The position numbers and the translations under genes are program-made. Of a DNA stretch of 52,286 bases, positions 1-52,286 are shown in pieces; positions within the stretch are counted from its first letter, which is position 1; each line of letters opens with the position of its first letter. The stretch spans positions 1-52,286 of the forward strand of contig JANWWH010000003.1 in NCBI GenBank assembly GCA_025056375.1, given 5' to 3'. The DNA comes from Aquificaceae bacterium (GTDB taxonomy: Bacteria; Aquificota; Aquificia; Aquificales; Aquificaceae). The notes below the pieces were generated by a model that had not been told where the DNA came from, ran no database searches, and saw only the letters and a list, made by a program, of their open reading frames with translations.

Positions 1-1115
1 TGAAGTTTTCAACGACGCGGAACATAATAAGATACAGAGGAAGCATGGCATCCCAGAAGAAGGTAAAAATAGCGCCCATCAGATGACTACCCAGGGCAAG
101 AAGTAAGGGCATAAGGAGATAGTCGCCTTTTCCTAAAATCTTAAAACTTAAGAGAAACTTCAAGCACACCCAATACACCCACAACACCGACAAGAGTCCT
201 AAAATACCCTTTTCTATGAACTCAGAAAGTATAAAAACCGACTCATATACTCCACCCACGGGGCTCTTTGGTTCTAAGTAGTATCCCGAGTTTATTCCAT
301 GACCTATGAGCAGAGGAACCCAATTACCTTCTTCAAAGTCCCTTTTTTATCACTTCTATACCTGCTTTGGCTATTTCCCATCTGTAGCTAGATATTATGT
401 TAAGTGTTTCATCTTCTAAATCCCTCTTGCCCCCAATCACCTCAAGGGCTGTCTTGTATCTTGGGTCTTTTTCCACCAGCAGCGCCGTACTTATGCCAAA
501 GCCTAACACTATAGTCCCAACAATGCCCACGAATGCCTTTTTTGAAAGGCTCTTAAGGGTAAGAATTGCAAAAAAGATAAGTGCGAAAGCAAGCCCCAGC
601 ATGGCAGACCTTCTGGCGGTAAGAAAAACAATACCTACAAAAATAAGGAAAGGAAGAAGATAGTGTATCCTCTTCGTGTGAAAATAGAGAGAGAGGCTTG
701 ACACTGCAAAGATTGTGTAAAAGGCACCAACCTCAAACCATCCACCCCAAATCATAGCGGGTTGGCCCGTAGTTCTGTCCCTGTAAAGGACCAAGGGTAT
801 TAGAAGCAGTCCTGCAATAACGAGGAAAAAGTTGAACCTCAATAGACTTTTTTCATCCACCTTTAAAAGACCACCAAAGGGATAGGTAAGCAGGAACATA
901 CTCCTCTCTATGGCTTTTCCGAGCTGAGCAGGATAAAAGAGCAAAGTGGAAAGCAATGCAGATAAAGCGTGTAGCACAAGAGGGAAAAAGAGCCTGCCCC
1001 TAAGCTTTATTCTTCCCTTCAGAGTCTGGAAGGATAGGTATAGGATTATAAGAATTACGAGCGCTTCAAAGAGGGTTATGGACAGCAAGGCAAAGGTAAA
1101 GAGGACAAATAACAT
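1..1115 (-). pseudogene. O-antigen ligase (Wzy_C-like) membrane protein, frameshifted and cut by the window edge
   Basis: The first 260 codons (1115 down to 333) encode a very hydrophobic multi-pass protein. It contains the TARRSAMLGL stretch typical of the O-antigen ligase/polymerase region and an R-x-E-I helix (SYRWEIAKAG). The frame stops at a TGA just after IKKGL. From about nt 335 down to nt 1, a different frame stays open for about 110 codons and continues the family pattern: GHGINSG, then an E-S-V-F-I helix and GILGLL, then more membrane segments. The switch lies at a run of six A (minus strand) and needs one base removed. The family joins polysaccharide to lipid A or to glycans in the inner membrane. 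The C-terminus lies outside the window. This may be a true frameshift, a sequencing error in the homopolymer, or a site of transcriptional slippage. The start ATG sits 5 bases after a TATAAT-like box and has no SD. Confidence 0.7.
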
Positions 1116-1132
1116 CTTATAATTATAGGGTA

Positions 1133-1220
1133 GGCGAGGTGCCGGAGTGGTTGAACGGGGCGGTCTCGAAAATCGCTGTGGGTTTACAGCCCACCGGGGG
1201 TTCGAATCCCTCCCTCGCCG
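1133..1220 (+). tRNA. tRNA-Ser, anticodon CGA
   Basis: The acceptor stem GGCGAGG pairs with CCTCGCC, followed by discriminator G. The anticodon stem GCGGT/ATCGC encloses the loop CTCGAAA, giving anticodon CGA (reads UCG). A long variable arm of class II type follows, then a T arm with stem GGGGG/CCCTC and loop TTCGAAT. The 3' CCA is not encoded (GCA follows). It stands just upstream of the CDP-alcohol phosphatidyltransferase gene and diverges from the O-antigen ligase gene. Confidence 0.95.
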
Positions 1221-1232
1221 CAGGAGACAACC

Positions 1233-1808
1233 ATGAGCTATATCGTAAGAGAGTTAAAGCCTGCCTTTGAGAGGTTTAGCGAGCCACTGGTAGCCTTACT
1301 GCAGAGGTTCGGTCTTACCCCCAATATGATAACCTTAGGTGGACTGCTCTTTGTTGCTACCGGCTCTTTTCTGCTTTATTACGGGGCAAAGGTTCTAAGT
1401 TTTATGTTTCTACTAATCGGTGCCCTATCGGACGCCCTCGACGGTAATCTGGCGAGAAGGTTAGGCAAAGATTCTACTTTTGGTGCTTTTCTCGACTCAC
1501 TTCTCGACAGAGTTTCAGACGCACTGCCCTTTATAGCCATAGCTTTGTCCGCAGGGGGTGGACCGCTCTCCTTTCTTGCCCTTCTTGCCCTTCTTTTTTC
1601 TTATACGGTAAGCTACGCCAGAGCCAGAGCGGAGGGTCTGGGTTATGAGCTCAAAGTTGGTCTTTTTGAGAGGGCGGAGAGGTGGGTGGTTTTGCTCCTT
1701 GGTTTACTGCTTGATGTTCTGCCCCTTGCCCTAACCCTCATAGTCCTTGGTTCCTTTATAACTACCCTCCAAAGGGTATATACTTTTAGAAAACTCACCA
1801 GGAGGTAA
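1233..1808 (+). CDS. CDP-alcohol phosphatidyltransferase, probably inositol-phosphate type
   Basis: This 191-residue inner-membrane enzyme transfers a phosphatidyl group from a CDP-lipid to an alcohol. The full family signature D-x2-D-G-x2-A-R-x8-G-x3-D-x3-D is present at residues 67-92 (D67, D70, G71, A74, R75, G84, D88, D92). Five or six hydrophobic segments surround it. The N-terminal LTPNMITL segment and the later GLFERAERW segment resemble phosphatidylinositol-phosphate and archaetidylinositol-phosphate synthases more than PgsA. The acceptor is an inference: Aquificales are known to contain inositol phospholipids, but the substrate cannot be read from sequence alone. A GGAG ribosome binding site precedes the ATG. 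The gene directly follows tRNA-Ser and is 3 bases from the next gene, so it probably heads a small operon. Confidence 0.85.
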   Translation: MSYIVRELKPAFERFSEPLVALLQRFGLTPNMITLGGLLFVATGSFLLYYGAKVLSFMFLLIGALSDALDGNLARRLGKDSTFGAFLDSLLDRVSDALPFIAIALSAGGGPLSFLALLALLFSYTVSYARARAEGLGYELKVGLFERAERWVVLLLGLLLDVLPLALTLIVLGSFITTLQRVYTFRKLTRR

Positions 1809-1811
1809 AAT

Positions 1812-2249
1812 ATGCTACCAAAAGACCTAACAGAGCTTATGCGTAAAGTGGGCGTTTTCCCTGCCGTCCTCGCCACCACTGACAAAGAAGGCAACCCCCA
1901 TGTTACCTTTATAACCTGGCTTTACCCCATTGATGACAAAACCATCAGGGTAGCTCTTAGTTCAGGTGCCAGAAGCGCTAAAAACCTGCTCCAAACAGGT
2001 CAGGCAAGCCTTATGCTCATAGCTCAGGATAAAGCTCTTGCCTGCTATGGAGAGGCAAGCCTCTTGCAAGAGAGAATAGAGGAGGTGAAGTTCCCCGTTT
2101 CTATCTTTGAGATAAGGATAAGAGGGGTGGAGAACAACCTCTTCCCAGGGGGAACCATAACCGGCACCATACCCTTTATGCATACGGGAGACCTGCAAGA
2201 AGCAGGAGAGCTCGACCAGATAGTGTTGGATGCTCTCAAGACTTTATGA
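1812..2249 (+). CDS. Pyridoxamine 5'-phosphate oxidase-like FMN-binding split-barrel protein
   Basis: This is a 145-residue protein. Its N-terminal half fits the split beta-barrel of the PNPOx-like family: a strand AVLATTDKEGNPHV, then FITWLY and a VALSSGARSAKNL segment, where the R-x-x-K-N-L helix is the usual FMN-phosphate contact. Full-length PdxH enzymes are longer and carry extra C-terminal substrate residues, so this is more likely a small flavoprotein of unknown substrate than a vitamin B6 enzyme. It lies 3 bases after the phosphatidyltransferase and overlaps the next ABC ATPase gene by 4 bases, so the three are probably co-transcribed. The start ATG follows an AGGAGG site inside the end of the preceding gene. 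Confidence 0.8.
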   Translation: MLPKDLTELMRKVGVFPAVLATTDKEGNPHVTFITWLYPIDDKTIRVALSSGARSAKNLLQTGQASLMLIAQDKALACYGEASLLQERIEEVKFPVSIFEIRIRGVENNLFPGGTITGTIPFMHTGDLQEAGELDQIVLDALKTL

Positions 2250-3010
2250 GAAGCCTTGTAGAGGTAGAAGGGCTTAACCTAAGGATAGGCGAGAGGTGGA
2301 TTTTAAAAAATGTAAACTTTAAAGTATACGAAGGAGAGATTTTTACAATTCTTGGTGGTAGTGGAAGCGGAAAGACCACCATAACCAAGTGTATAGTTGG
2401 GCTTTACAAACCTACCTCCGGGAAGGTGAGGGTTTTTGGCAAGGATGTATCCGCACTGAGCCAGATGGAGCTGGATGAGGTGAGAAAAAACATAGGTTAC
2501 CTTTTTCAGGGTGCAGCCCTCTTTGACAGTCTTAGAGTCTGGGAGAACGTGGTTTTTTACCACCTTGAGCATTACAGGATGGGGGAGAGTGAGTTAAGGT
2601 CTTTGGCTTCCAGATATCTGAACTTAGTAGGGCTCTCGGAGGAAGAGCTTGACCTTTATCCTTCCGAGCTCTCAGGAGGTATGAAAAAGAGGGTAGGTAT
2701 AGCCAGAGCCATAGCCACGGAGCCGAGACTTCTTATCTACGACGAGCCTACCTCTGGGCTTGACCCGATAACCAGCAGGCTCATAGACGAGCTTATAGTT
2801 AGCCTAAGGGAAAAGACGGGCTCAACCGCCATAGTAGTTTCTCACGACCTGGTCTCCGCATTTTCCATATCGGACCGCATCCTCATGCTCAGAGAAGGAG
2901 AAGTGCTCCAGATAGGCACGAGGGAAGAGATGCTAAATTCCTCACTGCCTTTTGTGAAAGAATTTATAAAAAAGGGTCTTGGGGACTTCCAGAAAACGGG
3001 GGCGGGCTGA
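2246..3010 (+). CDS. ABC transporter ATP-binding protein, MlaF-like
   Basis: This 254-residue ATPase has Walker A GGSGSGKTT at residues 37-45, a Q-loop near 88 (LFQGAALFDSL), signature LSGGM at 142-146, Walker B LLIYDE at 162-167 and the following PTSGLDP D-loop. The QGAALFDSLRVWENV stretch and the LSGGMKKRVGIARA form are typical of MlaF/Ttg2A. That ATPase drives phospholipid traffic between inner and outer membranes. The partners MlaE and MlaD are not adjacent, so they must be elsewhere if this assignment is right. The gene overlaps the flavoprotein gene by 4 bases (ATGA). A new promoter for guaA lies just after its stop. Confidence 0.88.
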   Translation: MRSLVEVEGLNLRIGERWILKNVNFKVYEGEIFTILGGSGSGKTTITKCIVGLYKPTSGKVRVFGKDVSALSQMELDEVRKNIGYLFQGAALFDSLRVWENVVFYHLEHYRMGESELRSLASRYLNLVGLSEEELDLYPSELSGGMKKRVGIARAIATEPRLLIYDEPTSGLDPITSRLIDELIVSLREKTGSTAIVVSHDLVSAFSISDRILMLREGEVLQIGTREEMLNSSLPFVKEFIKKGLGDFQKTGAG

Positions 3011-3049
3011 GCGTTCATTTTAAAAAGCTCCAGAGAGGACAAAGAGGTG

Positions 3050-3055
3050 TATAAT
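3050..3055 (+). promoter_or_regulatory. -10 box (TATAAT) of guaA, nearly leaderless
   Basis: A perfect TATAAT with TG directly in front ends 10 bases before the GTG start of guaA. No good -35 hexamer is seen at the expected spacing. The implied transcript would begin within a few bases of the start codon. Confidence 0.6.
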
Positions 3056-3065
3056 TATCCTGAAG

Positions 3066-4595
3066 GTGGTTAAGAGGTCAGTTCTCGTTCTCAACTTCGG
3101 TTCTCAGTATGTTCAACTTATAGCCAGAAGGGTAAGGGAGCTCGGTGTATACAGCGAGATAGTCCCTTACCACATAGGCACAGAAGAGATAAAAAGGAGA
3201 AACCCCTACTGCCTTATACTTTCTGGTGGTCCTGCCTCCGTTTACGAAGAGGGTGCTCCCCTTCCCGACCCGGGTATATACGGGCTTGGCATACCCCTGC
3301 TTGGTATATGCTACGGGCTTCAGGTTATGGTTCATCAGCTGGGAGGTGTGGTGGAAAGGGCGGAAAAACAGGAATACGGTCGCTCAAAACTGAAGGTGCT
3401 TAAGGAAAATCACATCTTTGAAGGCTTACCAAAGGAGTTTGATGTTTGGATGAGCCATGGAGACAAGGCGGTTAGACTTCCTGAAGCTTTTGAAAGTTTG
3501 GCGAGCTCTGAGAACTCAGCTTTTGCAGTGATAAGGCACATACATAAACCCCTCTACGGGGTGCAGTTCCATCCCGAGGTGGTTCACACGATCCACGGAA
3601 AGGAGCTTCTGGGAAACTTCCTCTTTCGGGTAAGCTTGGCAGAAAAAAACTGGAGTATGGGTGATTTTCTTAAGGAAAAAAGGGAGGAAATAAGGAAGGA
3701 GGTGGGTGAGGGTAAGGTTATCTGCGCCCTGTCAGGTGGTGTGGATTCCACTGTATCCGCAGTGCTTACCCATCGGGCTGTAGGAGACAGACTCCACTGC
3801 ATCTTCGTAAACCACGGACTTTTGAGGAAGGGCGAAGTGGAAGAGGTAGAAGGCTACTTTAGGCAGTTAGGTCTACCCTTCCAAAGGGTTGACGCGGAGG
3901 AGCTCTTTCTCCAGAGGCTGGAGGGGGTAGAGGACCCGGAGGAAAAAAGGAGGGTAATAGGGCATACCTTCGTGGAGGTCTTTGAAAGAGAAGCAGGAAA
4001 GCTGGGTGCGGATTTTCTGCTTCAGGGCACTCTTTACCCTGATGTGGTAGAGAGTGCGGGTATACCGGGTGCGAAGGTCATAAAGACGCACCACAACGTG
4101 GGCGGCCTTCCTGAAAGAATGAAGCTGAAACTACTGGAACCTCTAAGAGAGCTCTTTAAGGACGAAGTGAGGTGGGTGGGTCAGCTTCTTGGCAGTCCCG
4201 AGGGTATACTCAAAAGACATCCCTTCCCAGGTCCGGGACTTGCCATAAGGATACTGGGCGAGGTTAAAAAAGAGGATCTTCAGCTCCTCAGAGAGGCGGA
4301 CAGCATCTTTATAGAAGAGTTAAAAAGATGGGGGCTTTATCATAAGGTTTGGCAGGCTTTTGCGGTGCTCCTGCCCGTTAAAAGTGTGGGTGTGATGGGT
4401 GATGTAAGAACCTACGAGAGGGTGGTAGGTCTCAGGGCGGTGGACAGCTCCGACGGCATGACCGCAGATTGGTCAAGACTCCCCTACGACTTTCTTGACC
4501 ATGTTATGAGAAGGATAATCAACGAGGTAGAGGGCATAAACAGGGTAGTCTACGACATTTCCTCAAAACCCCCAGCCACCATAGAGTGGGAGTAA
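3066..4595 (+). CDS. guaA: GMP synthase (glutamine-hydrolysing)
   Basis: This 509-residue enzyme makes GMP from XMP, ATP and glutamine in the cytoplasm. The N-terminal class I amidotransferase domain has nucleophile C82 in GICYG and the catalytic pair H169/E171 in FHPE. The ATP-pyrophosphatase P-loop SGGVDST lies at residues 223-229. The C-terminal dimerisation domain ends with the family-typical KPPATIEWE. The length is normal. The start is a GTG at 3066, chosen because it restores the usual N-terminus and no ATG is available. It has no Shine-Dalgarno but has a TATAAT box 10 bases upstream. glyA follows after 10 bases with its own -10 box. Confidence 0.97.
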
Positions 4596-4598
4596 AAT
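4593..4598 (+). promoter_or_regulatory. -10-like box (TAAAAT) before glyA
   Basis: TAAAAT overlaps the stop codon of guaA and ends 7 bases before the ATG of glyA, which has no SD. This fits the leaderless pattern seen repeatedly in the window. glyA may also be read through from guaA. Confidence 0.4.
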
Positions 4599-4605
4599 AA
4601 TAGCC

Positions 4606-5892
4606 ATGAGATACCTAAGAGAAACTGACCCAGAGATTTATGAGGCGGTTCTGAAGGAGTATGAAAGGCAGTTTTACCACCTGGAGCTCATAGCCTCCGA
4701 GAACTTCACCTCTCTTGCGGTGATGGAAGCGCAGGGCTCGGTGCTTACCAACAAGTATGCGGAGGGACTACCCGGCAAGAGATACTACGGCGGTTGTGAG
4801 TTTGTAGATGTGGCGGAGAGCCTTGCAATAGAAAGGGTAAAGAAGCTCTACGGTGCGGAGCACGCCAACGTCCAGCCCCACTCGGGTTCTCAGGCAAACA
4901 TGGCAGTTTACATGGCTGTCCTAAAGCCTGGGGATGTGATAATGGGTATGGACTTGGCTCACGGCGGACACCTAACCCACGGCGCAAAGGTGAACTTCTC
5001 CGGTAAAGTATACCATGCCCTGTATTACGGTCTCAACCCGGAGACGGAGCTCATAGATTACGACCAGCTCTGGAAGCTTGCAAGGGAAAACAAACCTAAG
5101 CTTATAGTAGCAGGCGCCTCCGCCTACCCCCGTGTGATAGACTGGGGTAGGTTTGCCCAGATAGCGGAGGAGGTGGGGGCTTACCTCATGGTGGACATGG
5201 CCCACTATGCAGGTCTTATAGCGGGTGGTGTGTATCCCAACCCTGTGCCCTACGCTCACTTTGTTACCTCCACAACCCACAAGACGTTAAGAGGTCCAAG
5301 GGGAGGTTTTATACTCTGTAGGGCGGCGTTTGCCAAGGACATAGACAAGACCGTATTCCCTGGGACGCAGGGTGGACCTCTAATGCATGTGATAGCGGCA
5401 AAAGCAGTTGCCTTCAAAGAAGCTATGAAAAAGGAATTCAAGGATTACGCCGAACAAGTGGTTTTAAACGCACGGGTAATGGCGGAGGAGTTTATGAGAC
5501 TGGGCTTTAAGGTGGTCACGGGTGGCACAGACAGCCACATAGTCCTTCTTGACCTTAGGAACAAGGGTATAACGGGCAAGGAGGCAGAGGATGCCCTCGG
5601 AAGGGCAAACATAACCGTTAACAAAAACGCGGTTCCCTTTGACCCCCTTCCTCCTACAAAGACGAGTGGCATAAGGATAGGAACGCCAGCCATGACCACC
5701 CGTGGCATGAAAGAGGGGGAGATGAGGCTTATAGCCAGGCTCATTGCACGAGTTATAGAAAACCTCAGAGAGGAGAAGGTTATAGAAGGTGTGGGAAAGG
5801 AAGTCGTGGAGCTCTGCAGGCAATTCCCCCTTTACCCTGAACTGAAGGAGATACTTGATGAGCTTCCTTATAGCAAAACAGCCCATATTTGA
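4606..5892 (+). CDS. glyA: Serine hydroxymethyltransferase
   Basis: This is a 428-residue PLP enzyme that converts serine and tetrahydrofolate to glycine and methylene-THF. The PLP lysine is K226 in [14 protein letters not shown]. Other hallmarks are the N-terminal IASENFTS, the [11 protein letters not shown] loop, PHSGSQAN and the [10 protein letters not shown] segment. The length is standard. The ATG has no SD and lies 7 bases after TAAAAT. The 3' end overlaps the next gene by 35 bases, and the SD of that next gene is inside glyA. Confidence 0.97.
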
Positions 5893-7105
5893 CAAGGAAG
5901 GGAAAAGATTTGCCTTTGAAGTATTTCTCAGAAAAAAAGAAAACATCTACGAATACCCCAAAGAGGTGCCCTACAGCAGAGCTACTTACATAATAGTAGA
6001 GATAATACTTGAGCAGGGTCTCGAGATGGTAGGTGAGGGAAAGAGGGTTATGCTGAACCTTTCTCTTGACTCTCTTATAAACAAATCCATGGAGTCTCTC
6101 GACCCAAGGAAACTAATAATAGAGATTATAGAGCCCCAGATACCCTTTGGAGAAGTGGTATACAGACAAGTCCTTAACACTATGGACAGGTACATACAGC
6201 AGGGTGCTCTCTTTAGCATGGATGAGAGGCAGTTAGATAAGGAAAAGATGGCAAACCTGTTAGACAAGGTGCAGATAATATCCGCAAACATAAAAAGCTT
6301 AAGCCCGAAGGTGGTTGAGCTGGCAAAGGTCAAAGGAAAAGCCCTTCTTATTTCAAGGATAGAAGAAGAAGAGGAATACAGAAAGGCAAGCAAAATCGGG
6401 GACTTTTTTCAGGGCATTTATCTTGAGCGTCCCATCATACTTAAAGAGTTTCAGACCGCACCCTATCTGAAGACTACGCTCCTTAAACTTATGGCTTTTA
6501 TACACTCAGCCCAAAGCCCAAAGGAAGTGGCTAACCTCATAGCCACAGATGTGGGGATGACTACGAAAATCCTCCGGTTTGTAAACTCCGCCTACTACTC
6601 ACCCATAAGAGAAATAAAGAGCGTGGAGCAAGCCTGTGCTATGCTGGGCTTGAAAACCCTTAAAAACTTCCTTCTGGTTCTGGCTATGAACGATTACATA
6701 TCTGTAGAAAACCCGGAGTTGTGGAAAAAGTCTCTCATAAGGGCAATAACCGCTCAGAAGCTTGCGGAGGTCCTGAACCCCAGATATGAGTCAGAAGCCT
6801 ACCTCATGGGTCTGTTTTCTCTCATCGACGAAATCCTAAATGTGGACAAGATAATCTTTCTCAAGGAGGTTAAAGTAAACCAGGAAATCATAGAAGGTTA
6901 CGCAGGTAGAAACCCTTTATTGAGGAATATACTTGACTATTCTATAATGCTGGAAGAGAGCTATAAAGACCTTATGAACAGAGAAAATCCAATGGAAGAT
7001 GAAAGGCTGGTAAACCTTGAAAGATTAACAGGTATAGAGAGAAAAAAGCTACTTTCCTTCGTTAAGTTTGCCTTTGACACTGCTGATTCCATACTTAAAC
7101 TCTGA
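5858..7105 (+). CDS. EAL-HDOD protein with degenerate EAL domain (copy 1)
   Basis: This is a 415-residue signalling protein of YuxH/CdgJ architecture. An EAL-like domain covers about residues 1-190 and an HDOD domain about 200-410. The EAL signature is FEVF, the expected DDFG is MDER, and the substrate lysine region reads ANIKS. Key metal-binding residues are therefore changed, and c-di-GMP hydrolysis is unlikely. LNLS, IEIIEP, an E in SRIEEE and FFQGIYL are kept, which identifies the fold. In the HDOD part, [18 protein letters not shown] and a [11 protein letters not shown] helix match the family. The ATG at 5858 is chosen over the in-frame TTG at 5855 because AAGGAG sits 7 bases upstream. 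A paralogue lies at 43929-45143. Its role (motility, adhesion or stress signalling) is not readable here. Confidence 0.87.
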
Positions 7106-7111
7106 TATAAT
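7106..7111 (+). promoter_or_regulatory. Extended -10 (TGaTATAAT) of the NIL-thiL pair
   Basis: TGaTATAAT begins at the stop codon of the EAL-HDOD gene and ends 7 bases before the ATG at 7119. It implies a leaderless transcript for the NIL protein and thiL. Confidence 0.6.
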
Positions 7112-7118
7112 GTCTGGT

Positions 7119-7361
7119 ATGAACCTTATAAGACTTCAGCTTATATACCCTGAGGAGAAGGTTAAAGAACCTATCCTCTGCATGGTTTGCAAGAACTTTG
7201 ATGTGGTGGTAAACATAAGAACCGCCAAGGTTACCAAAGACACAGGTATACTCACCGTTGAGATAGATGGAGAGGAGCAGGAGATAGAGAGAGCTATAAG
7301 ATTTATAGAGGAAAGGGGCGTGATGGTTCAACCTATAGAGGGGCAGATTTTTATCGAATGA
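7119..7361 (+). CDS. NIL-domain protein
   Basis: This 80-residue protein consists of a single NIL domain, the small ferredoxin-like fold otherwise found at the C-terminus of MetN ATPases and in some 4Fe-4S proteins. Visible features are the first strand IRLQLIYPEEKVKEPILCMV, the VVNIRTAKVT strand, a GILTVEIDGEEQEIERAI helix-strand segment and a final VMVQPIEG strand. It has no cysteine cluster, so it is not a ferredoxin. The start at 7119 is preferred to 7110 because a leaderless transcript from the extended -10 would begin there, and the family starts at this point. It overlaps thiL by 4 bases (ATGA), so the two are translationally coupled. Its ligand is unknown; amino-acid sensing is possible. 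Confidence 0.8.
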   Translation: MNLIRLQLIYPEEKVKEPILCMVCKNFDVVVNIRTAKVTKDTGILTVEIDGEEQEIERAIRFIEERGVMVQPIEGQIFIE

Positions 7362-8284
7362 AGGTCTCAGAGCTGGGGGAATTTGGTTTCATAGAAAGGA
7401 TAAAGAAAATACTTGAGAGTAAGGTTATAGGAGATGACACGGCGCCCATAAGGGTTGGAGACCGCACTCTACTCCTTACATGTGATGTGCTCCTACAGGA
7501 CAAACACTTTAAACTGACCTATCCACCCACCGCAGTAGGTTGGAAGGTCATATCTGTTAATGTGAGCGACCTGACTGCAAGCGGTGGCACACCTCTCTAT
7601 GCACTTGTCTCTCTGGTGCTTCCCGATATGGAAGTGGAATTTATGGAGGAGGTTTACCTTGGTATGAAAAAGGCTTGCGAATTTTACCGTTGTGAGGTGG
7701 TGGGTGGCAATGTGAGCAAGGGTGAAAGGCTCTGTATTGATGTGTTCATGTTGGGAGAAACGGGGAGATTTGTGGGTAGGCGGGGTGCGAAGAGGGGTGA
7801 CGGCGTTTTCGTCTCTGGAACTCTTGGAGACTCAAGAGCTGGACTTGAGCTTCTTCTTATGGAGAAGAAAAACTATGAGGACTTTGAGCTTAGGCTCATA
7901 GAAAAGCACCTAAGACCGACCGCCAGGGTTGACTTTTCAAAACACATATCCAAGTATGCCAACGCCAGCATGGACATAAGCGATGGACTCTCTTCGGACG
8001 CCCAAAAGCTGGCAAAGGCAAGTGGTGTAAAGCTCAGTCTGTTTTCGGAGAGAATTCCGCTTTCTCAGGAACTTCTCACTTTTTGCAAAAAGTACCGCAA
8101 AGACCCACTTTACTACGCCCTCTCCGGTGGAGAAGACTACGAGTTGCTCTTTACCCATACTCCAGAGAAACTAAACCCCTTTCTCAGCATGGTTCAGATA
8201 GGTGTGGTGGAAGAGGGTGAGGGCGTGTATCTGGACGGTAGCTACCTTGAGCCCACAGGCTTTGACCACTTTAAGGTGTTATAA
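7358..8284 (+). CDS. thiL: Thiamine-monophosphate kinase
   Basis: This is a 308-residue enzyme that phosphorylates thiamine monophosphate to the diphosphate cofactor. It belongs to the PurM/SelD-like ATP-binding superfamily. The N-terminal ELGEFGFIERI and GDDTAP motifs, the central NVSDLTASGGTPLYALVSL segment, GGNVSKGE and the SMDISDGLSSD loop are all diagnostic. The C-terminal SGGEDYELLFT completes the domain. The length is typical. No TPP riboswitch is visible upstream. It is the last gene before the tnpB element. Confidence 0.95.
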   Translation: MKVSELGEFGFIERIKKILESKVIGDDTAPIRVGDRTLLLTCDVLLQDKHFKLTYPPTAVGWKVISVNVSDLTASGGTPLYALVSLVLPDMEVEFMEEVYLGMKKACEFYRCEVVGGNVSKGERLCIDVFMLGETGRFVGRRGAKRGDGVFVSGTLGDSRAGLELLLMEKKNYEDFELRLIEKHLRPTARVDFSKHISKYANASMDISDGLSSDAQKLAKASGVKLSLFSERIPLSQELLTFCKKYRKDPLYYALSGGEDYELLFTHTPEKLNPFLSMVQIGVVEEGEGVYLDGSYLEPTGFDHFKVL

Positions 8285-8322
8285 TTTTCCTGTGTGGTCT
8301 TGGAAACTAATCATTCAATCTA

Positions 8323-8351
8323 TTGACAATTTTGGGCTTTTCTTGTAATCT
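8323..8351 (+). promoter_or_regulatory. Promoter of tnpB (TTGACA - 17 bp - TAATCT)
   Basis: A perfect TTGACA at 8323-8328 and a TAATCT at 8346-8351 are separated by 17 bases, with TG just before the -10. The -10 ends 8 bases before the tnpB ATG, so the mRNA would be leaderless. It is the only full consensus -35 that I noticed in the window. Confidence 0.6.
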
Positions 8352-8359
8352 ATCCTAAG

Positions 8360-9814
8360 ATGTTCAGGGCGATTGAAATCTGCACGGACTTAACCGAAAG
8401 GAAAAAGGCGGTCATAAGAGACGTTTTGACTTCCTACAGAAAAACCGCAAAGAAAGTCGCAAGCTACCAGTGGAAGCTATTTTTCCAGACGGGTGCTTTC
8501 AACAGAAAGGCTAATATAAAGCACCTTCAATCAGACCTATCAGAAAGATACAAATACACCGTTCAGTATCACGCCGTAGTGCCAGTCTTGGAAAGCTTTA
8601 TTTCTAACGTGCAAAACAGGTTCAAAGAGATAGTTCTCAACTCTTCCTTACCAGAGAAGAGGAAGAGAGTGCTTTTGTATCTAAACTCAAGAAGAGAATG
8701 GCTTTGGATAAGAAGTGAGAAAGCTTTGTGGATTAATGGCAACACAAAGCATGAGTATGAGATAACGCCAGAAGAAAGATTACTTGCTAAGAAAATATTC
8801 AAGCACATTTTAAAAAGGTGGAAAAAGCCAAATTTTAAAAAGGTAAGCCTTCTACTTGATAGCAAGTGTGGGCTTTTGGAAAGCCCAAAGAAAGCCAAAC
8901 ACTTTGACTACTGGATAAGGCTCTCTACGAAAGAAAAAGGAAAGCCTATCTATCTGCCAGTCAAACTTCACGAATACTTCCACTCAAAAGACGGAGAACT
9001 GAGTGGACTAATTCAGATATCTGAAGACGGCAGGATAAGACTTGTGAAGGAAGTAGCCGTTAAAATACTGGAACTCTCAGGAGAATTAGCCCTTGACTTT
9101 GGAATGGAGTGTCTTTTTGCCACAGACAGGGGCGACCTACTTGGAAGAGAGTTTTACTCAAAGGTCAAAGAGTATGCCCAGAAGATTGACAAACTTGGAA
9201 GAAATCTACAAAGACAGAAGATAAAGCCTTTACAAAGCAAGAGATATCAAAGGCTAAATCACAGGCTAAGCGAATACGTAAAGTCAGAAGTGAGGAGAAT
9301 TTTAAACAGGGTTGTGGCACTCTACAGACCTGCAAGGCTTGTGGTGGAAGACCTCAGATACTTTGTCAAGAGAGTGATAAATGGCTTTCCTAAGGCGGTA
9401 AAGAGAGTGCTTATAAGATTTGGGCTTGGCGAGATAAAGAGAAATCTACAAGAACTCCAAGAAGAGTATGGTATAGAAGTCCTATACGTCAATCCTGCCT
9501 ATAGTTCTCAGGCTTGTAGTAATTGTGGCTACTTGGATAAAGAAAATAGAAAGAGTAGAAACGAGTTTGAGTGTAAGTGTTGTGGTAGAAAACTTCACGC
9601 TGATGTGAATGCGTCAAGAAACCTGCTTGACCGTGTCAGGTGGGGGATGCGTTTATACGGCGTGAAAGAGGCCCTTGCCATTCAGGTTGAGAAGTTTTTA
9701 GAAAACTTGAGTAGTGAGCGGTATAAGTGCCTTTGGGGTAAGGCACGAGGCTTACTGGCAGGAATGCCTGCCACAGTCTCTGAACCCGAGACATGGAACA
9801 AATGTCCATGTTGA
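8360..9814 (+). CDS. tnpB: TnpB RNA-guided nuclease of an IS200/IS605- or IS607-type element
   Basis: This is a 484-residue TnpB, larger than the usual 370-430. Its split RuvC site has D246 in ALDFG, E330 in LVVEDL and D415 in HADVNASRN. The inserted zinc ribbon uses C386, C389, C405 and C408 (CSNC...CKCC). All catalytic and zinc residues are present and the frame is intact, so the protein may be active. The N-terminal region is rich in basic and aromatic residues, as expected for recognition of RNA and the transposon-adjacent motif. No tnpA or serine recombinase gene is adjacent, so the element cannot move by itself. It sits between thiL and a kamA-family gene. The last coding bases fold into hairpins that probably belong to the guide-RNA scaffold. 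Confidence 0.92.
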   Translation: MFRAIEICTDLTERKKAVIRDVLTSYRKTAKKVASYQWKLFFQTGAFNRKANIKHLQSDLSERYKYTVQYHAVVPVLESFISNVQNRFKEIVLNSSLPEKRKRVLLYLNSRREWLWIRSEKALWINGNTKHEYEITPEERLLAKKIFKHILKRWKKPNFKKVSLLLDSKCGLLESPKKAKHFDYWIRLSTKEKGKPIYLPVKLHEYFHSKDGELSGLIQISEDGRIRLVKEVAVKILELSGELALDFGMECLFATDRGDLLGREFYSKVKEYAQKIDKLGRNLQRQKIKPLQSKRYQRLNHRLSEYVKSEVRRILNRVVALYRPARLVVEDLRYFVKRVINGFPKAVKRVLIRFGLGEIKRNLQELQEEYGIEVLYVNPAYSSQACSNCGYLDKENRKSRNEFECKCCGRKLHADVNASRNLLDRVRWGMRLYGVKEALAIQVEKFLENLSSERYKCLWGKARGLLAGMPATVSEPETWNKCPC

Positions 9815-9859
9815 AGGATACTCTGAGAACACACCACACGAAAAACCCTTTAGTTTTTC
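9727..9859 (+). ncRNA. Probable omega RNA / right-end structured region of the tnpB element
   Basis: Four hairpins follow each other. Three are inside the end of the tnpB reading frame: 9727-9746 (stem GTGCCTT/AAGGCAC), 9756-9773 (TGGCAGG/CCTGCCA) and 9791-9811 (ACATGGA/TCCATGT). One lies after the stop: 9840-9859 (GAAAAAC/GTTTTTC). Each has a 7-bp perfect stem. The GGGT in the first loop could pair with ACCC at 9784-9787 as a pseudoknot. Omega RNAs of TnpB systems are known to be read from this position, overlapping the 3' end of tnpB and ending at the element border. The exact ends and the guide are not determined. Confidence 0.5.
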
Positions 9860-9886
9860 AAAAATTCTCACCCGGGTTGTGATAGC

Positions 9887-10990
9887 ATGAGAGGTATTTT
9901 TAAAGATGTGCCTCCGGAGCTCTGGCGCAGCTACCGGTGGCAAGTGCAGAACAGAATAAGAACAAAGGAAGAGCTCAAAAGATACATAAGGCTTACGCCA
10001 GAGGAAGAGGAGGGCATAGACAGGACCGATGGGCTTTACCCCATGGCTATAACACCCTATTACCTTTCTCTGATGAACCCGGAGGACCCGCAAGACCCCA
10101 TCCGCCTTCAGGCAGTGCCAAGGGTTGAGGAAGTGGACCAGAACCTGCAAGCCCTTGGAGAACCAGACCCTTTCAGAGAGGAGGGTAATATCCCAGGGCT
10201 TACCCACCGCTACCCAGACAGGGTTCTTTTTACTCTCACCACCTTCTGCGCAGTTTACTGCAGGCACTGTATGAGGAAAAGGATATTTCAGGAAGGAGAA
10301 AGGGCGAGGACAAAGGAAGAAATCGACAGGTTTGTGGAATATCTGAAAGCTCACCTGGAGGTCAAAGAAGTGCTCCTCTCTGGGGGTGAGCCTCTTTCGG
10401 TTAGTGAGGAGAAGCTTCAGTATGTGCTCTCAAGGATAAGGGAGGTCCCACATGTGGAGATAATAAGGATAGGGACAAGGCTTCCTGTGCTTGCACCCCA
10501 GAGGTTTTTTGACGCGGAGCTACTTAGGCTTTTAGAAAGGTATTCACCTATATGGTTAAATACCCACTTCAACCATCCTAAGGAGATAACAGAAGAATCT
10601 GCGGAGGCGGTGGAAAATCTCCTCAAACATGGCGTGCCCGTAAACAACCAAACGGTGCTTTTAAAGGGTGTAAACGACCACCCTCAGGTGATGCTCAGAC
10701 TTATGAGAGAGCTCCTCAGGATAAAGGTCCGGCCCGTCTATCTCTTCCACTGCGACCCCGTAAAGGGTGCTATGCACTTCAGGACAGGACTGGAGAAGGG
10801 TCTCGAAATTATGGAATACCTGAGGGGGAGGATATCGGGCATGGGTATACCTACCTACGCAGTAGACCTGCCTGGGGGCAGGGGTAAGGTGCCTGTGATG
10901 CCTAACTACCTGTTCAAAAAGGAAGACCATACCTACACCTTCAGAAGCCCCTTCGGACCCCTTGTAGAATATCACATACCTGATGCCTAA
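9887..10990 (+). CDS. KamA-family radical SAM aminomutase
   Basis: This 367-residue member of the lysine 2,3-aminomutase family has the 4Fe-4S/SAM cysteines C121, C125 and C128 in CAVYCRHC, the SAM-contacting SGGEPL at 165-170, and the PLP lysine K334 in PGGRGKVP. The N-terminus (WRWQ-like segment, then IRTKEELKRYI) matches the family. It is about 50 residues shorter than clostridial KamA and lacks the C-terminal zinc cysteines, which puts it nearer the shorter KamA/YodO/EpmB-type members. The substrate may be lysine, free or on a protein such as EF-P, or glutamate. No acetyltransferase (AblB) or EpmA-like ligase is adjacent. It overlaps the following YihY gene by 8 bases. No SD is seen before its ATG. 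Confidence 0.85.
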   Translation: MRGIFKDVPPELWRSYRWQVQNRIRTKEELKRYIRLTPEEEEGIDRTDGLYPMAITPYYLSLMNPEDPQDPIRLQAVPRVEEVDQNLQALGEPDPFREEGNIPGLTHRYPDRVLFTLTTFCAVYCRHCMRKRIFQEGERARTKEEIDRFVEYLKAHLEVKEVLLSGGEPLSVSEEKLQYVLSRIREVPHVEIIRIGTRLPVLAPQRFFDAELLRLLERYSPIWLNTHFNHPKEITEESAEAVENLLKHGVPVNNQTVLLKGVNDHPQVMLRLMRELLRIKVRPVYLFHCDPVKGAMHFRTGLEKGLEIMEYLRGRISGMGIPTYAVDLPGGRGKVPVMPNYLFKKEDHTYTFRSPFGPLVEYHIPDA

Positions 10991-11744
10991 ACATCTGAAG
11001 TTCCTTTTTCTTTCCCTTCTGGACGCCTTCAAAGAAAATGTCGGATATCATAGTGCCTCTCTTACTTACCAATTCCTTGCCTTTATAGGCTCTGTGTTTA
11101 TGTTTCTTGGCTTTGCCTCTCTCTATCTGCCCTTCCTTGAACCTGAGAGGGTTTACGAACATCTGAGGAACGCCATACCTCTCTACGCAGACCTGATAAT
11201 AGCCAAACTCCTACCTCTTTACGAGAAAAAAACCTTTGGCTCCTCCCTCTCCTTAGCCCTTTCTTACTACTTTTCTATATCCTTTGCCAAGTCTTTAAAT
11301 ACCGCCTTTGGTTATATTTACCGCAGAAAGCCTGTAGAAGGTGAGCTCTTTTTCTGGACCCTTATGCCCCTTCTGCTCTTCCTGTATACTTCGGTGCTAT
11401 CTTTCACAGTTACCCTTTTTACTCTGGGCAGGTCCTTGTTTGGTCTTTCCTACCACGGGCTTACAGAGCTCCTGAACCCCTTTTTGCTTTTCTTAATAGT
11501 GCTCATGGTCTACGCCTCTTACTTCAGGCTAAGAAGGAAGCTCCTTGTAGCCTCCCTTTTTACATCCCTCATGCTTCTCCTTCTGAACAAACTCTTTTCG
11601 CTTTTATTGGCTCAGTTGGTAAGCACAAGCCCCCTTTATGGCATTATGGGCACACCTCTGCTCTTCCTCGTATGGTTGTATTATTCTTTCTTCTGCCTTC
11701 TTCTTGGTGTTTGCTTTCTACGCAGGTTAGACGAGCCTCTCTAA
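10983..11744 (+). CDS. YihY/BrkB (UPF0761) family inner-membrane protein
   Basis: This is a 253-residue protein with about six membrane helices. The N-terminal YHSASLTYQFL segment and the late SPLYGIMGTPLLFLVWLYYSFFCLLLG segment are the two conserved blocks of this family, once misnamed ribonuclease BN. The physiological role in bacteria is not established; transport across the inner membrane has been proposed. It overlaps the KamA-family gene by 8 bases, so the two probably share a transcript. Its end overlaps the convergent gene on the other strand by 18 bases. Confidence 0.83.
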   Translation: MPKHLKFLFLSLLDAFKENVGYHSASLTYQFLAFIGSVFMFLGFASLYLPFLEPERVYEHLRNAIPLYADLIIAKLLPLYEKKTFGSSLSLALSYYFSISFAKSLNTAFGYIYRRKPVEGELFFWTLMPLLLFLYTSVLSFTVTLFTLGRSLFGLSYHGLTELLNPFLLFLIVLMVYASYFRLRRKLLVASLFTSLMLLLLNKLFSLLLAQLVSTSPLYGIMGTPLLFLVWLYYSFFCLLLGVCFLRRLDEPL

Positions 11745-12080
11745 GAGGTTGTTGGCACCGTTTAGCTTCTGGTAGGCACTGGAGAGCACATAGTATATCT
11801 GCTCACCCTCCGCTATGGAGAGGTCGTAGAGGGTGATGCTTAGGTCTTTGAGCACTTGGTAGAGGGTAGTGTATAAGCTCTCTTCCAGCTTTTTCTCCGG
11901 GTTTGGTATCTCTCTGTAGGTCTGTAGGATGTAATCGCACATACCCTTTATACTCTTAGCTATGTTCAGCACCTCCGGGTCCTGCGCGTATATTTGCACT
12001 ACTTCCGCATACCTTTCCTCTATTTCCTGAGCACTGCTCCTAAAAAGCATGTCTTCAAGAAAGAAGAGCTCCTGTCCCAT
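11727..12080 (-). CDS. Uncharacterised all-helical protein
   Basis: I do not recognise this 117-residue protein. It is acidic, predicted almost wholly helical, and has no signal peptide, membrane segment or cysteine-rich motif apart from one C. An AGAGAGG site precedes the ATG, and the frame has the same codon style as its neighbours, so it is probably real. It is the last gene of the minus-strand run uvrA-TIGR00725, separated by 42 bases. Two other helical orphans of similar character lie at 19110-19613 and 32848-33372; no clear sequence match among them is visible by eye. Confidence 0.65.
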   Translation of the reverse strand: MGQELFFLEDMLFRSSAQEIEERYAEVVQIYAQDPEVLNIAKSIKGMCDYILQTYREIPNPEKKLEESLYTTLYQVLKDLSITLYDLSIAEGEQIYYVLSSAYQKLNGANNLLERLV

Positions 12081-12122
12081 GACTTTACCTCTCTTATAAA
12101 TATCGTCTTATGAAGCGCGTTT

Positions 12123-12575
12123 TCAACGGGCTACTTTTTCCAAAAAGTGAAGGATATCTTCCAGATTGCGTGCCTCCTGAAGCCCCTCTACCCTATGGGT
12201 TCTGTATCCTATTATGGGCTTTTCCAGTATGAGGGCGTAGGCTATCTCCGATAGAGTGCCCCAGTTTCCGCCCACTGCAACCACCACGTCTCCACTGGCT
12301 ACAACCAGTGGATTTCTATTCCAGCCCATGCCCGTTCTGACCCTTATGTCCACATAGGGGTTTGCCTCGAGCCCTTCGTAGGAGGGAAGTATGCCCACCG
12401 TAAGACCACCCTCCTCCTTTGCCCCTTTGCAAACTGCTTCCATCACACCACCCCTCCCACCGCATACCACTATCCAGCCCCTCTTTGCTATTTCTTTGCC
12501 CAGTAAGTATGCAACTTTGTATTCCTCAGACTCCGGCGTAGCTTTCGAAGAACCCACTACAGCTACCTGTATCAT
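12123..12575 (-). CDS. TIGR00725-family SLOG/lysine-decarboxylase-like nucleotide-binding protein
   Basis: This is a 150-residue Rossmann-like protein. It has an N-terminal VAVVGSS strand, the phosphate-binding GGRGGVMEAV at residues 39-48, and a second glycine loop GGNWGTLSEIAYAL followed by KPIIGY. These features place it with the TIGR00725 group, related to LOG proteins and molybdenum-cofactor carriers. The PGGxGTxxE motif of true LOG cytokinin enzymes is altered to GGNWGTLSE, so that activity is unlikely. It overlaps uvrA by 4 bases (ATGA) and is therefore translationally coupled to it. The biological role is unknown. Confidence 0.82.
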   Translation of the reverse strand: MIQVAVVGSSKATPESEEYKVAYLLGKEIAKRGWIVVCGGRGGVMEAVCKGAKEEGGLTVGILPSYEGLEANPYVDIRVRTGMGWNRNPLVVASGDVVVAVGGNWGTLSEIAYALILEKPIIGYRTHRVEGLQEARNLEDILHFLEKVAR

Positions 12576-15367
12576 CGCAGAGCCATACCTCCCCTGAGCA
12601 CCCTCCTTAGATACTGCCCCGTATAAGAAAGGGAGTTCTCAGCCAGCTCCTCTGGCGGGCCCACACCTACCACATAACCACCCCTTTCTCCACCCTCTGG
12701 TCCTAAGTCTATGAGCCAGTCCGCACACTTTATCACGTCAAGGTTGTGCTCTATAACTACTACAGTGTTGCCCTTTTCCACAAGTCTCCGAAGTATGTCT
12801 ACGAGCCTTCTCACATCGTCCATATGAAGACCCGTAGTGGGCTCGTCCAGAAGATAGAGGGTTCTTCCTGTTTCCTTTTTGGAGAGCTCTCTTGAGAGTT
12901 TTATTCTCTGGGCTTCGCCCCCTGAGAGGGTTGGGGCTGACTGTCCTAACCTTATGTATCCAAGACCTATATCCAGCAACAGCTTCAACTTCTTCTTTAT
13001 GGGTGGAAGGTTTTCAAAAAACTCGTAGGCTTCTTCCACTGTCATGTCCAGCACGTCCGCAATGCTCTTACCCTTGTAGAGGATGTCCAGGGTTTCTCTG
13101 TTGTATCTCCTACCCTTGCACACATCGCAGGGCACGTAAACAGGTGGTAGAAAGTGCATCTCCACCCTTATCACCCCTTCACCCTGACAGGCTTCGCACC
13201 TACCACCCTTTACATTGAAGGAAAACCTCCCTGGCGTGTAGCCCCTTGCCTTTGCCTCCGGGGTTTGCGCGAATAGGTCTCTTATGAGGTCAAAGACCTT
13301 AGTGTAGGTGGCTGGGTTTGACCTGGGTGTTCTGCCTATGGGTGACTGGTCTATGTTTATGACCCTGTCAAAGTGTTCAAGACCTTCAATCCTTTCAAAA
13401 CCCTCCGCCTCTCCACCACCTCCATAAAATACCGCCCTTGCGTATTCCCAGAGGATGTCGTAGAGAAGGGTGGACTTTCCGCTCCCCGAAACGCCCGTTA
13501 TACACACAAAAAGACCAACAGGTATGTCCACTCTGATGTTTTTGAGGTTGTGCTTCTTTGCCCCTATCACCCTCAACCATCTATCGCCGGGCTTTTTCCT
13601 TTCTCTTGGTTCTTGTATGTAAAGCCTTCCTGAAAGGTAGGCGCCTGTCAGAGAGTTCTCGCTCCTGAGGAGCTCATCCACACTTCCTTCAAAAACCACA
13701 TGACCGCCCCTCTTTCCTGCACCAGGACCCATATCTATTACCCAGTCCGCGCTTAGTATAGTATCGGGGTCGTGCTCCACTACTATGACCGTGTTACCCA
13801 AGTCTCTTAGGTCCTTAAGGGTGTTTATGAGCTTCTCCGTATCCTTGGGGTGTAGTCCTATAGAAGGTTCGTCCAGCACGTAGAGGACGCCAGTGAGCTT
13901 TGAACCTATTTGGGTAGCAAGCCTTATCCTTTGCATCTCACCGCCTGAGAGGGTTGTGGCACTACGGGCAAGGTCAAGATAGTCCAGCCCCACATTGAGT
14001 AGAAAGCTGAGCCTGTCTGATATTTCCTTTATCAACCTCTCAGCTACCAAAAGGTCCTTACCCTGAAGCTTGTAGGGCAGGCGGTCAAAAAACTCCTTTG
14101 CCTCTCTTATGGGCATGCTTGCCACCTGCCATATGTTTTTCCCTTCCACTACCACCGAGAGGGCTTCTGGTCTCAACCTTGCACCACCACATTCGGGACA
14201 GGGCTTTTCTCTTATAAACTCTTCAATTTCCTCCCTCAACCTTTCAGACTCCTCTTCCAGAAACCTCTTCTCCAAGTGCTTTACCACGCCCTCAAAGTTA
14301 CCCCCTTCCATAGAGCCGCCGTAAAGGAGAAAGTTTCTTATTCCACTGGGTAAATCCCTCCAAGGAGTGCGCGGGTCGTAACCCAACCTTCTTAAGATGT
14401 TCATGATAGGATAACGGAGGTAGTCAAAGAAGGAAGAGTGGGTTATCCGCAAGGCATCGACCGCCTGCTCTCTCTCTTCCACGAGAAGTTTTGGGTCTAC
14501 CTCCCACTTAACGCCAAGACCCTTGCAAACAGGGCATGCGCCGAAAGGGGAGTTAAAGGAGAAGAGCCTGGGAGAGAGCTCCGGTATGGAAAAGCCGTGG
14601 TCAGGGCAGGTAAGTCTTTCGCTGAAGAGTTCTTCCTTCTGAGCTTCTATATCTTCTATTTTCAGAAGACCCTTAGAAAGCTCCAGAGCCTTTTCCATGG
14701 CGGTCAGCACCCTTGCCCTCTCCTCCTCTTCGAGAACGAGCCTGTCTACCACCAAATCTATGTGATGCTTTTTATTTTTGTCTAAGGGTGGCACCTCTAA
14801 CACTCTCATGTATTCTCCGTTTACCTTAACCCTTGAAAAACCCATACGGTCAAGCTCCTTGAAAAGCTCCCTGTGTTCACCCTTTTTCCCTCTAACCAGT
14901 GGAGAGAGCACCGCTATGCGTTTACCTCTGTAGTTTTCCCAGACCTTTTCCAATATTTCATGAGCGGATAGACCTTCCAAAAGCCTTCCACACTCGGGGC
15001 AGTGGGGCTTGCCAATGTTTGCCCAAAGCACCCTCATATAGTCGTATATCTCAGTAACCGTTCCTACGGTGGAGCGCGGGTTTTTTGAAGTGGTCTTTTG
15101 GTCTATAGCTATGGCAGGCGAAAGACCCTCTATTATGTCCACATCTGGCTTTTCCATAACACCGAGGAACTGCCTTGCGTAAGAGGAGAGAGACTCTACA
15201 TATCTCCTCTGACCCTCCGCGTATATGGTGTCAAAGGCTAAAGAAGACTTTCCCGAGCCCGAAGGACCTGTTATAACTACAAGCCTATTCTTTGGTATGT
15301 CAAGGTCTATGTTTTTCAGGTTGTGCTGGCGGGCACCCCTTATGACAATCCTGTCTAAATAGCTCAT
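12572..15367 (-). CDS. uvrA: Excinuclease ABC subunit A
   Basis: This 931-residue damage-recognition ATPase belongs to nucleotide excision repair. The first ABC module has Walker [10 protein letters not shown] at residues 34-42; a second GVSGSGKST begins the second module. Both halves carry LSGGE signatures ([11 protein letters not shown] and [11 protein letters not shown]). Zinc-binding CxxC pairs are present in the signature insertion and in the C-terminal module (RCEACQGEG ... CDVCKGRRY). The length is normal. The ATG overlaps the stop of the interrupted methyltransferase gene (ATGA) and has no SD, so it may depend on translational coupling. A minus-strand TATAAT at 15392-15397, about 25 bases upstream, may give uvrA its own promoter. 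Confidence 0.97.
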
Positions 15368-16812
15368 AGCAGGCTGTTCTGTTTTGTGGATATTATATCC
15401 TCCCGAGGTGCCTGCTTGTAGGGTGATATTTGATAGGGAACATCCGGCCTTTTACCGCTCAAGAGCTCCTCAAGGGTTATGACCTGCAACTTTGGAAACT
15501 GCCTTCCTGTTATGTTGCAACTGTAAAAGCCTGCCTTGCTTGCCTCTTCTAACATCTGCTTTGTAGGCTATTCGAGGCTTATAAAAATACCCATCTGGAC
15601 CTTTTCTCTTTCCACTACGCTCAGGAGCTCTCTTACGTCCTTTACGGAGACCTTACCGCTCTTTACCTGCACTATGGCTTTTCCCAGTTTGTCCTTGTCT
15701 GCGTAGAAGTATATGATACCGTCTATGCCCTTGTCCGCACCCCTCTTTTTGTCCGCATAGGGTCTGGCTTCTACCAAAGATAAAGCCCACCACTGAAACT
15801 GAAACCTGTCTTGAGAAGCCAGCTCCCTTGCACCAGAAAGGTCCACTGGCTCACCTATAACTTTGTAGTCCTTTCCCGCAGATAGGTCAAAAGTAGTCTT
15901 TAGCCTCCACTTTATAAGGTTTATAGCAAGGTGAGTTATGTCTATGCCTATCCACTTCCTGTTCAGCCTGTGAGCCACCGCTATGGTAGTGCCACAGCCA
16001 CAGAAGGGGTCCAACACCACATCTCCTTCTTTTGAGCTTGCAAGGATTATGCGCTCAAGCAAGGCTTCTGGCTTTTGTGTAGGGTAGCCGAGACGCTCCT
16101 TAGCTTGGGAGTTTATAGGCGGTATGTGCCACCAGTCCTCTGGAATTTTGCCCTCAGGGTGCGGTGAGTAGGATTTTGCGTCCTCTCCGTGTTTCCCCCA
16201 CGCCCACTTACTTTTCCTCTTTGATGGGTCAAGGCGGTAAGGGACCCTCACCGCATCGCTGTAGAACTTGTATTCCTCCCCCTTTGAGTAAAAAAGTATG
16301 ATGTCGTGTTTTTTCGCAAAGTATCTGCTACTCTTACCACCGCCAGTGTAACACCACACGATTTCATTTCTAAAATTCTTATGTCCGAACACCGCATCCA
16401 TGAGCACTTTTAAATAGTGGCTTGCGGTAGGGTCGCAGTGTAGATATATAGTTCCAGTAGGCTTTAAAACTCTCTTGAGCTCCAAAAGCCTTATACACAT
16501 CATCGTCAAGTAAGCCAGCATGTCGTTGCGTTTGAGAAACTCCCTAAATGCCTTCATTATGTCCACCACCTGAGGGGGTGCGGTCTCCACTATTTCCTGA
16601 TAAGCTCTCTCCGTTTCCTCCGTCCAGTGCCAAGTGTCTTCAAAGGCAACTATCTGAGCTTGAGAAGGTTCTCCGGTTGGTTCTTTAAAAAGCACGTTTT
16701 AGTCCGCCTTTGAGTTAAAGGGTGGGTCCAGGTATATAAGGTCCACGGACTCGTCTTTTATGTATTCTCTCAAAACCCTAAGATTGTCTCCGTAATAGAG
16801 CAGGTTTTCCAT
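15364..16812 (-). pseudogene. DNA adenine-type methyltransferase fused to an Mrr-like nuclease domain, with two in-frame stops
   Basis: A single frame of 482 codons runs from ATG 16812 to the TGA at 15364 without any frameshift, but two stop codons interrupt it: TAA at codon 38 (16699-16701) and TAG at codon 415 (15568-15570). Before the first stop is motif IV, YLDPPFNS, and the text reads KAD*NVLFKEP where the family has a tyrosine (one base from TAC). Motif I (DPFCGCGTT) comes late, so the enzyme is beta-class with DPPF, an N6-adenine type. The C-terminal part has GIDGI and IVQVKSG, a PD-(D/E)xK core like Mrr. The second stop reads SLE*PTKQM where E would fit (GAG to TAG). The whole domain structure is kept, so the damage looks recent. 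The last codon overlaps uvrA. Confidence 0.85.
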
Positions 16813-16945
16813 TAAGGATTATTTTAATCCTTGAACATCCTCACACTACGATTGAAGGAGCTTTGGCTACTGCGACTGTCTTATTTGAAGCTCTCTCAAG
16901 AGGGGAATATATCTGCGTGAAGTTTGCCCTTTTAAAGACATGTGA

Positions 16946-16951
16946 TATAAT
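16946..16951 (+). promoter_or_regulatory. acpP: Extended -10 (TGaTATAAT) of acpP-fabF-rnc
   Basis: TGaTATAAT is followed by a leader of about 25-30 bases that contains AGGAGG at 16970-16975, six bases before the acpP ATG. A TTTGCC 17 bases upstream is a weak -35. Unlike many genes here, this one has a normal leader. Confidence 0.65.
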
Positions 16952-16981
16952 AAGCTCACTATCCTGCACAGGAGGTTAAAA

Positions 16982-17218
16982 ATGGACCTGGAACAGAGGA
17001 TAAGGGAGATAATAGCGGACCAGCTTGGTGTTGAAGTAGACAAACTAAACCCAAACGCAAGGTTTGTGGAAGACCTGGGGGCGGATTCTCTTGATGTGGT
17101 GGAGTTGGTGATGGCTTTTGAGGAAGAGTTTGGCATTGAAATACCGGATGAGGATGCGGAGAAGATAAGAACTGTGGGTGACGTGCTTAACTACCTCAGA
17201 GAAAAAGTTAAAGCCTGA
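16982..17218 (+). CDS. acpP: Acyl carrier protein
   Basis: This is a 78-residue acidic four-helix carrier of fatty acid synthesis. The phosphopantetheine attachment serine is S36 in [14 protein letters not shown], the canonical motif. The size is normal. A strong AGGAGG site with 6-base spacing precedes the ATG, in keeping with high expression. The stop codon shares one base with the fabF start (TGATG), giving tight coupling. The order acpP-fabF-rnc is widespread in bacteria. Confidence 0.97.
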
Positions 17219-18456
17219 TGCGTCGTGTGGTGGTAACCGGGCTGGGGGCGGTAACCCCCTTGGGAACCGGGGTAGAAAAGTTTTGGTCAAACCTCTTGGC
17301 TGGTGTAAGCGGTATAGACAGGATAAGGAGGTTCGACCCAATAGAGGTTGGTCTGACGGTTCATATAGCGGGAGAGGTAAAAGACTTTGAACCAGAGAGA
17401 TACTTTGACAAAAAAGACGCTCAGAAGGTTTCTGACTTCATAAAGTTTGCGGTGGGTGCCTCAGAGGAGGCGGTAAGGGACGCAGGGCTTTTGGATTCTG
17501 GCTTTGACCCCTACAGGGTTGGCGTGATAGTGGGCACAGGTATAGGAGGGCTCAGAGACATAGAGGAACAGCAGAAGGTGCTTATGGAAAAGGGTCCGCG
17601 TAGGGTTTCTCCTTTTTTTATACCTTACGGCATATCCAACATGGCAAGCGGTCTTGTGGCTATAAGGTTTGGGTTTAAGGGTCCTAACTACTGCGTGGTA
17701 TCCGCCTGCGCCACAGGCAACCATGCCATAGGTGACGCCATGAGGCTTATACAGAAAGGGGACATAGATGTAGCCATAGCTGGTGGGTGTGAGAGTGCCA
17801 TAACACCCTTGGGTGTGGCAGGTTTTGCAGTTATGAGAGCCCTTTCCACCAGAAATGACGAGCCCCAAAAGGCTTCCCGACCCTTTGACATGGACAGAGA
17901 TGGTTTTGTAATGGGTGAGGGAGCTGGAGTGTTGGTGTTGGAAGAATACGAACATGCAAAGGCAAGGGGTGCCAAGATTTACGCAGAACTCATAGGTTAC
18001 GGTGCCACTGACGACGCCTACCACATAACCGCCCCTTGTGCGGACGGTGAGGGTGCTTACATGTGCATGAAGTTAGCCCTCGAAGATGCGGGGATAAGCC
18101 CGGAGCAGGTGGACTACATAAACGCTCACGGCACCTCCACCCCTTTGAACGACAGGTCAGAAACCCTCGCCATAAAGAAACTCTTTGGTAAGCACGCTTA
18201 CAAACTGAAGGTCAGCTCTAACAAGTCTATGATAGGGCATCTTCTTGGTGCGGCTGGTGCGGTGGAAGCGGTGGCAACGGTGAAGACCCTTCAAACCGGT
18301 ATGATTCCGCCCACTATAAACCTCGAAAACCCAGACCCAGAATGCGACCTTGACTATGTGCCAAACAAGGCGGTGGAATACCCTATCCACTACGCACTAT
18401 CCAACTCCTTTGGCTTTGGTGGAACCAATGCCTGCCTCCTTTTCAAAAGACTTTGA
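17218..18456 (+). CDS. fabF: 3-oxoacyl-[acyl-carrier-protein] synthase II
   Basis: This 412-residue condensing enzyme elongates fatty acyl chains on ACP with malonyl-ACP. The catalytic triad is clear: C164 in [15 protein letters not shown]304 in [11 protein letters not shown] and H341 in [11 protein letters not shown]. The N-terminal [13 protein letters not shown] and C-terminal [10 protein letters not shown] are standard. It starts one base inside the acpP stop and overlaps rnc by 29 bases at its end. Confidence 0.97.
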
Positions 18457-19132
18457 AGAGCTCCAAAAGGTTTTGGGCTATCAGTTCAATGACAAGGGTC
18501 TTTTAGTTAGGTCACTTACCCACAAGTCTTACGCAGGGGAGCAGGGGCTAAAAAGCTACGAAACCTTAGAGTTTCTCGGAGACTCACTTATAAACTTCTT
18601 CGTCGTTGACCTGCTTCTCTCCGAGTTTCCCGAAGCCTCGGAGGGCGACCTTGCCATGATGAAGTCCTACTTCGTGAGCGAGGAATACCTCTGCGAGCTT
18701 GGAGAAGAGCTTCTGCTTGACCAGTATATACTCCTGGGGGGTAAAAGAAGAAACAACCACGTAAGCACCTCACTCCTTGCGGATACCTTCGAAGCCCTGT
18801 GGGGAGCCATATACTTAGACTGTGGAAGGTCTGCGGACTTCGTCAGGGAGCTCTACGCCAAACTATACAGAAAAAAGATAGTGGAAGCGGTCAGAAAGGG
18901 AGAATACAAAAGAGACTATAAGACCCTCCTGCAAGAGGAAACCCAGCGTAGGTGGAGAGAGAGACCCTTTTACAGAGTAGTCAGTGTGGAGGGTCCGCAC
19001 CACAACAGGCTTTTTGAGGTGGAATGTGGCATAAGAGAGTTCAGAGCTACCGCAAAGGGTAGGAGTAAAAAGTCCGCCCAACAGTTGGCAGCCAGAAGGG
19101 TTTTGGAGCTTATCCTGTCTTCTGAAAGCTGA
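18428..19132 (+). CDS. rnc: Ribonuclease III
   Basis: This is a 234-residue double-strand-specific endoribonuclease that processes rRNA precursors and other structured RNAs. The nuclease signature [14 protein letters not shown] (family NTLEFLGD) and the second acidic site in [16 protein letters not shown] are present. A double-stranded RNA-binding domain follows, from about [11 protein letters not shown] to [14 protein letters not shown]. The start ATG at 18428 (MPASFSKDF) is chosen because the family N-terminus begins there; the longer in-frame extension lies inside fabF and has no family character. The 3' end overlaps the convergent orphan gene by 23 bases. Confidence 0.95.
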
Positions 19133-19613
19133 GTTCTTCCAATCCTTTGTTAAACTCAAGGCTACGCTTTATGAGCTCTCTGTAAACCCTAAAGGGGGTG
19201 AGTATGGTAAAGAGCTTGTTGTTCTCCTCTCCTATCAGGACAATCTCCTCAAGTATGGTATGTATCAGCTCAAGCCTTGAGTTTATGGAACTTACCACGC
19301 TTAGGCGCTCTATCTCACGACCCAGCTCTTCTGGTATGGTTGCAAGAAAGGTTATGTCAAAGTTAAAGACCTCATACAGGTCGTATATGTGGTCCACAAC
19401 CTCTGAAATCTTTACCAACAACTCTGTCTCTACCTTGAGGATTACTTCTCTATATTTTTTTAGCTCCTCTTCAGGCAGACAAGCCTCCGCCAGAAGGTTG
19501 ACCTCTTCTACATCCGCCCTTATCTCCTTCAAAAGGGCTTCCAACATTTGAAGATTAAGCCTTATGAGCCTGTCCTGAACAAGCAAAGCGCTCAGCACCA
19601 AGGACTTTTCCAT
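19110..19613 (-). CDS. Uncharacterised all-helical protein
   Basis: I do not recognise this 167-residue protein. It is predicted to be long helices with leucine-rich heptad-like spacing and no signal peptide or membrane segment. The ATG at 19613 is chosen over the upstream TTG because GGAGG lies 6 bases before it. The start is inside the preceding Toprim gene (overlap 59 bases), so the two are probably one operon. Its end overlaps rnc on the opposite strand. A regulatory or scaffold role is possible but unsupported. Confidence 0.65.
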   Translation of the reverse strand: MEKSLVLSALLVQDRLIRLNLQMLEALLKEIRADVEEVNLLAEACLPEEELKKYREVILKVETELLVKISEVVDHIYDLYEVFNFDITFLATIPEELGREIERLSVVSSINSRLELIHTILEEIVLIGEENNKLFTILTPFRVYRELIKRSLEFNKGLEELSFQKTG

Positions 19614-19929
19614 AGAGTTCCTCCACAAAGGTTATTCCCAGAACTCTCAACTCTTCTCTAAAGTCCTCTATTAAAATATATCCCTCTCTACCGAGGATTT
19701 CCTTCACTTTTTTCTTTATTCTTTCTCCTTGCTCGTCAAGGTCAAAGAGGAGTATGACCTTTTCAAAGCCCTCAAGGAGGTCAGGAAGGTCCGAAAACCT
19801 TTTGCCTTCAAGGGTAAAGAGGTGTTTCACGCCGTATCTCTGCAGCGCTTCTCTGTCTCTCTTTCCCTCTACGAGGACAGCGCCCTCTTTTGAAGCCTCG
19901 CGGAGCCTTTCCATCCAGCACTTGAGCAT
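19555..19929 (-). CDS. Small Toprim-domain protein
   Basis: This 124-residue protein is little more than a Toprim domain. E21 sits in AVLVEGKRDREAL and the acidic pair D63/D65 in ILLFDLDEQGERI, the metal-binding residues used by primases, topoisomerases and RNase M5. It resembles RNase M5 (5S rRNA maturase) in size and motif form, but lacks a recognisable rRNA-binding C-terminal region. The ATG at 19929 is chosen because a TATTAA box lies 8 bases upstream, with TTGACC 19 bases further up. A longer in-frame start at 19968 would overlap that promoter. The orphan at 19110-19613 is translated from inside its 3' end. Confidence 0.75.
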   Translation of the reverse strand: MLKCWMERLREASKEGAVLVEGKRDREALQRYGVKHLFTLEGKRFSDLPDLLEGFEKVILLFDLDEQGERIKKKVKEILGREGYILIEDFREELRVLGITFVEELYGKVLGAERFACSGQAHKA

Positions 19930-19949
19930 GGCTTTTCTTAATATGGGTG

Positions 19950-19979
19950 TTGAAAGAGGGGAGGTCAAGATGGTATAAT
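19950..19979 (+). promoter_or_regulatory. gyrA: gyrA promoter (TTGAAA - 18 bp - TATAAT), divergent from the Toprim gene promoter
   Basis: TTGAAA at 19950-19955 and an extended TGgTATAAT (hexamer 19974-19979) precede the gyrA ATG by 12 bases. On the minus strand, TTGACC (19963-19968) and TATTAA (19938-19943) serve the Toprim gene. The two promoters therefore overlap face to face and could interfere with each other. Confidence 0.6.
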
Positions 19980-19991
19980 GCTTAGCACCTT

Positions 19992-22289
19992 ATGGAAGTC
20001 ATAACAGTTCCCATAGAAGAGGAAGTAAAACAATCTTACATAGACTATGCCATGTCCGTTATAGTGGGCAGGGCTATTCCCGACGTGAGGGATGGTCTAA
20101 AGCCCGTCCACAGGAGGATACTATACGCCATGCAGGACATGGGTCTCTACCCCGATAAACCCTTCGTCAAAAGTGCCAGAATAGTGGGTGCAGTTCTTGG
20201 CTACTACCATCCCCACGGCGACCAGGCGGTCTACGAAGCTCTGGTGCGCATGGCTCAGGACTTTAACATGAACTACCCTTTGGTGATAGGGCAGGGCAAC
20301 TTCGGGTCGGTGGATGGAGACCCACCGGCTGCTATGAGGTATACGGAGGCAAAGCTCTCAAGGTATGCCCTGAAGCTCCTTGAGGACATAGACAAAAACA
20401 CGGTAGATTTTGTCCCAAACTTTGACGGCTCAACCCTTGAGCCCTCCGTCCTCCCTTCTAAGTTTCCTAACCTCCTGTGCAACGGCACCAGCGGTATAGC
20501 GGTGGGGCTCACCACTTCCATACCCTCTCACAACCTGAAGGAGGTGTGTCAGGCTCTTATAGAGCTGGCGAAAAACCCCGAACTCTCCACCAAGGAGATA
20601 ATGAAATACATAAAAGGACCCGACTTCCCCACCGGGGGCATAGTGGAGAACTACGAGGAACTTCTTGACTTTTATGAGAAGGGAAGAGGTCAGGTAAAGA
20701 TAAGGGCAAAGGCACACGTGGAAAAACTGCAGGGAGGTAGAGAACAGATAATTATAGAAGAATTGCCCTATCAGGTTAACAAAGCGGAGCTCATAAAACG
20801 CATGGCAGAGCTCGCAAGAGAAGGAAAACTAAAGGAGATATCAGACATAAGGGATGAGTCAGACAAGGAGGGTATAAGAATAGTGGTAGAACTAAAGCGT
20901 GAAGCCAGCGGTGAGAAAGTCCTTGAAAAGCTCTATCGATACACCGCCCTGAGAAAGAACTTCCCTCTTAACTTCGTGGTGCTCATAAGGGGCGAACCCA
21001 AACTTGCGGGCATAAAGACCCTCCTTCAGGAGTTCATAAGACACAGGCTTGAAGTCATCCTCAGAAGGTCCCGATTTTTCCTCTCAAAGGCAAAAGAGAG
21101 GCTTCATACAGTAGAGGGGCTACTTGTAGCTCTCAAGAACCTGGACCAGGTCATCCAGCACATAAGGAGCTCTGCGGACACTCAGGAGGCGAGAGAAAGG
21201 CTCATGAAGCACTTTGGGCTTACTCAGGCACAGGCGAACGCAGTGTTGGATATGAGACTTCAAAGGCTTACGTCCCTCGAGAGGGGTAAGCTGGAGGAAG
21301 AAGAGAAGGAACTCAAGGAGAAGATAGAATACTACACGGGGCTGGTGGAAAGAGAAGAGGAGAGGGTAAGGGTCTTCATAGAGGAAATGGAAGAGCTCTC
21401 AAAGAGCTTCAGCTCACCGAGAAAGACGCTGGTAGAGGGCTTGCAGGAAGCTCAAGAGGGGAGCCTTACCGTGGTTGTCTACGCAAAGGGTAAAGTCTCT
21501 CCCCTCGAGGAGATGGAGGAAGGGGAGGAGGTGGTGGATGTGCTGGATGTGCCCTTTACCGACGGTCTTTTTATGGTCTCCGATAGGGGAAGGGTATACT
21601 GGATAGCGGGTTCTCAGGCTTTGAAGGGCAGTCTTCTGTCTCTAAAGGATAGGGAGGAAAGGATAGTGGGTGCTTTTGTCCGCTCAGGCGTGGAGGGTAG
21701 GATACTTCTTGCGACGGAGAAGGGTTACGTGAAGAAGGTTCCTCTCGTGGACTTTGAATACAGAGCCCAAGGTATGCAGATAATCAAGCTACTTGAAGAG
21801 GACAGGGTAGTGAGAGTGGCGCAAGCACCAGAAGAGGGAGACCTTCTTCTCTTCACCCAGATGGGGAGGCTTCTGAGGTTCCCCGCAAGCGAGGTGCCAC
21901 CCGCTACCGTGAGCTCAAAGGGGGTTCAGGGTATAAAGCTTGAGGAAGGGGACAGGGTGGTGGGGATAAGACCTCTCGGTAAGGCGGAGCACCTACTCGT
22001 GATAACGGAGGAGGGTGGACTAAAGAAGGTTTCTCTTGAGGAAATACCCCAAAGGGGAAGGGCAACCAGAGGCGTGGAGGTGGTGAGCTCTGCAGGAGAA
22101 AGACTTGTGGACCTGGTCCCCATAACAAGCTCGGTGGAGCTTATGTTGGTAACGAGAAAGGGAAGGGTTTTTTACGATAGGTTAGAGGAGAAGGATGTTA
22201 TTCTTAGTAGGTTGAAACAGAAGGCGGGTAAAAGATGGGAACTTGAAGGGGATGGACTTTTAAGGGTGGTTGTGAAAAAGGTGCTATAA
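19992..22289 (+). CDS. gyrA: DNA gyrase / topoisomerase IV subunit A
   Basis: This is a 765-residue type IIA topoisomerase A subunit. The DNA-cleaving tyrosine is Y117 in [11 protein letters not shown]. The winged-helix/tower region and a C-terminal beta-pinwheel from about residue 480 follow. The segment just before the pinwheel, where gyrases carry the GyrA box (Q-R-R-G-G-K-G), reads [16 protein letters not shown], so I see no GyrA box. A later QRGRATRG belongs to a different blade. In the quinolone-resistance region the residue equal to E. coli S83 is Q78. Published work on Aquifex aeolicus described a chimeric enzyme with topo IV-like behaviour, which fits. The ATG follows an extended -10 box and has no SD. 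Confidence 0.95.
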
Positions 22290-22290
22290 T
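22285..22290 (+). promoter_or_regulatory. leuD: Extended -10 (TGcTATAAT) of leuD, leaderless
   Basis: TGcTATAAT overlaps the end of gyrA and ends 6 bases before the leuD ATG. There is no room for an SD site. Confidence 0.6.
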
Positions 22291-22296
22291 CTTTTT

Positions 22297-22800
22297 ATGG
22301 TTATAAGAGGGAAGGTCTGGAAGTTTGGAGACAATGTGGACACAGACCAGATAATACCAGCCCGCTATCTCAACACCTCAGACCCCTATGAGCTTGCCCA
22401 GCATGTGATGGAAGATTCAGAACATCCCCAGTTTGCGAAAGAGCATAAAGAAGGGGACATCATAGTTGCGGGGAGGAACTTTGGCTCTGGTTCTTCGAGA
22501 GAGCATGCACCCATAGCCATAAAGTATGCAGGCGTGCCCCTTGTTATAGCCAAGTCCTTTGCCCGCATCTTCTTCAGAAATGCCATAAACATAGGGCTCC
22601 CCATAGTGGAAGCCCCTCAGGCGGTGGAAGAGATACAGCATGGCGATGAGGTAGAGGTGGACTTAGAGAAGGGTCTGGTCAAGAACCTTACGAGAGAAAA
22701 AGAATATGAAGCCACCAGGTTTCCGGAAACTCTCATGTCCATACTCAAGGCGGGGGGTCTTATGGAATACGCAAAGGCGAGGCTAAGGGGGGATGGATAG
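22297..22800 (+). CDS. leuD: 3-isopropylmalate dehydratase small subunit
   Basis: This 167-residue swivel-domain subunit works with LeuC in leucine synthesis. The N-terminal [15 protein letters not shown] and [14 protein letters not shown], followed by [18 protein letters not shown], are diagnostic of the short LeuD/homoaconitase-type small subunit. leuC is not in the window, which is usual for organisms with a dispersed leu pathway. A related role in homoaconitase-type chemistry cannot be excluded, since the short form serves both. It overlaps the CBS-pair gene by 8 bases. Confidence 0.92.
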
Positions 22801-23308
22801 GGTTGCATGGGGTAAAAGGGTAAGAGACTTTATGGTTTCCATAGAGGACTACCCCACTCTGAACCACAGGAAGAGCCTTAAAGAAGCCTTCCTGCTCTTG
22901 ATAGAGAGCCTTGAAGCTGGCAGGGATTATAGAAACGTGATTGTGGTCGGTGATAGGGGAGAGCTTCTCGGTGTGCTTTCTATGATGGACCTGGTAGAGG
23001 GCATACTTCCCTCCTTTCTCAGAGAGCCAAGGGCTTATCAAGGACACCTTCAGGAAGACCCGGGGTTGAGCCTTATATGGCAGGATATACTTGCGGATGC
23101 TCCAAGGGCATCCGTAGAAAGGAAGGTAGGCGAAGCTCTCCATCCTGCAAAGATAGTTCTTCACCAAGAAGACCCCTTAACTAAGGCTGTGTATTACATG
23201 GCTCGACATCGCCTTACCCTGTTGCCGGTGGTAGAAGGGGGTAAGGTGGTGGGTGTTATACGCTTTCTGGACATATTCAAAGAGATAAGCAGGGTAGTTC
23301 TAGCATAG
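22793..23308 (+). CDS. CBS-domain-pair protein
   Basis: This 171-residue cytoplasmic protein is built from two CBS motifs. The first is around YRNVIVVGDRGELLGVLSMMDLVEGI and the second around YMARHRLTLLPVVEGGKVVGVIRFLDIFKEI. Such pairs bind adenine nucleotides and act as sensors, but the partner is unknown. The ATG lies in the last codons of leuD. The anion transporter follows closely, so the pair may form an operon in which the CBS protein regulates transport; this is inference. Confidence 0.85.
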   Translation: MDRVAWGKRVRDFMVSIEDYPTLNHRKSLKEAFLLLIESLEAGRDYRNVIVVGDRGELLGVLSMMDLVEGILPSFLREPRAYQGHLQEDPGLSLIWQDILADAPRASVERKVGEALHPAKIVLHQEDPLTKAVYYMARHRLTLLPVVEGGKVVGVIRFLDIFKEISRVVLA

Positions 23309-23330
23309 ACTTTTGGCGAGAGGGGCAGGT

Positions 23331-24803
23331 ATGGCCGAGATGCCTCGCAATGAAGGGATGGACTTGTTCCTTCGGTTAAGAGGGGTGGATTGGAAGAGGG
23401 TTTTCTTTATACTTCTTGGTCTCTTTGTCTTTCTTGGAGTCTACTTTTCGCCCCCTTGGCCCGATGCAGTTGACCCACTGGGCAACAGGTTTGAGCTGAG
23501 TAGAGAAGGCAAGGGTGCCATAGCCCTTTTTCTACTTGCCAGTATATGGTGGATTACGGAGGTTATTCCTATAGGGGTTACCTCCATTGCCATAGGAGTC
23601 CTTCAGGTCCTTTTCCTCATAAGACCCGCAAAAGAAGCCTTTCGTGACTTTATGGACCCAGCTGTAATGTTCATCTTTGGCTCCATAGTGCTGGGCATAG
23701 CCTTTACCAAAACAGGGCTCACCAGAAGGATAGCCTACAAGATGCTGGAGCTGGTCGGGGAAAGGATAAGCTTCATACTTCTCGGCTGTATCCTGTTGAC
23801 CGCCGGGCTGTCTCACTTTATGGCTCATACCGCAGCCTCCGCCACAGTCTTCCCCATACTCCTCGCCATACATGCCCTTTATGCGGAGGGAGAGAAGCGG
23901 ACAAGGTTTGGTAAGGCGGTGTTCATCAGCATGGCTTACTCTGCGGGTGCAGGTAGTATAGTTACCTTTCTTGGAGCTGCGAGAACTCCGGCAGCGGTTA
24001 GCATGTTTAAGGAGTTTACGGGTAAAGAGATAGGCTTCTTTGAGCTCACCGCCTTTATGCTTCCTGTTGGCTGGGTCATGGTTTTCATAATATGGCTTTA
24101 CTTTCTCCTCGTCCTCAAACCAGAGAAGGAACGCCTGCCCGGTCTTAGGGAGAAAATAAAAACTCTTTCAAGGGAGGCGGGTCCTCTCTCCATGCAGGAA
24201 AAGTTTGTTCTCCTCACGCTTTTGGGTATTGTCACCTTGATGGCACTGCAGTCCTTTCTGCCCCAGTTAAAGCCCATAGACAGGTCTGCCATAATCCTTA
24301 CTGGCACCCTTCTTTTCTTCCTCCTCCGTATCCTCACCGTAAAGGAGCTCGAAGAGATACCCTGGAACATAATCCTCCTCTTCAGTGGTGCCATGAGCCT
24401 TGGTTTTTGCCTTTGGAAGACGGGCGGAGCCCAGTGGATTGCCATAAAGTGGCTGAGCCTTTTTCAGGATGCCCACTGGTTGGTGTTTCTCCTAAGTGTT
24501 GCCTTTCTGGTGCTCTTGCTGACCAACTTCATAATGAACGTGGCAGCCATAGCCATAACCCTGCCTATAACCCTTGTGGTAGCAAGCTACCTTGACATAA
24601 AGCCCGAGCTTATCCTCTACGCCTCTCTCGTAACCTCCGGTATGCCCTTCCTGCTCCTTATAGGTGCGGCGCCCAACGCCATAGCTTACGGTTCAAACCA
24701 GTTCACGCCCGGTGAATTTTTCAGGCACGGTCTCTTTATGAGCGTGGTGCTCTTGGTAGTGCTCACCTTTGCCCTCGTCTTTTTATGGCCCGCACTTTTG
24801 TAA
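23331..24803 (+). CDS. DASS (SLC13) family sodium/anion symporter
   Basis: This is a 490-residue protein with about 11-12 membrane helices. It carries both family blocks: ITEVIPIGVTS with a later MAHTAASATVFPI, and a C-terminal repeat TNFIMNVAAIAITLPI with GAAPNAIAYGS. These repeated S/T-N-T-like turns bind sodium and a carboxylate or sulfate in DASS transporters. The substrate (dicarboxylate, sulfate or similar) is not readable. The ATG at 23331 is preferred, with a GAGAGGGG tract upstream; the longer frame begins with a TTG at 23313. It is probably co-transcribed with the CBS gene. Confidence 0.87.
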   Translation: MAEMPRNEGMDLFLRLRGVDWKRVFFILLGLFVFLGVYFSPPWPDAVDPLGNRFELSREGKGAIALFLLASIWWITEVIPIGVTSIAIGVLQVLFLIRPAKEAFRDFMDPAVMFIFGSIVLGIAFTKTGLTRRIAYKMLELVGERISFILLGCILLTAGLSHFMAHTAASATVFPILLAIHALYAEGEKRTRFGKAVFISMAYSAGAGSIVTFLGAARTPAAVSMFKEFTGKEIGFFELTAFMLPVGWVMVFIIWLYFLLVLKPEKERLPGLREKIKTLSREAGPLSMQEKFVLLTLLGIVTLMALQSFLPQLKPIDRSAIILTGTLLFFLLRILTVKELEEIPWNIILLFSGAMSLGFCLWKTGGAQWIAIKWLSLFQDAHWLVFLLSVAFLVLLLTNFIMNVAAIAITLPITLVVASYLDIKPELILYASLVTSGMPFLLLIGAAPNAIAYGSNQFTPGEFFRHGLFMSVVLLVVLTFALVFLWPALL

Positions 24804-24822
24804 AAGAAAGTAGGCTACATGT

Positions 24823-24828
24823 TATAAT
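24823..24828 (+). promoter_or_regulatory. pyrE: Extended -10 (TGtTATAAT) of pyrE
   Basis: TGtTATAAT ends 9 bases before the pyrE ATG. TTGTAA 19 bases upstream is a weak -35. The implied mRNA is leaderless or nearly so. Confidence 0.55.
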
Positions 24829-24837
24829 TCAGAAGGG

Positions 24838-25383
24838 ATGGAAGAAAGGGAAAGGCTAAGGCTCCTCATAAAGGAGAGAGCCCTCAGGGTTTCGGACCAG
24901 CCCATCTTCAAGCTCTCCTCTGGAAGGCTCAGCAGGTTTTACATAGACCTCAAGCAGGTCACCTTTGAACCCCAGAGCCTTTTCCTGCTCGGTGGAGTGC
25001 TCTACGAGGCTATAAGAGGGCTAAAGCCCGAGGGTGCTGGTGGTCTTACCCTTGGAGCTGACCCCTTAGCCTACGCGGTCAGCTTGGTCTCTTACCTCAA
25101 GGGTGAACCCATAAAGCCTTTTGTGGTCCGTAAAGAGCCCAAGATGCACGGAACGGGCAGGCAGGTGGAGGGTCTTCTCAAGCAGGAGGACAGGGTTGTG
25201 GTGCTGGAGGATGTGATGACCACGGGCACTTCCGCCCTAAAGGCGGTTGAGGCTTGCAAGAGAGAAGGCTACAAGGTTCTGTGCGTGTATGCGGTAGTGG
25301 ATAGAGAAGAGGGAGGCAGAGAAAACCTTCAGAGGGAAGGTGTGGAGGTCCACTCTCTTTTTAAGGTCTCGGAGCTCCTTTAG
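24838..25383 (+). CDS. pyrE: Orotate phosphoribosyltransferase
   Basis: This 181-residue enzyme adds ribose-phosphate from PRPP to orotate in pyrimidine synthesis. The PRPP-binding loop VVVLEDVMTTGTSALKAVE, the FKLSSGRLSRFYIDLK entry segment and the KEPKMHGTGRQVEG flexible loop are all present, the last corresponding to the KxHG motif. The size is normal. pyrK lies elsewhere in the window (42563). It is followed after 25 bases by the ZIP transporter with its own -10-like box. Confidence 0.95.
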   Translation: MEERERLRLLIKERALRVSDQPIFKLSSGRLSRFYIDLKQVTFEPQSLFLLGGVLYEAIRGLKPEGAGGLTLGADPLAYAVSLVSYLKGEPIKPFVVRKEPKMHGTGRQVEGLLKQEDRVVVLEDVMTTGTSALKAVEACKREGYKVLCVYAVVDREEGGRENLQREGVEVHSLFKVSELL

Positions 25384-25408
25384 AGCGGGTTCTGTAAAAT
25401 AGAAACCC

Positions 25409-26134
25409 ATGAACATATTCTTTATTTCCTCTCTTTTGACGCTGGGCACTTTCCTCGGAAGCCTGCTTGCCCTGTTTTTGAGAAATTCTCCTATAAGTGT
25501 GGGTGTGAGCCTTTCCTTCACTGGTGGTGTTATGCTCGTTGCCAGCTTTACCAGCCTCATTCTGCCGGGGCTGGAGGTGGGGACCTTTCTGGAGGTTGCC
25601 TCTGGCATAGTGCTGGGTTTTGCACTTATGGCTCTTTTAGAGAATGTGGTCCCCCACGAGCATACCCTAAAGGGTAGAGAGGGCTACTCCTCTACGAGGG
25701 TTAACAGGCTCTACCTTATAGTGCTGGCAGTCCTCCTCCACAACATACCGGAGGGTCTGAGCGTGGGCATATCCTCCGCTTACTCTTTGGATAAGGGTTT
25801 TGAGACCGCAGTGGCGATAGCCCTTCAGGATGTGCCAGAGGGTTTTGTGGTAAGCCTTCCTCTCATGGTGATGACTGGTAAACTCATGATACCCCTATGG
25901 GTTGGCTTCTTCAGTGGTTTTCTTGAAACCCTTTTCTCTCTAACGGGTTTCTTTCTCTTTGAGACCTTCAAGGAAATGCTGGCAGTTGGTCTTGGCTTCG
26001 GTGGTGGTGCTATGGTTTACATAACTGCAAAGGAAGTCTTCCCGGAGGCTTACGCAGAGGGGAAGCACACCCAGTCCACCTTAGCCTTCCTTTTGGGGCT
26101 TTTACTTATGCTCTTTTTGGACACCTCACTTTAA
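25409..26134 (+). CDS. ZIP family metal transporter
   Basis: This is a 241-residue inner-membrane protein with about eight helices. The two metal-site helices carry HNIPEGLSVG (near residue 112) and QDVPEGFVV (near 140), the ZIP signature. A short histidine-bearing loop, VPHEHTLKG, precedes them. The likely cargo is zinc or another divalent metal. TAAAAT at 25395-25400 ends 8 bases before the ATG, and no SD is visible. Its end overlaps the convergent cytochrome gene by 9 bases. Confidence 0.9.
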   Translation: MNIFFISSLLTLGTFLGSLLALFLRNSPISVGVSLSFTGGVMLVASFTSLILPGLEVGTFLEVASGIVLGFALMALLENVVPHEHTLKGREGYSSTRVNRLYLIVLAVLLHNIPEGLSVGISSAYSLDKGFETAVAIALQDVPEGFVVSLPLMVMTGKLMIPLWVGFFSGFLETLFSLTGFFLFETFKEMLAVGLGFGGGAMVYITAKEVFPEAYAEGKHTQSTLAFLLGLLLMLFLDTSL

Positions 26135-26944
26135 AGCCTTCTGCACCAGCACGGGTATAAGGTGCACATTATGACACCTGTAGCAATACTGACCTATCTC
26201 CGATAGCTGTCGGAAGACCACATCTCTGTTTATCTGGGGTGTGTTGAGAGCCTTCTGTAGGTTGTCAAGTGCGGTCAGATAATCCTTCCCTGCCAAAGAC
26301 TCCACAGAAGCCTTTGAAGTATGGCATTTAGTGCACATAGTGTTGAGCTGTTTTGCCCTTTCCACAAAGTTGCTACCCTGTTCTCTTGCCTTTGCGATAT
26401 CACCCTGCACTAGGAATATCCTCAGGGACTTCATGGATTCTGAGAGCTTTTTCATATAGTCCTTTGTCTTGAGGTTTTGGAGCTCTACAGGGTCCTCCAG
26501 GTTTATGTTGTCGTAGCCAGGAAAGTGATAGTAGAGCTTAACCACTGCCTGATTTTCTTGATGGCACTTGCTACAGGTTTGACCCAGCTCTCTGGAAGCC
26601 TTTATCACCGCATCTGCGTTCCTTGACTGGACTGCTTTCACCAGATTGTCCGCAAGGGGTGGCTTATAGTAATCCTTCCACTCGGGCACCATCCTTGCAG
26701 ATTCCTCGTAGACCTTCTTTAGCTGGTTTGCCCATTCAAGAGCCTTATCCCACCTACCCTCGTTGATGTTCAGGTTTATTCCGTGAAAGGCGACGCTCAT
26801 GGCGTGCATGTTAGACAAGTAGTCCATCCTCTGGGACTGGGGAGGATAGTATTTATCCAGAGACCTTGGCGGTTTTTTCATGGTTATCTGCTGTGAGAAA
26901 GCCATACCCGCCAAAAGAGCGAAGGAGAGAAAAAACTTTCTCAT
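26126..26944 (-). CDS. Exported triheme c-type cytochrome
   Basis: This is a 272-residue protein with a signal peptide (MRKFFLSFALLAGMAFS). It has three CxxCH heme sites: CSKCH 124-128, CTKCH 204-208 and CYRCH 254-258. The region between is helical and carries extra histidines near residues 47 and 54 that could be distal ligands. I do not recognise a named family. It is likely a periplasmic electron carrier or part of a sulfur or oxygen respiratory chain. A perfect AGGAGG site precedes the ATG, and the gene seems to stand alone. Confidence 0.87.
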   Translation of the reverse strand: MRKFFLSFALLAGMAFSQQITMKKPPRSLDKYYPPQSQRMDYLSNMHAMSVAFHGINLNINEGRWDKALEWANQLKKVYEESARMVPEWKDYYKPPLADNLVKAVQSRNADAVIKASRELGQTCSKCHQENQAVVKLYYHFPGYDNINLEDPVELQNLKTKDYMKKLSESMKSLRIFLVQGDIAKAREQGSNFVERAKQLNTMCTKCHTSKASVESLAGKDYLTALDNLQKALNTPQINRDVVFRQLSEIGQYCYRCHNVHLIPVLVQKALK

Positions 26945-27015
26945 GACCTCACCTCCTTAATTACTCAAACATAATTTTAAAAGGCTTCTTTAGCTTTTCA
27001 AGTTAATAAGTTTTT

Positions 27016-27021
27016 TAAAAT
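27016..27021 (+). promoter_or_regulatory. -10-like box (TAAAAT) before the oxidoreductase gene
   Basis: TAAAAT ends 6 bases before the ATG at 27028, with no SD. The AT-rich gap 26945-27027 separates this promoter from that of the divergent triheme cytochrome and holds no other visible gene. Confidence 0.45.
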
Positions 27022-27027
27022 ATAAGC

Positions 27028-27795
27028 ATGCACATTCTATTAGTAGGGCTCGGAAACATGGGAAACAAATACTTTTGGAAACTGGAGCAGATGGGTGAAA
27101 GCATGGTGCTATGTGATATAGACTCTTCAAAGGATAGAAAAACCCACCCCTTTTACTGTCATTTTGGCGATGTGAGGGAGGCACTAAGGGCGGTGGTAGT
27201 GGCAGTAGACCCAAGAGATCATGTAAGCATAGCAAAGGAATTTCTCCAGAAGGGTGTGCCCGTTCTTCTGGAGAAACCCCCTGCGCTAAGCTCAGAGGAG
27301 TTTAGAACCATAAAGGACTTCAGGGGTCTTTTTATCTCGGAGGTAGAAAGTTACTCGGTGTGTGCGAACTTTATAAAAAAGCCGAAGAAGTCCCTGCGCA
27401 TAGAGAGGTTTGGAAGAGGAAGGGGCTACCTCTCACCCCTCTGGGACCTTGCTTGGCACGACCTCTATCTCCTGCAGAGGCTTTCTCCAAACATAGAGCT
27501 GAAGGGTTTGGATGTAGAGGATGGGGTCTGGGTTCTGAAAGGCATTGTTGAGGACCTTAGCTTTACCTTGAAGGTAGCTTGGGAGCATCCCCAGCCAAGG
27601 CGCATGTGGTGGATAGACGAAGACCTTCTTCTGGACTTCGGCGAGGAAAAGGTCTACGAGAAGGGTAAACTCTTAAAGGAGGATAGAAGGGACAAGCTCA
27701 GGCTCATGTTAGAGGACTTTCTAAAGGGATGTTTTGATAGTAAAGGAGTGGAAAGGGCTTACACAAACCTGAAGCTCCTCGAGAGCCTCTCTTAG
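27028..27795 (+). CDS. Gfo/Idh/MocA-like NAD(P)-binding oxidoreductase
   Basis: This is a 255-residue protein. The N-terminal Rossmann fold has the GLGNMGNKY dinucleotide loop near residues 7-15, and the LLEKPPALS segment near 91-99 matches the EKP motif of this family. A C-terminal alpha/beta domain follows, shorter than the usual 330-380 residue enzymes. The WDLAWHDLYLL helix resembles the conserved G-x-x-x-D-x-x-x-H segment. The substrate is unknown, probably a sugar or a related polyol. The gene is a single unit on its strand. Its end overlaps the convergent flavin reductase by 4 bases. Confidence 0.75.
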   Translation: MHILLVGLGNMGNKYFWKLEQMGESMVLCDIDSSKDRKTHPFYCHFGDVREALRAVVVAVDPRDHVSIAKEFLQKGVPVLLEKPPALSSEEFRTIKDFRGLFISEVESYSVCANFIKKPKKSLRIERFGRGRGYLSPLWDLAWHDLYLLQRLSPNIELKGLDVEDGVWVLKGIVEDLSFTLKVAWEHPQPRRMWWIDEDLLLDFGEEKVYEKGKLLKEDRRDKLRLMLEDFLKGCFDSKGVERAYTNLKLLESLS

Positions 27796-28523
27796 TCGTA
27801 TTTTTCCTTTTTTATCTGCTCTCTGTCAACGCCCAGGTCGGTTATCAGGCTTGCCATGTCCTCCACGAACTGGGGTGGCCCGCAAAGATAGTAGAGGTTT
27901 GCGGGTATGTCCTCCACCTCCTTAAGAACCATCCGCATGTCTATCCTACCCGTATAACCTTTCCAGTTTGGTGGGTAGGAGCGCGTAAGGGTGTTAACCA
28001 CCTTTATGTTTGAATACTTTTCCAGCCTTTCCAACTCCTCTCTGTAGATTATCTCTTCGTAGTGGGTGTTTGAATACAGAAGGGTTGCCCTTACATGCTC
28101 GAGCTTTGCGGAGACTATATAACGGAGTATACACATGAGAGGCACTATACCACTACCTGCACCGATGAGAACCAGGTTTCTTCCCATCTCGGGGAGCCAT
28201 AAGAACTTTCCGTAGGGTCCTTTAATGTAAAACTCTTCTCCTTCTTTTGTTTGCTCCGTAAGCACCACAGAAGCTCTTCCCTTGGGTGTCCTTTTTATGG
28301 TGAGCTCCAAGGTATCCTTCTGAGTAGGTGGACTTGCGATGGAGTAAGCTCTTTTGAGAACCTCCCCCTCGTAGGGCACATGTAGCATCACATACTGTCC
28401 AGGGTAGAAGTCAAAGTCTACCCCCTTGAGGTCAAAAACCAAAGTTTTCGTAGTGGGTGTCTCAGTTAACACCTTTAACACCCTGCTTCTGAACTCCCTT
28501 ATTGGCTTTTTTTCAAGCTCCAT
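27792..28523 (-). CDS. Ferredoxin-NADP reductase-like FAD/NAD(P)-binding protein
   Basis: This is a 243-residue reductase with the FNR fold. The FAD site is RAYSIAS (residues about 58-64) after FYPGQYVMLHV, and the NAD(P) domain starts with LVLIGAGSGIVPLMCILR. The C-terminal YYLCGPPQFVEDM completes the module. It lacks a 2Fe-2S domain, so its electron partner must be a separate protein. It lies 1 base after lysS, so it is probably co-transcribed from the lysS promoter, although its function seems unrelated. Confidence 0.88.
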   Translation of the reverse strand: MELEKKPIREFRSRVLKVLTETPTTKTLVFDLKGVDFDFYPGQYVMLHVPYEGEVLKRAYSIASPPTQKDTLELTIKRTPKGRASVVLTEQTKEGEEFYIKGPYGKFLWLPEMGRNLVLIGAGSGIVPLMCILRYIVSAKLEHVRATLLYSNTHYEEIIYREELERLEKYSNIKVVNTLTRSYPPNWKGYTGRIDMRMVLKEVEDIPANLYYLCGPPQFVEDMASLITDLGVDREQIKKEKYD

Positions 28524-28524
28524 C

Positions 28525-30228
28525 TCAGGACCTCCTCAGAGCAGGAAAGAGGATGACCTCTCTTATTGAATCCACATCCGCGAGCACCATAACCAACCTG
28601 TCTATGCCTATGCCCTCTCCTGCGGTTGGTGGCATGCCGTATTCTAAGGCGTTTATAAAATCCTCGTCCATCTGCATAGCTTCTTCGTCCCCCATCTCCT
28701 TCTCTCTGAGCTGTTCCAGAAACCTCTCTTTCTGCTCCACCGGGTCGTTAAGCTCCGTGTAGGCGTTGGCAAGCTCCTTGCCTGCCACAAAGAGCTCAAA
28801 CCTCTCCACCAGCTCTGGGTCCTGCCTGTGGCTCTTTGCGAGGGGAGAGAGCAGTTTTGGAAAGTCCATCACAAAACAGGGTCCCCAGAGCTCCTCCTCC
28901 ACAAGAAGGTCAAAGACCTTATCGATGAGTTTTGCGTGGGTAAGGGTCTCCGCCTTCGGCACCCCTACATCCCTCGCCAGAGCTCTGAGCCCCTGAAGGT
29001 CCTTAAGGAAAAAGTCCTTACCCTTGCCCGTCTTTTTCTCAAGAAGCTCAAAGTATCCATATCTCTTGTAGGGTGGGGTAAAGTCCAGCTCCCTGCCCTT
29101 GTGGGTGAGCTTTAACGAGCCCATCAGGGACAGAAGCACGTGAGATATGAGCCTTTCGGTAAAATCTATGAGGTCCTGGTAGTCCCAATAGGCAGCGTAA
29201 AACTCCACCATGGTAAACTCGGGGTTATGGGTTGTGTCCACGCCTTCGTTCCGAAAGTTCTTACCAAGCTCGTATACCTTGTTGAAGCCACCCACCACAA
29301 GCCTCTTGAGGTATAACTCTGGCGCTATTCTCAGGTAAAGGTTCTGCTCCAGATAGTTGTGATAAGTGATGAAGGGTTTGGCGTTGGCGCCGGAGGCTAC
29401 ATGCTGGAGGATGGGGGTCTCCACCTCAAGAAAACCTTCTCTGTTAAGAAAGTCCCTAACTGCCTGAACCACCCTGCTCCTCAGTAGGAATATCCTTCTG
29501 GCGGTTTCGTTGGCTATAAGGTCCAAGTATCTCTGCCTGTATCTTACCTCCACATCCTTTATGCCGTGCCACTTTTCTGGCATAGGGTGTAGGCTCTTGG
29601 CGAGGAGGCTAAAACTCTTAACCTCTACTGTGAGCTCCCCTGTGTTTGTCCGGAAAAGCCTGCCGTTGACGCCCAGCAGGTCCCCAGTGTCCACCAGCTC
29701 CTCAAAGTCTTTAAAAGCCTCCTCACCCACCACATCTCTTTTTATGTATACCTGCACCCTTCCTGTTGCGTCCTGAAGGTGTCCGAAGAGGGCTTTTCCC
29801 ATACTCCTAAGGGTTATGAGCCTTCCTGCCATAGAGACTTCCTCAAAGCAGGGGTCAAGGTCATACTCCGCCTTCAGGCTCTCTATAGGGTATGCCTCTT
29901 CTTCCGAGGGCACTGCGGAGAACAGGCAGAGCTTCCCCTCGTGCCTTCCCAGCTTGCCCTTTAGCGTGTGCTCTTCACCCGCTTTGAGCTCTTCATCGCA
30001 CAGGGCTACTATCTCAACCCCCGAAGGGCTTGATAGCCTAACCATATAACCCTCTTCCAGCTTTGAAACCCTTTTGACAATCCCCCTCACGCAGACTTCT
30101 CTACCCCCTGGCTCTATCTCGTATCTACTCCTTATCTCACCTATCTGGTGACTTACCTCAAACCTATAGGGATAGGCTAAGTGCCTTCTTCTGAGCTTTT
30201 GGAGTTTTTCAAACCTTGTGCTATCCAT
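28525..30228 (-). CDS. lysS: Lysyl-tRNA synthetase (class II) with an extra OB-fold
   Basis: This is a 567-residue enzyme, about 60-70 residues longer than usual. After the N-terminal helix (HLAYPYRFE), a first OB-like unit is seen at about residues 44-106 (VCVRGIVKRVSKLEEGYMVRL...). The canonical anticodon-binding OB fold follows at about 129-208 (VSMAGRLITLRSMGKALFGHLQD). The class II catalytic core has motif 1 (FLEVETPIL), motif 2 (FRNEGVDTTHNPEFTM) and motif 3 (GEGIGIDRLVM). The ATG lies 9 bases after an extended minus-strand -10 box and has no SD. Confidence 0.96.
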   Translation of the reverse strand: MDSTRFEKLQKLRRRHLAYPYRFEVSHQIGEIRSRYEIEPGGREVCVRGIVKRVSKLEEGYMVRLSSPSGVEIVALCDEELKAGEEHTLKGKLGRHEGKLCLFSAVPSEEEAYPIESLKAEYDLDPCFEEVSMAGRLITLRSMGKALFGHLQDATGRVQVYIKRDVVGEEAFKDFEELVDTGDLLGVNGRLFRTNTGELTVEVKSFSLLAKSLHPMPEKWHGIKDVEVRYRQRYLDLIANETARRIFLLRSRVVQAVRDFLNREGFLEVETPILQHVASGANAKPFITYHNYLEQNLYLRIAPELYLKRLVVGGFNKVYELGKNFRNEGVDTTHNPEFTMVEFYAAYWDYQDLIDFTERLISHVLLSLMGSLKLTHKGRELDFTPPYKRYGYFELLEKKTGKGKDFFLKDLQGLRALARDVGVPKAETLTHAKLIDKVFDLLVEEELWGPCFVMDFPKLLSPLAKSHRQDPELVERFELFVAGKELANAYTELNDPVEQKERFLEQLREKEMGDEEAMQMDEDFINALEYGMPPTAGEGIGIDRLVMVLADVDSIREVILFPALRRS

Positions 30229-30237
30229 AGAGAAAGG

Positions 30238-30261
30238 ATTATAGCACTTTTAGAGTATAAT
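30238..30261. promoter_or_regulatory. Divergent -10 boxes of lysS (-) and the deacetylase-like gene (+)
   Basis: On the minus strand, TGcTATAAT (hexamer 30238-30243) ends 9 bases before the lysS ATG. On the plus strand, TATAAT (30256-30261) ends 7 bases before the ATG at 30269. Both genes lack an SD, and the whole spacer is 40 bases. Confidence 0.6.
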
Positions 30262-30268
30262 CTTCTCC

Positions 30269-31198
30269 ATGAAAACGGGCTTCGTCTACGATGATATATA
30301 TCTGGAGCATCATCGAAAGGGGCATCCAGAGAACAAAGATAGGCTGATATCCATAATGCAGGGGCTCGAAGGGAGGGGTATTCTGAAGGAATTGGTGCAC
30401 ATAAAGCCAAGGAGGGCAACCGCTCAGGAGGTTTCACTTAACCACGACCCGGGCTATGTGCAAGAAGTGGCGGACTTTTGCTCTGCGGGCGGGGGCTATT
30501 TAGACCCAGATACTTACACCGTGCCCGCTTCCTACGAGGTGGCTCTCTATGCGGTTGGTGGCGTGCTTGAAGGTCTGGACAGGCTTCTAAGGGGTGAACT
30601 GGAGGCGGTCTTCTGCGCAGTAAGACCTCCTGGACACCATGCGGAGTATGCCAAGGCGATGGGTTTCTGCCTCTTTAACAACATAGCTATAGGAGCCCAA
30701 TACCTTCTCCAAAAAGGCTTTGAAAGGATATTTATCGTAGATTTCGATGCCCACCACGGCAACGGCACCCAGAGAAGTTTCTACGAAGAGGACAGGGTTT
30801 TTTACTTCTCTTCTCACGAATATCCCTTCTACCCTGGCACGGGTTCAAAGGAGGAGAAGGGTGCGGGCAAAGGCTACAACTTTACCCACAACGAACCACT
30901 GCCTGCGGGTGCGGGAGATGGGGAGTTTGAGAGGGTTTACCGCGAGGTGTTTCCCAGGCTTTTCTTTGACTACTCACCCCAGTTTTTACTGGTATCAGCG
31001 GGCTACGATGCCCACAGAGATGACCCCCTCACATACCTGAACCTCTCTACGGATGGCTTTGGAATGTTGGTTTCCAGCCTCCTTGAAAGTGCCAGAAGGT
31101 TACAAGTGCCAGTGCTCTTTGCTCTTGAGGGTGGTTACAACCTCAAAGCCCTTGAGGAGTGTGTGAGTCTTACCCTCGAGAGGATGCTGGAGGCTTAG
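30269..31198 (+). CDS. Histone deacetylase-family (class II-like) amidohydrolase
   Basis: This 309-residue zinc enzyme belongs to the arginase/deacetylase fold. It shows RPPGHHAEY (catalytic His pair), GFCLFNNIAIGA, DFDAHHGNGTQ (zinc ligands D and H) and the late SAGYDAHRDDPL and LEGGYN segments with the third zinc aspartate. It resembles class II HDAC and acetylpolyamine amidohydrolases and does not look like the A. aeolicus HDLP protein as I remember it. The substrate is unknown: acetylated polyamines or proteins. It starts from its own TATAAT box, leaderless. A small membrane protein gene follows with no gap. Confidence 0.9.
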   Translation: MKTGFVYDDIYLEHHRKGHPENKDRLISIMQGLEGRGILKELVHIKPRRATAQEVSLNHDPGYVQEVADFCSAGGGYLDPDTYTVPASYEVALYAVGGVLEGLDRLLRGELEAVFCAVRPPGHHAEYAKAMGFCLFNNIAIGAQYLLQKGFERIFIVDFDAHHGNGTQRSFYEEDRVFYFSSHEYPFYPGTGSKEEKGAGKGYNFTHNEPLPAGAGDGEFERVYREVFPRLFFDYSPQFLLVSAGYDAHRDDPLTYLNLSTDGFGMLVSSLLESARRLQVPVLFALEGGYNLKALEECVSLTLERMLEA

Positions 31199-31405
31199 AT
31201 GCTTAGCAAGGTCAAACACTATCTTTTTCAGCTTCTATCCTTCATCTTTGTAGCCTACGGCTTTTATCTCCTCTACCTTTTCCTTCTGGATACAACCCTT
31301 AGGGTAAGCAGAGACCTTGCCTATCCCCTTTCCCTAGGTATAACCCTCCTGCTCGCCACGCTGACCCTTGTATATTGGATAAAGAAGAAGAGGTTACCCT
31401 TTTAG
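31199..31405 (+). CDS. Small two-helix membrane protein
   Basis: This 68-residue protein has two hydrophobic segments (about residues 8-30 and 41-62) and a basic C-terminal tail KKKRLPF, suggesting both ends face the cytoplasm. It starts directly after the stop of the deacetylase-like gene, so it is translated from the same mRNA. I recognise no family. A link in function to the deacetylase is possible only from position. Confidence 0.65.
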   Translation: MLSKVKHYLFQLLSFIFVAYGFYLLYLFLLDTTLRVSRDLAYPLSLGITLLLATLTLVYWIKKKRLPF

Positions 31406-31412
31406 CCGCTTA

Positions 31413-32867
31413 CTACTCTATACCCAGCCTTTTCCATAGCTTGTCTATCTTTTCCTTTACCTCCCTTGACATCTCTATAACTCTGGGCCACTCCCTTGGA
31501 TAGCCTTCCTGCCTCCACTTGGTGGTTGCGTCAATAACCAGCTTTCCACCAAAGCCTACCTCATTGGTAGAGTGGTCTAGCACATCTATAGGACCTCTGA
31601 GTATCTGCACGTCCCTAGCCGGGTCCACATTGTTCCCCCAAGCCCAGAGCACTTCCCCAAAGTCGTGAACCTTTATATCTTCGTCGAAGACCACTATGTG
31701 TTTTGACAGGGACATAAGACCAAGACCCAAAAGGGCGTAGGCTACCTTGTAAGCGTGCCCTGGATAGCGTTTCTTTATGGAAACAAAACAGAAGTTATGG
31801 AAACAGCCCTCCGCAGGCAGGTGATAGTCCACAACCTCCGGCAGGTTGAACTTTATTAGAGGTAGGAATATCCTTTCGGTAGCCCATCCTATGTATTTGT
31901 CTTCTTGTGGGGGCTTACCCACTATGGTGGTCAGGTATATGGCTTCTCTACGGTGCAGGATGGCAGTTACATGCATCTTCGGGTATAGGTCCACCGGCGT
32001 GTAAAAACCCGTATGGTCTCCAAAGGGCCCCTCCTTCACCAGCTCCTCCGAAGTGTCCACATAACCCTCTATGACAAACTCCGCATGGGCTGGGTATTCA
32101 AGGTCCACCGTCAGACCCTTTATGAGCTCCACTCCCTCTTCCCTTATAAGCCCCGCAAAGAGGTATTCGTCCACCTCAGGTGGAAGGGGCGCAGAGGCCA
32201 CGTAGGAAAGGACAGGGTCTCCGCCTATGGCTATAGCCACATCCAACCTTTTACCCAACCTTTTTGCCTTCCAGTAGTGGTGGTTTCCGTCCTTGTGTAT
32301 TTGCCAATGAAGGGCAAGCTCTGTGGGTGATAAGACCTGAAGGCGGTAAAGCCCAACGTTTCTTATCCCGCTCTCCGGGTCCTTTGTGATGGTTTGCCCA
32401 AAGGTTATATACCTTCCGCCGTCCTCGGGCCAACACTGGAGAACTGGCAGTTCCAGAAGGTCAATCTCTTTCCTCTTTATCTCTTCCCTTACGGGTCCTT
32501 CCTTGATGGTTCTGGGTAGTGAGTCGTTCAGCTTTTTCAACTCAGGAAGCCGTTTGAGTTTATCCAAAAAGGTGTGGGGTATCTCGGGTCTTAGCAGTTT
32601 GTAGAGCTTCCAGCCTATGTCCTCTAAGTTCTCGTAGCCCAGAGCCAGCTTAATCCTTTTTTCAGAGCCCAACAGGTTTGTGAGGACGGGCGTAGAATAA
32701 CCCACCACCTTCTCAAAGAGAAGGGCTTTGCCCCCACCTTGCATCTTACATACCCTGTCGGTCACCTCCGTTATCTCCAAGATGGGGGACAAGGGTTCCT
32801 TTATCTTAAAGAGCTCGCCTTCCTTCTCAAGTCTCTTCAAGAAGTCCCTAAGGTCTCTGTAGGGCAT
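31413..32867 (-). CDS. UbiD-family prenylated-FMN decarboxylase, possibly in menaquinone synthesis
   Basis: This is a 484-residue UbiD-type decarboxylase. Characteristic are the N-terminal YRDLRDFLKRLEKEGEL, the mid GNHHYWKAK and GGDPVLSYVASAPLP segments, and the catalytic KEGPFGDHTGFY block with conserved E and D. Since an mqnD gene lies nearby (35904), this protein may be the decarboxylase (MqnL type) of the futalosine menaquinone route rather than a ubiquinone enzyme; this is inference. The partner prenyltransferase UbiX is not visible. It overlaps the upstream orphan gene by 20 bases. Confidence 0.88.
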   Translation of the reverse strand: MPYRDLRDFLKRLEKEGELFKIKEPLSPILEITEVTDRVCKMQGGGKALLFEKVVGYSTPVLTNLLGSEKRIKLALGYENLEDIGWKLYKLLRPEIPHTFLDKLKRLPELKKLNDSLPRTIKEGPVREEIKRKEIDLLELPVLQCWPEDGGRYITFGQTITKDPESGIRNVGLYRLQVLSPTELALHWQIHKDGNHHYWKAKRLGKRLDVAIAIGGDPVLSYVASAPLPPEVDEYLFAGLIREEGVELIKGLTVDLEYPAHAEFVIEGYVDTSEELVKEGPFGDHTGFYTPVDLYPKMHVTAILHRREAIYLTTIVGKPPQEDKYIGWATERIFLPLIKFNLPEVVDYHLPAEGCFHNFCFVSIKKRYPGHAYKVAYALLGLGLMSLSKHIVVFDEDIKVHDFGEVLWAWGNNVDPARDVQILRGPIDVLDHSTNEVGFGGKLVIDATTKWRQEGYPREWPRVIEMSREVKEKIDKLWKRLGIE

Positions 32868-33372
32868 TCTCTTCTCCTTCCAGTAGGCAAAGGTCTTCCC
32901 TGCACCTTATCGCCTGCACCTTTGCAAGCTTCTTTGAAACCTCAAAGAGAAACTCTCTTATAGAATTTCTGAGGGATTGTCTGAGGTCGTAAAGTTCTTT
33001 TAGCTTTTCGCCCAGCTTTTTTGCCTCTTCCTCTCTTCCCTGAGCGGTGGCACAGTCTATCCTTCTTATGACCTTCTCTGCGGATTCATCACAGTGAACC
33101 AGAGCCATGGAGAGGTGCTTAAGAACACACCAGAGGCTTTCCACCTTACTCCTGAACTCTCCACCCTTCTCTCCAGATATCTCAAGGATGGAAAAGAGGA
33201 GGTTTCCCATGCTTTTCCTACGACTTCTAAGCTCATCTATGTAAAGCACCAAGTCTTCCAACTTCGTCTCTCCTTCCAGCTCCATAAGGTGCTGCTCCGC
33301 ATGGGCAAGGTGGGCTATGAGGTATACAACCTCTTCCACGAGGGCTTCTTCCCATAGGTTTGAACCTTCCAT
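32848..33372 (-). CDS. Uncharacterised helical protein upstream of ubiD
   Basis: I do not recognise this 174-residue protein. It is almost wholly helical and charged, with one cysteine-bearing C-terminal part (AIRCREDLCLLEGE). No signal peptide or membrane segment is seen. A histidine-rich start (LIAHLAHAEQHLMELE) could hint at metal binding in a DinB- or hemerythrin-like bundle, but no clear signature is present. It is the first gene of the unit with ubiD. Its ATG follows the palindromic TAAAAT box by 8 bases. Confidence 0.65.
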   Translation of the reverse strand: MEGSNLWEEALVEEVVYLIAHLAHAEQHLMELEGETKLEDLVLYIDELRSRRKSMGNLLFSILEISGEKGGEFRSKVESLWCVLKHLSMALVHCDESAEKVIRRIDCATAQGREEEAKKLGEKLKELYDLRQSLRNSIREFLFEVSKKLAKVQAIRCREDLCLLEGEENALQRP

Positions 33373-33374
33373 GG

Positions 33375-33386
33375 TAAAATATTTTA
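33375..33386. promoter_or_regulatory. Palindromic -10 box (12 bp) between the helical orphan and the nuclease gene
   Basis: TAAAATATTTTA is a perfect palindrome, so both strands read a -10-like TAAAAT here. On the minus strand, TAAAAT ends 8 bases before the ATG at 33372. On the plus strand it lies further from the nuclease gene, which has a second TAAAAT at 33392-33397, 11 bases before its ATG. Confidence 0.5.
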
Positions 33387-33408
33387 GCTGTTAAAATGAC
33401 GTGTGAGC

Positions 33409-33933
33409 ATGCGGATAAGTTTTTTGTTTTTTATCCTGATTTTGTATATCTTCTCTTGCCAAGAAAAAGAAGTGCAGGAGCGCACACCCCATACCCCTTG
33501 TGTGGTAACGAGGGTTGTGGACGGCGACACCTTTCAGTGTAGGTTAGGGTCGGGCGAGGAGGTCAAGGTCAGACTTGTAGGCATAGACACTCCAGAAAGC
33601 TCACCAAACCCAAAGGCTCGCAGAGAATCAGAAAGGGGCGGAAGGTCTATGGAGGAAATCATTAAAATGGGTAAGGAAGCGAAAAGGTTTACAGAGAACC
33701 ATCTGCGGTCAGGAGAGAGGGTGTATCTGGAGTTTGACCTGCAAAGAACTGACAGGTATGGAAGACTACTTGCCTACGTGTGGCTTTCTGACCGTAAGAT
33801 GCTTAACGAGTTGTTGGTAAGGGAAGGTTACGCTCAGGTCTATACCATACCTCCTAATGTAAAGTATCAGGAAAGGCTTCTCTCCGCTCAAAGAAAAGCC
33901 AGAGAAGAAGGTAAAGGTCTTTGGGGTTGGTGA
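33409..33933 (+). CDS. Thermonuclease-like (SNase) lipoprotein
   Basis: This is a 174-residue nuclease of the staphylococcal nuclease fold. A hydrophobic leader ends in YIFSC, a lipobox-like site near residue 17, so it is probably a lipoprotein on the periplasmic side. The SNase motifs are VVDGDTFQC, VRLVGIDTPES with the catalytic arginine and aspartate, and DRYGRLLAYVW, with an ending EGKGLWGW. It would cut DNA and RNA outside the cytoplasm. The ATG at 33409 is preferred over the GTG at 33403, since the signal peptide starts there. Confidence 0.9.
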   Translation: MRISFLFFILILYIFSCQEKEVQERTPHTPCVVTRVVDGDTFQCRLGSGEEVKVRLVGIDTPESSPNPKARRESERGGRSMEEIIKMGKEAKRFTENHLRSGERVYLEFDLQRTDRYGRLLAYVWLSDRKMLNELLVREGYAQVYTIPPNVKYQERLLSAQRKAREEGKGLWGW

Positions 33934-33939
33934 GAGTTC

Positions 33940-34188
33940 TTACTTCTTGAATAGGTCTTCTATCCAAGACCTTTCAAAGCACTTGACCCCCTCTTCGTAA
34001 GAAGAGCTCTTTTCCAGGCAGGACTTTATACCCTCGAGCCTTCTTATACCCAGACCCTTACAGATACCCCAGATGTATCTACAGTATTCTTTGTCCTTGA
34101 GGGGGTTGCTCTGGCAGTCCTTCGAGCCTTCCTGAGAAAAGGCGGAGAGGGACAGAAGAAAAAGGGGTAGAAGAAACTTGCCCCTCAT
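33940..34188 (-). CDS. Small secreted cysteine-bearing protein
   Basis: This 82-residue protein begins with a signal peptide (MRGKFLLPLFLLSLSAFSQ) and has a mature part with five cysteines (CQSN, YCRY, ICKG, SCLE, KCFE). It has no CxxCH, so it is not a cytochrome. Disulfides in the periplasm are likely. I recognise no family. It overlaps the nuoF stop by 4 bases and ends the long minus-strand operon. Confidence 0.7.
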   Translation of the reverse strand: MRGKFLLPLFLLSLSAFSQEGSKDCQSNPLKDKEYCRYIWGICKGLGIRRLEGIKSCLEKSSSYEEGVKCFERSWIEDLFKK

Positions 34189-35462
34189 AGGCTTACCTTT
34201 GTGCTTTTTCTGTATCTTTCCCAGTCCTCAGGAAACTTCTGCATGGACTGGCGTATGAGCCTGCCCGCTACTGCACCAAGCCCGCATATGGAGGTGGGTT
34301 GTATGTGGGTGTTTACGAATTCGAAGCCTTCCCAGTCCCTTTCCTCAGCTTGGCTGTGGAGTATCCTTTCCAGCAGGTGCCACTGCTCGTGAGTGCCTAC
34401 CCTGCAGGGGGTGCACTGGCCACAGCTCTCATGGGCGTAGAACTCCGCCACCCACAGACACGCCTGCACTATGTCTTCCTCCTCGGTGAGCACTATGACG
34501 GTCCCCGTCCCCCCAAAGCCAAAGGGTGAGTAATCCATGGGCGTGTCCAACTCCTCTGCGGAGAAGCAGTCAAGAGCACCTGAGAAAACCGCCTTCACCT
34601 TCTTATTTCCAACAGTCCCTCCTGCATACTTGAAGATGACCTCTCTTAGTGTGGTGTTCATAGGTAGCTCGTAGACGCCCGGCTTTTTTACCTTACCGCT
34701 CACCGGGAAGAGCTTAGGTCCAGGGTAGTCGCTCGGTCCGATGTATCTGTATTCTTCCCAGCCCATACCCACTATCAGTGGCACGTTGCAGAGTGTCTCT
34801 ACATTGTTCACCACCGTGGGTTTTCCAAAGAGACCATACTGAACGGGAAAGGGTGGTTTTATCCTTGGAAAACCCCTCTTGCCCTCTAAAGATTCAATAA
34901 GTGCGCTTTCCTCCCCGCATATGTAAGCTCCTCCACCCCTTGCCACATAAATCTCAAGGTCAAAACCAGAGCCAAGGATGTTTTGACCGAGAAAACCCTT
35001 TTTCTTTGCCTCTTCTATGGCTTTTCTGAGTATGTGGTAACCCGCAGGATACTCACCCCTTATGTATATGAAGGCCTGATTAGCACCTATGGCGTAGGCG
35101 GATATAACCATACCCTCTATGAGAAGGTGGGGGTCTCTCTCTATGAGTATGCGGTCTTTGAAGGTGCCCGGCTCTGACTCGTCCGCGTTGCATATGAGAT
35201 ACCTTGGGGCTGGGTTCTGCACCGCAAACTTCCACTTACGACCAGTAGGAAAACCTGCCCCTCCACGACCTCTGAGCTGACTCTTGTCCACCCAGTCTAT
35301 GATTTCCATAGGGTCCATACTGAGAGCCTTTTCCAGAGCCTTATACCCACCGTCTTGTAGATATTCCTCAAGGCTGTGGACTCTGGGCTTTTTTGCCCTC
35401 TTTAGGAGCAGGTTAAGGGTGGTCTCCGCGTATATTTCAGGTATAGCGGGATAGGACTTCAT
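34185..35462 (-). CDS. nuoF: NADH-quinone oxidoreductase subunit F
   Basis: This 425-residue FMN- and NADH-binding subunit belongs to complex I. RGRGGAGFPTGRKW binds NADH, RYLICNADESEPGTFKDR and ARGGGAYICGEESALIESLEG bind FMN, and the 4Fe-4S site is formed by CGQCTPC plus a later cysteine in SICGLG. The ATG at 35462 is preferred; the longer frame at 35534 lies deep inside nuoE and lacks family character. It overlaps nuoE by 26 bases. Only the E and F subunits are in this window. Confidence 0.95.
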   Translation of the reverse strand: MKSYPAIPEIYAETTLNLLLKRAKKPRVHSLEEYLQDGGYKALEKALSMDPMEIIDWVDKSQLRGRGGAGFPTGRKWKFAVQNPAPRYLICNADESEPGTFKDRILIERDPHLLIEGMVISAYAIGANQAFIYIRGEYPAGYHILRKAIEEAKKKGFLGQNILGSGFDLEIYVARGGGAYICGEESALIESLEGKRGFPRIKPPFPVQYGLFGKPTVVNNVETLCNVPLIVGMGWEEYRYIGPSDYPGPKLFPVSGKVKKPGVYELPMNTTLREVIFKYAGGTVGNKKVKAVFSGALDCFSAEELDTPMDYSPFGFGGTGTVIVLTEEEDIVQACLWVAEFYAHESCGQCTPCRVGTHEQWHLLERILHSQAEERDWEGFEFVNTHIQPTSICGLGAVAGRLIRQSMQKFPEDWERYRKSTKVSL

Positions 35463-35907
35463 GGAGCTTCTCCTTTGACTCAAACTTGTAAACTTCATCG
35501 TCCACCATAAAACAGGGTGCCTCTGAACAGGCACCTATACACTGCACGCCTATGAGTTTAAACCTTCCGTCCCTCGTAATCTCACCGGGTGATACACCCA
35601 AAAGTTCCTTTAGGGCGAGGAGCACTCGGCGAGAGTTCATCAGGTTGCAGACTACGCTCACACAGACTCTTATGCGATGCCTTGCAGGCTCGCCCCTGTC
35701 AAACATGTCGTAGAAGGAGACCACATTTTCCACGTGACTAAGGGGCAGTTCAAGTATCCTTGCCACCTCCTGCAGGGCGAAGGCTGGTATGTGCCCATAG
35801 TGGTCCTGAACCTCGTGGAGGCACAGCAGTATGGCTTGCTCTCTGCGAGGGAAGTATTCCGCATGTTCTTGAAGCTTCCTTAGGAGCTCCTCCGGTAGCA
35901 TACTCAT
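35437..35907 (-). CDS. nuoE: NADH-quinone oxidoreductase subunit E
   Basis: This is a 156-residue thioredoxin-like 2Fe-2S subunit. The cluster ligands are C82 and C87 (CVSVVC) and C123 and C127 (CIGAC), in the usual spacing. The N-terminal helical part (AILLCLHEVQDHYGHIP) is typical. With NuoF it forms the NADH input module. The start overlaps the mqnD stop by 4 bases, and the gene is in one run with tig-clpP-clpX-ompH-lpxD-mqnD. Confidence 0.95.
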   Translation of the reverse strand: MSMLPEELLRKLQEHAEYFPRREQAILLCLHEVQDHYGHIPAFALQEVARILELPLSHVENVVSFYDMFDRGEPARHRIRVCVSVVCNLMNSRRVLLALKELLGVSPGEITRDGRFKLIGVQCIGACSEAPCFMVDDEVYKFESKEKLHEVLSRYT

Positions 35908-36749
35908 TCTAACATCACCTCGTCACTAAAGATAACGCGGGGCATCTCCGCCTTAATTATACCCCTTTCTATACCCCTTTGGAGTATGAGCCTTACCGCC
36001 TGCCTGCCTTCTACGCCGTAGTCAAGGGTTCTCTCGTTTACATACATGCTCACAAACCTTTTAGTTCTCTGAGGGTCCTCCTTTATATCTCTTGCGTATT
36101 CTCTTGCGAAGGTGAGGGCTTCTTCTGAGTGCTTCAGGGCGTATTCCACGCTCTTCCTCATGAGCCTTTCAAACTTCCTTATATTCTCCATGCCCAGGTC
36201 CTTCCTTATTACATTACATCCAAGGGGAAGAGGAAGACCCGTCTCCTCCTTCCACCAATGCCCCAGGTCAAGAAATTTTTTGAGCCCCCTGTCCTGATAG
36301 CTGAGCTGTCCCTCGTGTATCACGAGCCCTGCCTCCACCTGCCCCTCTTGCACCGCCTCGAGCACTAAGTCAAAGGGCATGACCACCTCTTCAAATTCTG
36401 GCTCGTAGAGCTTCAAAACCAGATAGGCGGTGGTAAGTCTGCCGGGCACGGCTACCCTTTTACCTTTTAGGTTTTCAAGGTTTTCCCTTGCTACCACCAG
36501 AGGGCCGTAGCCATCTCCCACACTGCCTCCGCTGGGCAAGACCAGATAAAGGTTCGACACATAGGGATAGGCGTGGAAGGAAAGGGCGGAGACCTCGTAG
36601 GTGCCCTTCAGGGCTTCCTTGTTGAGGGTTTCTATATCCGCCAGAAGGTGCTCGATGTCAAAACCCTCTGTGTCTACCCTACCCGCGGTCAGCGGATAAA
36701 ACATGAAGGCGTCGTCCGCGTCAGGGCTGTGGGCTATTCTTATTCTCAT
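35904..36749 (-). CDS. mqnD: 1,4-dihydroxy-6-naphthoate synthase
   Basis: This 281-residue enzyme of the futalosine menaquinone pathway converts cyclic dehypoxanthine futalosine to dihydroxy-naphthoate. The N-terminal AHSPDADDAFMFYPL, the TYEVSALSFHAYPYV and the VPGRLTTAYLVLKLYEP segments are diagnostic, and the fold is like periplasmic binding proteins. It shows that this organism makes menaquinone through futalosine. It overlaps lpxD by 29 bases and nuoE by 4 bases, and the product pool feeds the same respiratory chain as NuoEF. Confidence 0.92.
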   Translation of the reverse strand: MRIRIAHSPDADDAFMFYPLTAGRVDTEGFDIEHLLADIETLNKEALKGTYEVSALSFHAYPYVSNLYLVLPSGGSVGDGYGPLVVARENLENLKGKRVAVPGRLTTAYLVLKLYEPEFEEVVMPFDLVLEAVQEGQVEAGLVIHEGQLSYQDRGLKKFLDLGHWWKEETGLPLPLGCNVIRKDLGMENIRKFERLMRKSVEYALKHSEEALTFAREYARDIKEDPQRTKRFVSMYVNERTLDYGVEGRQAVRLILQRGIERGIIKAEMPRVIFSDEVMLE

Positions 36750-37719
36750 GCCTTATCTCCTTGAAGAGCTCGGGAACTCTTAGAAGGTAAGCATATAACC
36801 TCTTCCACTTTGACCACTCCATGGCAGGTATGGTGCCGCCGTAAACCTTTCCACCTTGTAGGTTTTTGCTCACACCCGCCTTTGCGGATACTACCACCCC
36901 ATCCCCTATGCGCACATGGTCCGCCACTCCCACCTGACCTGCCAGCACCACACCCCTGCCCGTCTTCACACTGCCCGAGAGACCCACCTGACCCGCCAGT
37001 AAGTTATCCTCACCCAGCTGACAGTTGTGGGCAATGTGGACCAGGTTGTCTATCTTCGTGTTTTTTCCTATTCTGGTTTGGTCTATGAGAGCTCTGTCTA
37101 CGCAGGCGTTTGCCCCTATCTCCACAAGGTCCTCTATGACCACCTTTCCTATGTGGTTCAGCTTTACTATGCCCTCTGGACCCACATAGTAGCCAAAGCC
37201 GTCCGCACCTATCACCGAACCGCTGTGTATCCTTACCCCCTCACCTATCACACAACCGGGGTATATGTGAACGCCGCTGAATAGCACGCTACCTCTGCCT
37301 ATCCTTACACCCTCACCCACATAGCAAAAGGGGTAGACCTTGACACCCTCTTCCAAAACCACCCCCTTACCCACGTAGACGAAGGGGCCCACATACACTC
37401 CCTCGCCTACAAGGACACCCTCCTCTATATAAGCCTTCTCCGATATACCTGAGGGGTGTATCTCCCGATAGTTGTGTTGAAGAAACCGCGCTAAGGCAAG
37501 TCTCAGGTTGTTCACCTTTACGTATCTTGGGAAGTTCACCTCCTGCGCAACTACGAGAGCTACATGCAGGTCTTTAAGGCTTTCCACCTCCTCTACCTTT
37601 TGACAGAAGATTACCGTCCTTTCTTTTGGGTTTTCGGGTGTGGAAAGACCCACAAATTCAAAGTCTCCATCTCCGTATAGCTCACCCTGCAAAAGCTCCG
37701 ATAGCTCCCTGAGCTTCAT
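36721..37719 (-). CDS. lpxD: UDP-3-O-acylglucosamine N-acyltransferase
   Basis: This 332-residue enzyme of lipid A synthesis has an N-terminal uridine-binding domain (LRELSELLQGELYGDGDFEFVGLS). A long left-handed beta-helix of hexapeptide repeats ([LIV]-G-x4 pattern) fills residues about 95-290, and a C-terminal helix follows. The catalytic histidine is probably in LNHIGKV or VHIAHNCQLGE. Its presence shows that the cell has an outer membrane with lipid A. It overlaps ompH by 4 bases, as is common in Gram-negative bacteria. Confidence 0.95.
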   Translation of the reverse strand: MKLRELSELLQGELYGDGDFEFVGLSTPENPKERTVIFCQKVEEVESLKDLHVALVVAQEVNFPRYVKVNNLRLALARFLQHNYREIHPSGISEKAYIEEGVLVGEGVYVGPFVYVGKGVVLEEGVKVYPFCYVGEGVRIGRGSVLFSGVHIYPGCVIGEGVRIHSGSVIGADGFGYYVGPEGIVKLNHIGKVVIEDLVEIGANACVDRALIDQTRIGKNTKIDNLVHIAHNCQLGEDNLLAGQVGLSGSVKTGRGVVLAGQVGVADHVRIGDGVVVSAKAGVSKNLQGGKVYGGTIPAMEWSKWKRLYAYLLRVPELFKEIRHENKNSPQP

Positions 37720-38201
37720 TTCTGCTGGTCAAGCCTCTGGATGACCTCCCTGGTTATGTCTATCTCCGCAGACCTGTAGAGAAAGGCAGAGCAGTCAAGC
37801 ACGCCGGTAAAGCCTTGCTTTTTTGATATGTCCTCCGATATGTTCTTTACCCTACTTATTATTTCATCTTCCATTTTTCCTTTCATGTCCGAGAGTTCTT
37901 TTTGAGCTTTTTGCTGAAGTTCCATGCCCTCCGCTTCCACCTTCTGATACTCTTTTATCCTCTGCTCTCGGACATTCTGGGCTATGCCCTTGCTTTCTAT
38001 CTGTTTTTTCAGCTCCTCAAGCCTTTTGTTAATCTGGTCCAACTGTTTCTGATACTCCTCCACCTTTGCTTTCAGCTGTGCCTCCTTTCCCTTTACCAGC
38101 TGAGACTCGGAGAGTATGCGGTTCGGGTCCACGCAGGCAAACTTTTGCTGAGCAAAGCTAAGGGTTGAAAGGGCGAGTATAACCAAAATAGTTTTTTTCA
38201 T
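37716..38201 (-). CDS. OmpH/Skp-like periplasmic chaperone
   Basis: This 161-residue protein has a signal peptide (MKKTILVILALSTLSFA) and a long coiled-coil middle (residues about 40-110, rich in K, E and Q) flanked by short beta segments (FACVDPNRIL and GVLDCSAFLY). This is the Skp jellyfish architecture. It holds outer-membrane proteins in the periplasm. An AGGAGG site precedes the ATG, and lpxD overlaps its end by 4 bases, the normal order. Confidence 0.9.
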   Translation of the reverse strand: MKKTILVILALSTLSFAQQKFACVDPNRILSESQLVKGKEAQLKAKVEEYQKQLDQINKRLEELKKQIESKGIAQNVREQRIKEYQKVEAEGMELQQKAQKELSDMKGKMEDEIISRVKNISEDISKKQGFTGVLDCSAFLYRSAEIDITREVIQRLDQQK

Positions 38202-38235
38202 AACTTTTTCCTCCTGTTAAAAAGGATAGCACATG

Positions 38236-39474
38236 TCAAACCGCTTCCTTCATTATGTATGTGGGTTTTAGCTTTTTCCTTACCACTTCACCCTTTACCA
38301 CAACCTTCCGCACATTTCGAAGGGATGGTATCTCAAACATCACATCCAGCATGAGCTCCTCCATTATGGCTCTTAGACCTCTCGCCCCCGTCTTCCTCCT
38401 TATGGACTCTCTTGCTATCTCTAACAGCGCATCCTCCGTAAACTCCAGCTCCACGCCCTCCATCTCAAAGAGTTTTTTGTATTGCTTGGTTAGGGCGTTC
38501 TTTGGCTCCGCAAGGACCCTCACAAGCTCTTCCTCTGTAAGCTCATCCAAAACCGCTACAACGGGCAACCTCCCTACAAACTCGGGTATAAGACCGAAGT
38601 GTATGAGGTCGTCCACTTCCACGAAGTGCAGTGGGTTCTCACCTTTTTCAAACTTTTTTATCTCCGACTCAAAACCTACCATGGATTTTCCGAGCCTGCG
38701 CTTCACTATCTCCTCAAGCCCTACAAAGGCACCACCACATATAAAAAGTATGTTTGTAGTGTCTACCTGTATGAACTCCTGATGGGGATGCTTTCTACCC
38801 CCCTGAGGGGGCACGTTAGAAAGGGTGCCCTCTATGATTTTCAGGAGTGCTTGCTGGACACCTTCTCCTGAAACATCCCGGGTTATGGAGGGGTTTATGC
38901 CTGACTTTTTGGCTATCTTGTCTATCTCGTCTATGTATACTATACCCCTCTGGGCAGCCTCCACATCGTAGCCGCAGTTCTGCAAGAGCCTAACCAACAC
39001 GTTTTCCACGTCCTCACCCACATAACCCGCCTCTGTTAGGGTGGTGGCGTCCGCTATGGCGAAGGGCACGTCGAGTATTTTGGCAAGGGTTTTGGCGAGA
39101 AGGGTCTTGCCAGAGCCCGTGGGTCCTATAAGGAGGATGTTGCTCTTCTCCACCTCCACATCATCAAGGCTTATGCCTACCTCCTTTGCCCTTATTCTCT
39201 TATAGTGGTTGTAAACCGCCACCGAAAGCACCTTCTTTGCCCTTTCCTGCCCTATCACATACTGGTCGAGCTCTCTCTTTATCTCCTCCGGTCTTGGTAT
39301 GTCTCTGGATAACTGCTGGCTTATCTGCTTTTTCTGCTCCCTTATTACGCTACTGCAGGCTTCCACGCACCGGTCGCATATGAAGGCGTTGGTAGGTCCT
39401 GCTATGAGCATGAGCACTTCGTGTTGTGACCTACCACAGAAGGAGCAATGATTTTCCAACTTCTTCCTTCCCAT
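38236..39474 (-). CDS. clpX: ATP-dependent Clp protease ATP-binding subunit ClpX
   Basis: This is a 412-residue AAA+ unfoldase. The N-terminal zinc domain uses C10, C13, C33 and C36. Walker A is [18 protein letters not shown], Walker B is [12 protein letters not shown], and the [15 protein letters not shown] sensor-2 region is typical. It lies 1 base after clpP, in the common order clpP-clpX. Confidence 0.97.
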
Positions 39475-39475
39475 G

Positions 39476-40072
39476 TTAGCTCCTCTTCTCTATTACCCTG
39501 TCCACTATACCGTAATCCAGAGCTTCTTGAGCGGACATAAAGTAGTCCCTTTCCACGTCTCTTTCAACCTTTTCCAAAGGCTGTCCCGTGTGCTTTGCTA
39601 ATGTTTCGTTGAGCATGTTCTTTATCCTCTTTATCTCCTCCGCATGAATGATTATGTCGGTGGCTTGCCCTGATATGCCACCGAGGGGCTGGTGTATCAT
39701 TATCCTGGCGTGGGGTAGGGCATACCTCTTACCCTTTGCTCCTGCGCAGAGGAGCACCGCACCCATAGAGGCAGCCTGACCCAGACATATGGTAACCACA
39801 TCCGGTTTTATGTATTGCATGGTATCGTATATAGCCATGCCTGCGGTCACCGAGCCACCCGGTGAGTTTATATACATGTATATGTCTTTGTCTGGGTCCT
39901 GAGCCTCAAGGAATAGGAGCTGGGCAACTATGAGGTTAGCTATGTGGTCGTCAATGGGGAAGCCCAGAAGAACTATCCTGTCCTGCAGGAGCCTTGAGTA
40001 TATGTCGTAAGCCCTCTCTCCCCTTGGCGTCTGTTCAATGACTATGGGCACGAGCTGGTCAAGTATTCTCAT
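39476..40072 (-). CDS. clpP: ATP-dependent Clp protease proteolytic subunit
   Basis: This is a 198-residue serine protease that forms the double heptameric chamber. The catalytic serine is S102 in [10 protein letters not shown], the histidine is H127 in MIHQP, and the acidic residue is in the [10 protein letters not shown] region. The N-terminal [21 protein letters not shown] and [19 protein letters not shown] are standard. Its start overlaps the tig stop by 14 bases. Confidence 0.97.
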
Positions 40073-41354
40073 CCTCTTCCTCCTTTGTTTCTTCCACTTC
40101 CTTCACAACTGCCTTCGAAGTTATCTCTTCAAGAGCCTTCTCTCTCTTCAGGTCTTCCTCAAGGACGGACAGGAGGTTCTCTCTCTGCAGGAACTCTCTC
40201 ATTTCCTCCACAGACCTTTCGTAAGACTGGGCGAGCTCTTCTATCCTCTTCTGAACCTCCTCTGTGCTTACCTGAATACCCTTTGCCTGAGCGTATTTTT
40301 CCAGAATAAACCTGAGCTTTATGTTAAAAACCGCCTGAGGCGTATGCTCCTTAGCCATTGACCTGTAGTCTATATACTTTTTGTCAACACCCCATTGAGA
40401 AAGCAGGTTAACCCTTCTTTCCAGTAGGTTAGCCAGCTCTCTCTTGAGTAAGGTTTGGGGAACTGCAAAATCGTGCATTTGCACAAGTTTGGAAGAAACA
40501 GCAAAAGATATCATGTCCCGCTTAATGTTTTCTATGTCAGCTTTTACCTCCTCCCTTATCTTTTCCTCTGCCTCCGCCCAACTTTCTCCAAGACCCAACT
40601 CCCTTGCAAAATCGTCACTGAGCTCAGGAAGCACTTTCTCCTTTACGCTTTTTACCCTTATCTCCGCCCTTGCCTTTCCTACGGGTTTAGCCTCCATGTC
40701 GTAGAGGGTAAGTTCCTCAAGGGTAAACTGGTCTCCCTCTTTTTTGCCCAAAAGAGCTTCCTCCATCTCTTTTCTAAAAGTGCCTTCTCCGATAATGCCC
40801 GAAGTTTCTCCCTCCGTGGTTTCGCCGCTTTCCAGGTCCTGCACCCTATAATCTACCACTGCCAGGTCGCCCTCTCTTATCTCTCTTTCCACTGGCTCCC
40901 AAAGGGCATGCTCTTCTCTTAGCTCCTCTATCCTCTTTTTCACCATTTCCTCGCTAAACTCCACCTTGTTTATCTCCACTTCAAGTCCTTCCACGTTTTG
41001 AAGTTCAAAGTCAGGTGGCACCTCAAAGGAGACGGTATAGCTCAGCTTCTGAGAAGGCTCTTCCAACTGAACATCTTCTAAATATACATCCGCCACCGGT
41101 CTTAGACCGCTCTCTTGTATGGCACTAGCCAAGGTAAAGTTAGCCACCTTTTTACCCACTTCTTCCTGTATGTATTCTCTGAACTTCGCCCTTATTATCC
41201 ATAAGGGTGCCTTACCTTTCCTGAAACCTTCTATCTGGGCGTTCTCCTTTAGGTATTTGTAGACCTCATCAAGGGCAGACCTTACCAAGTCACCCTCTAC
41301 CTCTACCCTTAGAGCCTTGAAAAGCCCCTGCCTTTCCTCCACATTTACCTTCAT
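40059..41354 (-). CDS. tig: Trigger factor
   Basis: This is a 431-residue ribosome-bound chaperone and prolyl isomerase. The N-terminal ribosome-binding domain has the GFRKGKAP signature (residues about 43-50). The FKBP-like domain starts near [10 protein letters not shown], and a long helical C-terminal domain follows. The end is very acidic. An AAGGAGG site 5 bases upstream directs translation, and tRNA-Leu stands just upstream on the same strand. Confidence 0.95.
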
Positions 41355-41373
41355 AAAAACCTCCTTTCCGTCA

Positions 41374-41456
41374 TGCGGGTGGAGGGAGTTGAACCCTCAC
41401 GGGCTAAGCCCACAGGATCCTAAGTCCTGCGCGTCTGCCAGTTCCGCCACACCCGC
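41374..41456 (-). tRNA. tRNA-Leu, anticodon UAG
   Basis: The acceptor stem GCGGGTG pairs with CACCCGC, followed by discriminator A. The anticodon stem CAGGA/TCCTG encloses CTTAGGA, so the anticodon is TAG (reads CUA). A class II long variable arm and a T arm with GTTCAAC complete the cloverleaf. CCA is not encoded. It lies 19 bases upstream of tig on the same strand and may head the same transcript. Confidence 0.95.
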
Positions 41457-41466
41457 TGAAATTTTA

Positions 41467-41472
41467 ATTATA
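41467..41472 (-). promoter_or_regulatory. -10 box (TATAAT) of tRNA-Leu and probably the tig operon
   Basis: Minus-strand TATAAT ends 10 bases before the mature 5' end of tRNA-Leu. No separate strong promoter is seen in the 19 bases between the tRNA and tig, so this one may serve both. Confidence 0.5.
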
Positions 41473-41573
41473 ACTCAGGTTGCTACATGTTATGTCTATC
41501 CTATGCAAGGCTTTTTGTAGGGTAGGTTTGTTTACTCTCCGAATTTCTCACCAAACCTGTGGCTCTAATATTT

Positions 41574-41579
41574 TATACT
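41574..41579 (+). promoter_or_regulatory. -10-like box (TATACT) before the permease gene
   Basis: TATACT ends 9 bases before the GTG at 41589. There is no SD. This favours GTG 41589 as the start over the in-frame GTG at 41559, which would lie upstream of this box. Confidence 0.4.
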
Positions 41580-41588
41580 ATTAAAGTT

Positions 41589-42566
41589 GTGAGACTGACC
41601 TTCCCCCTCACCATCATAGGGTTTTTTGTGTTCCTTGCCCTTTTTGCAGACCTTATAGCCCCCTACCCTTACGCCCTTCAAGACAGGAGAGCACCCTTCC
41701 ACCCTCCGACGAGAATACACCTGTTTAAAGAGGGCGGTCTTAGCTTACCCTATGTGCATCCCTATAGGATGAAAGACCCCCTCTTTAAAGTATACGAAGA
41801 GGACAGGAGCCTTTCTTGTAGGTTAAGGTTTCTCACCAGAACAGAACAGGGTTTAAAGCTACTTTCAGTGGAGGAGCCTTGCAAGCTCTACCTCCTTGGC
41901 ACAGACAAGCTCGGAAGGGACATCTTCAGCAGGCTCGTCTACGGCTCAAGGGTCTCTCTTACCATAGGTCTTGTGGGGGTGGGTGTGACCTTCCTTCTTG
42001 GTAGTCTAATAGGTGGTATCTCAGGATACTTTGGAGGAAAAGTGGACATGTTCATCATGAGGCTTGTGGAAGTGCTCCTCGCAGTGCCCACCTTCTATCT
42101 TATGCTCTCTCTGAGGTCTGTCTTCCCCCTAACTATGGAGAGCTTTCAGGTTTTTCTCATGGTTATTTTCATCCTCTCCTTTCTTGGATGGGCTGGGCTG
42201 GCAAGGGTAATAAGGGGTATGGTGCTCTCCATAAGGGAGAAGGAGTTTGTTCAGTCCGCCAGAGTTTACGGTGCGGGCACTATGAGGATACTGAGGGTTC
42301 ACATCCTGCCCAACGCTTACTACTACCTCGTAGTCTCTGCAACTCTCTCCTTCCCCGGCTACATACTGGCGGAAGCATCTTTGAGCTTTTTGGGTCTTGG
42401 CATACAAGAGCCCTTTCCCAGCTGGGGGAACATGCTATCTGATGCCCGAAACGTGAACTTAGTATCCGCACATCCCTGGATACTCTCTCCCGGTATAGCC
42501 CTTTTCCTACTGGTCATAGCCTTTAACCTTTTGGGTGATAACCTTCTAAAGGAAAGAAAAACATGA
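41589..42566 (+). CDS. Orphan ABC permease of the DppC/OppC type
   Basis: This is a 325-residue inner-membrane permease. The LLGTDKLGRDIFSRLVYGSRVSL segment and the later EFVQSARVYGAGTMRILRVHILPN (EAA loop) are diagnostic of the DppC/OppC family, as is SFLGLGIQEPFPSWGNML. An unusually long periplasmic stretch of about 85 residues lies between the first helix and the conserved domain. Genes for DppB, the ATPases and the binding protein are not adjacent, so the rest of the transporter must be elsewhere. It overlaps pyrK by 4 bases. Confidence 0.88.
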   Translation: MRLTFPLTIIGFFVFLALFADLIAPYPYALQDRRAPFHPPTRIHLFKEGGLSLPYVHPYRMKDPLFKVYEEDRSLSCRLRFLTRTEQGLKLLSVEEPCKLYLLGTDKLGRDIFSRLVYGSRVSLTIGLVGVGVTFLLGSLIGGISGYFGGKVDMFIMRLVEVLLAVPTFYLMLSLRSVFPLTMESFQVFLMVIFILSFLGWAGLARVIRGMVLSIREKEFVQSARVYGAGTMRILRVHILPNAYYYLVVSATLSFPGYILAEASLSFLGLGIQEPFPSWGNMLSDARNVNLVSAHPWILSPGIALFLLVIAFNLLGDNLLKERKT

Positions 42567-43309
42567 AGGACTATCTCTGCCCAGTGGTAGAAAACAGGCA
42601 CATATCCGGTAGGCTATACCTGTTAAAACTCCATGCACCCGAGCTGGCAAAAGAAACAAGAGCCGGGCAGTTTGTGATGGTAAAGGTTTCAGGCAGTCTT
42701 GAGCCTCTTGGTAGGCGAGCCTTTGCGGTGGCGGACAAAGAAGGGGAGAGCATACTGATTTTCTACGACCTTGTGGGCAGAGGAACCCTTTTTATGTCGG
42801 AGCTCAGAGAAGGTGAAGTTATCCAGGTCCTTGGACCCTTGGGTAAAGGTCTTTTCTTCTATGAGGGTCAAAAGCATTTACTTTTGGGTGGTGGTGTGGG
42901 TCTTGCGGGCTTGACCCTCTTAGGTAAAGAGCTGAGAGACATAGGGAAAAGGGTGGTCTTTGCCTATGGGGGCAGGTCGGCGGAGCATCTGGGTATGGAG
43001 TTCTGGCTAAAAGAGAAGGGTTTTGAATACCTGCTATATACGGAGGACGGAAGCAAAGGGAGGAAGGGTCTCATCACGGAGGTGCTGAAGGAATTTGATA
43101 GTTCTTGGGTAGTCCATGCCTGTGGACCAAAGGGTATGCTCAGGGCGCTCAAAAACCATAAAAGTGGACATAGGATGTATTTTTCTTTGGAGAGCAGGAT
43201 GGCTTGCGGGTGGGGCGTTTGTTTGGGCTGTGTGGTAAGAACGCAGGGGGGTTACAGAAGGGTCTGCTATGAAGGTCCTGTCTTTCCTGCGGAGGAGGTG
43301 CTTTTCTGA
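42563..43309 (+). CDS. pyrK: Dihydroorotate dehydrogenase electron transfer subunit
   Basis: This 248-residue FAD and 2Fe-2S protein passes electrons from dihydroorotate dehydrogenase (PyrD type B) to NAD+. FAD binding is at GRRAFAVADK, NAD binding at LLLGGGVGLAGLTLLGKEL, and the cluster cysteines are in MACGWGVCLGCVV plus a distal cysteine in RRVCYEGPVF. The length and order match PyrK. pyrD is not in this window. It overlaps ribE by one base (TGATG). Confidence 0.9.
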   Translation: MKDYLCPVVENRHISGRLYLLKLHAPELAKETRAGQFVMVKVSGSLEPLGRRAFAVADKEGESILIFYDLVGRGTLFMSELREGEVIQVLGPLGKGLFFYEGQKHLLLGGGVGLAGLTLLGKELRDIGKRVVFAYGGRSAEHLGMEFWLKEKGFEYLLYTEDGSKGRKGLITEVLKEFDSSWVVHACGPKGMLRALKNHKSGHRMYFSLESRMACGWGVCLGCVVRTQGGYRRVCYEGPVFPAEEVLF

Positions 43310-43932
43310 TGTTTACTGGGCTCGTGGAGGCACTTGGAAGGGTCGAAAATCTCAGGGGTGGAAGGCTGGTAGTGAGTTCTGGTCTCCAAGAGGTGAAGTT
43401 GGGCGACAGCGTGGCGGTAAACGGTGTATGCCTCACAGTTGTGAAGTTAGAGGGTGGGCTTTTGGAGTTTGACCTATCCGAGGAGACCCTGCAAAGGAGC
43501 AACCTGAGGTTTTTAAAACCCGGAGACCTTCTCAACCTTGAAAGAGCTCTGAAGGTCTCCGACAGGCTTGGAGGACACCTACTTCAGGGGCATGTGGACT
43601 TTACCGCCCCCATAACCCACCTTAGCCAAAGGGGTGGACACTGGTCATTGACAGTGAAGATATTGGGTGGTTACGAACCCTACTTTGTGGAAAAGGGTTC
43701 CGTGGGCATAGATGGTATAAGTCTAACTATAAACAGGGTAGAGGGTCAACTCCTCCACATAAACATAATACCCCACACCTACCAAAACACCAACCTGAAA
43801 GTAAGAAAGCCCGGAGACATGGTAAACGTAGAAGTGGACATCATAGGCAAGTATGTGATAAACTACCTCCAGAGGTTTAGAGGAAGCCCTTTGCAGGGCA
43901 TGTTAGAAAGCTTTTATAATATAAGCCCATGA
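43309..43932 (+). CDS. ribE: Riboflavin synthase (alpha chain)
   Basis: This 207-residue enzyme forms riboflavin from two lumazine molecules. It consists of two similar lumazine-binding repeats. The first starts MFTGLVEALG with SVAVNGVCLTV; the second has GHLLQGHVDFTAPI with SVGIDGISLTI. Both are diagnostic. No FMN riboswitch is visible, as the gene is inside an operon behind pyrK. Its end overlaps the EAL-HDOD gene by 4 bases. Confidence 0.95.
   Translation: MFTGLVEALGRVENLRGGRLVVSSGLQEVKLGDSVAVNGVCLTVVKLEGGLLEFDLSEETLQRSNLRFLKPGDLLNLERALKVSDRLGGHLLQGHVDFTAPITHLSQRGGHWSLTVKILGGYEPYFVEKGSVGIDGISLTINRVEGQLLHINIIPHTYQNTNLKVRKPGDMVNVEVDIIGKYVINYLQRFRGSPLQGMLESFYNISP
43915..43920 (+). promoter_or_regulatory. 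-10 box (TATAAT) of the second EAL-HDOD gene
   Basis: TATAAT inside the end of ribE ends 8 bases before the ATG at 43929. No SD is seen. The gene may therefore be expressed apart from pyrK-ribE. Confidence 0.5.
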
Positions 43933-45143
43933 ACGTAATATGCAAACAAGCTATATACAACAGGGAAGGCAAGATTGCTTTTTATGAAATACTGCTTCAG
44001 GATAGAAGGACTGGTGCCTACCCCGAGAACTTTGACCCGCTGAAGGCTACCAGCATAGCCACCGATGTGCTTACAGAGATAGGAGCTCAGAGGGTGGGTA
44101 ACGGAAAGTTGGTCTTTGTAAATGTGCCCGCCATATTTCTTGAAGCCTCCATGTTTGACCTACTACCCCCAAAATATGTGGGCATTGAACTGGTGGAAAA
44201 CAAAAGGCTTTCCAACAAGGTTCTGGAAGCCATAGAAGACCTCATAAAAAGGGGCTTCAAGTTTTGTATAGACGACTTTGGCTTTGAGAAAATAGACTAC
44301 CTACCTCTGTTAAACAAGTGTCATTTTGTAAAGATAGACATTAAGAGTAACCCCTACAACTGGGAGGAGCTGAAGGAAGTCATAAGCATACTGAAGAGCC
44401 TAAAAAAGGGCATCATTGTAAAAAACATAGAGTCCAAAGAAGACTACGAGAAGACTTACCAGCTGGGTTTTGAATACTTCCAGGGCATATACCTGTCAAA
44501 GCCTGCCATGGTAAAGGATACAAGGACCATATCCTTTCTAAAGTCTACCATAATGGAGATATACAAAGCTATAAAGTCCAGAGACATAAAGAAGGTGGTA
44601 GAAGTAATAGAGAGGGATGTGGGAGTCACCTATAAACTGCTTAAGTTTGTAAACTCCGCCTATTTCGCAAAGGCAAGAGAGTTCAGCACGGTGGAGGACG
44701 CAGTCGTCTACCTTGGACTTGACAAAATAGCTAAGTTTACCATCGTTCTGGCTCTTTCTGAAATGTTCTTAGAGGAAGAGGAAAAGGAGCTCTGGAGGAG
44801 GGCCCTTTTTAGGGCAAACTTAGGTGAGAAGTTATCAGAAATCTACGCGAAGGACATGAAGGACAAGGCTTACCTGATGGGTCTTTTTTCCCTCTCTTGG
44901 GAGATAATAGGGCAGAAGCCTGCGGAGCTTGCGAGGAGCCTTCTCTTGGACAGAGAGATATTGGAAGCTTACGAAAACAGGCTCAGCCTTCTGGGTTTTA
45001 TACTGTCTCTGATAGACCTATTGGAGGATAAGAGGGACGAGGAAACTGTAAGGAAGGTGGCAAGGGTGATAAACACGAGCCCAGAAAGGGTCAGGGGGAT
45101 ACTTGAGGAAGCCAGAAGAGAAGCGGAGAGGTTCGTAGCTTAG
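43929..45143 (+). CDS. EAL-HDOD protein with near-complete EAL motifs (copy 2)
   Basis: This 404-residue paralogue of the protein at 5858-7105 has the same layout: EAL domain about 1-190, HDOD domain about 195-400. Unlike copy 1 it keeps most c-di-GMP phosphodiesterase residues: E in FYEIL, N in FVNVP, E in IELVE, the DD pair in FCIDDFG, K in FVKIDIKS, E in VKNIES and Q in YFQG. It could therefore bind or cut c-di-GMP. The HDOD half shares VGVTYKLLKFVNSAYF and YLGLDKIAKF with copy 1. It is preceded by a -10 box, overlaps ribE by 4 bases, and converges with ccsA. Confidence 0.88.
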   Translation: MNVICKQAIYNREGKIAFYEILLQDRRTGAYPENFDPLKATSIATDVLTEIGAQRVGNGKLVFVNVPAIFLEASMFDLLPPKYVGIELVENKRLSNKVLEAIEDLIKRGFKFCIDDFGFEKIDYLPLLNKCHFVKIDIKSNPYNWEELKEVISILKSLKKGIIVKNIESKEDYEKTYQLGFEYFQGIYLSKPAMVKDTRTISFLKSTIMEIYKAIKSRDIKKVVEVIERDVGVTYKLLKFVNSAYFAKAREFSTVEDAVVYLGLDKIAKFTIVLALSEMFLEEEEKELWRRALFRANLGEKLSEIYAKDMKDKAYLMGLFSLSWEIIGQKPAELARSLLLDREILEAYENRLSLLGFILSLIDLLEDKRDEETVRKVARVINTSPERVRGILEEARREAERFVA

Positions 45144-46057
45144 TCAGTGGCGTAGCTATGCAAGCCTGGAAAGAAAAGGTTTACCGCAAAAAAGCATATG
45201 AGGACGGTTATAAAGCCGAAGACCACCATCCAAGCGGTCCTTTTGCCCTTCCAGCCTAACATCTGTCTTGCGTGCAAGTAAGCCCCAAAGAAGAGCCATA
45301 CGATAAGAGACCACACCTCTTTCGGGTCCCAGCTCCAGTATCCGCCCCAGGCTTCGTTAGCCCAAGCTGCACCGAGTATGATGGATGCAGTCCATATAGG
45401 AAAGACTATGACTATAGACTTATAGGTTATCTCATCGAGAATTTCTTTTGAAGGTAGGAGAAGTTGGGGGAACTTTTCTTTTAAAAGGTAAAGAACTGCA
45501 CCACCAAAACCCACTGTAAACCCCGCGTAACCCACAAAGGCGGTAACCACGTGCACATACAGCCAGTAACTTCTCAAGGCTGGCATAAGAGGCACTATAT
45601 CCTTAGACGCATAGAGAACCGCAAAGGCGGAGAGACCAAACACTACCGGCACCACAACTGCACCCAGAAGCCTTACGCCATATTTCCTCTCCAAAAACAA
45701 GTATATGGCACCCACCACAAAGCTCCAGAAGGTAAGGGCTTCAAAGAGGTTGCTCCAGGGTGGATGGGGCACGCCAAGCTCGTAGGTTTGTATGGTCCTC
45801 CTCACCATGCCCGCCAAGTTTAGAAGGAGACCTAAGGAGAGACCTAAGGAAGCTAAAAGATGGAGGTTTCTGTCTCTCAGAAGTAGGGTGCTAAGGTAGA
45901 GGATGGAAGCTAAAAGGTAGGCGAGGGTTGCGGATTTATACCAGAAGGTATTGTCCAACCTCATAAGCCCGAGCCCCACACCTACAAGGAAAATAAGCAA
46001 CCAAATCAAAAGCCCGTAGGGTCTCTCTTTTTTACTATCAAGTAAAACTTCTCTCAT
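45140..46057 (-). CDS. ccsA: Cytochrome c biogenesis protein CcsA/ResC
   Basis: This is a 305-residue inner-membrane protein with about eight helices. The heme-handling motif WGGYWSWDPKEVWS (WWD domain) is present near residue 225, with flanking histidines in YVHVV and LHARQM, and a final LFFPGLHSYA. It attaches heme to exported apocytochromes together with ResB/CcsB, whose gene is not here. It would serve the cytochromes at 26126 and 51447. It overlaps the end of the convergent EAL-HDOD gene by 4 bases. Confidence 0.92.
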   Translation of the reverse strand: MREVLLDSKKERPYGLLIWLLIFLVGVGLGLMRLDNTFWYKSATLAYLLASILYLSTLLLRDRNLHLLASLGLSLGLLLNLAGMVRRTIQTYELGVPHPPWSNLFEALTFWSFVVGAIYLFLERKYGVRLLGAVVVPVVFGLSAFAVLYASKDIVPLMPALRSYWLYVHVVTAFVGYAGFTVGFGGAVLYLLKEKFPQLLLPSKEILDEITYKSIVIVFPIWTASIILGAAWANEAWGGYWSWDPKEVWSLIVWLFFGAYLHARQMLGWKGKRTAWMVVFGFITVLICFFAVNLFFPGLHSYATD

Positions 46058-46073
46058 GCTCTATAAATATAGT

Positions 46074-46520
46074 CTATTCCTCGGGCTTTACATCCACCTT
46101 TATGTCCACGGTGACTTCTGGGTGTAGCTTGAGGGTGACCGTGTATATGCCTACCTCCCTTATGGGGTTTTTGAGCATAATTCTTTTCCTATCCACCTCA
46201 AAGCCCTTTTCCTGAAGGGCTTGAGCTATCTCCTGAGAGGTCACAGAGCCAAAGAGCTTGCCCCTTTCTCCAACGCGCCTGAGGACTTTTACCATAAGAC
46301 CTTCCAGCTTTTTGGCAAGTTCTTGAGCCTTTTCCTTTTCCCTTCTGAGCTTCCTCTCTTTCTGAAGAAGTATGCTCTTTACATGTTTTAGATTGCCCTC
46401 GGTGGCAGGGAGAGCTATACCCCTTGGTATGAGGTAGTTTCTTGCAAAGCCATCTTTAACATTTATCACCTCTCCAAATACGCCGTAACCTTCAAAGTCC
46501 TTTATGAGCACTACTTTCAT
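46074..46520 (-). CDS. rplI: 50S ribosomal protein L9
   Basis: This 148-residue protein has the N-terminal KVVLIKDFEGYGVFGEVINVKDGFARNYLIP signature region, a long connecting helix and a C-terminal domain. An AGGAGG site lies 6 bases before the ATG. It is last in rpsF-ssb-rpsR-rplI. Confidence 0.96.
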   Translation of the reverse strand: MKVVLIKDFEGYGVFGEVINVKDGFARNYLIPRGIALPATEGNLKHVKSILLQKERKLRREKEKAQELAKKLEGLMVKVLRRVGERGKLFGSVTSQEIAQALQEKGFEVDRKRIMLKNPIREVGIYTVTLKLHPEVTVDIKVDVKPEE

Positions 46521-46531
46521 GCCTTACCTCC

Positions 46532-46753
46532 TTATGCCACAAGGTAGGGTAAAAGGGCGAGCTGTCTGGCTTTTTTTATCTCTCTTGAGAGCATCCTTTG
46601 GTGTTTGGCACACACACCCGTTTGCCTCCTGCCTATTATCTTACCCCGCTCAGTTATGAACCTTTTCAGCTCTTCGTAGTTTCTATAGTTTGGGTCTTTG
46701 TTTGCATCGCAGAAGGGACAACTCTTCTTTGCAGACCTTTTAACTACTTCCAT
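46532..46753 (-). CDS. rpsR: 30S ribosomal protein S18
   Basis: This 73-residue protein has the family core [30 protein letters not shown]. It is of the zinc-bearing type, with CPFC near the N-terminus and CxxH in CAKH. The ATG at 46753 is chosen because AGGAGG lies 6 bases upstream; the longer frame would start inside ssb without an SD. Confidence 0.95.
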
Positions 46754-46764
46754 CCTAAACCTCC

Positions 46765-47190
46765 TCAAAAAGGTATTTCGTCATCTTCAGAGTTGAAGGG
46801 CTTACCCTGCACCTCTTCAGGAAGCACCTCTTCCTCCGAAGCTATGTCCTCCGCCTGTCCTTCCACCTTGGGCTTGCTTATTATCCTTACGCTATCCGCC
46901 ACTATACGCACCCTGCTCTGGGTGTTGCCTTCTTTGTCCGTCCATTTGTCTTGCGTGAGCCTTCCCTCCACTAAAACCATGTAGCCCTTAGATATGCGAG
47001 AACCTATGCCCTCCGCCAGCTTTCCGTATGCCTTTACGTCAAAAAAGTGGCTTTCCTCCTTCCAAGTATCACCTGATAAGTAACGCCTATTGTAGGCTAA
47101 GACAAATTCCGCCACTTGGGTGCGAGAGGGCAGGTATTTTATGACCGGGTCTCTGATAAGCCTTCCTATGATTATAACCCTATTGAGCAA
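46765..47190 (-). CDS. ssb: Single-stranded DNA-binding protein
   Basis: This 141-residue OB-fold protein starts [14 protein letters not shown] and ends with the acidic partner-binding tail DDEIPF. The start is a TTG at 47190, supported by AGGAGG 6 bases upstream and by the family N-terminus. It overlaps rpsF by 11 bases. Confidence 0.95.
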
Positions 47191-47518
47191 CCTTTACCTC
47201 CTCTTGACCTTTCATCTGCATGTTGAGCCAGCGTATAACATCCTCGCTTATCTTGTAATAGAAATCAAGCTCGTTGGGGAGCTCCCCCTTCTGAGAACTT
47301 ATATGCAGGATTACATACCTTCCGTGGTTAAAGCCTTGTATGGGATAGGCGAGCTGTTTTGTGCCCCAGTCTGTTAGGCTCAGGACCTCACCGCCCTTCT
47401 TCTGTATAAAGTCTCTGAGTTCCTGAAGTCTTCTCTGGAGCTCTTCTTCCGTGAGGGTGGGCTTGAAGACCACCACGCTCTCATACTGTCTAAGTGTCTT
47501 ATAATACCTTTTTGCCAT
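47180..47518 (-). CDS. rpsF: 30S ribosomal protein S6
   Basis: This 112-residue protein begins with RQYESVVVFKPTLTEEE and has LSLTDWGTKQLAYPIQGFNHGRYVI, the S6 core. An AGGAGG site precedes the ATG. It is first in the rpsF-ssb-rpsR-rplI order common in bacteria. Confidence 0.95.
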   Translation of the reverse strand: MAKRYYKTLRQYESVVVFKPTLTEEELQRRLQELRDFIQKKGGEVLSLTDWGTKQLAYPIQGFNHGRYVILHISSQKGELPNELDFYYKISEDVIRWLNMQMKGQEEVKVAQ

Positions 47519-47575
47519 CCTTTACCTCCTGGGCTTAATGGTCCCTGCACCTTTGGCAGGAACAAGGTTAGGAGT

Positions 47576-47581
47576 TATTAT
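47576..47581 (+). promoter_or_regulatory. rbfA: -10-like box (TATTAT) before rbfA
   Basis: TATTAT ends 6 bases before the rbfA ATG, which lacks an SD. The spacer to the divergent rpsF is 69 bases. Confidence 0.45.
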
Positions 47582-47587
47582 ATCACA

Positions 47588-47908
47588 ATGGACATAAAAA
47601 GGGCAAAACTGCAGAAGCTACTCATGGAGGAGCTGGCTGAACTTATCCTTAAGAAGATGAAGGACCCCAGGCTTTCAAACGTGGTTATAACGCAGGTAGA
47701 ACTATCTGAGGACATGAAAAGGGCAAAGGTTTACTTCACTACGCTGGAAGAGGGGAAGGAGGAAGAGGCAGAAAAGGCTTTTGACCGCGCAAGGGCTCTC
47801 ATAAGGGCGGAGCTCCTTAAGAGGTTAAGGATAAGGCGTCTGCCCGAGTTAGAGTTTATCTTTGACCGAGAGCTCAAAAGAATGGAAAGGATATGGGAGA
47901 GGCTCTGA
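47588..47908 (+). CDS. rbfA: 30S ribosome-binding factor A
   Basis: This is a 106-residue KH-like ribosome maturation factor. LMEELAELILKKMKDPRLSNVVITQVELSEDMKRAKVYFT is the family core, and the end PELEFIFDRELKRMERI is typical. It overlaps the helicase gene by 16 bases. Confidence 0.93.
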   Translation: MDIKRAKLQKLLMEELAELILKKMKDPRLSNVVITQVELSEDMKRAKVYFTTLEEGKEEEAEKAFDRARALIRAELLKRLRIRRLPELEFIFDRELKRMERIWERL

Positions 47909-50127
47909 GGGCATACCTTTTGAAAGAGAGCTCTTACAGCCTTGAGCCGCCACGGGGAAAGGTGCTTTACTTCACGGGTGACTCCAAGAAGGTTTTAGAG
48001 GAGGAGCTCATACCCTCCACCTTAGTGGACCCCCTCATACCCTACCCTTTGCTCAACCCCCTTCAGACCCTCTTTTACAAGCTCTACAGGGGTGGCAACG
48101 TGCTCGTGGCTTCACCCACTTCCTCCGGTAAGAGCCTTATAGCCTACCTCTTTATGAAAAACTTCAGCGGGAGGCTTCTCTACACCGCACCCACGAGAGC
48201 TGTGGTAAAGGAAAAGGCAGTGGAGTTCAGGACTTACTACCCTAAGGAAGTGGAGCTGAGGACGGGCGAGAGCATAATAGAAAACTTCAAAAACCCAAGG
48301 GGAAGAGTGATAGTGAGCACTTACGAGCATCTGGCTTACGCTCTAAGAAATTCGGCGAGCTGGGTAGAGGAGGTGGGGGCGGTAGTTGTGGACGAGGTCC
48401 ATCAGGTAGCTAAAAGGTGGATACTGGAGGAGGTGATAACCGCCTGCGTGAGGAAGGAACTGCCTCTACTTTGCCTATCCGCTACCCTGCCCGGGCTTGA
48501 GGAGCTCGCAGGTTGGATAAGGGCGGAGCTCGTAATAGAAAGTGCTTGGAGACCCGTGCCCCTATACAGAGAAGTGAAAAGGCTTGTGGAGTTTAGAAAT
48601 GAGGGAAGGGGGCTGGAAGGGTCACAGGAGGAAGTTACTGCAGGCAGGCTCCTAAGTGCTCTCTTCTCTCTGAAAAAGGGCGATGAAAGGGTCCTTCTCT
48701 TTGTCCCAAAGAAAAGCCTTGGCTGGAAGCTCCTTGAGCTGGCAAAGGAGGAGAGGATAGGCATAATGAACCAGACCCTACCCTTTGACCTGGAGGAGGA
48801 AAGAGAACCGGAGATAGCTTTCCACAATGCGGATGTGCCAAAGGAAGAAAGAGAAGAGATTGAGAGAGCCTTTAAAGAGGGAAGGCTCGGGACCCTCATA
48901 GCCACCCAGACCTTGGCATACGGCGTCAACCTGCCTGCGGACAGAGTCTTAATCATGGTAAAGTTTTTTAGAAAGTTCGGCAGGTGGAAGGCTATACCAG
49001 ACAGCCTTGACATCCTTCAGATGGAAGGGAGGGCAGGAAGGTTAGGCATAAGGGACGTTGGTTACTCTCACATACTGGTCTATGGGGCAAGTGAGAAGGA
49101 GTTAAGGAAAGAGCTGGAGACAGCCCTTACAGGCTCCTTCAGAACTGCCGCAATGGAGGAGGACCTTGACACATTGAGCTTTTTCCTATTGCTCGCCCAC
49201 ATGTATGAAGGAGAGCAATACCAAAGGTATCTGGAACACACTTACTCTTTCAGGAGGGTAAACCCACAGAAGATAGAGCGGGTAGAAAACTTTCTAAAGA
49301 GCTCTGGCTATATCCAGAACTTCATACCTACGGAAAAGGGTCTTTTCTGCATAAGAACGGGCATACCACCTACGAGGTTTGAGGACTTTCTGAGGAGGAA
49401 GTCTCTTGGTCTTGAGCTTATGATAACCATAAGACCCCTCCTCCACATGAAAAGGTTTGAGGGGCTCTTCGAGTTTCTAAAGAGAAAGGAGAGGTTTGAG
49501 GAAGACTTAGAGGTGGTCAGAGGCATGGTTCTTCCTTGCGGAAGGGGTTGCCTGGAGGACAACACGGAGCAGTTCATTTTCTATGTGGAGGGTTTTACCG
49601 TAAGGTATTCAAACATAAAAAACCCGCCGGGCGAGTTTTCCTACTTGGGTGCGGATGCACTTCACCTCCTGAGAACCCTCAGAGAGATAAGGGATGGAGG
49701 TTTTTACCCCTTCTCTTCTATGGACATACTCAAGATTGCCCATTCAGTAAAGTATGGCATAAATCCTACATACGCAAGCCTTTCAGGCATAAAGGGCATA
49801 GGACACATAAGAGCAAACCTCATAAAAGAAAGCCTTCAGAGTTTGGGTCTTTCCGCCCCTCCCCTCTGCGCACCCACGGAGACCTTTACAGAAACCTTCA
49901 AAGAGCTCCAAGAACCCCTACTTCAAAAGCTTAGCCTTTACAGGGGGATGCCTCAGGATAGGGCAAGAGAGGAGTTGAGGAGGATGGAAAGAGTTTTACA
50001 GAACAACAGAAGGGGTTACATGGTAGACGACAGGATACTTCTCGCCTTTGGTCTTTTCTCTCAGGGACCTAAGGCTTTCAGAATGACGAAAAAAGAGCTT
50101 ATTGAGCTACTGGAGGGAGATGCTTGA
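47893..50127 (+). CDS. Ski2/Hel308-like superfamily 2 helicase
   Basis: This is a 744-residue DExH helicase. Walker A ASPTSSGKS is at 73-81, DEVH at 167-170 and SAT at 196-198; motif VI QMEGRAGRLG follows near 375. The form LATQTLAYGVNLPA and QM-GRAGR are typical of the Ski2-like group (Hel308, Brr2). A helix-hairpin-helix-like segment near the C-terminus (LSGIKGIGHIRANLIKESLQ) resembles that of Hel308, which unwinds stalled forks in archaea. Role in repair or RNA processing is inferred. The end overlaps the DUF4416 gene by 4 bases. Confidence 0.85.
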   Translation: MGEALRAYLLKESSYSLEPPRGKVLYFTGDSKKVLEEELIPSTLVDPLIPYPLLNPLQTLFYKLYRGGNVLVASPTSSGKSLIAYLFMKNFSGRLLYTAPTRAVVKEKAVEFRTYYPKEVELRTGESIIENFKNPRGRVIVSTYEHLAYALRNSASWVEEVGAVVVDEVHQVAKRWILEEVITACVRKELPLLCLSATLPGLEELAGWIRAELVIESAWRPVPLYREVKRLVEFRNEGRGLEGSQEEVTAGRLLSALFSLKKGDERVLLFVPKKSLGWKLLELAKEERIGIMNQTLPFDLEEEREPEIAFHNADVPKEEREEIERAFKEGRLGTLIATQTLAYGVNLPADRVLIMVKFFRKFGRWKAIPDSLDILQMEGRAGRLGIRDVGYSHILVYGASEKELRKELETALTGSFRTAAMEEDLDTLSFFLLLAHMYEGEQYQRYLEHTYSFRRVNPQKIERVENFLKSSGYIQNFIPTEKGLFCIRTGIPPTRFEDFLRRKSLGLELMITIRPLLHMKRFEGLFEFLKRKERFEEDLEVVRGMVLPCGRGCLEDNTEQFIFYVEGFTVRYSNIKNPPGEFSYLGADALHLLRTLREIRDGGFYPFSSMDILKIAHSVKYGINPTYASLSGIKGIGHIRANLIKESLQSLGLSAPPLCAPTETFTETFKELQEPLLQKLSLYRGMPQDRAREELRRMERVLQNNRRGYMVDDRILLAFGLFSQGPKAFRMTKKELIELLEGDA

Positions 50128-50726
50128 AAGAAGCTCTGGCGAAAGCCATAATGTCCTTGCTCTACAAAAAGAGAGAACTCCTTCAGGAATTTCTGTTAAA
50201 CCTGCCCGTAGAACGTCTGTCCGAGCCTTTTTATTTTCAAAGCCTTCAGAGATACTACGGGAGAGAGATGGGTGAGGGTTTATTTAAGGTCTTTCTGTCT
50301 TTTAGAGGTTTCATGAGAAGAGAAGAGCTGAAGGAGTTTAAAAAGTGGGCTTTGGAGAAGGAGAGACTTTTTTCTGTTGAAGGGAAGAGAGGTTTAAATA
50401 TAGACCCGGGCTACGTGGAAGAGAGTCACTTAATCCTTGCCTCTTCAAAAAGAAGGGGTGGAAGGTTTTATCTGGGCGAGGGTATATATGCGGAGATAGA
50501 GTATCTCTACGTTTACGGGGCTTTCAGACCCCTATACTGGACCTACGGAGACTACAGAGACATCAGGGTAAGAGAGTTTTTTGAAAGGGTAAGAGAGGAT
50601 TTTCTCAAAGACCTAAAGCTTGCAAGAGAGGGTAAGGAGCTTGTAGTCTACAGATTTACCAAGTATGAGCTCTATCAGAGCATCGAGCCCTGGAGACCGG
50701 TCGGTGAAGAAGAGGTTAAGAGTTGA
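50124..50726 (+). CDS. DUF4416-like protein
   Basis: This is a 200-residue protein. The segment DPGYVEESHLILASSKRRGGRFYLGEGIYAEIEY followed by WTYGDYRD resembles the DUF4416 family as I remember it; the function is unknown. It starts at a TTG that overlaps the helicase stop by 4 bases, so it depends on coupling to the helicase. Its last 114 bases overlap the coding end of murI on the other strand. Confidence 0.7.
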   Translation: MKEALAKAIMSLLYKKRELLQEFLLNLPVERLSEPFYFQSLQRYYGREMGEGLFKVFLSFRGFMRREELKEFKKWALEKERLFSVEGKRGLNIDPGYVEESHLILASSKRRGGRFYLGEGIYAEIEYLYVYGAFRPLYWTYGDYRDIRVREFFERVREDFLKDLKLAREGKELVVYRFTKYELYQSIEPWRPVGEEEVKS

Positions 50727-51383
50727 AGAGCCGGAGTTTTCCACGTAGGAACCTATCTCAAGGGCAAGGCTTTCTGCGGAGTCCACCACACTAACGGACC
50801 TGCCCATGAACTCCTCTATCACAGGTCTCAGGAGGGGGTAGTGGGTGCATCCTAATATAAGCGTGTCTATGTTTCTATCCTTTAGCTCGGAGAGGTAGTA
50901 TCTTACCACCTCTTTGGCGATATTACCCTGAAGAATGCCTTCTTCAACAAGAGGCACGAAAAGAGGACAGGCTTTTTGAAAAACCTCAACCCCATTTGCC
51001 TCCAGAAGTCTTTTGTATACACCGCTGGACACGGTAGCCCTTGTCCCTATCACCCCAATCCTACCCCTCTGCGTAGTGCGCAGTGCCCTCCTCACACCCG
51101 GCTCTATGACACCAAAGACGGGTATAGAAAGGTGTTCCTTCAAAACATTTAGGGCGTAGGAGCTGGCAGTGTTGCAGGCAACTACCAGAAGTTCTATACC
51201 TTCTCCTAAGAGAAAGTCCGCACACTCGAGGCTGTATCTTATGACCGTCTGGGCAGACTTGTCGCCATAGGGCACTCTTGCGGTATCCCCAAGATAGGCA
51301 AAGTCTACCTGCGGATATAGCCTTATAAGAGCTTTCAGGACAGTCAGACCACCCACGCCCGAGTCAAAAACGCCAATTTTCAT
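50613..51383 (-). CDS. murI: Glutamate racemase
   Basis: This 256-residue enzyme makes D-glutamate for peptidoglycan. The two catalytic cysteines are in VVACNTASS and LGCTHYPLL, and GVFDSGVGGLTVLKA marks the N-terminus. The C-terminal FFTDRSPGLDALIELILG is family-like and lies inside the region overlapping the DUF4416 gene, so the overlap is likely real. It diverges from cytochrome c552 and shares a palindromic -10 with it. A GGAGG lies about 12 bases before the ATG. Confidence 0.95.
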   Translation of the reverse strand: MKIGVFDSGVGGLTVLKALIRLYPQVDFAYLGDTARVPYGDKSAQTVIRYSLECADFLLGEGIELLVVACNTASSYALNVLKEHLSIPVFGVIEPGVRRALRTTQRGRIGVIGTRATVSSGVYKRLLEANGVEVFQKACPLFVPLVEEGILQGNIAKEVVRYYLSELKDRNIDTLILGCTHYPLLRPVIEEFMGRSVSVVDSAESLALEIGSYVENSGSSTLNLFFTDRSPGLDALIELILGKSVDYKLLTLSCKL

Positions 51384-51403
51384 CCTTTTTTCATCCTCCT
51401 TTT

Positions 51404-51415
51404 GTATTATAATAC
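51404..51415. promoter_or_regulatory. Palindromic bidirectional -10 box between murI and cytochrome c552
   Basis: GTATTATAATAC is a perfect 12-bp palindrome. It gives TATAAT on the plus strand (51408-51413) for the cytochrome gene and TATAAT on the minus strand (51406-51411) for murI. The two -10 boxes overlap, so only one RNA polymerase could bind at a time. Both genes then have leaders with GGAGG-type sites. Confidence 0.6.
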
Positions 51416-51446
51416 CCTGAGGATAATCAATTAAGGAGGTGTAAAG

Positions 51447-51749
51447 ATGAAGAGAGTAGCTTTAACCCTTGCGGTGGTGGTGGGTTTTGTGGGTGCGTCC
51501 TTTGCCAGCGAACAGCTGGCCAAGCAGAAAGGCTGTATGGCATGCCACGACATGAAGGCAAAGAAGGTTGGTCCCTCTTATGCGGACATAGCCAAAAAGT
51601 ACGCAGGAAGGGCTGACGCAGTGGACTACCTTGCTGGCAAGATAAAGAAGGGTGGAGCTGGCGTTTGGGGTTCTGTGCCTATGCCTCCTCAGAACGTGAC
51701 CGACGCAGAGGCAAAACAACTGGCTCAGTGGGTAATGTCCGTCAAGTAA
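51447..51749 (+). CDS. Cytochrome c552 (soluble, class I)
   Basis: This is a 100-residue precursor with a signal peptide of about 20 residues. The heme site is C30-C33-H34 (CMACH) and the axial methionine is M79 in SVPMPPQ. From memory, the mature part is nearly the same as cytochrome c552 of Hydrogenobacter thermophilus, which points to a close relative. It carries electrons in the periplasm to a terminal oxidase. The ATG has a strong AAGGAGG site. Confidence 0.95.
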   Translation: MKRVALTLAVVVGFVGASFASEQLAKQKGCMACHDMKAKKVGPSYADIAKKYAGRADAVDYLAGKIKKGGAGVWGSVPMPPQNVTDAEAKQLAQWVMSVK

Positions 51750-51757
51750 GACTTCAT

Positions 51758-51773
51758 GGGGGCTTATGCCCCC
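51758..51773 (+). terminator. GC-rich hairpin after cytochrome c552
   Basis: GGGGGC-TTAT-GCCCCC forms a perfect 6-bp stem 8 bases after the cytochrome stop. There is no T-run on either side, so it may be an RNA-stabilising hairpin or a weak terminator for the two convergent genes. Confidence 0.4.
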
Positions 51774-52108
51774 TCCTCTATAGGATTACACCTGTTTATG
51801 CTTCCAAAACACTTGGGGCAGAGGTCAAAGAAAACTAAAAGTCCAAGACCACCCAGCATCATATTAACCTGGGTTATCACCAAGTTTTCTTGCCTTTCTG
51901 GCAAAACCTGATACTTCTCAAGCCTCTGACCACAAGCGGTTAGCCCTTCTTCCTGACCCAGCTTATGAAACTGAAAGACTAACCTTTTTGTCCTCCTACA
52001 CTTCATCCATCTTGGACTTAGGTCAAGTAGGACAAACTCTATCCTTATATTGGGGTCTACTAACTGTGCCTTTTGGAGCATGCGTTCAAACTTTTCTTTC
52101 TCGGTCAT
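51764..52108 (-). CDS. Uncharacterised Cys-bearing protein
   Basis: I do not recognise this 114-residue protein. It has cysteines in MKCRR, TACGQ and DLCPKCFGSINRC, the last a CxxC that may bind metal with another pair. A short hydrophobic stretch (MMLGGLGLLVFF) precedes the CxxC. The end overlaps the hairpin after the cytochrome gene. Confidence 0.6.
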   Translation of the reverse strand: MTEKEKFERMLQKAQLVDPNIRIEFVLLDLSPRWMKCRRTKRLVFQFHKLGQEEGLTACGQRLEKYQVLPERQENLVITQVNMMLGGLGLLVFFDLCPKCFGSINRCNPIEEGA

Positions 52109-52179
52109 AGCCTGTGTTAATTATACACGCTTTTTACCGCTTAGCCAACTCTGATTTTCTCTGCTGTGTCCAATAAAAG

Positions 52180-52286
52180 CTTCACTATCCTCCAATACAC
52201 CCACACACTCCCACCCTCCACCTATACCCTAACTCATTACCATAACATCTAACTCACCAACATACCCACACTACCACTTAAAAACA
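52180..52286 (+). other. G-free tract at the window end
   Basis: All 107 bases from 52180 to the window end lack G on the plus strand, so the minus strand has no C. The tract is rich in A, C and T with CCC runs. I see no gene. The upstream part 52109-52179 holds only the start region of the orphan at 51764. Confidence 0.75.

What the first reader, a model, noticed from the sequence alone, without database searches (positions are those of the whole stretch)
8323..9859. Intact stand-alone TnpB with a row of four hairpins at its 3' end (probable omega RNA)
All catalytic RuvC and zinc residues are kept in a 484-residue TnpB, with a strong promoter. Four 7-bp perfect hairpins run from 9727 to 9859, three inside the coding end, and a loop-to-linker GGGT/ACCC pairing could form a pseudoknot. 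There is no tnpA. A thermophilic TnpB with its guide RNA is of biochemical interest, and a lone tnpB may have been kept for another role.
Basis: partly seen in the sequence, partly recalled or inferred. Interest (0 to 1): 0.65.

Follow-up and report, generated by a model that had tools for sequence, protein, structure and literature searches.

The report
Lone TnpB gene with embedded guide RNA
This is an intact jumping-gene nuclease (TnpB) from a heat-loving Aquificaceae bacterium whose guide RNA is folded out of the end of its own gene; it belongs to the known IS607 class of mobile elements, and related genomes also carry short gene-less versions that keep little more than the guide RNA.

Summary
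Observation mostly confirmed; interpretation mostly right but mis-bounded. Window 8297-9823 is one mobile element: left end, an intact 484-aa tnpB (8360-9814) and a 219-nt structured RNA (9605-9823), of which 210 nt lie inside the coding sequence, starting at the codon after the third catalytic Asp. Nine related copies support the RNA: 71 pairs, 96.7% of cells paired, 25 pairs changed on both sides, 0 of 500 shuffles reaching this. The supported pseudoknot is SL1 loop GRGUA with the terminal UACUC, not GGGT/ACCC.

Empty sites in sister genomes show insertion at GTC, no target duplication, 2-bp TC core: the IS607 (serine recombinase) signature. The own genome lacks Y1 tnpA but encodes an IS607 transposase on another contig; a relative carries tnpA-tnpB with the same left end as its tnpB-only copy. 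So this is a tnpB-only IS607-type element, mobilised in trans. The presumed guide (from 9824) is unique in the genome.

Beyond the finding, relatives carry 254-297-nt tnpB-less derivatives keeping left end plus whole RNA. RNA production, GTC as TAM and cleavage are inferred.

The parts
8297..9823 (+). Whole tnpB-only element, left end GTCTTGG to right end GGATACTC
   Evidence: Sharp loss of similarity at both ends between copies; empty sites of three related copies
8297..8299 (+). GTC at the left junction: insertion target; presumed TAM; TC (8298-8299) is the recombination core
   Evidence: GTC at 26 of 26 left ends and in the empty sites of three related copies
8323..8351 (+). Promoter-like stretch in the left end: TTGACA 8323-8328, weak -10 (8344-8349 or 8346-8351)
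   Evidence: Read from sequence; TTGACA recurs in most tnpB-bearing and several tnpB-less relatives; not found by consensus scan
8360..9814 (+). tnpB, 484 aa, RNA-guided nuclease of the IS607/IS605 TnpB family
   Evidence: dN/dS 0.09-0.16 against relatives
9095..9097 (+). RuvC-I Asp246 codon
   Evidence: Invariant in the 8-sequence alignment
9347..9349 (+). RuvC-II Glu330 codon
   Evidence: Invariant
9602..9604 (+). RuvC-III Asp415 codon; the RNA starts at the next codon
   Evidence: replaced by Gln only in G039
9605..9823 (+). Omega (right-end) RNA scaffold, 219 nt, 210 of them coding
   Evidence: Covariation: 71 pairs, 25 with changes on both sides, 96.7% of cells paired, 0/500 shuffles; fold z -5.26; lower pS in overlapping codons
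9605..9656 (+). 5' two-part stem (9605-9615/9646-9656 and 9622-9631/9635-9644)
   Evidence: 12 of its 22 consensus pairs show changes on both sides
9674..9718 (+). Second stem
   Evidence: 17 consensus pairs, 6 with changes on both sides
9727..9746 (+).
   Evidence: double changes UA to CG in L095 and L110
9747..9780 (+).
9786..9817 (+).
9736..9740 (+). SL1 loop GGGUA, proposed pseudoknot arm pairing with 9819-9823
   Evidence: All 5 pairs possible in 37 of 44 copies
9819..9823 (+). Terminal UACUC, proposed pseudoknot arm; 9822-9823 is the TC core
9824..9843 (+). Presumed guide, taken from flanking DNA (TGAGAACACACCACACGAAA)
   Evidence: By position after the right end; unique in the own genome with up to 3 mismatches
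9840..9859 (+).

Best explanation
A tnpB-only IS607-type insertion sequence. An IS607 serine transposase (TnpA) supplied in trans inserts it as double-stranded DNA by exchange at a 2-bp TC core in a GTC target, with no target duplication. TnpB binds a 219-nt omega RNA made from the 3' part of its own mRNA (9605-9823) whose guide is the first bases of flanking DNA (from 9824). The RNP would recognise GTC plus guide only where the element is absent (empty allele or donor joint after excision); the element's own right end reads CTC before the same sequence and would be spared. Cutting the empty site lets repair copy the element back. SHOWN by sequence: boundaries, GTC/TC target in relatives, RNA structure by covariation, intact nuclease, IS607 linkage in a relative. 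INFERRED: the window's empty site, RNA production, GTC as TAM, guide use, cleavage, homing, and which TnpA moves this copy.
For: Element ends from copies. Empty sites in G036, G037 and G038 for three G036/G037 insertions: aagGTCttcaag empty, aagGTC-TTGG...GGATAC-TCttcaag occupied. GTC at 26/26 left ends. IS607 tnpA next to a tnpB with the same left end as a tnpB-only copy in G045; own-genome IS607 TnpA (NF033518 178 bits, cut-off 110). No Y1 TnpA in 13 of 14 genus genomes, own included. RNA covariation. Purifying selection on TnpB. Guide unique in genome. IS607 biology: no target duplication, GG core, TAM beside the left end (PMC6188088, PMC10711439, PMC11061315).
Against: No RNA or cleavage data. 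The published IS607 core is GG, here TC. The own-genome TnpA sits beside a left end unlike the window's, so it may not act on this copy; the contig ends 69 nt after tnpA. No empty site for the window copy itself: the thiL/ablA junction was not found in relatives. The guided_TnpB model scores 96.4, just under its cut-off of 100.
Confidence: 0.85

Rival explanations
1. IS200/IS605-type element: the hairpins are DNA palindromes recognised by a Y1 transposase acting in trans.
For: TnpB occurs in both families; lone tnpB elements are common in IS200/IS605 (own knowledge); the right end is rich in hairpins.
Against: No Y1 TnpA in 13 of 14 genus genomes, own included. Insertion at a 2-bp shared core with no duplication, and an autonomous relative carries IS607 tnpA with the same left end as a tnpB-only copy. 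Structure extends 210 nt into the gene.
Confidence: 0.04
2. Domesticated lone tnpB: kept by the host as an RNA-guided regulator or defence nuclease, no longer mobile.
For: Single copy in this genome, intact and under purifying selection.
Against: No tnpB at this place in the relatives examined; nuclease residues intact; guide matches only its own flank; relatives multi-copy and mobile. Selection acts while elements spread and does not need a host role.
Confidence: 0.07
3. Dying remnant: intact by recency, no longer expressed or mobile.
For: One copy plus one decayed right end in the own genome; G041 is full of degenerate fragments.
Against: Full-length ORF, all catalytic residues, intact ends and RNA; dN/dS 0.09-0.16.
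Confidence: 0.15

Closest known systems
IS607-family elements (IS607, IS1535, ISXfa1, ISFba1) with TnpB and reRNA (PMC6188088, PMC10711439, PMC11061315)
   Same: Serine-recombinase tnpA in autonomous relatives, no target duplication, 2-bp core at both ends, TnpB with right-end RNA running into the flank
   Different: TC core in GTC rather than GG; RNA scaffold almost wholly inside the tnpB reading frame; no match to any Rfam model; tnpA missing from this copy
ISDra2 TnpB-omega RNA (IS200/IS605; PMC8612924, PMC10278001)
   Same: TnpB family; guide taken from flanking DNA; TnpB reported to process its own mRNA into the RNA; related fold (8h1j, E=1e-8)
   Different: Different transposase family and target mechanism; little sequence similarity outside RuvC/zinc parts
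Cas12f (AsCas12f, OsCas12f)
   Same: Best solved-structure matches by sequence and fold
   Different: CRISPR-associated; here the locus is a mobile element with its RNA in the right end

Membership tests
TnpB (RNA-guided nuclease of IS elements) | RuvC D-E-D triad and CxxC...CxxC zinc motif | tested here: met
   D246, E330, D415, C386/C389/C405/C408
TnpB (RNA-guided nuclease of IS elements) | Structured RNA at the right end, ending at the element boundary | tested here: met
   Covariation in 9 copies, ends at GGATACTC
TnpB (RNA-guided nuclease of IS elements) | RNA-guided DNA cleavage with a TAM | not testable with these tools
   GTC inferred only from insertion sites
IS607 family | Serine recombinase TnpA | tested here: inconclusive
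   Absent from this copy; present beside tnpB in G045 and G039 and on another contig of the own genome
IS607 family | No target duplication, 2-bp core shared by target and both ends | tested here: met
   Empty sites of three related copies; core is TC, not GG
IS200/IS605 family | Y1 (HUH) TnpA | tested here: not met
   PF01797 absent from the own genome and 12 of the 13 other genus genomes
Known Rfam guide RNAs of TnpB or IscB elements | Match to a curated Rfam covariance model | tested here: not met
   No Rfam match to this RNA at gathering threshold over the window; only chance-level matches to other families at relaxed thresholds
TldR-type nuclease-dead regulators | Loss of RuvC catalytic residues | tested here: not met
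   Triad intact in the window copy

The most novel reading that the evidence does not exclude
In this family the tnpB-less derivatives (254-297 nt: left end, usually with a promoter-like TTGACA, plus whole omega RNA and right end) are not just internal-deletion debris but mobile guide-RNA cassettes: each picks up a new guide from its flank and borrows TnpB in trans to protect or copy itself, so one TnpB would serve a family of guide-only elements. Evidence: such copies keep base pairs more often than expected from independent substitutions (G037m, G036m, G043m, G041m1-m4, p from 0 to 0.019). Against: part of that may be inherited from coding parents, and the G038 copies and one G041 copy have lost stems.
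Probability: 0.28. Interest if true: 0.7.

Novelty: new member of a known kind. Interest (0 to 1): 0.46.

Why it matters
It gives a thermophilic TnpB-omega RNA pair with exact ends, an RNA outline backed by covariation, a predicted TAM (GTC) and guide, ready for assay. The RNA is written over the codons that follow the third catalytic Asp, a clear case of double coding (for example the Ser codon TCC or AGC matched by GGA or GCT on the other arm). The tnpB-less relatives offer a testable natural system for guide RNAs acting in trans.

Tried and rejected
IS200/IS605 membership (no Y1 TnpA). The fourth hairpin as part of the RNA (outside the element). GGGT/ACCC pseudoknot (ACCC is in the closing stem; loop reads GAGT in 25 of 44 copies). 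Rfam match to this RNA (none). Empty site of the window copy: thiL was not found beside ablA in the relatives examined, so none found. Viral contigs: no relative. Close relatives in genome contigs: only fragments from two MAGs. Empty sites for tnpB-less copies were not clean, because the flanks of two G038 copies look exchanged. First alignment A1 misaligned the variable inner stem of G036/G037; replaced by A2 and A5.

Full report
WHAT IS THERE. The window is contig 33 of a 1.34-Mb, 82-contig genome; close relatives are MAGs titled Aquificaceae bacterium. ORF 8360-9814 encodes a 484-aa TnpB. Alignment with seven related proteins shows D246, E330, D415 and the four zinc cysteines present; a model (pLDDT 77) matches Cas12f and TnpB structures with E down to 1e-14 (AsCas12f), 1e-11 (ISFba1 TnpB) and 1e-8 (ISDra2 TnpB). 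The last 55 or so residues, encoded by the RNA-overlapping part, are mostly predicted with low confidence. It is the only tnpB of this family found in the genome.

ENDS AND TARGET. Copies in sister genomes lose similarity sharply at GTCTT (window 8297) and after GGATACTC (9823). For three insertions the corresponding empty site was found in a sister genome (L063 in G036; L068 in G037 and G038; L066 in G037): empty reads NNN-GTC-flank, occupied reads NNN-GTC-TTGG ... GGATAC-TC-flank. So there is no duplication and a 2-bp TC core is shared by target and both junctions. GTC stands at 26 of 26 left ends, usually after a purine (22/26). This is the IS607 pattern (no duplication, GG core in IS607 itself; PMC6188088) with a different dinucleotide. 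The window copy has no empty site to compare, because its thiL-ablA neighbourhood was not found in relatives; its ends are placed by homology. The predicted original site, GTGTGGTCTGAGAACACACCACAC, contains an inverted repeat.

WHO MOVES IT. Y1 TnpA (PF01797) is absent from the own genome and 12 of the 13 other genus genomes. Serine recombinases of IS607 type are present. In G045 one lies directly upstream of a tnpB whose protein is 69% identical to the window's over residues 1-220, and its left end is nearly identical to that of a tnpB-only copy in the same genome. The own genome has one on contig 57 (NF033518, 178 bits, cut-off 110), ending 69 nt before the contig end where another tnpB-like start appears (inference). 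Its left end differs from the window's, so which TnpA acts on this copy is open.

THE RNA. On nine tnpB copies (217 to 260 nt before the end) a consensus of 71 pairs is kept in 96.7% of cells, 25 pairs show changes on both sides, and no shuffle of 500 or slid register comes near. The 5' stem covers codons just after Asp415: copies with TGCATCC / GGATGCA and with TGCAAGC / GCTTGCA encode the same Ala-Ser there. Synonymous change is lower in the overlapping codons (pS 0.53, 0.50, 0.29 against 0.73, 0.74, 0.83 upstream). A separate eight-sequence set for the right end gives the same result. The SL1 loop (GRGUA) can pair with the terminal UACUC in full in 37 of 44 copies; this is conservation more than covariation, so the pseudoknot is probable, not shown. 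No Rfam family matches this RNA.

RELATED RIGHT ENDS. A covariance model of the right end finds 68 matches in 15 of 64 family genomes. In the own genome it finds the window copy and one decayed right end on contig 66. Many matches elsewhere have no tnpB: 254-297-nt derivatives with the same left end and the full RNA in G036, G037, G038, G041 and G043. They keep base pairs more than a simple null expects in seven of eleven cases, but G038 copies and one G041 copy have lost stems, and inherited pairing cannot be excluded. Two further copies (L075, L076) are simple internal deletions lacking the 5' stems.

MECHANISM. IS607 TnpB proteins cut DNA with a TAM adjacent to the left-end flank and a guide from the right flank (PMC11061315, PMC10711439). 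By analogy TnpB here should cut GTC + TGAGAACACACC.., that is the site without the element. The occupied right end has CTC before the same sequence, so the G of GTC would separate self from target. The guide matches nothing else in the genome with up to 3 mismatches. Everything in this paragraph about the window's own TnpB is inference.

VERDICT. A well-preserved tnpB-only member of the IS607 kind with a gene-embedded omega RNA; ordinary in kind, useful in detail, with an open and more interesting question in its tnpB-less relatives.

Noticed in passing
L009 / L150 (G039:C1:291425-292765, minus): TnpB beside its own IS607 tnpA has Gln in place of the third RuvC Asp (INAQVNSAKN), so it may be nuclease-dead.
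   Followed up: no
L196, L197 (G038) against G036 and G037: Left and right flanks of two tnpB-less copies look exchanged relative to sister genomes, suggesting recombination between copies.
   Followed up: partly
L196, L197, L198, L199 (G038): Several right ends, three of them on nearly identical tnpB-less copies, yet no tnpB or TnpA was found in this 99% complete genome.
   Followed up: partly
L200 (G000:C66:43888-43981, minus): A decayed solo right end in the own genome, 26.5 bits with the covariance model.
   Followed up: no
window 8284-8299 joined to 9824-9850: The inferred pre-insertion site contains the inverted repeat GTGTGGT...ACCACAC; the element may have split a hairpin downstream of thiL.
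   Followed up: no
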